This document shows positions 1-38,231 of a stretch of 38,231 nt of DNA, in pieces. The translations under genes were made by a program, and so were the position numbers. Within the stretch, counting starts at the first letter, position 1. Every line of letters begins with the position of its first letter. This DNA is from a bacterium. Its GTDB lineage: Bacteria; Campylobacterota; Campylobacteria; Campylobacterales; Sulfurimonadaceae. The notes under the pieces are model-generated. The model was not told the origin of the DNA, did no database searches, and was given only the letters and a program-made list of their open reading frames with translations. The stretch lies in the NCBI GenBank assembly GCA_018825665.1, contig JAHJEG010000014.1, forward strand, positions 1-38,231, given 5' to 3'.

Positions 1-147
1 AATGTCAAATTAGAATTTTCAAGACAGCTGCTAAAAAGCTGTCGAAACCATCCTCAGCAAAAACTTAAAACACTTTAAGCACCTTAAAAACAAACTGTTT
101 CCACATGCCGATGCCATATCTGCCTCAGATAGCTTCATTCCGGACGA

Positions 148-405
148 CTAGTTGTTTTTTCTTGGTTTTCTTTGGGGCATACATACAAAATATTTTTCAT
201 CAGGCGTATATTTACATGTGCCATTTAGAACATCTCCATGTGGTGTTGTGACCTGACATACAGAATCTGTCGCTTTTCCTTCGCAAATGTCTATAGCCTC
301 TTTTGGAGGTTTGCACTCACTTTTTTCTTGTCCGCGGCATGGGCCTTCATTTGCAAAACTTACTGTCACTGCAATGATGCAGAGTGTAGTGATAAACTTT
401 TTCAT
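148..405 (-). CDS. Small secreted six-cysteine protein of unknown function
   Basis: The protein has 85 residues. Residues 1-18 form a clean signal peptide (MKKF, hydrophobic core, then SFA before NEG), so it should be exported to the periplasm. The mature part is short and polar and carries six cysteines, consistent with three disulfides, around a pattern of the form DIC-x(7)-VC-x-VTTPHGD-x-LNGTC. It ends in a basic tail. I recall similar small proteins with a C-x(n)-C-x(3)-P-x-GD-x(3)-GTC core near CotH genes, but this is memory and not a search result. The gene is monocistronic, lies downstream of the kinase gene in the same direction, and has its own promoter with the operator shared by this locus. 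Function unknown. Confidence 0.7.
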   Translation of the reverse strand: MKKFITTLCIIAVTVSFANEGPCRGQEKSECKPPKEAIDICEGKATDSVCQVTTPHGDVLNGTCKYTPDEKYFVCMPQRKPRKNN

Positions 406-433
406 CTTATAATCCTTTTTTTAAGTTTACAAG

Positions 434-487
434 ATTATAAGATAGGCTTTGAAACATGAATTTAATCCAAAGTAAATGAAAGTAAAT
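434..487 (-). promoter_or_regulatory. Operator and promoter of the six-cysteine protein gene
   Basis: On the plus strand, AAAGTAAATGAAAGTAAAT occupies 469-487. Read on the minus strand it is TTTACTTT repeated with a 10-bp period, as expected for an OmpR-family dimer site. After exactly 29 nt comes TATAAT (complement of 434-439), a perfect -10. The intervening stretch begins GGATTAAATT, identical to the copy in front of the regulator operon. The natural binding protein is the adjacent OmpR-type regulator (inference). Confidence 0.75.
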
Positions 488-491
488 TCTC

Positions 492-1574
492 TTATTTTTT
501 TAAAACAACTTTAAAGATATTTCTTTTTTCCAAATACTCATACTCCAAATGCATACCGTGTAGCTGCAGTATGGTGTTGACTATGTACAGACCAAGCCCC
601 ATTCCGTGGTTTTTTAGTTTTGTATCATTATGAAAAGGTTTAAAGTACGCATGTATCGGATTTTTCAGTTCGTCCCCAAGAGATATGAAATGAAGCTGAT
701 GTTGTTCTTCTTTGATGATTATTTTCGTATCGATCGAATATTTTAATCCATTGTCGATAAGATTTTTTAATGCCATTGCAAAGAGATCTAAATCAACATT
801 TATTTTTTTATCAGAGATGTTCTCACAAAGAATATTGTCGCTGTTCTCAAGCATCAGCATCTCTATGGCTTTTTCTATAGTGCTCGCTAAGGTGTGGCTA
901 TAGATGGTAGGATTGTAGTTTTTTGAAACAATCTGCTCAACCTTAGCAAAGTCGTCTATAAGGAAGTTCAGTTTTTCAAAGATGGTAATAATTCTGTTCT
1001 TTTGTTTCGTATCATCTATAAGTTCGCTAATAATTCTCCCTTTTGCAATAGGGGTTTTGAGTTCATGCATAACTGTTCGTAAAAAAAGCTGTCTTGATTT
1101 TAGTTGATGTTCTGTCGCGTTTATATTTTTTATAATCAAATAGTAAATAAATATAAAAAGCAGCACAACAAAAAGGATTACAAAGAGGTCAATGTAGCTG
1201 CGTTGAACTTTGTTTGTCCGATCTTGAAAAAGCACTCTAAAGTGAGGTGCTCGTATGTGTAGAAAATAGCTGTCATTGAGGCTAAGCAGCTCAAAGCCTT
1301 CTCTTGCAAGCATGGGTTTTCTCGCAGAGCCAAGAATCTGCTCAGGATTTTCAACCTTCTTAAAGCCCAGATTTTGAAAATACTCAATGACTTTATCTTC
1401 GGCCAATCTTTCTTTTTTGACATGCATTGCCAAGCGCTCATAGTTTCGTATCGCGTTCTCATTGGTCTTCATTAATTGCATATGATAAAACGGCACAGCA
1501 GCCAAAATAAGCAAGATAAACAAAAAGACAAATACTACTGTGATCTTTGCTTTGAGAGAGAAAATTAACTTCAT
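492..1574 (-). CDS. Membrane sensor histidine kinase, ArsS-like
   Basis: A 360-residue sensor kinase. The first membrane helix is at about 11-30, followed by a roughly 95-residue periplasmic sensor region without a recognisable domain and a second helix at about 127-148. The HisKA box reads RTVMHELKTPIAKGR with phospho-acceptor His170; this H-E-L-K-T-P-I form is typical of the ArsS-type kinases of Campylobacterota. The ATPase domain follows, with N box NLIDNGLKYS and G box GMGLGLYIV. Its start overlaps the regulator stop by 4 bp, so the two are translationally coupled and surely form one signalling pair. The signal sensed cannot be read from the sequence. HELKTPI resembles the acid-responsive ArsS of Helicobacter, but a role in acid response is not implied. 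Confidence 0.92.
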   Translation of the reverse strand: MKLIFSLKAKITVVFVFLFILLILAAVPFYHMQLMKTNENAIRNYERLAMHVKKERLAEDKVIEYFQNLGFKKVENPEQILGSARKPMLAREGFELLSLNDSYFLHIRAPHFRVLFQDRTNKVQRSYIDLFVILFVVLLFIFIYYLIIKNINATEHQLKSRQLFLRTVMHELKTPIAKGRIISELIDDTKQKNRIITIFEKLNFLIDDFAKVEQIVSKNYNPTIYSHTLASTIEKAIEMLMLENSDNILCENISDKKINVDLDLFAMALKNLIDNGLKYSIDTKIIIKEEQHQLHFISLGDELKNPIHAYFKPFHNDTKLKNHGMGLGLYIVNTILQLHGMHLEYEYLEKRNIFKVVLKK

Positions 1575-2233
1575 TGGGATAGTTTATACCCTAAACCGCG
1601 TATGGAGTGTAAGTACTTTGGATTTTTGGAATCCTCACCAAGTTTACCGCGAAGCCTACCGATAATCACATCTAAACTTTTAGAATAGCTGTCGCTCAAA
1701 CTCTCACAACTCTCAACTATCTGCTCTCTGGAGACCACAGCGTTTGTATTGCTAAGCAGACATAGCATAACTTCGTACTCGGCATGTGTAAGTTCCAAGT
1801 TTTGTTTCTTAAATGTTATCTGTAAGCTGGATTTGTCATAGGTGAAATCACTCTCAACCAGAACTGTGCCACTCTTTTTTATGCGTCTTAAAAGACTCTG
1901 GATAACGGCATACATCTCTTTGGGGTCATAGGGTTTTGGAAGATAATAATCAGCCCCCATCTGTAAGCCCATTATTTTGTCCGTCGAGTCACTTCTGGCA
2001 CTGGAGATGATGATGGGGATATTATATTTTCTTGCTACTTCACTGCAAACTTCCAAACCGTCCATTCCCGGAAGCGTCAAGTCTAAAATAAGTATGTCAT
2101 AGTTGTCAACGCCAGAGCTAAGACCCAAAAAAGGGTCTTGAAAGTTTGTTATTTTAATGTTGTACTTTTCTAAGAACTCTCCCAAAAATAGAGAAAACTC
2201 AGGATCATCTTCAATCATTAAAATATTAACCAT
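1571..2233 (-). CDS. OmpR-family response regulator (partner of the kinase)
   Basis: The protein has 220 residues. The receiver domain spans about 1-115, with acidic pocket E8/D9/D10, phospho-acceptor Asp51 in LILDLTLPGMDG, switch Ser77/Ser78 and Lys100 in LPKPYD. The C-terminal winged helix (about 125-218) ends with the usual SIRGLGYKL wing. It sits 20 bp after the Pro/Gly-rich protein gene and overlaps the kinase gene by 4 bp. Three copies of a 10-bp-phased direct repeat, the layout preferred by this family, lie in front of its own operon, the CotH operon and the six-cysteine gene. It therefore probably activates all three and itself (inference). Confidence 0.95.
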   Translation of the reverse strand: MVNILMIEDDPEFSLFLGEFLEKYNIKITNFQDPFLGLSSGVDNYDILILDLTLPGMDGLEVCSEVARKYNIPIIISSARSDSTDKIMGLQMGADYYLPKPYDPKEMYAVIQSLLRRIKKSGTVLVESDFTYDKSSLQITFKKQNLELTHAEYEVMLCLLSNTNAVVSREQIVESCESLSDSYSKSLDVIIGRLRGKLGEDSKNPKYLHSIRGLGYKLSQ

Positions 2234-2253
2234 ACCTCTTAGCCTTTTAAAAA

Positions 2254-2889
2254 TTATGCGTAGAAAGATATTCTATTATAATTTTGTGGTTTACTGAGTA
2301 TTTCATTCAAAGAATTTACAACACTTTTTTGTATATCATTCTGCGATTCATTTTGAGCATAGGCATCAAGTATGTTCATTACCTCGTTTTTGGCATCATC
2401 TTTTAAGTTTACAATTTGATTTGTGTAATCGAGCAGTGTATTAAAAGAACTAAACATCGAGTCATCATTGTACGGTGAAGATGTTGTGCTTACATTCGTT
2501 GTTGTTGTCTCATCGTCTTCAGATTCTTCCAATAGACTCTCAAGTAAATCGGTAATTGTGGAAAGTTCGTCTATTGAAGGAGGCGGTGGCGGTCCGCCCA
2601 TAGGTTTGCCGCCGCCAGCTTGCCCTGCACCGGCTAAATCACCTACCTTTTTTGCATCAAATCCAGATGCCGACATAGCTTCTGCAAGTGCAGATGAGGG
2701 TTCAATTCCCGCTTCTTGGAAAGCTTTTACTATTGCTGCTGCATCATCAGAAGAGATAGCACCTGCATCGTATTGTGATAAAGTCTCTTCTATTAATGTT
2801 TTTTGCTCTGATGTTAAACCGGCAGATCTTACAGAATTACCAGCGCTTGCCTGATATGTTTGGCTCGAGCCTATTGAACTTATACTCAT
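2254..2889 (-). CDS. Pro/Gly-rich two-domain protein, first gene of the regulator operon
   Basis: The chosen start is the ATG at 2889, where AGGAG stands 6 nt upstream. A longer reading from 2919 has no ribosome site and would run over the -10. This gives 211 residues with a Ser-rich N-terminus (MSISSIGSS) and no signal peptide. Residues 25-85 form an acidic helical domain whose Asp/Ser-rich loops recall EF-hand relatives but lack a full DxDxDG loop. A Gly-rich linker leads to five prolines (100-104), then an acidic Glu/Thr/Ser stretch and a C-terminal helical part. Unknown function. The GGPPPPP tract parallels the PPPPP of the CotH-like protein encoded divergently, hinting at a shared partner. 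It is co-transcribed with the two-component genes. Confidence 0.75.
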   Translation of the reverse strand: MSISSIGSSQTYQASAGNSVRSAGLTSEQKTLIEETLSQYDAGAISSDDAAAIVKAFQEAGIEPSSALAEAMSASGFDAKKVGDLAGAGQAGGGKPMGGPPPPPSIDELSTITDLLESLLEESEDDETTTTNVSTTSSPYNDDSMFSSFNTLLDYTNQIVNLKDDAKNEVMNILDAYAQNESQNDIQKSVVNSLNEILSKPQNYNRISFYA

Positions 2890-2914
2890 AACGAACTCCT
2901 TTGTATTTTCAAGA

Positions 2915-2968
2915 ATCATATATGTTTACTTTAAATAGTAATTTAATCCAAAGTAAATGAAAGTAAAT
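2915..2968 (-). promoter_or_regulatory. Operator and promoter of the regulator operon
   Basis: AAAGTAAATGAAAGTAAAT at 2950-2968 is identical to the copy at 469-487, and the identity extends to 29 bp (2940-2968). On the minus strand, TATGAT (complement of 2915-2920) stands exactly 29 nt from the repeat, as in the other two promoters. Because this drives the operon containing the regulator, it implies autoregulation (inference). Confidence 0.72.
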
Positions 2969-2989
2969 ACAAAAAAGGCACCATTTATG

Positions 2990-3045
2990 GTATTTACTTT
3001 CATTTACTTTGAGTTCAATTTCCATTTGAATCTTTCTTATAGAAT
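2990..3045 (+). promoter_or_regulatory. Operator and promoter of the CotH operon
   Basis: ATTTACTTTCATTTACTTT at 2992-3010 is the exact reverse complement of the other two operators. A degenerate third repeat (GAGTTCAATT) follows. TAGAAT at 3040-3045, one mismatch from the -10 consensus, is again exactly 29 nt downstream. With the divergent operator it forms a perfect 21-bp inverted repeat (2950-2970 against 2990-3010, 19-nt spacer). Confidence 0.72.
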
Positions 3046-3073
3046 TTTTATAAGAAAATCTTAGGAGAGATAG

Positions 3074-4564
3074 ATGAAGAGGAATATCCGGTATACACTA
3101 CTTTTAATAAGTATGTTCTTATTCGCGGCATGTGGAAGTCCGTCAAGTTCTGTATCAGATAATGATTCTGATACACAGAGTGATGTGTTGTTGACGGTAG
3201 ATGATTGGACAGAAGAAACACACAGTAATGATGTTAATCCAAATTTTGCTGAAGTATTCAGTGATACAGAAGTAAAAAGATTGGATATAGTAATCTCAAG
3301 TGAATACTGGCAAAGTATGCTTGCCAATATGACGGAAATGTATGGTGAATTTGGAAGTATAAACCAAAATGAAGTGCCAACGCAAAATCCTGCCGATGGT
3401 GCCGTTCTTCCTCCACCCCCTCCCGGTGATATTCCCACAACTAATGAAATACCAACTCTGCTTAGTAGTGATGAAGATCCTATTTTTGTTCCTGCTGAAG
3501 TTTACTATAATGGAATACAGTGGTATAAAGTAGGTGTAAGATTCAAAGGAAATTCTAGTTTGCAAACGGCTTGGGAACAAGGTGTATTAAAACTCTCTTT
3601 TAAATTAGATTTTGACGAATATGAAGACAGCTATCCGCAAATAAAAAATCAAAGATTTTATGGATTTAAGAAATTTAGTTTAAAAAACAATTATGATGAT
3701 CACGCATTAGTAAGAGAAAAAGTGGCTGCAGATGTCTTTAGAAGTGCCGGTTTAGCAGTATCAAATACCGCATTTTATACTGTATATATTGACCATGGAA
3801 ACGGAGCTGAGTATTTTGGACTTTATACATTGGTTGAAGAGATTGATGATACTCTAATCGATACACAGTTTATAAGCGGTGATGGGAATCTTTATAAACC
3901 TGAGGAGGGAAGTGCAACTTTCATTGAAGGCACTTTTAGCAGTGATGATTTTGAAAAGAAAACAAATGAAGATGATGCAGACTACTCAGATATAGAAGCA
4001 CTTTTTGCAGCATTACATGACATAACAAGAACTACAGATGCACCGACTTGGAGGGCGAATCTTGAAGCAGTCTTTGATGTAGATACATTTTTAAAATATC
4101 TTGCAGTCAATGGAGTGATTCAAAACGGGGACACTTATGGACTAATGGCACATAATTATTATTTATATAATAATCCTGCAAATAAAAAATTAACATGGAT
4201 ACCTTGGGATAATAATGAAGCACTCCAAGATGGTAAAATGGGTGGAGCACTAGCACTTGATTTTTCAAATCTTGCAGATGAAAGTTGGCCGTTAATAGCT
4301 AAAATATATGCAGATGCGACATATAAAGCACAATATAATAAATATGTAGAAGATACGATTACTGCTTATTTTAACAGTGACAACATGCAATCAACTTATA
4401 CTGCTTATGCATCTCTCATTGAAGCATATGCAGTTACCGAAAGAGAAGGGTTTAGCTTTTTAGACACAACAAACATTAGTATAGATTTTGAAAATGCGAT
4501 AGATATATTAAAGACACATGCTTTGACTCGTAAAACTGTTGCCCAATCATATTTGGAGCAATAA
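3074..4564 (+). CDS. CotH-like kinase-fold lipoprotein
   Basis: A 496-residue protein with a lipoprotein signal peptide (FLFAAC, lipid on Cys20), so it is membrane-anchored outside the cytoplasm. A Pro-rich linker has PPPPP at 113-117. The body matches the CotH family: VGVRFKGNSSL, then FKKFSLKNNYDDHALVREK with a conserved Lys, Asn and Asp, then AADVFRSAGL, the YFGLYTLVEEID block, NLYKPE, and late WIPWDNNEAL with metal-binding acidic residues. CotH proteins are protein kinases first known from Bacillus spore coats. The bacterial lipoprotein forms have unknown targets. AGGAG lies just before the ATG. It is the first gene of a three-gene operon and is controlled by the shared operator. Family confidence is high, function low. 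Confidence 0.85.
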   Translation: MKRNIRYTLLLISMFLFAACGSPSSSVSDNDSDTQSDVLLTVDDWTEETHSNDVNPNFAEVFSDTEVKRLDIVISSEYWQSMLANMTEMYGEFGSINQNEVPTQNPADGAVLPPPPPGDIPTTNEIPTLLSSDEDPIFVPAEVYYNGIQWYKVGVRFKGNSSLQTAWEQGVLKLSFKLDFDEYEDSYPQIKNQRFYGFKKFSLKNNYDDHALVREKVAADVFRSAGLAVSNTAFYTVYIDHGNGAEYFGLYTLVEEIDDTLIDTQFISGDGNLYKPEEGSATFIEGTFSSDDFEKKTNEDDADYSDIEALFAALHDITRTTDAPTWRANLEAVFDVDTFLKYLAVNGVIQNGDTYGLMAHNYYLYNNPANKKLTWIPWDNNEALQDGKMGGALALDFSNLADESWPLIAKIYADATYKAQYNKYVEDTITAYFNSDNMQSTYTAYASLIEAYAVTEREGFSFLDTTNISIDFENAIDILKTHALTRKTVAQSYLEQ

Positions 4565-4568
4565 GTAC

Positions 4569-6059
4569 ATGATGATTGAGAATGGAATCATTAAAAATGC
4601 AACAATTGAGAATAAAAAAAAAGAGGCAGATAAATCAAAATTAACGGGTACATACTTTAGAAATGGTTTAAAATCAAATCTTGACTTAACAACATTGGCA
4701 GATACAAAAGCTGGGATTTTGATATCTGTCAATGGATTTATTTTAACTGTTGTGATGACAGCATCTGGATTTGTCATACAAAATGCGATGATGAATATCG
4801 TATTTGCTTCTATCATAGTAACAGCACTTTTTTCTATTGTTTTTGCAGTATTTGCCATACGACCAAGATCAAAAGATAAGCTAATAAGAAAAATGAGTGT
4901 GGAAGAGTATTCATCTTTACTATTTTATGGGGATATGGCAGATCTGCACCCAAAAGACTTTTTACATGAAACAAAAAAAACTGTGAAATCATCTAAAAAA
5001 TCTATAATACACCTCACCACCCATCTGCATATCTTGGGATTAGAGATAAAGAAAAAATATTTTTGGTTAAAACAGGCGTATACCTTCTTTTCCATAGGAC
5101 TTGTTGTGAGCGTAACACTTGCTGTATATGGATTGATATTTATAGAGCAAACTCCATTCAACAAAATATCAACAGGGAATATCTCTTATAAAAAAGGGCA
5201 GTTTGAAAATATTTTTGAACCATCAGGTGTAGTACAGCTTCCAGACGGGAAAGTTCTCATTGCCGAGGATGAATCCAAAGCATATTTGAGTATCGCAAAT
5301 ATAGATTCAAATGGATATCTAAGTGAAATAGGCAAGCTTGATATGTTAAAGAAAACAAAAAATATCTTCAAAAACAGCATTGATGATTTAGAGGCTATGA
5401 CAAATAACGGCAATACGGTATATGCCATAACATCTCACAGTACAACTTCAGAAAATAGATTTGATCCTTCAAGAAATAAGCTTATTCGTTTTGAATACAA
5501 AAACGAAAGATTAGAAAATCTTCTGATTTATACACATTTAAAAGAGGATATTTTTACTCACTTTCCAGAATTATTCAAGGCTTCAAGCTTTAAGGCAAAT
5601 GCATTCAACATTGAAGGTTTGTCATTTGATAAAGACAAAGGCACTCTTTTGGTAGGACTCAGGTCTCCGCTCATGAAACAAGAAGCAATCTTAATAGAGA
5701 TAAAAAATCCAAACGAAATTTTTGTTGATGGAGTAAAACCCTTATTCTTGGAGCCGCTTTTTCTTAATCTCAATAATCAAGGGATTAGAGATATGGCGTA
5801 TGATGAAATTAAAAAAGGATTTTGGATTGTTGCCGGTTCATCAAGCGATAGAGACGGTTCATCATTTACATTGTGGTTTTTAGATAAACAAAAAAAGAGC
5901 ACAACAGAGATTACAAATATACCAAAGATTGGTTTTGCAGAGGGCATAAGTATAGTGAAAAACACCAGAGGGCAAGTAAAACTGCTCATTGTGGAAGATA
6001 ATGGAAAAAAACCAAACAAAGTTGCAAACTATATAACAATTGACAAGGAGAGTTTATGA
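4569..6059 (+). CDS. Membrane protein: PycTM (DUF5706)-like domain fused to a DUF3616-like propeller
   Basis: The start is ATG 4569, preceded by GGAG at 4555-4558 inside the end of the CotH gene; an in-frame ATG at 4539 is less likely. The protein has 497 residues. The first 190 match the Pycsar effector membrane domain: YFRN, SNLDLTTLADTKAGILISVN entering helix 1 (about 49-68), helix 2 (about 78-97), FYGDMADLHPKDFL, LGLEIKKKYFWLKQAY, and helix 3 (about 171-191). Residues about 205-495 look like DUF3616/SdiA-regulated-type propellers: DDLEAM, ITSHS, FNIEGLSFD, LLVGLRSPL, GIRDMAYD and GFAEGISIV. Three helices would put the propeller in the periplasm (inference). No cyclase gene is nearby, so immunity is not established. 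The end overlaps the porin gene by 4 bp (ATGA). Confidence 0.7.
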   Translation: MMIENGIIKNATIENKKKEADKSKLTGTYFRNGLKSNLDLTTLADTKAGILISVNGFILTVVMTASGFVIQNAMMNIVFASIIVTALFSIVFAVFAIRPRSKDKLIRKMSVEEYSSLLFYGDMADLHPKDFLHETKKTVKSSKKSIIHLTTHLHILGLEIKKKYFWLKQAYTFFSIGLVVSVTLAVYGLIFIEQTPFNKISTGNISYKKGQFENIFEPSGVVQLPDGKVLIAEDESKAYLSIANIDSNGYLSEIGKLDMLKKTKNIFKNSIDDLEAMTNNGNTVYAITSHSTTSENRFDPSRNKLIRFEYKNERLENLLIYTHLKEDIFTHFPELFKASSFKANAFNIEGLSFDKDKGTLLVGLRSPLMKQEAILIEIKNPNEIFVDGVKPLFLEPLFLNLNNQGIRDMAYDEIKKGFWIVAGSSSDRDGSSFTLWFLDKQKKSTTEITNIPKIGFAEGISIVKNTRGQVKLLIVEDNGKKPNKVANYITIDKESL

Positions 6060-7192
6060 AAAGAGTGTTTATACCAATTTTAATATGCGGCATCAATCTA
6101 TTTGCATACGATATGGACTATAAATATGACTTTGGCGGTCGTCTGGAATACGATATAGGTCAAATCGAGACGGCGGATGAAAAGTATAACGAATTTGCAT
6201 TAAGGAGAGCGAGAATATCTCATAAAGGATCATTCTATGGTAAATCTCTCTTTTATGAACTTGAGGTTGATCTTGCAAATTTCGGTGATGGCAATAAAGA
6301 AAATGATGAAGCGGAATATAAAGATAATTATATAGGGCATAAAAATAAAGTGGACTATCTGGATTTAAGCTATAGAATAAAAGTGGGAAATATAAAAGTC
6401 CCGTTTTCTTTTGATTCTTATGCGGGATCTAAAAATAGTACATTTATGGAAAGTCCTCTAACGGATACACTTACCCAAAATAGAAAAATCGGTATTGAGA
6501 CTCTCTTTTTTAAAAAAGATAAAAACCAAAGAATAAATTTGTTTTTAGGAACTTTTATCAATTCAATCGATGAAACAAATGACGGTGAAGAGCAAAAAAC
6601 AAGATATGCAATTAAAACTACATATGAGTATAAATTTGCAAAAAATCATATTTTTCATTTTGGGGCTTCATATCTTTATTCTGATATAGATGGGGATAAT
6701 GTAAAATATAGCCAAGAAGCTGAGTCAAATTTGATACGAGATAAATATGTATCAACAAAAGTAAAAAATGTCATTATTACAAAAGACAGCGCATTGGAAG
6801 CCTTATATATCAATAATTCATTTCATTTTCAAGCAGAATATATTCAAAGCGAAGTAGATGCCCAAAGTGATGATTATACTTTTAACGGATATTATGCACA
6901 AGTTGGATATTTTTTATTTGGAAGTTCAAAGACATACAAGCAATCTAGTGCAAATTTCAGTGCTAATAAAATTATTGATAACGAAGTTGAAATTGCTTTT
7001 AGATATTCATTTGTAGATTTAAATGATAAAGACGAGCAAGGTGGAACGCAAAAAGATTATAACTTTGCATTAAATTGGTATATAAGCAAAAATCTAAAAT
7101 TAATGGCTAATTATATTCAGGCGTATCCCCTCAGTGATACGTATAATGGTGACTTCAATCTGTTTCAAGCAAGAACAGTCATTAGTTTTTAA
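6056..7192 (+). CDS. OprP/OprO-type outer-membrane porin
   Basis: A 378-residue protein with an N-terminal signal peptide (residues 1-18, ending LFAYD). The body is made of alternating beta-strand-like segments and ends in a terminal phenylalanine (RTVISF), the usual recognition signal of outer-membrane barrels. Landmarks of the phosphate/polyphosphate-selective porin family are visible: LRRARISHKGSFYGK near residues 48-62, KVGNIKVPFSFDSY, STFMESPLTDTL and NRKIGIETLF. It is the third gene of the CotH operon and overlaps the previous gene by ATGA, so its synthesis is coupled to that of the PycTM/propeller protein. Whether it passes phosphate, polyphosphate or something else cannot be read from the sequence. 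Confidence 0.8.
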   Translation: MKRVFIPILICGINLFAYDMDYKYDFGGRLEYDIGQIETADEKYNEFALRRARISHKGSFYGKSLFYELEVDLANFGDGNKENDEAEYKDNYIGHKNKVDYLDLSYRIKVGNIKVPFSFDSYAGSKNSTFMESPLTDTLTQNRKIGIETLFFKKDKNQRINLFLGTFINSIDETNDGEEQKTRYAIKTTYEYKFAKNHIFHFGASYLYSDIDGDNVKYSQEAESNLIRDKYVSTKVKNVIITKDSALEALYINNSFHFQAEYIQSEVDAQSDDYTFNGYYAQVGYFLFGSSKTYKQSSANFSANKIIDNEVEIAFRYSFVDLNDKDEQGGTQKDYNFALNWYISKNLKLMANYIQAYPLSDTYNGDFNLFQARTVISF

Positions 7193-7282
7193 TTATTTTG
7201 TAAAGTCTCCTATTGCTGTAGGAATGTTCTATGGTATCATTAAACAAAGATAGCGCATAAATAGAGTGAGGAAAGTGAATAT

Positions 7283-7432
7283 ATGACAGTATCTATAGGT
7301 CTTGTGTTCAAAAATGCACAATCTATTGTAAGTGATAATGCCTGCTATAAAGAAACAGATGATCTTTTGTATATTGCCAAAAGAGATGGACGTAACAGAG
7401 TTGTATTAAATCAAGATGCAAAAACCACCTAG
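7283..7432 (+). pseudogene. Remnant of a diguanylate cyclase (C-terminal end of GGDEF domain)
   Basis: An open frame of 49 codons encodes MTVSIGLVF, then TDDLLYIAKRDGRNRVVL, then a stop. This is the last part of a GGDEF domain: the S-I-G strand and the final helix with A-K-x-D-G-R-N-R. The catalytic GGDEF loop and everything before it are missing, and no upstream reading frame continues the homology. It resembles the end of the intact cyclase at 32296-33216 (SIGVA, ALYRAKDEGRNRVFL). Likely a dead fragment left by a deletion. The gap 7193-7644 otherwise holds only a palindrome and a promoter. Confidence 0.75.
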
Positions 7433-7557
7433 GAGCTCTTGCCCTTAGTAAAAAATTATATGATTTACAAATAGCATACAGATTCTTTTCAAAAAAGTAA
7501 GCATTATATAGTAAAGCTTTCCATTTTCTCTTTAGTTTTTGATTAAACACATTACCT

Positions 7558-7590
7558 TAAATAGATGTTAAATTATTTCACATCTATTTA
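7558..7590. promoter_or_regulatory. Perfect 11-bp palindrome, likely operator
   Basis: TAAATAGATGT (7558-7568) and ACATCTATTTA (7580-7590) are perfect inverted repeats with an 11-nt AT-rich spacer. They lie just upstream of a likely -10 (TATACT, near 7602) and about 55 bp before the ATG of the Hsp20-like protein gene. No run of T follows, so it looks more like a protein-binding site than a terminator. Confidence 0.45.
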
Positions 7591-7644
7591 CCAAACGAAT
7601 TTATACTTTAAATGTAAAAATTATTCTCTAAAAAGGAGTTTTGT

Positions 7645-8121
7645 ATGAAAAATGTATTCGTAAGTTCTGCTGCCGCTGTGCTGCTCGTAGCTTTGCCGTT
7701 ACAGGCGTTTGAGATGTTTGATATAGATATAAATAAAAGAATTGACAGAAACAAGGCTTTGATCCAACAATACAAAGAGGCCGTTTCAAAACTTGAGAAA
7801 GAAAATAAATATATGCTGGACCAAAAGGCAAAACATCCTGAATTGTATGTTAAAAAGCCTTTGTTTGAAAATTTAAAAGATAAATATATCTATAGAATAA
7901 AACTAAACGGTGCAAAATCTGAAGCACTTAACTTTATGATTAAAGATAATATTGTTACGCTGAGCATGAATATGAAAAGAGAAGAGAAAAATGATTATGG
8001 ATATTTTTATAATTCCCAATATTTCTCAAGTTCTTACGCCATTGCAGAGGATGTGCAACAGGAAAAAATCACACATAAAATAGAGGGTGACTATTTTACT
8101 ATTGAAATGCCTAAAAAATAA
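7645..8121 (+). CDS. Exported small heat-shock (Hsp20/alpha-crystallin-like) protein
   Basis: A 158-residue protein. Residues 1-21 are a signal peptide ending in LQA before FEMFD. A charged coiled helix follows (about 28-62). The rest reads like an alpha-crystallin domain: FMIKDNIVTLSMNMKREEK, a Tyr-rich loop, SSSYAIAEDVQQEKITHKIEGDYFTIEMPKK. The last block matches the family pattern of F/Y-x-LP, then V-x-x-x-K-I-x-A-x-x-x-x-G-x-L-x-I-x-x-PK. Most Hsp20 proteins are cytoplasmic, so a periplasmic holdase would be a notable variant. AAGGAG stands 7 nt before the ATG. It stands alone with a palindrome upstream. The fold assignment is by eye. Confidence 0.6.
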   Translation: MKNVFVSSAAAVLLVALPLQAFEMFDIDINKRIDRNKALIQQYKEAVSKLEKENKYMLDQKAKHPELYVKKPLFENLKDKYIYRIKLNGAKSEALNFMIKDNIVTLSMNMKREEKNDYGYFYNSQYFSSSYAIAEDVQQEKITHKIEGDYFTIEMPKK

Positions 8122-8209
8122 TGTGAATCTTTTTGAGTTCTTAAAGATTGTCAGTGGAGTTTGATTTTTTGTGATAGAATTGTGTTTATATAAATAAACA
8201 GGGATTCTT

Positions 8210-8437
8210 ATGGAAAATCAAACTACTTTGGAAAAACTAAATGATAAAGTATCACAAATAGTACAACAATACCACTCTTTAAAGGGAGAGAATGAGATGC
8301 TTAGAACTGAGCTGATTACTTTAAAAGCTGAAAAAGAAGTCAGAAACCAGGAAATTGAAAAGCTGACTGAAGAGAATGTTATGAAAGACTTGGAGATAGA
8401 AGAGATAGTAAATAAAATTGAAAGTATCTTAGGCTAG
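8210..8437 (+). CDS. Small coiled-coil protein, ZapB-like
   Basis: The protein has 75 residues, nearly all heptad-patterned and rich in Glu, Lys, Leu and Ile (for example EKLNDKVSQIVQQYHSLKGENEMLRTEL). A single long coiled coil of this size resembles ZapB, the partner that bridges ZapA and the division ring. Its position 5 bp before a ZapA-like gene supports this, but coiled coils are easy to mistake for one another. Promoter elements are plausible just upstream (TGTGATAGAAT near 8170). Confidence 0.55.
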   Translation: MENQTTLEKLNDKVSQIVQQYHSLKGENEMLRTELITLKAEKEVRNQEIEKLTEENVMKDLEIEEIVNKIESILG

Positions 8438-8442
8438 ATTTT

Positions 8443-8661
8443 ATGAGCAAAAAACTGGGTCTGTATATTGGAGGACGTCGCTTTGATGTTGATGTAGAGG
8501 GAAGTTTTGCTGCCTTTTTGGAACATCAAATGGCGAAAGATTTCAATGTTGAGGGCAACAATGACTTGAAAATACTGCTGCAGGCTTATGTGAGAAAAAA
8601 CCATGAACTTTTCGTGCAAGAGCAAAAGATGCAGGAAATTATAAAAAAACTTGAAAAATAA
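8443..8661 (+). CDS. zapA: ZapA-like cell-division protein
   Basis: The protein has 72 residues. The N-terminal half, KLGLYIGGRRFDVDVEGSF, is the short beta-beta unit of ZapA (a G-R-x-F/Y after two strands). The rest is an alpha-helical coil ending EIIKKLEK. ZapA binds FtsZ and bundles filaments at the division site; here the protein is shorter than the roughly 100 residues of the E. coli form. It follows the ZapB-like gene by 5 bp and ends just before the tRNA promoter. The gene symbol is tentative. Confidence 0.6.
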   Translation: MSKKLGLYIGGRRFDVDVEGSFAAFLEHQMAKDFNVEGNNDLKILLQAYVRKNHELFVQEQKMQEIIKKLEK

Positions 8662-8694
8662 AACAAATTTTAGAAATATATAAGGTAAAAGTGA

Positions 8695-8700
8695 TATAAT
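8695..8700 (+). promoter_or_regulatory. -10 element of the tRNA-Arg promoter
   Basis: TATAAT, a perfect -10, stands 28 nt before the first base of the tRNA. The -35 region is weak, as is usual for Campylobacterota promoters. Confidence 0.6.
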
Positions 8701-8728
8701 TTCGTCCTCTCAATTAGAGAAATGGTGT

Positions 8729-8805
8729 GCGCTCGTAGCTCAGCTGGATAGAGCACTGGTTTGCGGTACCAGCGGTCACATGTTCGAATCATGTCGGGCG
8801 CACCA
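8729..8805 (+). tRNA. tRNA-Arg, anticodon GCG
   Basis: A 77-nt cloverleaf. The acceptor stem is GCGCTCG with CGGGCGC (one G-T pair) and the D arm is GCTC/GAGC. The anticodon stem CTGGT/ACCAG encloses loop TTGCGGT, with anticodon GCG at 8763-8765. The T arm is ACATG-TTCGAAT-CATGT, followed by discriminator A and an encoded CCA. GCG reads the arginine codons CGC and CGU. Bacteria usually read this box with ACG (A34 edited to inosine by TadA), so a G34 form is worth noting. Confidence 0.93.
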
Positions 8806-9050
8806 TTACTTATTTTACAACAAACAATACTTCCAAGAAATCAAATAAATTTTAATAAAATTAAAACTTAGCTTGTTATTTTCATTTTCTTCAGATATAC
8901 TTCCAGGATAGAAAGATGATTTAGAGTTGCATCTTTGGCTTGTTATATATTGATGACCTTTTAGTTAACAGTACATTCACCAAACAGAGAACTTCATTTT
9001 ATATTTTCGACCACCTCTAAAGGGTGTATTTAAAAACAAAAGGCATTACA

Positions 9051-9269
9051 ATGGCAGAAATAGTAAACGGAACAGTTAAATGGTTCAACAGTGAAAAAGG
9101 TTATGGATTTATCGAACAAGAAAATGGTGGAAAAGATGTATTCGTACACTTCCGTCAAATCAATAACCCAGGTTATGGTCGTGTATCATTAGACGAAGGT
9201 CAAAAAGTTACTTTCTCTGTAGGTGAAGGCGAAAAAGGCCCTCAAGCAGAAAACGTTACACCACTTTAA
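9051..9269 (+). CDS. Cold-shock protein, CspA family
   Basis: The start is ATG 9051 ([13 protein letters not shown]), with AAAAGG 7 nt upstream. This gives 72 residues, the family norm, and a longer frame from 9024 adds nine residues without support. The single cold-shock domain shows both RNA-binding motifs, KGYGFIEQE (RNP1) and DVFVHF (RNP2). Such proteins melt RNA structure in the cytoplasm. The codons look optimised compared with neighbouring genes (many GAA, CGT and GGT), in line with high expression. The 245-bp gap upstream (8806-9050) is AT-rich and contains no gene I can support; part of it may be a long 5' leader. Confidence 0.93.
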
Positions 9270-9278
9270 TCTCCAACC

Positions 9279-9297
9279 GAGCGGATTTCATCCGCTC
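9279..9297 (+). terminator. Hairpin after the cold-shock gene
   Basis: GAGCGGA-TTTCA-TCCGCTC is a perfect 7-bp GC-rich stem with a 5-nt loop, 9 nt after the stop codon. No T run follows directly, so it may act as a weak terminator or as a barrier that protects the messenger end. Confidence 0.55.
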
Positions 9298-9353
9298 ATC
9301 CACTTCCCAAAACTTTATTTTTTAAGATTCAACAAACTTCTTTACAAGAATAA

Positions 9354-10094
9354 CTAGCTGTTTATCTCATTTTTGATGATTTGAGCCAGTTGAGAACACT
9401 CTTGAATTTTTTGTGTATAGTTCAGATTTTCTTTTAAGAGAATCTCTATAAAGGCACTTCCTACAATTACTCCGTCCGCACCCTTGACTTTTTCTTTGGC
9501 AGTTTTTTGATTTACTCCAAATCCTACGTATACAGGCGTTTTGGTGTGTTTTTTTATAGAATGTAAAAAAGGCTGTAAATCTTCACTGACTCCAGAACCT
9601 GTAATCCCGGTATAGGCTACCATATAGATAAACTTTTTTGCGTCCCTTACAATCTCTTCAATTCTTTGTTCGGTATCTGTAGGAGCTACAAAACTGATAT
9701 TGGAGATGTTGTTTGTATCAAACAGATCTTTGTACGCGAGGGCTTCTTCGTGCGGTAAATCAGGAATAATCAATCCATTCACACCAAGACTTCTGGCATG
9801 TGGAATCAGCTGATCCATGTTTTGCTGATAAAAACTGTTGAAATAACCCATCCACATCGTATCCACTTTGGGTGCTACAGCTTCTGATATTTCCAGCAGA
9901 TGAGAAAATTTAAATCCAAGTTCAAGCGCTTTATGATTTGCTTTTTCTATCAAAGGACCATCTGCGACAGGATCAGAAAATGCAACACCCAGTTCCAGGG
10001 TATCAACCCCATTCTCACCGAGCGCCAAGGCCAAATCAATACTAAAAGTTTTTTCCGGATAACCCGAAGTTATGTATGCTACTAAGTTTTTCAA
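9354..10094 (-). CDS. trpA: Tryptophan synthase alpha subunit
   Basis: A 246-residue TIM-barrel protein that cleaves indole-3-glycerol phosphate to indole and glyceraldehyde 3-phosphate, passing indole to TrpB. Visible landmarks are AYITSGYP, LELGVAFSDPVADGP with the catalytic Glu and Asp of the family, GLIIPDLPHEE, FVAPTDTEQR, VAYTGITGSG (phosphate loop), YVGFGV and GADGVIVGSAF. It is slightly shorter than the usual 260-270 residues because the N-terminus is trimmed. Its start overlaps the end of the preceding Hpt gene by 4 bp. The rest of the trp pathway is not in the window. Confidence 0.95.
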   Translation of the reverse strand: MKNLVAYITSGYPEKTFSIDLALALGENGVDTLELGVAFSDPVADGPLIEKANHKALELGFKFSHLLEISEAVAPKVDTMWMGYFNSFYQQNMDQLIPHARSLGVNGLIIPDLPHEEALAYKDLFDTNNISNISFVAPTDTEQRIEEIVRDAKKFIYMVAYTGITGSGVSEDLQPFLHSIKKHTKTPVYVGFGVNQKTAKEKVKGADGVIVGSAFIEILLKENLNYTQKIQECSQLAQIIKNEINS

Positions 10095-10495
10095 TTTTTA
10101 TCCAAGTCAGGTATTTTGAGAAGAGAATATTTTATTTTGCTGAGCTTTTTGTCAAGTTTGAGATCATCTTGCCACTGTACATACATATCGGATATGTTCA
10201 GAAGCCAATTCGTTGTTTCTTCATTTATCGGTGTATCTCTGTTTCTGAGAGTTTCCAATACATCTTCGACAAAAGAGGACAGTTTCGTCATCGGCATTAT
10301 TTTTAAAAATCCGGAAGCAGATTTTATATTATGAAATACGCGAAACAACTCGTTTACACTTCTTTGATAATTTCTTTGCTTTGACAAATCCAGAATCATG
10401 ATTTCCATGCTTTCCACCATAATCGAATAGTGATCCAAAAACTCATCAACTATTTCAAAATCAAAGTCGGCATCTAAATCACTTCTTACGCCCAT
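10091..10495 (-). CDS. Histidine-phosphotransfer (Hpt) domain protein
   Basis: A 134-residue helical protein. The motif VFHNIKSASGFLKI matches the Hpt signature H-x-x-K-(S/G)-x-x-x-x-(L/F), with the phosphorylatable His at about residue 55. The helix before (YQRSVNELFR) and the helix after (MTKLSSFVEDVLETLR) fit the four-helix bundle seen in CheA P1 domains. No kinase core or receiver is attached, so it must pass phosphate between separate proteins or act as a sink. It is coupled by overlap to trpA, a conjunction without an obvious functional link. Confidence 0.8.
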   Translation of the reverse strand: MGVRSDLDADFDFEIVDEFLDHYSIMVESMEIMILDLSKQRNYQRSVNELFRVFHNIKSASGFLKIMPMTKLSSFVEDVLETLRNRDTPINEETTNWLLNISDMYVQWQDDLKLDKKLSKIKYSLLKIPDLDKN

Positions 10496-10573
10496 AAAAT
10501 AATTCTCCTATATAGTTTGGATTATAGCAAGTTTTAGTTAAAATTCTTTTTACTAAATATAAAGAGCTTTTTA

Positions 10574-11365
10574 ATGATTAAAAAAATGACTATATCTTCT
10601 ATCATAAAAACCAAAGGTGTACGCCCTTTGGTAATGATAACCGCTTATGATGCGCTTTTTGCAAAACTGCTTGAGCCGAGTTCAGATATGATCTTGGTAG
10701 GGGACAGCCTCAATATGAGTTTTGCCGGTAAAAATGACACTCTGAGTACGACAATGGAGCAGATGCTCTACCATACGAATGCAGTTTGTACGGGTGCGCC
10801 AAACAGCTTTGTGATTTGTGATATGCCTTTTGGAACGTATACAAATAAAAAGACGGCGCTCAAAAATGCTATAAGGGTTTTTCAGGAAACTTCGGCAGAT
10901 TGCGTAAAAATAGAAGGAGGAACTGATAAAGCAGATATAATAGCACACTTAACGGCCAACGGCATAGCGGTTTGCGGGCATATCGGTTTGCTTCCCCAGT
11001 CTGTAAGAAGTGAGGGCGGCTACAGGGTCAAAGGGAAGACGGAAGAGGAAAAGAGGAAGCTTATAAAAGATGCAAAAGCAGTTGAGGCTGCGGGTGCATT
11101 TTGTATGGTTATCGAAGGGGCCAAGGCGGGAGTTGCTGCTGAGGTCGCAAAAAGCGTGAATATTCCCGTCATAGGAATAGGTGCAGGTGTCGAAGTGGAC
11201 GGGCAGGTTCTTGTCTTTTCTGACATGCTTGGACTGTTTGAAGCATTTACTCCAAAGTTTGTAAAAAAATATCTCGATGGAGCTTCATTGGTAAAAGAGG
11301 CTGTAAAAAACTACTCGGATGAAGTTAAAAACAAAGAATTTCCCCAAGAGATTCATACATATTAA
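10574..11365 (+). CDS. panB: 3-methyl-2-oxobutanoate hydroxymethyltransferase
   Basis: A 263-residue TIM-barrel enzyme of pantothenate synthesis, adding a hydroxymethyl group from methylene-tetrahydrofolate to ketoisovalerate. Seen in sequence: MITAYDALFA, ILVGDSLNM (Mg-binding Asp), DMPFGTY, CVKIEGG (Lys/Glu), GHIGLLPQS, FCMVIEGA (catalytic Glu), IPVIGIGAG and DMLGL. Length and order match the family. It heads a rightward run, with ruvB 12 bp downstream, and is transcribed divergently from the Hpt-trpA unit across a 78-bp gap. Confidence 0.96.
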   Translation: MIKKMTISSIIKTKGVRPLVMITAYDALFAKLLEPSSDMILVGDSLNMSFAGKNDTLSTTMEQMLYHTNAVCTGAPNSFVICDMPFGTYTNKKTALKNAIRVFQETSADCVKIEGGTDKADIIAHLTANGIAVCGHIGLLPQSVRSEGGYRVKGKTEEEKRKLIKDAKAVEAAGAFCMVIEGAKAGVAAEVAKSVNIPVIGIGAGVEVDGQVLVFSDMLGLFEAFTPKFVKKYLDGASLVKEAVKNYSDEVKNKEFPQEIHTY

Positions 11366-11377
11366 AAGCGGACAGTA

Positions 11378-12391
11378 ATGGACAGAATAGTAGAGATTGA
11401 GAAGTTTAATCAGGAAGAAGAATCCAATGAAGTGACACTTCGTCCCGATGCCTGGAGCGAATATATCGGTCAGGAACAGATTAAGAAAAATCTTGGTGTC
11501 TTCATAGAAGCGAGTAAAAAGCGCCAGGAGGCACTTGACCATGTTTTGTTTTATGGTCCTCCCGGACTTGGAAAGACGACTCTGGCACTTATTATCGCAA
11601 ACGAGATGCGCGCAAATATAAAAGTTACGGCTGCTCCAATGATAGAAAAAAGCGGAGATTTAGCCGCAATACTTACGAATCTGGAAGAGGGAGATATACT
11701 TTTTATAGATGAGATACATCGTTTGTCACCGGCAGTTGAAGAGATACTCTATTCCTCTATGGAAGACTTTAGGATAGATATTATCATAGGAAGTGGTCCG
11801 GCTGCCCAAACTGTTAAGATAGATTTGCCAAGATTTACGCTCATTGGTGCAACTACGAGAGCAGGGATGCTTTCCAATCCGCTTAGAGACAGATTTGGCA
11901 TGAGTTTCAGGATGCAGTTTTACACCTCTGATGAACTTTCAAAAATAATTAGACAGGCTTCTCTTAAGCTTGAGAAGGAGATAGTCCATGAAGCAGCCCT
12001 TGAGATAGCCAAAAGAAGCAGGGGGACTCCCCGTATAGCTCTTCGTTTGCTGCGTCGTGTCCGTGACTTTGCGGATGTGGCTGAAGAGTTTCATATAAAT
12101 CATCAGCGTGCCCAGTATGCCTTAAACGAACTTGGTATAAATTCGCATGGATTTGACGAGATGGACTTGCGCCTTTTAAATCTTTTGGTGGATGCAAAAG
12201 GCAGAGCAATGGGACTTAGCACGATAGCGGCATCTCTTAGCGAGGATGAGGGAACGGTTGAAGATGTCCTTGAACCTTACCTCATAGCAAACGGATACCT
12301 GGAAAGAACAGCCAAAGGAAGACGTGCTACGCGTACGACGTATGATGTTTTAAATATTTCACTACCTAACGATTCGGAGACACTTTTTTAA
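11378..12391 (+). CDS. ruvB: Holliday junction branch-migration helicase RuvB
   Basis: A 337-residue AAA+ ATPase that, with RuvA, drives Holliday-junction branch migration. Visible: [19 protein letters not shown], Walker [22 protein letters not shown] (Walker B), [25 protein letters not shown], the arginine finger region PLRDRFGM, and the C-terminal winged helix ending [12 protein letters not shown]. Full length. The stop overlaps the start of the downstream permease gene by one base. Confidence 0.98.
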
Positions 12392-13431
12392 TGAAACCAC
12401 AATATTTCGTAGCAATACTTTTTGCGACTTCTCTTTACTGGATGTATCTGCTTTATGCTCCGTTTTTATTAGGCATCACCATAGCAGCGCTTTTGGCGGT
12501 ATCAACTGCAAATATACAAAACAAATTTGAAAAGCTTTTTCGCTCCAAGTTTTTTGCAGCTCTTAGTTCTAGTTTTTTACTGGCAATCCTATTTTTTGTG
12601 CCTCTGGGATATTTTTTGGCCACACTCAGCATAAAGCTCAATAGCCTTGAACCGGAAGTTTTTACAAATATTGAGGCAGTTATAAGAAGTTTTATAGCAA
12701 CACCGCCTGAATATTTGGCGTTTTTAAAGCCGTATGCTATGGATGCGATTAAAGATATAAACATAAATTCCATCGCAACGAATGCTTTGTCGCTGACGGG
12801 CACAATCGGCTCATTTAGTGCAGGATATTTAAAAAATGCTTTTTTGGTAATAGTATTTTACTTTTTTGCCCAGTATAACGGAGCTTTCGTAGTTGATTTG
12901 CTAAAAAGAGTGGTGCAGATGTCGGTTCATGAGACTACGACTCTTGTAAAAGAACTTTCATCTGTTATGAGTGTCGTGTTTTATTCGATCATAGTGAATG
13001 CGATGCTTCAGGGAATTCTTTTTGGTGTAGCGATTTCATTTATGGGATATAACGGCTTGCTTTTTGGTATCATGTACGGATTCGCATCTTTGATTCCCGT
13101 AGTCGGAGGGGTTTTGATGTGGTTGCCTTTTATGCTTTATGAATTTTCAATCGGCAATGAGAGCAGTGCTATTTTTATAGCTCTTTATTCTGTAGTGGTA
13201 ATCTCTGTCATCGCAGATACTTTTGTCAAGCCGCTTATCATCAAAGAGATCAACAAAAGACTTCTTGAGGATGACGATGCAAAGATGAATGAGCTCATAA
13301 TCTTCTTCGCCATTATAGCCGGTCTTACTACATTCGGATTTTGGGGTATGATTTTGGGGCCTGCGATTACATCATTCTTCTTAACGATCTTGAAACTTTT
13401 TGAAGCCCGAACGATAGAGTGTCAGGGCTAG
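12391..13431 (+). CDS. AI-2E/PerM-family membrane transporter
   Basis: A 346-residue protein with about seven to eight membrane helices: two at the N-terminus (about 5-40), one near 58-76, then a soluble segment and a C-terminal cluster. The conserved block QGILFGVAISFMGYNGLLFGIMYGFASLIPVVGGVLMWLPF is split over positions 205-250 and matches the AI-2E transporter family, as does FGFWGMILGPAI near the end. Substrates vary in this family (autoinducer-2, ions, unknown), so none is assigned. Start codon and ruvB stop share a base (TAATG). Confidence 0.85.
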   Translation: MKPQYFVAILFATSLYWMYLLYAPFLLGITIAALLAVSTANIQNKFEKLFRSKFFAALSSSFLLAILFFVPLGYFLATLSIKLNSLEPEVFTNIEAVIRSFIATPPEYLAFLKPYAMDAIKDININSIATNALSLTGTIGSFSAGYLKNAFLVIVFYFFAQYNGAFVVDLLKRVVQMSVHETTTLVKELSSVMSVVFYSIIVNAMLQGILFGVAISFMGYNGLLFGIMYGFASLIPVVGGVLMWLPFMLYEFSIGNESSAIFIALYSVVVISVIADTFVKPLIIKEINKRLLEDDDAKMNELIIFFAIIAGLTTFGFWGMILGPAITSFFLTILKLFEARTIECQG

Positions 13432-14312
13432 TCTTTGTAAATCTCAGGATGGTCGTTTTTCCATCGTCTGTGTAGCCAAAACCAAAATTTGGGTTCTTTT
13501 CTTATAAGCTCACTCAGCCAGTCGGCTTGAAGCTGGGTGGCTTTTAAAACATCTGCTTCTTCATCTTCCGTTTTTTCCACCGCAATCTCATCAAAAAGCA
13601 TCAGCGTATAGTTTTCCTCATCATCGGTTCTGATGGTTACAGGGATGATGGCTGCGTTAAACTTTCTGGCAAGATAGGCGGGAGTCGATGTCTGTCTGAT
13701 ACTTTTTCCCATAAAATCGACGATAAGACCCTCTCTGTTATTAATGTTCGTATCGATTAAAAGTCCACATGCCAAACCCTTTTTTAAATTTCTTATAAGG
13801 GGTTTTACAACATTTGTCTTTTCCATGGAGATATTTCCGAATCGGTCTCTGGCTTCAAGCAGCCATTCCTGGTAGGCCTGGTTTTTCATCTTTTTGTAAA
13901 CGGCGATGAGAGGTTCTATAAAAGCGCCTATCGAAGCACCGCCAAGCTCCCACGAACTGTAATGGGTAGTCACATATATCACGGCGCGACCCTGTGCATG
14001 CACTCTATTTACGGCTTCTATATTTTCAATAGTGATTTTTTCTGCAAGCTCCTCCTTGCTCATATGTCGCAGCTCCATTGCATGTAAAAAATTCAAAGCC
14101 AGATTTTTAAAAGCGTATTTGGTGATATCCTCTTTTTCCTCTTGACTTAGCTGATTGTCAAAGGCAAAGTCAAGATTTTGATAGGATACCTTTCTATATC
14201 TCGGAGAAAGGTGGTATCCTAAATCTGCAAGCATTGTAAAGAAAGATTTTCTGCAAGTTTTTGGAAGAATCATTAAAAGTTTTTCTAGCAGTAAAAATAG
14301 TTTGTATCCCAT
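13428..14312 (-). CDS. Lipid A biosynthesis acyltransferase (LpxL/HtrB family)
   Basis: The protein has 294 residues. A short N-terminal hydrophobic helix anchors it at the inner membrane. The acyltransferase motif H-x4-E is seen in TTHYSSWELGG, followed by IDTNINNREGLIVDFMGK and TPAYLARKFNAAIIPV, where the family keeps its R/D and P blocks, and finally KFWFWLHRRWK near the end. It adds a secondary acyl chain to Kdo-lipid A. It is coupled to the upstream heptosyltransferase gene by a TAATG overlap, giving an LPS-core/lipid A pair. Which acyl position it uses is not visible. Confidence 0.93.
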   Translation of the reverse strand: MGYKLFLLLEKLLMILPKTCRKSFFTMLADLGYHLSPRYRKVSYQNLDFAFDNQLSQEEKEDITKYAFKNLALNFLHAMELRHMSKEELAEKITIENIEAVNRVHAQGRAVIYVTTHYSSWELGGASIGAFIEPLIAVYKKMKNQAYQEWLLEARDRFGNISMEKTNVVKPLIRNLKKGLACGLLIDTNINNREGLIVDFMGKSIRQTSTPAYLARKFNAAIIPVTIRTDDEENYTLMLFDEIAVEKTEDEEADVLKATQLQADWLSELIRKEPKFWFWLHRRWKNDHPEIYKD

Positions 14313-15310
14313 TATCTCAGTAACTCCACGGCTTTTTTTGCAATATCCTGCACTGGTATCTCTTTGATCGAAAAATCATTTCTGTTGATTTTACGAATAT
14401 CTACTTTTGAGGGGGACTTCAGGGCTATATTTTTTGGTGTTTCATATATCATCCTGCTGGTGGTAGGACCAAACAGTGTGATGGAGGGAATGTTCTGTGC
14501 CCATGCCATATGCGTAGGTCCTGTGTCATTTCCAATAAGAAGGTCAACATCGGAGATATATGCAACAAGCTCTTTGAGTGAAAGTTTAGGGGCGAGAGAA
14601 GCATATCCGGAATGTTCGCAAATCCACATGCCCTCTTTTTTTTCGGCTTCATTTCCCCAAATAATCAAACAGTTTTGTTTCAGGGTGTCACAAAGCTGGC
14701 GAACTGATTCTTTTGGATATTTTTTTGATTCCCATGAAGCTCCTATAACAATAGCTATGTTCTTTTTGTCTGTTTTTGCTTTTTGGATATTTCCGGTTTG
14801 CGGAAAGATTATTTTTTTATCCAAGAGCATCTCGTCTGTTATAGTAAATCCCAAGGCATCGCCGACCACGTGAACGTTTCTTTTTACAATGTTTTCATCA
14901 TAAGGTATATGTGAGCTTGTCGTATAAAAAAGAGATGCAAGAGACTCCCTTATCGATTTTTTGTCAAATCCGTGAATATTTTTTCCTATCAGTCTTGCCA
15001 CAATGGCTGATTTTAAAAGTCCCTGAACATCGATAATGCTGTCAAACTCACCCAGAGAACGAAGCTTCGTGAGAGTGTTTTTTAAGAGTGAAATACTTTT
15101 TTCTTTTTTCAATCGTTTGAGATTCACCGTATGAACAGCAAAGATGAGCGGATGACCCTCTAGCAAAGGGGCAAAAATCTCCTCTGTAATCCATTCTATC
15201 CTGGCATGTGGAAATCTGGCATGGATGAACTGTAGGACAACAGCGGTGTTGACTATATCGCCAAGGGCGGAGAGCCTGACAATAGCAATTCTTTGTATAT
15301 CTTTTTTCAT
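14312..15310 (-). CDS. waaC: ADP-heptose:LPS heptosyltransferase I
   Basis: A GT9 glycosyltransferase of 332 residues that transfers the first heptose to Kdo in the LPS inner core. Seen: MKKDIQRIAIVRLSALGDIVNT, IIDVQGLLKSAIVARLIG, GFDKKSIRE, and the donor site IGNDTGPTHMAWA with ITLFGPT. I chose ATG 15310 over the TTG at 15337, since the protein then begins right before the conserved IVRLSALGD strand and the -10-like TATAAT (complement of 15318-15323) would lie inside the longer gene. Divergent from the channel gene. Confidence 0.9.
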   Translation of the reverse strand: MKKDIQRIAIVRLSALGDIVNTAVVLQFIHARFPHARIEWITEEIFAPLLEGHPLIFAVHTVNLKRLKKEKSISLLKNTLTKLRSLGEFDSIIDVQGLLKSAIVARLIGKNIHGFDKKSIRESLASLFYTTSSHIPYDENIVKRNVHVVGDALGFTITDEMLLDKKIIFPQTGNIQKAKTDKKNIAIVIGASWESKKYPKESVRQLCDTLKQNCLIIWGNEAEKKEGMWICEHSGYASLAPKLSLKELVAYISDVDLLIGNDTGPTHMAWAQNIPSITLFGPTTSRMIYETPKNIALKSPSKVDIRKINRNDFSIKEIPVQDIAKKAVELLR

Positions 15311-15419
15311 GAATGCTATTATATCCAAGAGATGCAATAGAAAAATTAATCCACTATTTACTTTTAATAAATGATTCGTGTGTACAATTCCATCAAAAAA
15401 TCAAGAGATGAGGTGTGGG

Positions 15420-16202
15420 ATGTTTTCTAAAATAGAACAGCTGGTTGAGAGTAAGAATTTTCAAAACTTTATAATTTTTATTATTATTCTTAACGGGATA
15501 ACGATGGGTCTTGAGACATCAAAAGAGTTTATGGCTGGATTCGGTGCTTTTATACATGCGTTTGACAAAATAGTCATCACTATATTTACAGTCGAAATAC
15601 TGATGAGGATCTATGTTCACCGAGTGTCTTTTTTTAAAGATCCATGGAGTCTCTTTGACTTTTTCATTGTGGCTATATCGCTTTTCCCTACAGGTGAAGG
15701 TTTTGAGATACTGAGAATACTGAGAGTGCTAAGATTATTCAGGCTTATAACAGTGGTTCCGCAGATGAGAAAAATAATACTTGCACTTGTCAGTGTAATC
15801 CCTGGTATGGCTTCCATTGCCGGTCTTTTATCTTTGTTCTTTTATATATTTGCGATTATGTCGACGCAACTGTTCGGCGAGAGCTTTCCACAGTGGTTTG
15901 GGACATTGGGCGAATCATTTTATACCCTCTTTCAGATTATGACTCTGGAATCATGGTCTATGGGAATCGTACGGCCTATTATGGAAGTGCATCCGAGTGC
16001 ATGGCTGTTTTTTGTTCCTTTTATATTTATCGTGACATTTATCATGATCAATCTGATTGTGGCCATTGTTGTAGACGCGATGAATGATTTGAAGGGGGAT
16101 GAAACAGATGTGAATCCTGTTGACGTCCAGTTGGCACAACTCAAAGAAGAGGTGAAAGAATTAAAAGAATTGATAAGAAATACGTACAAAAGGGATGCAT
16201 AA
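15420..16202 (+). CDS. Voltage-gated sodium channel, NavAb/NaChBac family
   Basis: The start is ATG 15420 ([10 protein letters not shown]), with GAGG close by; earlier codons lack support. The protein has about 260 residues and six membrane helices, and forms tetramers in the inner membrane. S4 carries arginines every third residue ([14 protein letters not shown]). The selectivity filter is [12 protein letters not shown], the same as I recall for Arcobacter butzleri NavAb. S6 ([21 protein letters not shown]) leads to a C-terminal coiled coil ([16 protein letters not shown]). Probably linked to sodium-driven motility or ion homeostasis, though no partner gene adjoins it. Confidence 0.96.
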
Positions 16203-16203
16203 T

Positions 16204-16231
16204 TTGTATCTAACGAAGCCTTTGGTATAAT
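16204..16231 (+). promoter_or_regulatory. Promoter of the PDC membrane protein-hisHA run
   Basis: TTGTAT (16204-16209), a 16-nt spacer and TATAAT (16226-16231) form a good sigma-70 promoter ending 30 bp before the next start codon. Confidence 0.6.
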
Positions 16232-16261
16232 CACGCTTATTTCAAAAAGGTTGGTAGAATC

Positions 16262-17167
16262 ATGGTTCCTTCAGACATACAGGATTTTTCTCATGGTCGG
16301 ACAAAGGCCAGGGCATATTTTTGTTACCTGTTTTCTAAAAATATTCCAAATAGGCTGCCGTCTCTGACAGAAGAGATGATTATGCCACGTCTTTTAAAGA
16401 TTAAAGGCGACCTTGAAAACTGTGATGGAGTCTATCTTCTTGACAGTAAGGGTGTACAGCTTACGCCCACTTTCGCATCTCATAAACAAATCGATGAGGA
16501 TGCCGGAAGAATCCGTGCAGACCGTGCATACTACTATCGTGCCGTACGAGAGGGACGATGTACCATTACCGACCCGTATCCCTCTTTGATGACGGGAGAG
16601 CTTTGTGTCACTGCTTCTCAGCCTATATACTGCGAAAACGGAAACCTGAAGTATGTTGCCTGTCTGGATATGCCTTTTGATGAGGTCTTAAAGATAACGC
16701 ACTTAAATACTTTTGATACGTTCTTCAATAATTTCTTTAAATACTCCTACGCACTATTCGCTTTTGCTTTAACGGCTGTTGCTTTATTGTTGTTTTTAAA
16801 AGGGATGCAGAGCTTTTTTATATACGAGATTACAGTTACACATTTTGAGGCCAAAAACGTTTTTGAAGCTACAATTCTTATAACGCTCTCTCTGGCAATA
16901 TTCGATCTCGCAAAAACTCTCATAGAAGAGGAGATAATGGGGCGAGACAAAGAGCACAATATCTCCGGCCCACATAAAACGATGGTGCGTTTTTTGGGAT
17001 CCATTATTATTGCATTGTCGATTGAAGCCTTGATGCTGGTCTTTAAATTTGCCATAACAGACCCTGAACAGCTTGTGTATGCGATGTATATCGTTGCGGG
17101 TGTTGCAGTCCTCCTTGTAGGGCTCGCAATATATATAAAATTTACAAAACTGAAGATTGAAGATTAA
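16262..17167 (+). CDS. Membrane protein with cytoplasmic PDC-like sensor domain
   Basis: A 301-residue protein. Residues 1-150 have no membrane helix and look like a PDC/CACHE half: a long helix, YLLDSKGVQLTPTF, then RADRAYYYRAVREGR, TITDPYPSLMTGELCVTASQPIY and LKYVACLDM, in the family order. Four membrane helices follow (about 158-180, 195-218, 237-260, 268-290). Family members normally sit outside the membrane behind an N-terminal helix, which is missing here, so the sensor would face the cytoplasm. Relatives in Campylobacterota are, as far as I recall, called general glycosylation pathway proteins without firm proof. It lies 2 bp before hisH. Confidence 0.7.
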   Translation: MVPSDIQDFSHGRTKARAYFCYLFSKNIPNRLPSLTEEMIMPRLLKIKGDLENCDGVYLLDSKGVQLTPTFASHKQIDEDAGRIRADRAYYYRAVREGRCTITDPYPSLMTGELCVTASQPIYCENGNLKYVACLDMPFDEVLKITHLNTFDTFFNNFFKYSYALFAFALTAVALLLFLKGMQSFFIYEITVTHFEAKNVFEATILITLSLAIFDLAKTLIEEEIMGRDKEHNISGPHKTMVRFLGSIIIALSIEALMLVFKFAITDPEQLVYAMYIVAGVAVLLVGLAIYIKFTKLKIED

Positions 17168-17169
17168 AT

Positions 17170-17781
17170 ATGATAGCAATAGTTGATTACAACATGGGAA
17201 ATTTGGCAAGTGTGCAAAACGCATTTGCCAAACTGGGAAAAAACACTGTAGTCGAGAGTGATCCGACAAAATTTAAAAATTATGATAAGTTGGTATTGCC
17301 CGGCGTGGGTGCATTCGGTGATGCGATGGAGCATTTAAAAGAACGAGACATGATAGAAGCGATCAAAGAGTTTGCCGCCAGCGGGAAACCTATACTCGGC
17401 ATCTGCCTTGGGATGCAGCTTTTATTTCAAAGCAGTGAAGAGTTCGGTTCAAACGAAGGTCTTGGACTTATCAAGGGAAGGGTCGTAGCCTTTGATACTG
17501 CAAAATTCAGTGAGCCCCTAAAAGTTCCGCACATGGGATGGAATCGGATGTTTACGAAAGAGCATCCTCTTTTTGCAGGCTTGGATGAGGAACACTATTT
17601 GTATTTTGTACACTCTTTTCATGCTGTTTGCGACAATCAGCAGGATATCATAGGCACTACAAACTACGGTTATGACTTCACCTCGGCCGTGGCATGTGCA
17701 AATGTAATGGGAATTCAGCCACACCCTGAAAAAAGCCATAAAAACGGGCTGAAAATTTTAGAAAATTTTATTAACTTATAA
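17170..17781 (+). CDS. hisH: Imidazole glycerol phosphate synthase, glutaminase subunit
   Basis: A 203-residue class I glutamine amidotransferase that feeds ammonia to HisF in histidine synthesis. Seen: [29 protein letters not shown], the nucleophile elbow [13 protein letters not shown] with catalytic Cys, [15 protein letters not shown], and the His/Glu of the triad in [10 protein letters not shown]. Standard length. It is followed 11 bp later by hisA; hisF is not in the window. Confidence 0.97.
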
Positions 17782-17792
17782 AGGAAAACAGT

Positions 17793-18503
17793 TTGACACT
17801 TTACCCAGCGATTGATTTAAAAGACGGAAAAGCGGTAAGACTTACAAAAGGTCTTATGGACAGTGCAAAGATTTATTCGGACGAGCCGTGGAGCTTGGTC
17901 AAAAAATTTGAAGAGATGGGTGCTGAGTGGGTCCATCTGGTTGATCTAAACGGCGCTTTTGCCGGTGAGCCAAAAAATCTGGAGCAGATAATAAAGATAA
18001 GAGAAAACTGCAAGGTGAAGCTTGAGCTTGGCGGAGGAATCAGAGATGAGGCTACGATTCAAAAGATGCTTGAGATAGGAATCGACAGAATCATTTTAGG
18101 CTCTATCGCAGTGAAAGACCCTCAGTTTGTTAGAGATATGGCTGCAAAATATCCTATTGCGGTAGGAATAGACGCTATAGACGGCTTTGTAGCGGTTGAA
18201 GGCTGGGGTGAAGTGAGCACGATGAAAGCGACTGACCTTGCCCGTGAATTTGCAAATGCCGGAGTTGAGGCAATTATTTGTACAGATGTGGGCAAAGACG
18301 GAACATTAAGCGGGGTGAATATTGAATTTACTCTGGATATTGCACGTGCATCGGGCATAAGCACAATTGCAAGCGGCGGCGTAAAAGATGAGAGTGATAT
18401 TCTGGCACTCATAGACACGAAAGAGGTAGACGGAGTCATCATAGGAAAGGCTTACTATGAGGGAACATTGGACTTGCCAAAGATGTTCACGCTCGTAAGT
18501 TAA
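17793..18503 (+). CDS. hisA: Phosphoribosyl-formimino-AICAR ribotide isomerase
   Basis: A 236-residue TIM barrel catalysing the Amadori rearrangement before HisF. It uses a TTG start at 17793 with AAGGA 7 nt upstream ([17 protein letters not shown]). The catalytic Asp is in AIDLKDG and the second Asp in [13 protein letters not shown], with phosphate-binding [22 protein letters not shown] and [11 protein letters not shown]. Forms an operon with hisH. Confidence 0.97.
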
Positions 18504-18576
18504 TAGAAAAAAAAACAAAATTTTGCTACTATTAGCCATAAATTTTGCAAAATATATTTTATGAAAAGGATTTCAC

Positions 18577-18951
18577 TTGAAATTACTTATTGTTGATGAT
18601 AGCTCTACAATGCGTCGTATTATTAAAAATACTCTTGCTCGTTTAGGGTACAAAGATATTCTAGAAGGTGCTGATGGGCTTGAAGGCTGGAATGAATTGA
18701 ATGCCAATCCGGATGTCGAGATGCTGATAACAGACTGGAATATGCCTGAAATGAATGGCCTGGAGCTAGTTAAGAAAGTTCGTGCGGATGACAGATTTAA
18801 AGATATGCCTATAATTATGGTTACAACAGAAGGGGGCAAAGCAGAGGTTATCACCGCACTTAAAGCGGGTGTTAACAACTATATCGTAAAACCGTTTACC
18901 CCTCAGGTGTTAAAAGAAAAGCTCGGTGCCGTAATGGGTATTTCGCAATAA
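18577..18951 (+). CDS. cheY: Chemotaxis response regulator CheY
   Basis: A 124-residue single receiver domain starting at TTG 18577, with AAAAGG 9 nt upstream. It shows DDSSTMRR (acidic pocket), LITDWNMPEMNG with the phospho-acceptor Asp at about 53, MVTTEG (switch Thr) and IVKPFTP (Lys and cis-Pro). There is no output domain, so it acts by binding the flagellar switch. The stop overlaps the prmA start (TAATG). The order cheY-prmA-ftsH-psd-like-pssA is the same as I recall from Campylobacter jejuni. Confidence 0.96.
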   Translation: MKLLIVDDSSTMRRIIKNTLARLGYKDILEGADGLEGWNELNANPDVEMLITDWNMPEMNGLELVKKVRADDRFKDMPIIMVTTEGGKAEVITALKAGVNNYIVKPFTPQVLKEKLGAVMGISQ

Positions 18952-19778
18952 TGCAGGAGTATTATTTTGAACTAGTTGTTAAAGTCTCGTCCAATCAGGA
19001 ACTCTTTTGTGATTTTTTAAATGACACTTTGCCTATAGGCTTTGAAGAGATTGACGGTGGTTTTATCATTCGAAGCGAAGAGGAACTTGATACGATAGTC
19101 TGGGGAATCGAGCAGTTTCAAGAGGCATTGCAAAAGGCTTTGGGCGAAAGTATAGAACTTGAATGCAAGCAACAAAAACTTCAAAATAATGACTGGGTTG
19201 AAGCGTATAAAAAGAGCATAGAACCTCTGCAAATAGACAAGTTTTACATTCATCCGACCTGGGATGAAGCAAATACGGAATTAATAAATATCGCAATTGA
19301 CCCCGCTTTGGCATTTGGAACGGGACACCATCCTACAACAGCATCATCCTTAAAAGCAATCGGTAAATATGTTAAAGAGGGTGACGATGTTCTTGACGTT
19401 GGATGCGGAAGCGGAATTCTCGGTATTGGAGCGATGAAGCTTGGTGCTAGCGTCGATGCTTGTGACACTGATCCAATCTCCGTAGAAAACAGTATCTCCA
19501 ATGCACAGATTAACGAATTGAAGTTTGCCTCTATATGGGAAGGTTCATGTTCATTAGCAAATAAAAGATACGATGTCGTTGTCGCAAATATTGTTGCCGA
19601 TGTCTTGACCTTTATAGCGAATGATCTCAAAAATGCCTTGAAAGACAAGGGGATATTGATCATGTCGGGTATTTTAGACAAATACGAGACAAAAGTTTTA
19701 AATTATTATAAAGATTGTGAAGTATTGGAAAGAATAGCCCAGGATGAATGGGTGACACTCATTTTAAAGAAAAAATAG
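18951..19778 (+). CDS. prmA: Ribosomal protein L11 methyltransferase
   Basis: A 275-residue protein. The N-terminal part (about 1-90) is a diverged substrate-recognition domain. The SAM-dependent methyltransferase core follows: IDPALAFGTGHHPTT, DVLDVGCGSGILGIGAMKLG (SAM loop), ACDTDPISVENS and DVVVANIVADVL. It trimethylates lysines of L11. Coupled to cheY by the TAATG overlap and 12 bp before ftsH. Confidence 0.95.
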   Translation: MQEYYFELVVKVSSNQELFCDFLNDTLPIGFEEIDGGFIIRSEEELDTIVWGIEQFQEALQKALGESIELECKQQKLQNNDWVEAYKKSIEPLQIDKFYIHPTWDEANTELINIAIDPALAFGTGHHPTTASSLKAIGKYVKEGDDVLDVGCGSGILGIGAMKLGASVDACDTDPISVENSISNAQINELKFASIWEGSCSLANKRYDVVVANIVADVLTFIANDLKNALKDKGILIMSGILDKYETKVLNYYKDCEVLERIAQDEWVTLILKKK

Positions 19779-19790
19779 GAAAAATAAACA

Positions 19791-21797
19791 ATGTCAAAAC
19801 AAGAATCAGATAACAATGATAATAACAATAACTTTTTTAATAAAAATCCATTAATAACGTTTGCAATATTTTCTGTTGTAATCATATTGTTATTCAAAGC
19901 CTTTGTCGGTGATAACCAAAATATGGACGGTTCGCTAGCCGGAGCCAACACGAGAACCAAGGCCGTAAGTTATTCTGAATTAAAAAGCCTTGTAGCCTCA
20001 AAGGGTGTTAAAAAGGTAGAGATCGGACAGAGCTATATCAAAGCATACTCCAGTGACGGTTCAAAAGTATATACTACGAGAATCGTAAAAGGTGACAACA
20101 ACCTTGTTGAAGAACTGGATAAGCAGGGGATAGAATACATAGGTTTTAGTGAAACAAACTGGTTTACAGAGATGTTTGGATGGCTGCTTCCGTTTTTACT
20201 CATTATCGGTATTTGGATGTTCTTTGCAGGAAGAATGCAAAAGAGTATGGGCGGCGGTCTTTTGGGCATGGGCAATTCCAAAAAGATGGTAAATTCTGAA
20301 AAACCTAAAACAAAGTTTGATGATGTTGCAGGTGTGGAAGAAGCAAAAGAGGAAGTCCAGGAGATTGTTGACTTTTTAAAGTATCCAGCACGCTACGTGG
20401 AGATCGGAGCTAAAATACCAAAAGGTGTCCTTTTGGTAGGTAGTCCAGGTACAGGTAAGACTCTTCTTGCAAAAGCGGTTGCAGGAGAAGCGGATGTTCC
20501 GTTTTTCTCGGTAAGCGGTTCAAGTTTTATAGAGATGTTTGTCGGCGTGGGTGCAGCTCGTGTTCGTGACTTGTTTGAACAGGCGAAAAAAGATGCTCCA
20601 AGTATCATATTTATCGATGAGATAGATGCTATAGGTAAAAGTCGTGCAGCTGGTGCCATGATGGGCGGTAATGATGAGAGGGAACAAACTTTAAATCAAC
20701 TCTTGGCTGAAATGGACGGTTTTGGTACAGATACCCCTGTAATTATTTTGGCTGCTACAAACAGACCGGAAATACTTGATCAGGCACTTATGCGTCCGGG
20801 ACGTTTTGACAGACAGGTGCTGGTAGACAAGCCTGATTTTGAGGGGCGTGTTAAGATTTTAAAAGTGCATGTCAGAAATGTCAAAATGGATAATGATGTA
20901 GAACTTGAAGAAGTTGCAAGACTGACAGCAGGATTGGCAGGTGCAGACTTGGCGAATGTTGTGAATGAAGCTGCCTTGCTAGCGGGTAGAAAAAGTCAAA
21001 AAACTGTGAAGCAAAAAGATTTATTTGAAGCAGTTGAGCGTGCTATTGCCGGACTTTCCAAGAAATCACGCCGTATCAATCCTAAAGAAAAAAGAATTGT
21101 GGCATACCATGAAAGCGGACATGCCCTCTTGTCTGAGACAACTAAAGGTGCTAAAAAAGTATCCAAAGTTTCTATTGTTCCACGCGGACTTGCAGCGCTG
21201 GGATATACACTTAACAAGCCTGAAGAAGATAAGTTTATGATGCAAAAACATGAATTGTGGGCAGAAGTGGATGTTTTACTCGGCGGTCGTGCTGCAGAGC
21301 AAGTATTTATCGGTGAGATCTCAACAGGTGCAGGCAATGACCTTGAACGTGCTACCGATATTATAAAATCAATGGTTCAGGTATACGGTATGAGTGATGT
21401 GGCCGGTCTTATGGTCTTGGAAAAACAAAGACATTCTTTTCTGGGCGGACAGCAACAGACAAGCCGTGAATATAGTGATAAGATGGCTGAAAACATGGAC
21501 GAATTTATCAAATCATCTTTGCATGAGCACTACGAAGCTGTTGTAGCACGACTTGAAGAATACAGGGATGCAATAGAAGCAATGGTTGCCCTGCTTTATA
21601 AAAAAGAAAATATTACGGGCGAAGAAGTGAGAGAAATCATTGTTAATTTTGAAAAAGAAAATAATATAGAATCAAAAGTTTCAAATGTAACCAATGAAAT
21701 AGAAGAAGAACTCAAGACTGATGCCCAAATGGCGGATAAGACTACGAAACCAAAAGACAATGTAGACACGGACAGTGGGCAAAGTGATGAGAAGTAA
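19791..21797 (+). CDS. ftsH: ATP-dependent zinc metalloprotease FtsH
   Basis: A 668-residue membrane protease that degrades unassembled membrane proteins and regulators. It has two membrane helices (about 24-43 and 125-147) around a periplasmic domain. The AAA+ module shows Walker A GSPGTGKT, Walker [12 protein letters not shown] and the second region [21 protein letters not shown]. The protease domain has the zinc motif HESGH and the later acidic residue in [15 protein letters not shown] charged C-terminal tail rich in Asn, Glu, Thr and Asp follows. It lies between prmA and the Psd-like gene, which begins within its last codons. Confidence 0.98.
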
Positions 21798-22422
21798 CCT
21801 TTTTCCTATAGCAAAAGAGGGATGGAATCTCATAGGATTTTCTTTTTTTGCCTTTATTGTTTTTTCAATCATTGATCTTGATATTTTGCAGTTTCTGTCT
21901 TTGCTGGCAATTGTATTTTTAGTTTTTGTATACAGAAATCCGGAAAGAATGGTCTCTATATTTGAGAAGAACAGTGTTGTCAGTCCGGTTGATGGCGTTG
22001 TCTCCTCCATAGAAGAGCTAGAAAACTCCAAGTATGCATACAGGCTTGTTATAGACAGCAGTTATCTTGATGTGCCTGTATTGCGAGTCCCACTAACATC
22101 ATCTGTAAAATCCGTAGATAAAAAACATGGGACAAGGCTCTCGGCAGCTAGCGCTCTTTCAAACAAATTAAATGAAAACGTTGAGCTGGTCTTTGAAGAT
22201 GAATCTTCCAACAAGATAAAGCTTGTTCATATGTCAAAACAAAGTTTTGACGGCATTAGTATCAATGCGATACAGTCACAAAAATTTTTACAGGGCAACA
22301 GATACGGGGTGATGATTAACGGCATGACTTATATCTACCTTCCCCAAAATTTCAGGCTTAATGTTAATGTGGGAAATGAAATAATAGGCTCTGAAACTCT
22401 TATAGGTTACTTTTCAAAATAG
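21787..22422 (+). CDS. Phosphatidylserine decarboxylase-related membrane protein, probably not self-processing
   Basis: The chosen start is ATG 21787, inside the ftsH end; a GTG at 21775 is possible. The protein has 211 residues and two N-terminal membrane helices (about 14-30 and 34-52). YRNPER, then [28 protein letters not shown] and GSETLIGYF follow the short Psd family plan. Active forms have a Gly-Ser at the site read here as NGM or NG, where the serine becomes the pyruvoyl group. No Ser is at that place, so decarboxylase activity is doubtful. It sits immediately before pssA, the gene for the enzyme making its would-be substrate. Confidence 0.75.
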
Positions 22423-23145
22423 ATGAGAACAAAACCGGCCAATCTCGTTTATATATTGCCAAATATATTTACCTCTGCTTCGATATTTTCGGGTGTGTTA
22501 AGCATTATAAGTGCGGTAAACGGCGAGTTTTCAAAGGCTGCCTGGCTTATTTTGCTTGCTCTTATCTTTGATGGTTTGGATGGCCGGGTTGCACGGCTAA
22601 CAAACACATGTTCAAGATTTGGCGTAGAGTTTGATTCTTTGGCAGATATTGTATCCTTTGGGGTGGCTCCATCGATTTTGATGTACCTTTTTATCGGCAA
22701 TGATTTTGGCAGACTCGGTATCGCGGCTTCCGCCTTGTTTGTTATATTCGGAGCTATAAGACTCGCAAGATTTAATGTGATGACAAGCAAGGCAGAACCT
22801 TCTGTATTTATTGGAGTCCCGATACCTACGGCCGCAGTTTTCATCTCTCTCTTGGTTCTTCTTTTTCAAAAATACGGATTTAAGGCTGATTACGGGGCGG
22901 TTATAATCGCATTGTCAATCATCGTATCCCTGTTGATGGTTAGTAATATCCGCTATCCAAGCTTTAAAAAGCTTGATTATTCACCCAAACATGTCATGAA
23001 ACTCTTTATAGTCATTTTATTTATGTCACTGCTTATATTTATGTTTCCAATAGAAGGCTTTTCGCTTTTATTTATTGTGTATATTTTGTACGGACCCATA
23101 AGAGCCTTATTCCTGCTTCCAAAATATTTAAGCAAAAAGCAGTAA
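22423..23145 (+). CDS. pssA: CDP-diacylglycerol-serine O-phosphatidyltransferase
   Basis: A 240-residue integral membrane enzyme making phosphatidylserine from CDP-diacylglycerol and serine. The CDP-alcohol transferase signature is complete: DGLDGRVARLTNTCSRFGVEFDSLAD, here split as D-G-x2-A-R, then G-x3-D-x3-D with all metal-binding Asp present. About six to eight membrane helices, beginning LVYILPNIFTSASIFSG. It starts at the base after the stop of the Psd-like gene. Ends 3 bp from the converging TPR gene. Confidence 0.95.
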   Translation: MRTKPANLVYILPNIFTSASIFSGVLSIISAVNGEFSKAAWLILLALIFDGLDGRVARLTNTCSRFGVEFDSLADIVSFGVAPSILMYLFIGNDFGRLGIAASALFVIFGAIRLARFNVMTSKAEPSVFIGVPIPTAAVFISLLVLLFQKYGFKADYGAVIIALSIIVSLLMVSNIRYPSFKKLDYSPKHVMKLFIVILFMSLLIFMFPIEGFSLLFIVYILYGPIRALFLLPKYLSKKQ

Positions 23146-23156
23146 TCCTACTGTTT
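23138..23156. terminator. Possible bidirectional hairpin between pssA and the TPR gene
   Basis: A short hairpin (CAGTA-ATCC-TACTG, extended by A-T and G-T pairs) spans both stop codons and is followed on the plus strand by a T-rich stretch. The stem is short, so this is only a candidate. Confidence 0.3.
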
Positions 23157-25484
23157 CTTCTGTTTTTCAAATAAAAGTTTATCCAGATCTATATCAAAGT
23201 TAAAGAATTCAGAGTTAAAACCATTATCCCCTATCTTTGATAACTGTATTACCGCACCTTTGTTGTTCTTGACTTCCATATACAGCAATCCAAGTGCATA
23301 TCTGCTCTCAAGAAAATTACCGTCTTTCATCTTTGAGAGTTCAAGCAGCGCTATAGCATTTTCGTGATGCATTGCAGCCGTGGAAGCTACTGCACCTAAA
23401 AATAGCGTATGTGCATCTCTAATCTTTAGATCATCAATAAGTTGATTATACAAGGTATAGGATTCTTCAAAAGCACCATCATATAAAGAAGCTAAGGCCA
23501 AGGCACTTGTCAGCTCATATATGCTGTCTTTTGTAGTTTCGAGAACATCTTTTAGCTTTTGTCTTAGGAAATAGAGGGTACCGGTAATCAGGTTTTGCTG
23601 TATATATAAATATCTCGTAATATAAGGACCAAAATAAAGATCATTGAAGTGAAAGTCCTGTGCCTTTAGATACTGTAATACTTCTGCAGAATAATCCAGA
23701 GGCTTTAAATCTTTGAAGGTAGCATCTATGTACATCAGATGCGGTAATATATCTTTTGGAAGTAAGATGGTGAGTTTTTGGGCTGATTTAGCTGCAATAT
23801 CAGATTTATTAAGCTGCAGAGCAATAATGATATCCATAGCCAAATACAAAGGCCTCTGCTGAAAATCTTTTTCAAGCCAATCGCTTGTGGCCATAATATT
23901 GTTTTCACTGAGGTGCAGGAGCGTATTATAAAGATAAATATCCTCGCTGTCTTGTTCGTTGGCAAGGGAGTCTTTTAAAATTGACTTGAGTTTTGCATTC
24001 TCTTTGTTGACGAGCTGGCTTGTCATGATCGCAAAAACGCCCGAGAGATAGTTTTTGGCATCTAAATGATAGGAGCGAAGAAAATGTTCATGAGCATTTG
24101 TCATATCGCCTAGTTGCGCATAGGTAAGCGCTAGATTGTAATGAAGGATAGAATGCTTGGGCTGAATTGCAACCAGCTCCTGCAACTCCTTATTTGCTTC
24201 TCTGATTTTAAAGGACAGAGCTTTTTTGATGGCTTTTGCGATACCCTGGTTAACACTTGAGGAAGAGGCACTTTTTTTAAGATATTCTTCCGCAGAGTCA
24301 ATATTGTCTATAAATATATTGGCAGTTCCTTTTCGTATATAGCTGATGGTCTGATCGGCATTAAAGACCTTGTAGGGGGAGAAATAAAATATTTTTTGAT
24401 ATGTCAAAGTCTTGTTCTTGTTCGTTATATTCCTATATCTTTCCTGGGCTTTTAAGGGATCAAACAGAGAATCTTTTAACTTTACGCTGATTGGATAGTA
24501 TGTGTATACCTCTTGAGGAAACATATCTGTGACATCTCTTATATTTTTACTGGCATATTCTATTCTGCCTGCTTTTAGATTAATCAGCCCCAGTGCCAAC
24601 TGGGATTTTACGGGCTCAATATTTTTAAGAATTGAGTTTTCAAAATGTTTGTTTGCAAGAGTTAAATCGCCTATTCTCGCATACAATAGAGCGATATTAA
24701 AAGAATCCTGCTCATTAAACTCTTTTTCCATGGACTCTATCGCATCATAGTTATTTCCAAAGAGTGCGTTGATTTTTGTCTGCAAGCTTTTTTGTACACT
24801 TGGATAGTCATTTGATGTAGGATTGTTCAGAGCACTTAAAGCCTCAAGATAATTATGATTATAGTAATTTATAAGTGCGTAGTAATATGAATAAAGAGGC
24901 GAGTTAATTTCATTTGGAAGATAGGCATAGGCTAAATCTATGTAGTAGTCAAAACTTTCTTTATCGTTTAAGTGCAAAGAACATACCGCCGCATTGAGAG
25001 CACTAACGCATCTTTTTTCATCATTGACTATAGCTTTTTGGAAGGTCTTGAGTGCTAATTCATACTGTTCATTCTTGAGTTGGGCAACACCAAGGTTATA
25101 TTGCGAAATTGCTTCACTGTAGAGTGCTATCTTTTCATATAATAATAAGGCTTCGGGCTTTGAACCGCTGGAATAAAGATAGTTGGCTTTTGCTATCATG
25201 TTTTCAAGTTTACTGTGCTCTATCGGCTGGCTGGTGTTTTCTTCAAGTTTTTCTTCTATGAACTCCATAGATTCTATCTTATTTGAATCAGAAGATTTCA
25301 TAATAAGCAGAACGATTATTAAAACTATCAGGATAAATGCCAGAGCTGCACCCGCATAGATAATGATTTTTTTCTTTTTTAAATCACCATCTTCGCTCGG
25401 TGTGTCCTTATCCGTTGAAATGTTGTCAAACTCAGCCGCATGACTCTCTTCAATGATAATTATATCTTCTTGTGGCTCTGCCAT
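23148..25484 (-). CDS. Membrane-anchored TPR protein, PflB-like flagellar motor protein
   Basis: A 778-residue protein. Residues 1-35 are acidic and cytoplasmic, KKKK then one membrane helix at about 39-62, and the rest (about 85-770) is a long array of TPR-like helical pairs, for example YNLGVAQLKNEQYELALKTFQKAI and LHYNLALTYAQLGDMTNAHEHFLRSYHLDAK. The plan of short inside tail, one helix and large periplasmic TPR domain, together with the length, matches PflB, a scaffold of the wide flagellar motor disks in Campylobacter that holds stators. The match rests on layout, not on a proven alignment. Another TPR envelope protein remains possible. Confidence 0.55.
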   Translation of the reverse strand: MAEPQEDIIIIEESHAAEFDNISTDKDTPSEDGDLKKKKIIIYAGAALAFILIVLIIVLLIMKSSDSNKIESMEFIEEKLEENTSQPIEHSKLENMIAKANYLYSSGSKPEALLLYEKIALYSEAISQYNLGVAQLKNEQYELALKTFQKAIVNDEKRCVSALNAAVCSLHLNDKESFDYYIDLAYAYLPNEINSPLYSYYYALINYYNHNYLEALSALNNPTSNDYPSVQKSLQTKINALFGNNYDAIESMEKEFNEQDSFNIALLYARIGDLTLANKHFENSILKNIEPVKSQLALGLINLKAGRIEYASKNIRDVTDMFPQEVYTYYPISVKLKDSLFDPLKAQERYRNITNKNKTLTYQKIFYFSPYKVFNADQTISYIRKGTANIFIDNIDSAEEYLKKSASSSSVNQGIAKAIKKALSFKIREANKELQELVAIQPKHSILHYNLALTYAQLGDMTNAHEHFLRSYHLDAKNYLSGVFAIMTSQLVNKENAKLKSILKDSLANEQDSEDIYLYNTLLHLSENNIMATSDWLEKDFQQRPLYLAMDIIIALQLNKSDIAAKSAQKLTILLPKDILPHLMYIDATFKDLKPLDYSAEVLQYLKAQDFHFNDLYFGPYITRYLYIQQNLITGTLYFLRQKLKDVLETTKDSIYELTSALALASLYDGAFEESYTLYNQLIDDLKIRDAHTLFLGAVASTAAMHHENAIALLELSKMKDGNFLESRYALGLLYMEVKNNKGAVIQLSKIGDNGFNSEFFNFDIDLDKLLFEKQKKQ

Positions 25485-25585
25485 ACCCTGCCTTACATAC
25501 TATATTTTATCCATATAAATAAGCAATAAAGATACCATAAATCAGAGGAAAAAATATAAAAATCCCCTTTTTGCCCTATATCTTC

Positions 25586-25648
25586 TCCGGGTTGACATTC
25601 AAATACCCCGGACTTGTCATATTGTATATTATTCTGTAGTATACAATA
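25586..25648 (+). promoter_or_regulatory. putA promoter region with two palindromes
   Basis: Two inverted repeats lie upstream of putA. TCCGGG (25586-25591) pairs with CCCGGA (25607-25612) and brackets a TTGACA (25592-25597) suited to be a -35. TATTGTATA (25620-25628) pairs with TATACAATA (25640-25648), 11 nt apart, and overlaps a possible -10 (TATATT, 25625-25630). The second is a typical repressor operator shape. Confidence 0.5.
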
Positions 25649-25669
25649 AAGAATCAAAGGTATAAACGT

Positions 25670-28600
25670 ATGAATATAGAAAATGAAACTTTTAATGAAG
25701 CAAAAAAACTTGCCACAAAATGGCAGAGTGCTATAGAAACCAACAGAGAAAATGCAGAAAAAAAATTTCATGCGATAATGAAACGAATGCTACAGGATCC
25801 TAAAAATAAGGTATTTTTAATTGAATTGTTAGATCAAAGCTTTAGGTCTCATGATAACCACCGTATAGCAGACCAGCTGGAATATATATTTAATAAGTAT
25901 AACAACACAACTTTTTTTACAGAGTTTGAACAGCTGCTTGTATGGCTTTTTCGCAATCTCGGGATATACTTGCCGTTTGTATCCGTGCCTCTTTTTATAC
26001 AGTATCTCAGAGACGATATAAAAAATATAGTCATAAAAGGGGAAGTTCAGGCACTGGACTCTCATCTTCAAAAACGGATAAATGAAGACACGCGCGTGAA
26101 TATAAATATTATAGGTGAAGCTGTTTTGGGTGAGCAAGAAGCACAAGAGCGGGTAGAAAAATATATAAGAGCCTTGCAAAACCCGAATATAAACTATGTT
26201 TCTATTAAAATATCCACTATTTTTTCACAAATCAATCCTATCGCACACGACTGGAGCGTTGAACAAATCTCTTTAAAATTGGAAAAAATATATCAGGCAG
26301 CCATGCGAAACAGTTTTATAAATAAAGAGGGTAAGAGTGAGTACAAGTTTATAAATCTTGATATGGAGGAGTATCGGGATATTCACCTGACTTTTGATGT
26401 GTTTACCAAAACGCTTTCTCTGGATAAATTTAAAAATCTCCATGCAGGGATTGTGCTTCAGGCATATATACCGGAGGCTCTTGTTCATTTGAAGAAACTG
26501 TACGCTTGGGCCAGAGAGAGAGTTGAAAACGGCGGTGCACCCATTAAGGTTCGACTGGTAAAAGGTGCGAATCAGGAGATGGAGCAAACAGAAGCTTCTC
26601 TTCGAGGATGGCCTTGTGTCACTTATCTAAAGAAGTCTCAAAGCGATGCAAATTTTAAAGTCTTGATGGATTTTTTACTTGATAAAGATGTTGCTCCTTA
26701 TATTCATGTGGGGATCGCCTCGCATAATCTCTTTGACCAGGCTTTGGCATTTTTACTGGCGAAGCAAAGAGGTCTGCAAGAGTATTTGAGTGCTGAAATG
26801 CTGGAGGGGATGAGTGAAACTGCTTATCATATACTAAAAAATGACAAAATGAATGTCATACTTTATGCACCGACAGCGACCGCAAAGACTTTTACAAATG
26901 CAATAGCCTACCTGGTGCGAAGGTTTGATGAAAACACCGCAGAGCAAAATTATTTAAGACACAGTTTTGGATTAAAGGTCGCAAGTGAGGCTTGGGATAT
27001 TTTACTCAAAAGTTATGACGATTCTATCAAAATGCTTGGTGATCTGCCGATGCTGCCTTATAGGAATCAGGATAGAACCTTAGAAATACCAAAGGCTGAT
27101 ACGGATACTGAAAAATATATTTTTGCAAATGAGAGTGATACAGATTTTGTACTTAAAGAAAATCAGATATGGGCCCAAAATATTCGTGATAAATGGAAAA
27201 ACATCTCTAAAAAAGAACCTTTGAAAGCATACCCTGTAATTGGGGGAGAGCAGATTCGTAGTGATGTCATAAAAAAGATTATAGACAAGTCTCAATATCA
27301 TGAAAACGTCATTGTAGGCGAATGTGCAATGGCAACACAAAAGGATTTGGAAACTGCACTCAAAGTTGCCAAAAGTGATCCTGATGGCTGGAGTAGACTT
27401 GCCCTTAGTGAGAGAACAAAAATCTTAATGAATGTAGCTTGTGAGTTTAAAAAATCTAGAGCTGATCTGATAGGGGTAGCTGCGGCAGAAGTTGGAAAGG
27501 TCTTTTCTGAAACCGATGTAGAAGTCTCGGAAGCGATAGATTTTTTAAATTTCTATCCATACAGTGTAAAAAAGCTAAGTGCTTATGATGGTATCTCAGT
27601 CAAAGAAAAAGGTGTGGGACTTGTAATAAGTCCATGGAACTTTCCTATAGCCATAGCCACCGGAGGAATAGCGGCCGCTCTGTCTACCGGCAACAGGGTG
27701 ATTTTAAAGCCATCATCCGATGCGGTTTTATCTGCGTATCTCCTTTGTAAATGTTTTTGGGAGGGCGGAGTCAGCAAGAACATATTGCAATTCGCGCCAA
27801 CGAAGGGAGCACTAGCCGGTGAGCATCTTGTAAAAAACAAAGATGTTGACTTTATAATATTTACAGGCAGTGAGAAAACGGCTTTTAGTATGCTTAAGAG
27901 CCGTGCGGATATGAATCTTAGTGCTGAGACAGGAGGAAAAGACGCAACAATCGTTACCTCCTTATCCGATCGTGATCAGGCTGTAAAAAATGTTATAGCG
28001 TCTGCCTTTAATAACTCCGGACAGAAATGCTCTGCAACATCACTTTTGGTTCTTGAAAAAGAGGTGTATATGGATGAAAAATTCAAACATATGCTGATAG
28101 ATGCAACACAGTCATTACATGTAGGTCCTATATGGGATTTTCAAAACAAAATAGGTCCGCTGGTAAATCTTCCTTCCGGTAATCTAAAAAGATCCTTAGA
28201 GTATTTGGATGAAGGTGAGAAGTTTTTAATCAAACCCTCGTATGCAGATAATGCAAATCCCTATATGCTAAAACCTTCAATTAGATGGGGAACTAAAAAA
28301 GGGGATTTTTGTCACCTAAACGAGCTTTTTGGTCCTGTTCTTAGTGTAATGTGTGCAGATGATTTAGAGGATGCCATAGAGATAGTGAATGCAACGGGCT
28401 ACGGATTGACCTCAGGTTTAGAGAGTTTGGATGATCGTGAGAAAAAGATATTCAAAGAGAGACTAAAAGCAGGGAACCTTTACTTAAACCGTATGACAAC
28501 AGGGGCAATAGTCCTTAGGCAACCTTTTGGGGGGATGGGAAAATCTGCTATAGGAAGTGGAAAAAAAGCAGGTGGATTTAACTATGTTTCTCAATTTTTA

Positions 28601-29254
28601 GACATAAGTTTTGATGGGAGCAGTTTAAAAGAAAGAACTGATCATGTTTATATACAAAGACTGGAAAAGATTTTAAAAGATGAACCGGAACATAAAACTG
28701 TTTTAGAAAAGGCCATAAAGACGGTTGAAAATTTTGCCTACTGGTTAGACAAAGAGTTTTTCAAAGAACATGACTATACGAATATCAGAGGCGAAAGCAA
28801 TATAACAAGGTATTTAAGTCTCAAAAATATAACTCTTGTTATAGAAGAGAATGATTCTTTGTACGAGATTCTTTGCACCATCGCCGCATCTAAAATGTCT
28901 GGAGCAACTCTGCATATATCTATGCCTGACAAAAGCACCTCACAAGAACTGTTATGGCTCGCAGAGAAAAAGGTCTTTTTGCTGGATGAGACGGATACAC
29001 TCGCATATGAGGATAAAGAAAAGATGCTTGAGTCTATGAAAGGTTCTAATCGTGTCCGGTACCTAAATAAAGATAATATAAACAAAGAAGTATATGAAAG
29101 TCTCTCCAAAGAGGCCATTCATATTGCGGGTGAACCTTTTATCCCTCATGGACGGATAGAACTGATGCACTTTTTTATAGAACAAAGCATCTCTGACAGT
29201 TATCACAGATATGGAAATCTGGGCTTGAAAGCTCTTACGTCAAAGAAGCATTAG
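25670..29254 (+). CDS. putA: Bifunctional proline dehydrogenase / P5C dehydrogenase
   Basis: A 1194-residue enzyme that oxidises proline to glutamate in two steps. The FAD-dependent proline dehydrogenase barrel is at about 60-470, with VRLVKGANQEMEQ and YLRHSFGLKVASEAW. The NAD-dependent aldehyde dehydrogenase domain is at about 520-985: VISPWNFPIAIATGG, IFTGSEKTA, LSAETGGKDATIV with catalytic Glu and NNSGQKCSATSLL with catalytic Cys. A C-terminal extension of about 200 residues follows. No ribbon-helix-helix DNA-binding domain is present at the N-terminus, so it cannot repress its own operon as the E. coli form does. A separate regulator may use the upstream palindromes. Next to putP. Confidence 0.96.
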   Translation: MNIENETFNEAKKLATKWQSAIETNRENAEKKFHAIMKRMLQDPKNKVFLIELLDQSFRSHDNHRIADQLEYIFNKYNNTTFFTEFEQLLVWLFRNLGIYLPFVSVPLFIQYLRDDIKNIVIKGEVQALDSHLQKRINEDTRVNINIIGEAVLGEQEAQERVEKYIRALQNPNINYVSIKISTIFSQINPIAHDWSVEQISLKLEKIYQAAMRNSFINKEGKSEYKFINLDMEEYRDIHLTFDVFTKTLSLDKFKNLHAGIVLQAYIPEALVHLKKLYAWARERVENGGAPIKVRLVKGANQEMEQTEASLRGWPCVTYLKKSQSDANFKVLMDFLLDKDVAPYIHVGIASHNLFDQALAFLLAKQRGLQEYLSAEMLEGMSETAYHILKNDKMNVILYAPTATAKTFTNAIAYLVRRFDENTAEQNYLRHSFGLKVASEAWDILLKSYDDSIKMLGDLPMLPYRNQDRTLEIPKADTDTEKYIFANESDTDFVLKENQIWAQNIRDKWKNISKKEPLKAYPVIGGEQIRSDVIKKIIDKSQYHENVIVGECAMATQKDLETALKVAKSDPDGWSRLALSERTKILMNVACEFKKSRADLIGVAAAEVGKVFSETDVEVSEAIDFLNFYPYSVKKLSAYDGISVKEKGVGLVISPWNFPIAIATGGIAAALSTGNRVILKPSSDAVLSAYLLCKCFWEGGVSKNILQFAPTKGALAGEHLVKNKDVDFIIFTGSEKTAFSMLKSRADMNLSAETGGKDATIVTSLSDRDQAVKNVIASAFNNSGQKCSATSLLVLEKEVYMDEKFKHMLIDATQSLHVGPIWDFQNKIGPLVNLPSGNLKRSLEYLDEGEKFLIKPSYADNANPYMLKPSIRWGTKKGDFCHLNELFGPVLSVMCADDLEDAIEIVNATGYGLTSGLESLDDREKKIFKERLKAGNLYLNRMTTGAIVLRQPFGGMGKSAIGSGKKAGGFNYVSQFLDISFDGSSLKERTDHVYIQRLEKILKDEPEHKTVLEKAIKTVENFAYWLDKEFFKEHDYTNIRGESNITRYLSLKNITLVIEENDSLYEILCTIAASKMSGATLHISMPDKSTSQELLWLAEKKVFLLDETDTLAYEDKEKMLESMKGSNRVRYLNKDNINKEVYESLSKEAIHIAGEPFIPHGRIELMHFFIEQSISDSYHRYGNLGLKALTSKKH

Positions 29255-30736
29255 ATGGAAATACCATTAATAAGTTCATTTATTTTATACATGCTGGTGA
29301 TGCTGGGTATAGGGTTTTATTTCTATTTTAAAACAGATGATTTAAGCGATTATGTTTTAGGAGGGCGAGGATTGGGTCCGGGGGTAACAGCACTTAGCGC
29401 CGGAGCTTCCGATATGAGCGGATGGCTTCTTTTGGGACTTCCGGGCATGATGTACAGTGATGGTTTGGTTGGCAGCTGGATTGCCGTGGGTCTTTTTATC
29501 GGGGCCTATATCAATTGGCATTATGTCGCAAAACCGCTTCGCGTATATACGCATCACCTCAATGATTCAATTACAATACCGGATTACTTTGCAAATCGAT
29601 TTGAAGATAATAAACACAGTTTGCGCGTAATCACTGCTGTAGTCATACTCCTTTTTTACACACTTTATACCTCTTCTGGACTTGTCGGGGGAGCTAAACT
29701 CTTTGAAGCTACATTTCATTTGGACTACTCTGCTTCATTGCTGATAGGGAGCTTTATTATCGCATCTTACACATTTTTAGGTGGATACAATGCCGTAAGC
29801 TGGACTGACTTTATTCAAGGGATACTAATGATGTTAGCCCTTGTGATAACACCGATAGTCGTAGTATCCGAGATAGGCGGGCTAAGTGAAATAATCAATA
29901 TCGTAGAAGCAAACGATAGAAGCAAACTGGATATATTAAACGGCAGTTCCTTTATCGGCATTATCTCCTTGCTTGCATGGGGACTCGGATATTTTGGACA
30001 ACCACATATACTGGTGCGTTTTATGTCAATCAGGGATGAAAACGAGATGAGTCGTGCAAAAGCTATTGGTATGAGTTGGATGGGAATCTCTATTCTTGGC
30101 TCACTGAGCGTTGGTTTTTTTGGATTTGCATATGTTGCAGCAAACGGAGTTGACCTTCATGACAGTGAAAAGATATTTATAACACTCTCTCAGCTTCTTT
30201 TTAATCCCTGGATTGCGGGTTTCTTACTTGCTGCAATTTTAGCAGCGATTATGAGTACGATTGATTCTCAATTGCTTGTATCATCATCTGTATTGACACG
30301 AGATATATATCATGCGATTTTACATAAAAATGCAAGCGATAAAGAACTTGTGTGGGTGGGCCGCGCAACTGTTATTATAATCGCAGTCATTGCCTGGTAT
30401 ATCTCGACAGATAGCAACTCCAGTGTTTTAAAACTGGTATCGTACGCCTGGGCAGGATTCGGTGCAGCATTTGGCCCTCTTATTATTTTGTCTTTATTTA
30501 GTCGCAACATAACAAAAACAGGAGCGATTGCCGGAATGCTGGTCGGCTCCATAACTGTTATAGTGTATAAGCAACTTGAGGGTGGAATCTTTGATATCTA
30601 TGAACTTCTTCCGGGGTTTGTTTTTGCCTGGATAGCAATACTTCTCTTTAGTAAAACGGGTGAGGGCGCATCCCAAAAAACGAAAGAGATATTTGACCGG
30701 GTGCAAGAAAAGCTGCATTCCCAGGTAAAGTTTTAG
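29255..30736 (+). CDS. putP: Sodium/proline symporter
   Basis: A 493-residue carrier of the solute:sodium symporter family with about thirteen membrane helices. Visible: YVLGGRGLGPGVTALSAGASDMSGWLLLGLPG (split over about 33-65), the Na-site helix with SAGASDMSGW, IPDYFANRF, FLGGYNAVSWTDFIQG, LGYFGQPHILVRFMSI and AIMSTIDSQLLVSSS, the latter carrying conserved Ser/Thr ligands. It starts on the base after the putA stop, so uptake and oxidation of proline are expressed together. Confidence 0.96.
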   Translation: MEIPLISSFILYMLVMLGIGFYFYFKTDDLSDYVLGGRGLGPGVTALSAGASDMSGWLLLGLPGMMYSDGLVGSWIAVGLFIGAYINWHYVAKPLRVYTHHLNDSITIPDYFANRFEDNKHSLRVITAVVILLFYTLYTSSGLVGGAKLFEATFHLDYSASLLIGSFIIASYTFLGGYNAVSWTDFIQGILMMLALVITPIVVVSEIGGLSEIINIVEANDRSKLDILNGSSFIGIISLLAWGLGYFGQPHILVRFMSIRDENEMSRAKAIGMSWMGISILGSLSVGFFGFAYVAANGVDLHDSEKIFITLSQLLFNPWIAGFLLAAILAAIMSTIDSQLLVSSSVLTRDIYHAILHKNASDKELVWVGRATVIIIAVIAWYISTDSNSSVLKLVSYAWAGFGAAFGPLIILSLFSRNITKTGAIAGMLVGSITVIVYKQLEGGIFDIYELLPGFVFAWIAILLFSKTGEGASQKTKEIFDRVQEKLHSQVKF

Positions 30737-30894
30737 CAGATTTTATACGCTTTGTCTGAAAGCCTCTTGTATCTCAGGTACAATATAACACTAAATATAA
30801 CATTTTTAGGATACAATAAAAGTTCGATTATGGATATGTACTGTAAAAAGATATACATACATTAGCCATAGCATACTAATTGGGAGAAGATAGA

Positions 30895-31791
30895 ATGAAA
30901 CTTTTGTTAATACTTTTGAGTCTGCTTGCAGTAAATGCAAATGCCGGATTTTTTGGAAGTTTGGTGGGCGGTGCTATAGGAAGCTCCGGAGGCAGAAGCG
31001 GAGGCTCAAACATAAGTGTACAGGATTCCTTTGTAATGGAAAAAAAAGTTCAACATGCATTGGATTTTCAAGGGTACTACAGCGGAGAGTTTGACGGTAA
31101 TTTAAATACTTTTGATTCCAGAAATGCAATTGAGAATTTTCAAAAGAACAATGCTCTGGATACTGATGGAATACTTCATAATATGACCGCTCTTAATTTA
31201 GTGTATCTCTTTGAACTGGCTGATGAGTTTAATGCATTGAAATTTAATGAAACAAAAGATATTCAAGCATCGATACAAAAAGTCATTGAAAGAAAAAAAT
31301 TACTTCTTCAAGCTACAAAAGGGCTTGAAAAGGGGTTTTCCAAAGGTTCATCCGTCAATACAAAAGTCAGTGTTTCTATGAATAATGCTATTGCAAAAGA
31401 GGAAGAGTTCTATAACGATGTAAAAGTCATGTTTTCATCTCTAGATGAAAACGGCACAGGCAATATTAAAATTGATAAAGAAAAAAATATAATTTGGCAA
31501 GACACAAAATTCAGTGAGACTGAAAAATTTGAATTTAATGAGGCCGCTTCCTATTGTGCTGAACTCAATTTGGAAAAATTGGCTTACTGGAGACTTCCTA
31601 GCAAGGAGGAGTTAAAAAGCCTTTATAGAAATAGAATCAACTTTACTAATAACCCTGCACAAAATAATTCAAATGCCAGAACTTATTTTCGGTTTGATGA
31701 GCAGTATGTAATTGATTTAGAAAAACAGGAAATACGCTCTGCATATAATAATTACGGTGCCTATGTAAGATGTGTGCACCCATTGAATTAA
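30895..31791 (+). CDS. Exported protein with PG-binding-like and Lcl/DUF1566 domains
   Basis: The start is ATG 30895 behind GGGAGAAG; an earlier TTG at 30880 is less likely. The protein has 298 residues. A signal peptide ends at about residue 18 (VNANA-GFFG), followed by a Gly-rich linker. Residues about 45-100 recall a peptidoglycan-binding domain (ALDFQGYYSGEFDGNLN, AIENFQKNNALDTDG). A helical middle leads to a C-terminal DUF1566/Lcl-like domain (about 190-298): IWQD, FNEAASYCAELNL, WRLPSKEELKSLY, YVRCVHPLN. Probably a cell-surface or periplasmic binding protein. A 158-bp gap separates it from putP. Confidence 0.72.
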   Translation: MKLLLILLSLLAVNANAGFFGSLVGGAIGSSGGRSGGSNISVQDSFVMEKKVQHALDFQGYYSGEFDGNLNTFDSRNAIENFQKNNALDTDGILHNMTALNLVYLFELADEFNALKFNETKDIQASIQKVIERKKLLLQATKGLEKGFSKGSSVNTKVSVSMNNAIAKEEEFYNDVKVMFSSLDENGTGNIKIDKEKNIIWQDTKFSETEKFEFNEAASYCAELNLEKLAYWRLPSKEELKSLYRNRINFTNNPAQNNSNARTYFRFDEQYVIDLEKQEIRSAYNNYGAYVRCVHPLN

Positions 31792-31802
31792 AGAGTAAGA
31801 GA

Positions 31803-31982
31803 TTGAAATATATTTATGTATTGATTGCTGCATCCTTTTTTGTCTCATGCAGTGATGAGAACAGCAAAAAAACAACGACTCAGATAGTAAACCATAAAAG
31901 CGTATCAGAGACGACAGAAAAAAAAGAAGTTTTTTGTAAGAATAAAGAAAACTGTATTAAATGTAAGGGAAAATTTGAATAA
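31803..31982 (+). CDS. Small lipoprotein, cysteine-rich tail
   Basis: The start is TTG 31803 preceded by AAGAG (an ATG at 31770 would lie inside the previous gene). The protein has 59 residues: MKYIYVLIAASFFVSCSDENS is a lipoprotein signal with lipobox FVSC. The rest is Lys/Thr-rich, ending CKNKENCIKCKG with three cysteines. Transcribed together with the DUF1566-type protein 11 bp upstream. Function unknown. Confidence 0.55.
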   Translation: MKYIYVLIAASFFVSCSDENSKKTTTQIVNHKSVSETTEKKEVFCKNKENCIKCKGKFE

Positions 31983-32006
31983 TCAGGCAGAGAGATAAAT
32001 CATCCA

Positions 32007-32029
32007 ATTCCAGTATCAGGTACTGGAAT
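32007..32029. terminator. Perfect 9-bp hairpin after the small lipoprotein gene
   Basis: ATTCCAGTA-TCAGG-TACTGGAAT is a perfect 9-bp stem with 5-nt loop, 24 bp after the stop. There is no T run on the plus strand, so it is a weak terminator or a binding site. Confidence 0.4.
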
Positions 32030-32043
32030 AATAAGAAACTATA

Positions 32044-32195
32044 TCCCCAAATAGGATTTCAAAACCTTCAGTAATAGTGATGCTTCTATCTTCATTTTGG
32101 AAGTTCTCCATAGTAGCAACTGTAGTTCTGCCAACCAATAAAAAAAACCGTTGAGAGTATGAATAAGAGTATTTCCTTCTTCTCTTTTATGTCCT
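32044..32195 (-). pseudogene. serS: Decayed 3' end of serS (copy 1)
   Basis: Read on the minus strand, this stretch encodes EGNTLIHTLNG, then after a frame change LVGRTTVATMENFQNEDRSITI, which parallels the C-terminus of seryl-tRNA synthetase ([31 protein letters not shown] in the second copy at 33255-33515). Many substitutions and at least one frameshift (a T run near HTLNG) make it non-functional. No intact serS is in the window. Confidence 0.75.
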
Positions 32196-32295
32196 TTTGC
32201 AAACTATTTGTTTTAAAAGATGTTAGTGATTAAAGGAGGCTTCAGTAGCATTTTAAACTTGAATCTAAGTGCAATATTGTATTATAAGTAAAATT

Positions 32296-33216
32296 ATGAG
32301 GAATTTATCTTTGAGAGAAGTAGCAGACTTTTTCATATATAACATCGATATTGTAGGAATTATTATATTAATTGCTACTTTTTTCCCTATTGTTAAGCTG
32401 ATGAAAGAACTTCCACCTGGACTGTTGCGAAGGTGGTGGAATATATTGATACTGTTCATCCTGTTTTTTGTTCTCAGTTATGTCTTTTACATAGAAGAGC
32501 GCCGTTTTGGAATTTTTATGTCCATAGAAATGATTGTTCCATATATTCTCTTTTTTGGTGCTATCTTCGTATTTTTTGTCACTACTCTTGCCTTACGTAC
32601 AGCTTTGGATGTCAAACGGATATATACTCTGGAGATCGAGAACATTACTGATTCTCTTATGGGGATATTTAACCGTCGCCATCTTGATAGAATACTCCAT
32701 GAAGAGTTTTCAAAAGCAACGCGCTATAAACTGCAATTCTCAGTTCTTATGCTTGATATAGACTTTTTTAAAAATGTTAATGATACATACGGACACGATA
32801 TTGGTGATCTGGTTCTGAAAAATCTTGGAACACTTATTAAAGAGTTTAGTCGTGAAGTTGATTCTGTGGCACGTTACGGCGGTGAAGAGATACTGATTGT
32901 ATGTCCTATGACAGATGCTCAGCATGCTGTGGCACTGGCAGAACGTTTACGCAAAGAAATCGAGTCAACAGTTATTGTCCCTGCTGATGAAACAAAAGAG
33001 ATAACAGAACTGCGCATAACGGTAAGCATCGGGGTAGCGGCATATACCTCTGATATATCCTCTGCTGAAGAATTAGTAAAACATGCGGACGTAGCGCTAT
33101 ACAGAGCTAAAGATGAGGGACGTAATCGTGTTTTCTTGTGTGATGGAAGCAGCCCTGATGATTTTTTGAGTAGTAGATACCCTATAAAATACCACTCAAG
33201 AAATGGCAGTTTATAG
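32296..33216 (+). CDS. Membrane diguanylate cyclase (GGDEF)
   Basis: I prefer ATG 32296; an in-frame TTG at 32269 is possible, and neither has a strong ribosome site. The protein has 306 residues. Three hydrophobic helices (about 12-33, 47-64, 75-98) form an uncharacterised membrane part. The GGDEF domain follows: DSLMGIFNRRHLD, LMLDIDFFKNVNDTYGHDIGD, RYGGEEILIV as the active loop, and an inhibitory RxxD site (REVD) five residues before it. It ends SIGVA, ALYRAKDEGRNRVFL. It should make cyclic di-GMP. It lies alone between two serS fragments; its last codons overlap a repeat seen again at 33582. Confidence 0.9.
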   Translation: MRNLSLREVADFFIYNIDIVGIIILIATFFPIVKLMKELPPGLLRRWWNILILFILFFVLSYVFYIEERRFGIFMSIEMIVPYILFFGAIFVFFVTTLALRTALDVKRIYTLEIENITDSLMGIFNRRHLDRILHEEFSKATRYKLQFSVLMLDIDFFKNVNDTYGHDIGDLVLKNLGTLIKEFSREVDSVARYGGEEILIVCPMTDAQHAVALAERLRKEIESTVIVPADETKEITELRITVSIGVAAYTSDISSAEELVKHADVALYRAKDEGRNRVFLCDGSSPDDFLSSRYPIKYHSRNGSL

Positions 33217-33224
33217 GCAGTTAC
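33204..33224 (+). repeat. 21-bp direct repeat, copy 1
   Basis: A 21-bp stretch with the core TATAGGCAGTTAC spans the end of the cyclase gene and matches 33582-33602 at 20 of 21 positions. Inside it GGCAGTT recurs after 11 bp. The two copies enclose the second serS fragment. Confidence 0.6.
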
Positions 33225-33254
33225 CTTATAAAATATCTATCTATTTATAGAAGT

Positions 33255-33748
<494 letters not shown>

Positions 33749-33855
33749 AAAGTAAGAGTATCTAGTATTATATAACTTTTATAAAACATATCCCTAAAGC
33801 AGACACAAAGCCTTCCTTCATTTCTTTTATACTTTTATAACAAAGGAGTCAGACA

Positions 33856-34334
33856 TTGAAAGAGTTGAGTCAGAAAGAGATAAAAAAGCTAGGTACTTTA
33901 AACGAGGAGCTTAAAGTCATTGAGAATAGAATATACAATATATGTCTTAAACAAAATCAATAGCATTACAAAAAGTTTTAGAGAACGAAAACAACATATT
34001 AGATTATGGGATTGAAGTTAAATATTTCTTTTATGGTGACGAGTATATCAAAGTTGGAGATGAAGAAGACCCTGAACATCTATTAGCTAATTGGACAGAT
34101 AATATAAAATCCATAATGCTGAAAGATGAATGGTGGGGCATAGATGATAACAACTGCCATAATGTGACATCATCCATTCAAAAAAATAAAGAGTTAAACA
34201 CTCAAAAGCATTGTTGGTTATTACATTCATTATACGACAACTACTTTTTGAGTTGGGATGATATTTTTAAAATAGATAGTGTTTATTTTGATGTTAAGAT
34301 ACAATATGAATATTCATCGGAAATTAGTATTTAA
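33856..34334 (+). pseudogene. Frame-disrupted unknown gene before the WYL regulator
   Basis: Begins at TTG 33856 with a strong AAGGAG (33843-33848), and reads 35 helical codons (KELSQKEIKKLGTLNEELKVIEN) to a TAG at 33961. In the -1 frame the coding pattern continues from about 33951 (KSIALQKVLENENN, then KYFFYGDEYIKVGDEED) without any ATG, GTG or TTG until 34116, and runs to a stop at 34334. The simplest reading is one gene of about 159 residues broken by a single-base change near CAAAATC, or a sequencing error. I see no standard -1 slippery heptamer. Product unknown: acidic, Trp-rich, soluble. Confidence 0.6.
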
Positions 34335-34343
34335 AGGTGTGAA

Positions 34344-35264
34344 ATGGCTTACAAGCATGATTATGACAAAATCTTAACAAGACTAACAAATATACTATCA
34401 AAATTGAATGATGGCGAGGCTCTATCAGTCAAAGAGTTAGCCGAAGAGTTTAATGTAAGTTCTAAAACTATACAGAGAGATTTTAACGAAAGGCTAAGTG
34501 CTTTTCCTGTCTATCAAGATAAACGAAAATGGAAAATGCAAGATGGCTTTAGGGTTGAAAAGACCAAGTCATTAGAAGAACAGCTTGTTTTAGACATCAT
34601 AGAAAAAATGACTGAAAGCATTGGCGGTAAGTTTGCCACTACATCCCATAAACTACTATCTAAAATCAAAAATGAAGATTTTAATCCTATATATACAAAG
34701 TTAAATATAGAAGATATAAGTGATAGGTTTGATGATATTCAGATTATAGAAAAAGCCATCAAAGATAAAACTGAACTAGAGTGTAGTTATGAAAATGAGA
34801 GAGAGGGGATTTTTCGAGCAAATATCCAACCTCTTAAAATAGTCAACTATGAAGGCTTTTGGTATTTAGTTGCTTTTAGAGATGGCTATGTCCAAAAATA
34901 CTACATCAAAACTCTTTCAAATATAAAAACAACTAGCAAAACATTTGTAGTAGATGAAAATATACAAGAGTTGTTAGAGAACTCTATCAGTATTTGGTTT
35001 AAAGCAGATATAGAACCTTTTGAAGTGAAAATACATGCTGATGAAGTCGCTACAAAATACTTCAAACGCAGAGCATTACCAACACAAACAATAGAAACTT
35101 TAAGTCAAGATGGAACTATGGAGTTTATAGTTACTATTACAGATGAGATGGAAATTATACCTATTATTAAGTATTGGATACCTCATTTGAAAGTTTTAGA
35201 GCCTGACTGGGTTAATGATGTGATTGATGAGGAATTAAAATTATTTTTAAAACAAAGGAATTAA
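34344..35264 (+). CDS. HTH-WYL transcriptional regulator
   Basis: A 306-residue protein. The N-terminal winged helix is at about 10-70: LNDGEALSVKELAEEFNVSSKTIQRDFNERL. A WYL domain at about 140-215 shows IQPLKIVNYEGFWYLVAFRDGYVQKYYIKTLSNI, and a WCX-like C-terminal domain follows at about 225-300. WYL regulators control many phage-defence and DNA-damage loci and are thought to bind a nucleic-acid ligand. It starts with AAAGG 7 nt upstream of the ATG and sits 3 bp before the nuclease gene, so it most likely regulates this cassette. Confidence 0.92.
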   Translation: MAYKHDYDKILTRLTNILSKLNDGEALSVKELAEEFNVSSKTIQRDFNERLSAFPVYQDKRKWKMQDGFRVEKTKSLEEQLVLDIIEKMTESIGGKFATTSHKLLSKIKNEDFNPIYTKLNIEDISDRFDDIQIIEKAIKDKTELECSYENEREGIFRANIQPLKIVNYEGFWYLVAFRDGYVQKYYIKTLSNIKTTSKTFVVDENIQELLENSISIWFKADIEPFEVKIHADEVATKYFKRRALPTQTIETLSQDGTMEFIVTITDEMEIIPIIKYWIPHLKVLEPDWVNDVIDEELKLFLKQRN

Positions 35265-35267
35265 AAT

Positions 35268-35948
35268 ATGATAGAAGCTGAAATGTGTAATAAAATTCCA
35301 AAACTAGAAACTTGGGAAGATATTTTAACTTCCAATGTATTTGGATTATTAGACTTACTAAATAATGAGTACTTATTAGAAATCGTATCAAATGCTAAAA
35401 ATCACAACAACCAGCAAATAAGCTTTAAGGATAGGTATGTTAAAAGCGTTAAACTTTGGAAAAACTTTAAAAATATTGGCGAGCCTGATATTGTTGTGAC
35501 TTTAGATGATAATAGTTTTTTTATTATCGAAGTTAAATACTTTAGTCATGAACATAATGGTAAAAAAGAGATACAAGAAAGTGAAGATGAAGAGCAAAAG
35601 CAAGAAAAAGGACAGTTAGCTAAATATTTTGATATAAAGATAGATAATAAAAAAAGTGATTTCATCATCTATCTTACGCAAGATTATCAAAGTTTAAAAG
35701 TGATACAAAATAGTGATGATAAAAAGGCAAACAGTAAAAGCTCTTTAGATAAAATTTATCATATTCATTGGAATGAATTTAATGAATATTTGATAAGTAT
35801 TAAAGGGGTTGATGGTATTAAAAAGAATATCATTGATAAAATTATAGAGTATTTAAACTTTAAAGGTTTCAGATATTGGTCAGGGATTAAATACAGAAAA
35901 GAGTATGAAAAATTAAAATTAAATATAGGGGAATTTTATGGAGAGTAA
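35268..35948 (+). CDS. Predicted PD-(D/E)XK nuclease
   Basis: A 226-residue protein. GEPDIVVTLDDNSFFIIEVKY shows the PD-(D/E)XK fold core: Asp74, Glu88 and Lys90 (E-V-K), with Gln116 in the following helix (QLAKYFD). The N-terminal block ETWEDILTSNVFGLLDLL recalls a lead-in of predicted endonucleases in defence loci. Residues 95-115 are strongly acidic and charged. No helicase or methyltransferase is present beside it, so target choice must come from the protein itself or the partner gene. Its end overlaps the next gene by 11 bp, indicating coupled synthesis. Confidence 0.8.
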   Translation: MIEAEMCNKIPKLETWEDILTSNVFGLLDLLNNEYLLEIVSNAKNHNNQQISFKDRYVKSVKLWKNFKNIGEPDIVVTLDDNSFFIIEVKYFSHEHNGKKEIQESEDEEQKQEKGQLAKYFDIKIDNKKSDFIIYLTQDYQSLKVIQNSDDKKANSKSSLDKIYHIHWNEFNEYLISIKGVDGIKKNIIDKIIEYLNFKGFRYWSGIKYRKEYEKLKLNIGEFYGE

Positions 35949-36630
35949 TCAGAAAAAAACCATGACAGATATTGTTAATGCATTTAGATTGTTAAATGGT
36001 GATTTAAGAGAGTCTTTTAAGATAATGAGTGATAAGCTAGATGCTACTTCAGATTTTAGTGCTTGGAAAAAGTATGAAAAATCAATAAAACCATCGATAG
36101 AAGATTATCGAGATTGGGATGATTTTATAAAAGGAAATGATAATTGGTATTATTTAAATTATTATGGTCTTTATGAGGAAAAGGTTGTAGGATTTACATT
36201 TGTAATTAGTGTAGATTATGATAAGGAAAGTGATGTGGATTATTATGACTTTATAAATAAACTTGATGGAGAGATTAATAAAAACTCTCCGCTACTTTGT
36301 ATCGCTGGTGTATATTCTTTAATAGATGATAATATTAAAAAAGCTAAATTTTTAAAAGATGAAACTTGGACTTATGTAGATGATATTTTACAGTTTACAG
36401 GGGATTGTAAAAATTATAATATAGATGATATATCATATGAGAAATGGATTAGTATTGAAATGGATTATGAGAAAAATGGAGAAGTGAAAGGTGGATTTGA
36501 GGGGTGGTATAAAGAAGCATCTATCAATATAGTTAATATTACAGATATTTCTTCAAAAGAAAAGGCTGAAAAAATTATTGATGATTTAATTCATCAAGTA
36601 AAAACGGACATAAAGCAGTCCAGTAAGTAG
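35938..36630 (+). CDS. Unknown protein coupled to the nuclease
   Basis: A 230-residue soluble protein, acidic and rich in Asp, Tyr, Lys and Ile, with no signal peptide or membrane helix. No family recognised. An N-terminal helical stretch (MTDIVNAFRLLNGDLRESFKIMSDKL) resembles a dimer helix, then a Trp/Tyr-rich middle (SAWKKYEKS, NDNWYYLNYYGLYEEKVVGFTF) alternates strands and helices. It starts within the last codons of the nuclease gene, which suggests a complex or a toxin/antitoxin-like balance (inference). It ends 35 bp before the LRR gene. AT-rich like its neighbours, as expected for transferred DNA. Confidence 0.75.
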   Translation: MESNQKKTMTDIVNAFRLLNGDLRESFKIMSDKLDATSDFSAWKKYEKSIKPSIEDYRDWDDFIKGNDNWYYLNYYGLYEEKVVGFTFVISVDYDKESDVDYYDFINKLDGEINKNSPLLCIAGVYSLIDDNIKKAKFLKDETWTYVDDILQFTGDCKNYNIDDISYEKWISIEMDYEKNGEVKGGFEGWYKEASINIVNITDISSKEKAEKIIDDLIHQVKTDIKQSSK

Positions 36631-36634
36631 AATA

Positions 36635-36658
36635 AACTCTTAATACTAAAATATTAGG
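36635..36658. promoter_or_regulatory. Imperfect hairpin over the ribosome site of the LRR gene
   Basis: CTCTTAATA and TATTAGGAG (8 of 9 paired, 6-nt loop) place the TTAGGAG ribosome-binding site within the stem. If it forms it would lower translation of the LRR/FtsZ-C pair. Confidence 0.35.
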
Positions 36659-36665
36659 AGTTAAA

Positions 36666-36992
36666 ATGATACCAGATAAAAATATAGTTAAACTGTTTAA
36701 TTGGGCAAAAAAGTATCAAGTAGATGACATTTTAGAAAATAGAGAGACTTTACAAAGCCTAAAAAGTTTGGATTTGTCATATAGACTACTAAGCTCTTTA
36801 CCTTCAGAAATATTTCTACTTACATCACTTGAAGAATTAGATATTTCTCATAACAATTTAAAAGAGTTACCAGCAGATATAACAAAATTAAAATCACTTA
36901 AACTACTAAATATATCGTGGAACCATATCACACATAACCTTGATTTTTTACCTACAAATATAAAAATAAATAGTGCTTGGAATAGATCATGA
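36666..36992 (+). CDS. Small leucine-rich-repeat protein
   Basis: The protein has 108 residues. After a 30-residue helical cap come about three 23-residue repeats: LKSLDLSYRLLSSLPSEIF, LEELDISHNNLKELPADIT and LKLLNISWNHITHNLDFLP. They fit L-x-x-L-D-(L/I)-S-x-N-x-(L)-x-x-L-P, a standard protein-binding solenoid, here too short to be complete alone. It has no signal peptide, so it is cytoplasmic. Its TGA overlaps the next ATG (ATGA), implying that the LRR protein and the FtsZ-C-like protein are made as partners. Confidence 0.85.
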   Translation: MIPDKNIVKLFNWAKKYQVDDILENRETLQSLKSLDLSYRLLSSLPSEIFLLTSLEELDISHNNLKELPADITKLKSLKLLNISWNHITHNLDFLPTNIKINSAWNRS

Positions 36993-37543
36993 AAATACTA
37001 TCAAAAGAAGAATTTGCAATAGAGCTAAATAAAATTGTAACTTATGGTGCTAGTGATATAGAAATAGGTATAGAAGATATGAAAATTGCGGCTAGAGGTG
37101 ATATTTATGTAACTGAATGTCTAGATTTAGATAGCGATGATAACAGTATCATCTTGGACATTGAAGATATAAATCAGATAACAAAAAATAAAGATTTACT
37201 AGTAATGAGTACTTCAGAATGCAGTGGTAATAATTCGGCTGAAAAAGCTATAAAGTTGGCTATTTTAGATTTTGAAAAAAACAATCTTTTGCTAAAAGAA
37301 GCTGATGGAATTTTAATATATTTTCAAATAAATTCTGATTACAAGATGGTTGAAATTGCAGAAGCTGTAGATATTGTTAATATAAAGTGTGAAAACGACA
37401 TAATCCTTGAAGAGCCTGATATAATATGGGGAATATCTTGTGATAATGGTTTAAAAAATGATTATGTGAAAGCTACAGTTTTTATTGGCTTTTCTAAAAA
37501 AGGGAAATATGGGAATAACTATATAGATAAATCTGTAGTATAA
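36989..37543 (+). CDS. Protein with a lone FtsZ C-terminal-like domain
   Basis: The protein has 184 residues. Residues about 73-168 read like the C-terminal domain of FtsZ: VMSTSECSGNNSAEKAIKLAI, LLLKEADGILIYFQINSDYKMVEIAEAVDIV, EEPDIIWGISCDNGLKNDYVKATVFIGF. In FtsZ the matching parts are M-G-x-G-x-(S/A)-G-x-x-R-A-x-x-A, G-A-x-G-x-L-V-N-I, D-x-x-L-x-E, and V-I-x-G-x-x-x-D-x-x-L-x-x-x-(I/L)-x-V-T. The GTP-binding domain with GGGTGTG is absent, replaced by about 70 residues with a helix and strands (SDIEIGIEDMKI). It could cap or poison FtsZ filaments (inference). Coupled to the LRR gene. Confidence 0.65.
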   Translation: MKILSKEEFAIELNKIVTYGASDIEIGIEDMKIAARGDIYVTECLDLDSDDNSIILDIEDINQITKNKDLLVMSTSECSGNNSAEKAIKLAILDFEKNNLLLKEADGILIYFQINSDYKMVEIAEAVDIVNIKCENDIILEEPDIIWGISCDNGLKNDYVKATVFIGFSKKGKYGNNYIDKSVV

Positions 37544-37577
37544 AAAATATTACTTATAACAATAATCTCACAAAGTG

Positions 37578-37763
37578 TTATATTTGGCAATCTTTAGCTT
37601 TAGGATAGAAATACGCAGCACCACCATAGGTGACTGCAAACATTATAAGGCTTACTATAGAACTGCTAGTAAATAATTGTGTAATAGTTACTGCAACTGC
37701 TGCTAATGAAAATATGATAACGAACTTGATTATAAATCCATAGGGTGTGCATTGTCCTAGCAT
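37578..37763 (-). CDS. Small two-helix membrane protein
   Basis: A 61-residue protein starting at 37763, with AGAGG 6 nt upstream on the minus strand. Two hydrophobic segments (about 9-28 and 34-52) with a short polar linker and end KAKDCQI. No family recognised. It converges on the LRR/FtsZ-C pair. A longer minus-strand frame from GTG 37875 with AGGAGG in front overlaps its start in another frame and is probably not translated. Confidence 0.5.
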   Translation of the reverse strand: MLGQCTPYGFIIKFVIIFSLAAVAVTITQLFTSSSIVSLIMFAVTYGGAAYFYPKAKDCQI

Positions 37764-37934
37764 ATAAACCTCTTATATGTTTTTGAGAAGTATAGCAGTA
37801 TAATATCGTTAAGCAAATAGCTGTATTAATGGAAAACTTAAGCTCCATAAACAGTTTTTTCTTGAACAACCTCACACTTTACAATCCTCCTAAATATATG
37901 AGATAAATAGTAAGTTCAATACAAAGGATTTACT

Positions 37935-38114
37935 ATGTATGTAGGATAGTTTATAATAGTGACACCTTTATGTCTGTTATTTGTATCTTATTATGATTAT
38001 TATCAGCCGGGTGCTTACATGAACTCTGACTTCTATGATGAGGATAGATATAATAATATTTTAAATTATTTCCATAGATTAAAAAAGAAGATTATACTGC
38101 CACCAATAATTTAG
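37935..38114 (+). pseudogene. Small membrane-protein gene with an in-frame stop
   Basis: Starts at ATG 37935 with AAAGGA 5 nt upstream, but codon 5 is TAG (37947-37949). The frame then stays open for 54 codons: FIIVTPLCLLFVSYYDYYQPGAY, split by no other stop, then YFHRLKKKIILPP. A single hydrophobic helix followed by a basic tail suggests a small membrane protein broken by one mutation. A GTG at 37959 could restart translation. Confidence 0.4.
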
Positions 38115-38178
38115 ACAATAATTCAGAGAGGTTATATTCCTAAATGGTACAATTAAAAATGCATTTAGGAGAAAAACT

Positions 38179-38231
38179 ATGAGCAGAAAAAGACGAATGT
38201 TTAGTGCAGAGTTTAAGACCAAAGTAGTTCT
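38179..38231 (+). mobile_element. Start of an IS3-type transposase, cut by the window end
   Basis: MSRKRRMFSAEFKTKVV, the N-terminus of IS3-family OrfA (helix-turn-helix transposases begin this way), with AGGAG 7 nt upstream. The terminal inverted repeat is not certain but should lie near 38130-38160 (CCTAAATGGTACAATTAAAA). The rest is outside the window. It marks the right flank of the island. Confidence 0.75.

Follow-up and report, generated by a model that had tools for sequence, protein, structure and literature searches.

The last gene of a compact, same-strand run at the end of a 38,231-nucleotide stretch of DNA from a member of the Sulfurimonadaceae (assembly GCA_018825665.1, contig JAHJEG010000014.1; the whole stretch is referred to here as the window) codes for a 184-amino-acid (aa) protein that is, judged by a clear predicted fold and by a sequence match lying below the family cut-off, a stand-alone C-terminal subdomain of FtsZ (FtsZ-C; 36989..37543, forward strand). 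Paralogues of this kind recur in the genus Sulfurimonas, and their commoner companion is a WYL regulator, not the leucine-rich-repeat (LRR) protein coded immediately upstream in the window. The recurrence beside a kind of regulator tied to DNA damage and phage defense suggests a role as a division brake or as a bait.

The gene run and the FtsZ-C protein

All genes of the run are on the forward strand. It opens with an HTH-WYL transcriptional regulator (34344..35264; 306 aa) with WYL, WCX, and HTH Pfam matches above cut-off and a PADLOC WYL match at an E value of 1.7e-27. Three bases further on is a nuclease-like protein (35268..35948; 226 aa) that matches the PADLOC candidate defense family PDC-M15A (E 9.8e-8), has a weak REase-ARP Pfam match below cut-off (E 0.018), and carries a PD-(D/E)XK-like motif by eye. 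Its gene shares 11 bases with the next (35938..36630), which codes for a 230-aa protein without an assigned family; searches of Pfam, TIGR, and PADLOC families gave chance-level matches only, the AlphaFold model is unusable (pLDDT 44), and relatives of this protein adjoin a PDC-M15A-like gene in loci L027 and L034 as well. The run is completed by the LRR gene (36666..36992; 108 aa, three repeats, LRR_8 E 5.3e-11) and the FtsZ-C gene; both are present at the positions given in the first-pass annotation, as is the ATGA stop-start overlap (36989..36992) by which it took them to be coupled. Because successive genes are spaced by 3, -11, 35, and -4 bases, those from WYL to FtsZ-C probably form one operon. 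In L023 a 155-aa protein is coded next to the LRR/FtsZ-C pair, and part of it is matched by a 72-aa open reading frame ahead of the window run (34116..34334; phmmer E 1.6e-33), which is probably a remnant. At the contig end (38179..38231) there is what by eye resembles the start of an IS3-type transposase gene, and the island with the FtsZ-C gene may be flanked by an insertion sequence.

The 184-aa protein matches the FtsZ_C family (PF12327) over residues 72 to 164 with an E value of 7.9e-5, a hit to the profile named in the first-pass annotation, but at 23.3 bits it scores below the curated cut-off of 27. The TIGR00065 ftsZ model is matched at positions 207 to 328 of 353 only (E 1.4e-6; 27.9 bits against an equivalog score of 295.2), and solved FtsZ chains match over their C-terminal part (best E 1.5e-6). 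The protein had been described as lacking the GTPase domain, which agrees with the absence of any Tubulin/FtsZ GTPase family among the Pfam matches up to E 1 (two families listed) and with the paralogue alignment, in which the domain and its G-box are likewise missing. SulA (PF03846) was not matched up to E 1, and no PADLOC family was matched by either the FtsZ-C or the LRR protein at the same threshold.

An AlphaFold2 model, built from an alignment of 25 rows with the host FtsZ among them, has a mean pLDDT of 81 and a pTM of 0.77, with block means of 79 to 98 over residues 51 to 170 and values below 50 at residues 34 to 47, 175 to 177, and 182 to 184. The best 50 matches listed for this model are all FtsZ, both with Foldseek (best E 3.4e-9) and with VIA-align 2 (Z up to 15.6, rmsd 2.4, 122 residues), in keeping with the predicted fold of the first-pass annotation. 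The full FtsZ C-terminal pattern that it had also proposed holds for the subdomain and its fold, but Ile replaces the first Asn of the synergy loop, and approximately residues 17 to 46 are an insertion relative to the nearest relative, modeled at low confidence. An intact ftsZ of 370 aa is present elsewhere in the same genome, and the 184-aa protein is thus a paralogue: a former FtsZ that has been cut down to its C-terminal subdomain with the synergy loop. It shares with FtsZ the fold and sequence of this subdomain and the synergy-loop aspartates, and differs in lacking the GTPase domain and the C-terminal peptide, in scoring below the family cut-offs, and in being separate from the host ftsZ.

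The synergy (T7) loop was located at residues 52 to 61 (NSIILDIEDI; 37142..37171) in an alignment of 35 paralogues and 19 FtsZ proteins that includes a 150-aa frame of L034 discussed below. Asp57 and Asp60 fall in the columns of host FtsZ Asp215 and Asp218, which correspond to the aspartate pair of the E. coli synergy loop by which the GTPase site of the adjacent subunit is completed. The Asp218 equivalent is kept in 31 of the 35 paralogues and is the second most conserved of 123 columns, and the Asp215 equivalent is kept in 28 and ranks fifth; among the 27 paralogues of 230 aa or fewer the counts are 24 and 21. The equivalent of Asn213, the loop's first Asn, is kept in just 17 of 35 (rank 77 of 123). 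A lone subdomain would keep the aspartates if it still meets the nucleotide face, or if an inhibitor reads that loop. The tail of the protein ends NNYIDKSVV, unlike the host's YLDIPAYMRQQQD by eye, and in 33 of the 35 paralogues (one of them, L028, cut by a contig end) the last 22 residues show by eye no resemblance to the host C-terminal peptide; L093 and L105 retain something resembling it, again by eye. Eight close paralogue pairs, with members shared between pairs, have dN/dS ratios of 0.23 to 0.37 (NG86), and these FtsZ-C copies look selected. Pairs that include the window copy are near or past saturation, with a ratio of 0.42 against L034 at a dS of about 1 and no value against L023.

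Paralogues, origins, and partners

Short FtsZ_C frames were sought in 149 relatives and in 135 genomes of the genus Sulfurimonas, and at least 28 paralogues were counted in at least 24 of the 135. This count takes in short or broken frames (G151, G157, G058:C12, G023, G083, and G166:C69), and contig-edge or shortened frames taken for the host ftsZ (G034, G077, G172, G181, G185, and G190) were dropped from it. Nor does it include L099 (recognized by eye), L103, and a 128-aa frame of L105, which are on loci chosen for their WYL gene; outside the genus, G098, G101, G391, and G402 (with internal stops) and G411 (matches confined to one short frame) were left out. The paralogues range from lone C-terminal subdomains up to proteins of almost complete FtsZ length, whose GTPase domain looks intact or is degenerate, as in L105 (459 aa), L093 (337 aa), L032 (314 aa), and L033 (277 aa). 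Copies in L073, G023, and G157 are broken by stops or cut, and those in L078 and L095 are very divergent. The 150-aa frame L034:5000-5449 may be a degenerate FtsZ-C; it has no Pfam match and, although a row of alignments A1 and A3, is not part of the tree.

The window copy groups with those of L023 (genome G002), L034 (G055), and L033b (one G083 copy) in a clade with support of 99/93. In the tree the paralogues are not gathered into a single clade distinct from ftsZ, and its starred branches force at least two changes. A single origin was rejected by the AU test (P = 1.7e-6), in a tree with long branches and unsettled bootstrap values. As placed by this tree, which omits rows L034d, L091, and L028 and in which long branches limit finer detail, the FtsZ-C paralogues arose more than once. 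The L105 protein falls among Sulfurimonas FtsZ; this nearly complete paralogue (L105:3715-5091) matches TIGR00065 above cut-off, has an FtsZ-tail-like end, and carries an added C-terminal stretch weakly resembling a RecG wedge domain, below cut-off. In another family of the order, a 216-aa truncated copy lies directly downstream of ftsZ (L086:5460-6107), groups with its own host's FtsZ, and is an independent tandem duplication.

No FtsZ-C relatives were found in viral contigs, plasmids, or phages, the viral-contig search being sensitive to close relatives only, and a phage or plasmid origin was therefore set aside. A viral structure library searched with the FtsZ-C model gave two matches at E values up to 0.001, one named FtsZ and one unnamed.

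The LRR/FtsZ-C pair does recur in other genomes, as the first-pass annotation had asked, but too rarely to define these loci. Of the 135 genomes, three carry close relatives of the small LRR protein, namely the window's, G055, and G002, and in every case an FtsZ-C gene is nearby. An LRR match of whatever kind is present in 63 of the 135, with surroundings inspected for part of them. In G002 (L023) the ATGA overlap is the same as in the window, and in G055 (L034) the LRR gene is followed after 2 bases by the 150-aa frame, the clear FtsZ-C gene there following an FlhF-like gene. The LRR relative that ranks next, in G062, is without an FtsZ-C gene in 16 kb of sequence. A different LRR protein (310 aa) follows the FtsZ paralogue of L030 on the same strand, and L074 has what appears by eye to be a remnant of it. 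As a general rule the pair was rejected, since other partners are coupled in its place.

Of 34 FtsZ-C genes, 8 overlap a partner gene by exactly 4 bases. Close neighbors elsewhere include SIR2 (L031 and L072), IetA-like AAA proteins (L071 and L037), FlhF-like proteins (L034, and L036 by resemblance only), and, in L024 and L029, a 276-aa protein with a GIY-YIG-like motif by eye and no Pfam match; macro, DUF2779, and PDC-M15A-like genes are also neighbors in some loci. The AAA protein of about 700 aa related to IetA (L071:4224-6326) is recurrent, with relatives in 11 clustered loci. Such loci also carry pieces or relatives of housekeeping proteins, namely FlhF/SRP-type GTPases, the DnaA ATPase domain, the FtsK gamma domain (once fused to part of the FtsZ GTPase domain), and the IF2 N-terminal domain (L034:5518-6171, L091:8872-9615, L093:10395-10691, L104:4933-5121, L067:6740-7042, L105:5101-5613, and L032:5136-5822), which could be baits, inhibitors, or debris.

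Association with WYL regulators

A WYL relative is within 10 kb of 21 of the 28 paralogues counted (at least 28 in all), where about 0.6 would be expected by our own estimate, which assumes uniform placement and 2.2 Mb per genome. For comparison, a WYL relative is within 10 kb of 1 of 118 listed ftsZ genes of the genus, many of whose genomes have no WYL relative, and of none of the 24 ftsZ genes in paralogue-bearing genomes. Six of the seven paralogues with no WYL gene nearby are on short contigs or near contig ends with the flank missing, and in one of these, G069, part of a WYL gene is seen at the contig edge; the seventh is in G152, a genome in which no WYL relative was found at E up to 1e-10. 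Among ten paralogue loci fetched from outside the genus, six have a WYL gene (L087, L088, L090, L091, L093, and L094), and L037, L086, L092, and L096 have none in the stretch. The converse association is weak, in that 9 of 12 loci fetched for a WYL gene, several of them short contigs, show no FtsZ-type gene.

G330 belongs to another family of the order, yet its WYL protein shares 82.7% identity with that of the window, compared with 57.6% for FtsZ, which points to horizontal transfer. In G501 the WYL protein beside the paralogue is just 32.8% identical and FtsZ is 69.5% identical, and this locus thus has a different WYL subfamily. Scanning of 21 regions upstream of WYL genes for a shared operator revealed isolated palindromes only. 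The best of the scan is in L023, where the WYL and LRR genes diverge and the space between them holds a perfect inverted repeat of the form 11-6-11 (L023:6400-6501), a candidate operator.

The single WYL sequence of the window has no match among PDB chains up to E 0.001. A profile of 15 WYL relatives matches DriD best among these chains, weakly (E 2.9e-5, 26.7 bits), with PafBC at 24.4. Entries 7u02 and 8tp8 align like the DriD entries 7tzv and 9pfq, and 9cu3 is presumably DriD too. The assignment of 7TZV and 9PFQ to DriD follows a published account (PMC12340889).

Division inhibitor, bait, and other readings

We tentatively favor, as possible rather than probable, the reading that FtsZ-C is a WYL-controlled division inhibitor directed at FtsZ. 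The WYL regulator would respond to a signal of damaged DNA or of phage infection, which by analogy with DriD may be single-stranded DNA, and turn the gene run on. FtsZ-C would then bind host FtsZ, with its own synergy loop set against the nucleotide face, capping or poisoning filaments; because it has no GTPase domain it could not be extended, and because it has no C-terminal peptide it should not reach the membrane anchors. Division would halt while the nuclease-like and other genes act, and FtsZ-C would be modulated or exploited by its coupled partner, which is the LRR protein in the window and SIR2, AAA, FlhF-like, or other proteins elsewhere. Among 60 Sulfurimonas genomes neither the LexA DNA-binding domain nor SulA was detected (0 of 60 for each, with E. 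coli detected among the controls), and the usual SOS division brake therefore seems to be missing. SulA and MciZ both act on FtsZ assembly, and their complexes with FtsZ occur among the VIA-align 2 matches of the 184-aa model; the window protein would likewise act on assembly, but it matches FtsZ itself.

The closest parallel in regulation is in Caulobacter, where DriD activates, independently of SOS, the genes for the division inhibitor DidA and the endonuclease BapE, and DidA is described as a small membrane protein acting on FtsN rather than FtsZ (PMC4211646, PMC12340889). The window run shares with this system a WYL-HTH regulator at its head and a nuclease-like gene within it. It differs in that its effector is by fold a piece of FtsZ and not a small transmembrane FtsN binder, and in that control of this effector by the WYL protein is a prediction. 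Counting against a division inhibitor are the poorly kept loop Asn, the other cargo of WYL loci, the distant WYL protein of G501, the weak DriD match, the action of DidA on FtsN, the broken (L073) and divergent (L078 and L095) copies, and the lack of a shared operator in the regions scanned.

The main rival to a division inhibitor, and also the boldest proposal, is that FtsZ-C is a bait or decoy showing the surface bound by phage inhibitors of FtsZ, which we regard as possible if somewhat unlikely. The inhibitor would be either soaked up or made to trigger the coupled partner (LRR, SIR2, IetA-like AAA, or others), forming a sensor-effector module. We know of no phage inhibitor of Sulfurimonas FtsZ. 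A precedent is T7 Gp0.4, which is predicted to bind the FtsZ C-terminal region at the synergy loop, and CapRel-Ebc is activated only by the Gp0.4-FtsZ complex, FtsZ residues 2 to 9 also being needed (PMC13423816). Both CapRel-Ebc and such a bait would use the FtsZ synergy-loop region as a phage-sensing platform; CapRel-Ebc differs in using the host's own FtsZ, and no separate FtsZ-C gene is mentioned in the excerpted text (PMC13423816). The kept synergy-loop aspartates, the constancy of FtsZ-C among changing and in part overlapping partners, and the defense-type neighbors (SIR2, IetA-like, macro, DUF2779, and PDC-M15A-like) of some loci are consistent with a bait, as are the L024-type copies, which by eye keep an FtsZ-like N-terminal stretch. 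The window copy has no such stretch, however, and in a pure decoy the catalytic aspartates would be dispensable, except where the inhibitor makes its contact through them. A broader form of the bait proposal, that immune baits have been made repeatedly in the Campylobacterales from the C-terminal half of FtsZ, run by WYL regulators, displaying the synergy loop, and coupled to interchangeable effectors, is doubtful. If FtsZ-C were an immune bait, then the DnaA, FtsK, FlhF, and IF2 fragments of like islands would be baits for other targets.

The first-pass annotation had anticipated both a division-blocking protein and a sensor of phage attack, and either idea fits, as far as the sequence comparisons and the analogies go, with the kept aspartates, the absent peptide, the defense-type neighbors, the weakly DriD-like WYL regulator, and the CapRel-Ebc case (PMC13423816). 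For NTP-dependent conflict systems, the proposed effectors include predicted-inactive MinD/ParA and FtsK relatives and, rarely, FtsZ/tubulin domains, although section 17 of that account mentions neither WYL control nor an FtsZ C-terminal subdomain standing alone (PMC7159879). WYL regulators of the BrxR type are likewise known inside defense gene clusters, a setting shared with the window, although FtsZ has no occurrence in the main text of the report (PMC9122601). A WYL-driven division brake, WYL regulators in defense islands, and division-protein effector domains are thus already known, whereas no description of an isolated FtsZ C-terminal subdomain accompanied by a WYL regulator was found in the literature at the level of titles and abstracts, with most subscription journals outside the coverage.

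That FtsZ-C and the coupled LRR protein control each other as a toxin-antitoxin or regulatory pair, with no role in defense, is improbable. The ATGA overlap in the window and L023, the clade of the window, L023, L034, and L033b copies (three of the four near a close LRR relative), and the different LRR protein after the L030 paralogue argue for such a pair, but the close LRR protein is present in just 3 of at least 24 paralogue-bearing genomes and the coupled neighbors vary. That same variation would suit an adaptor carrying partner proteins to the Z-ring without blocking division, which we consider quite improbable, as a single domain would be expected to cap and not decorate a filament. Most improbable of all, and already disfavored by the selection test, are decaying ftsZ duplicates that a hot spot has accumulated and that do little or nothing: stops or truncation disrupt some copies (L073, G023, and G157) and a tandem duplicate lies beside ftsZ in L086, but dN/dS is well below 1 in eight pairs, two aspartates are kept, and one regulator family recurs.

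If FtsZ-C is an immune bait, it would represent an integrated-decoy or guard system in bacteria, a counterpart of integrated decoys, and FtsZ would be a guarded hub beyond the CapRel-Ebc case. If, as we tentatively prefer, it is a division inhibitor, then it would be a natural single-subdomain poison of FtsZ made from FtsZ itself, and would offer a direct test of how bacteria in which neither a LexA DNA-binding domain nor SulA is detected (60 genomes) hold division during damage.
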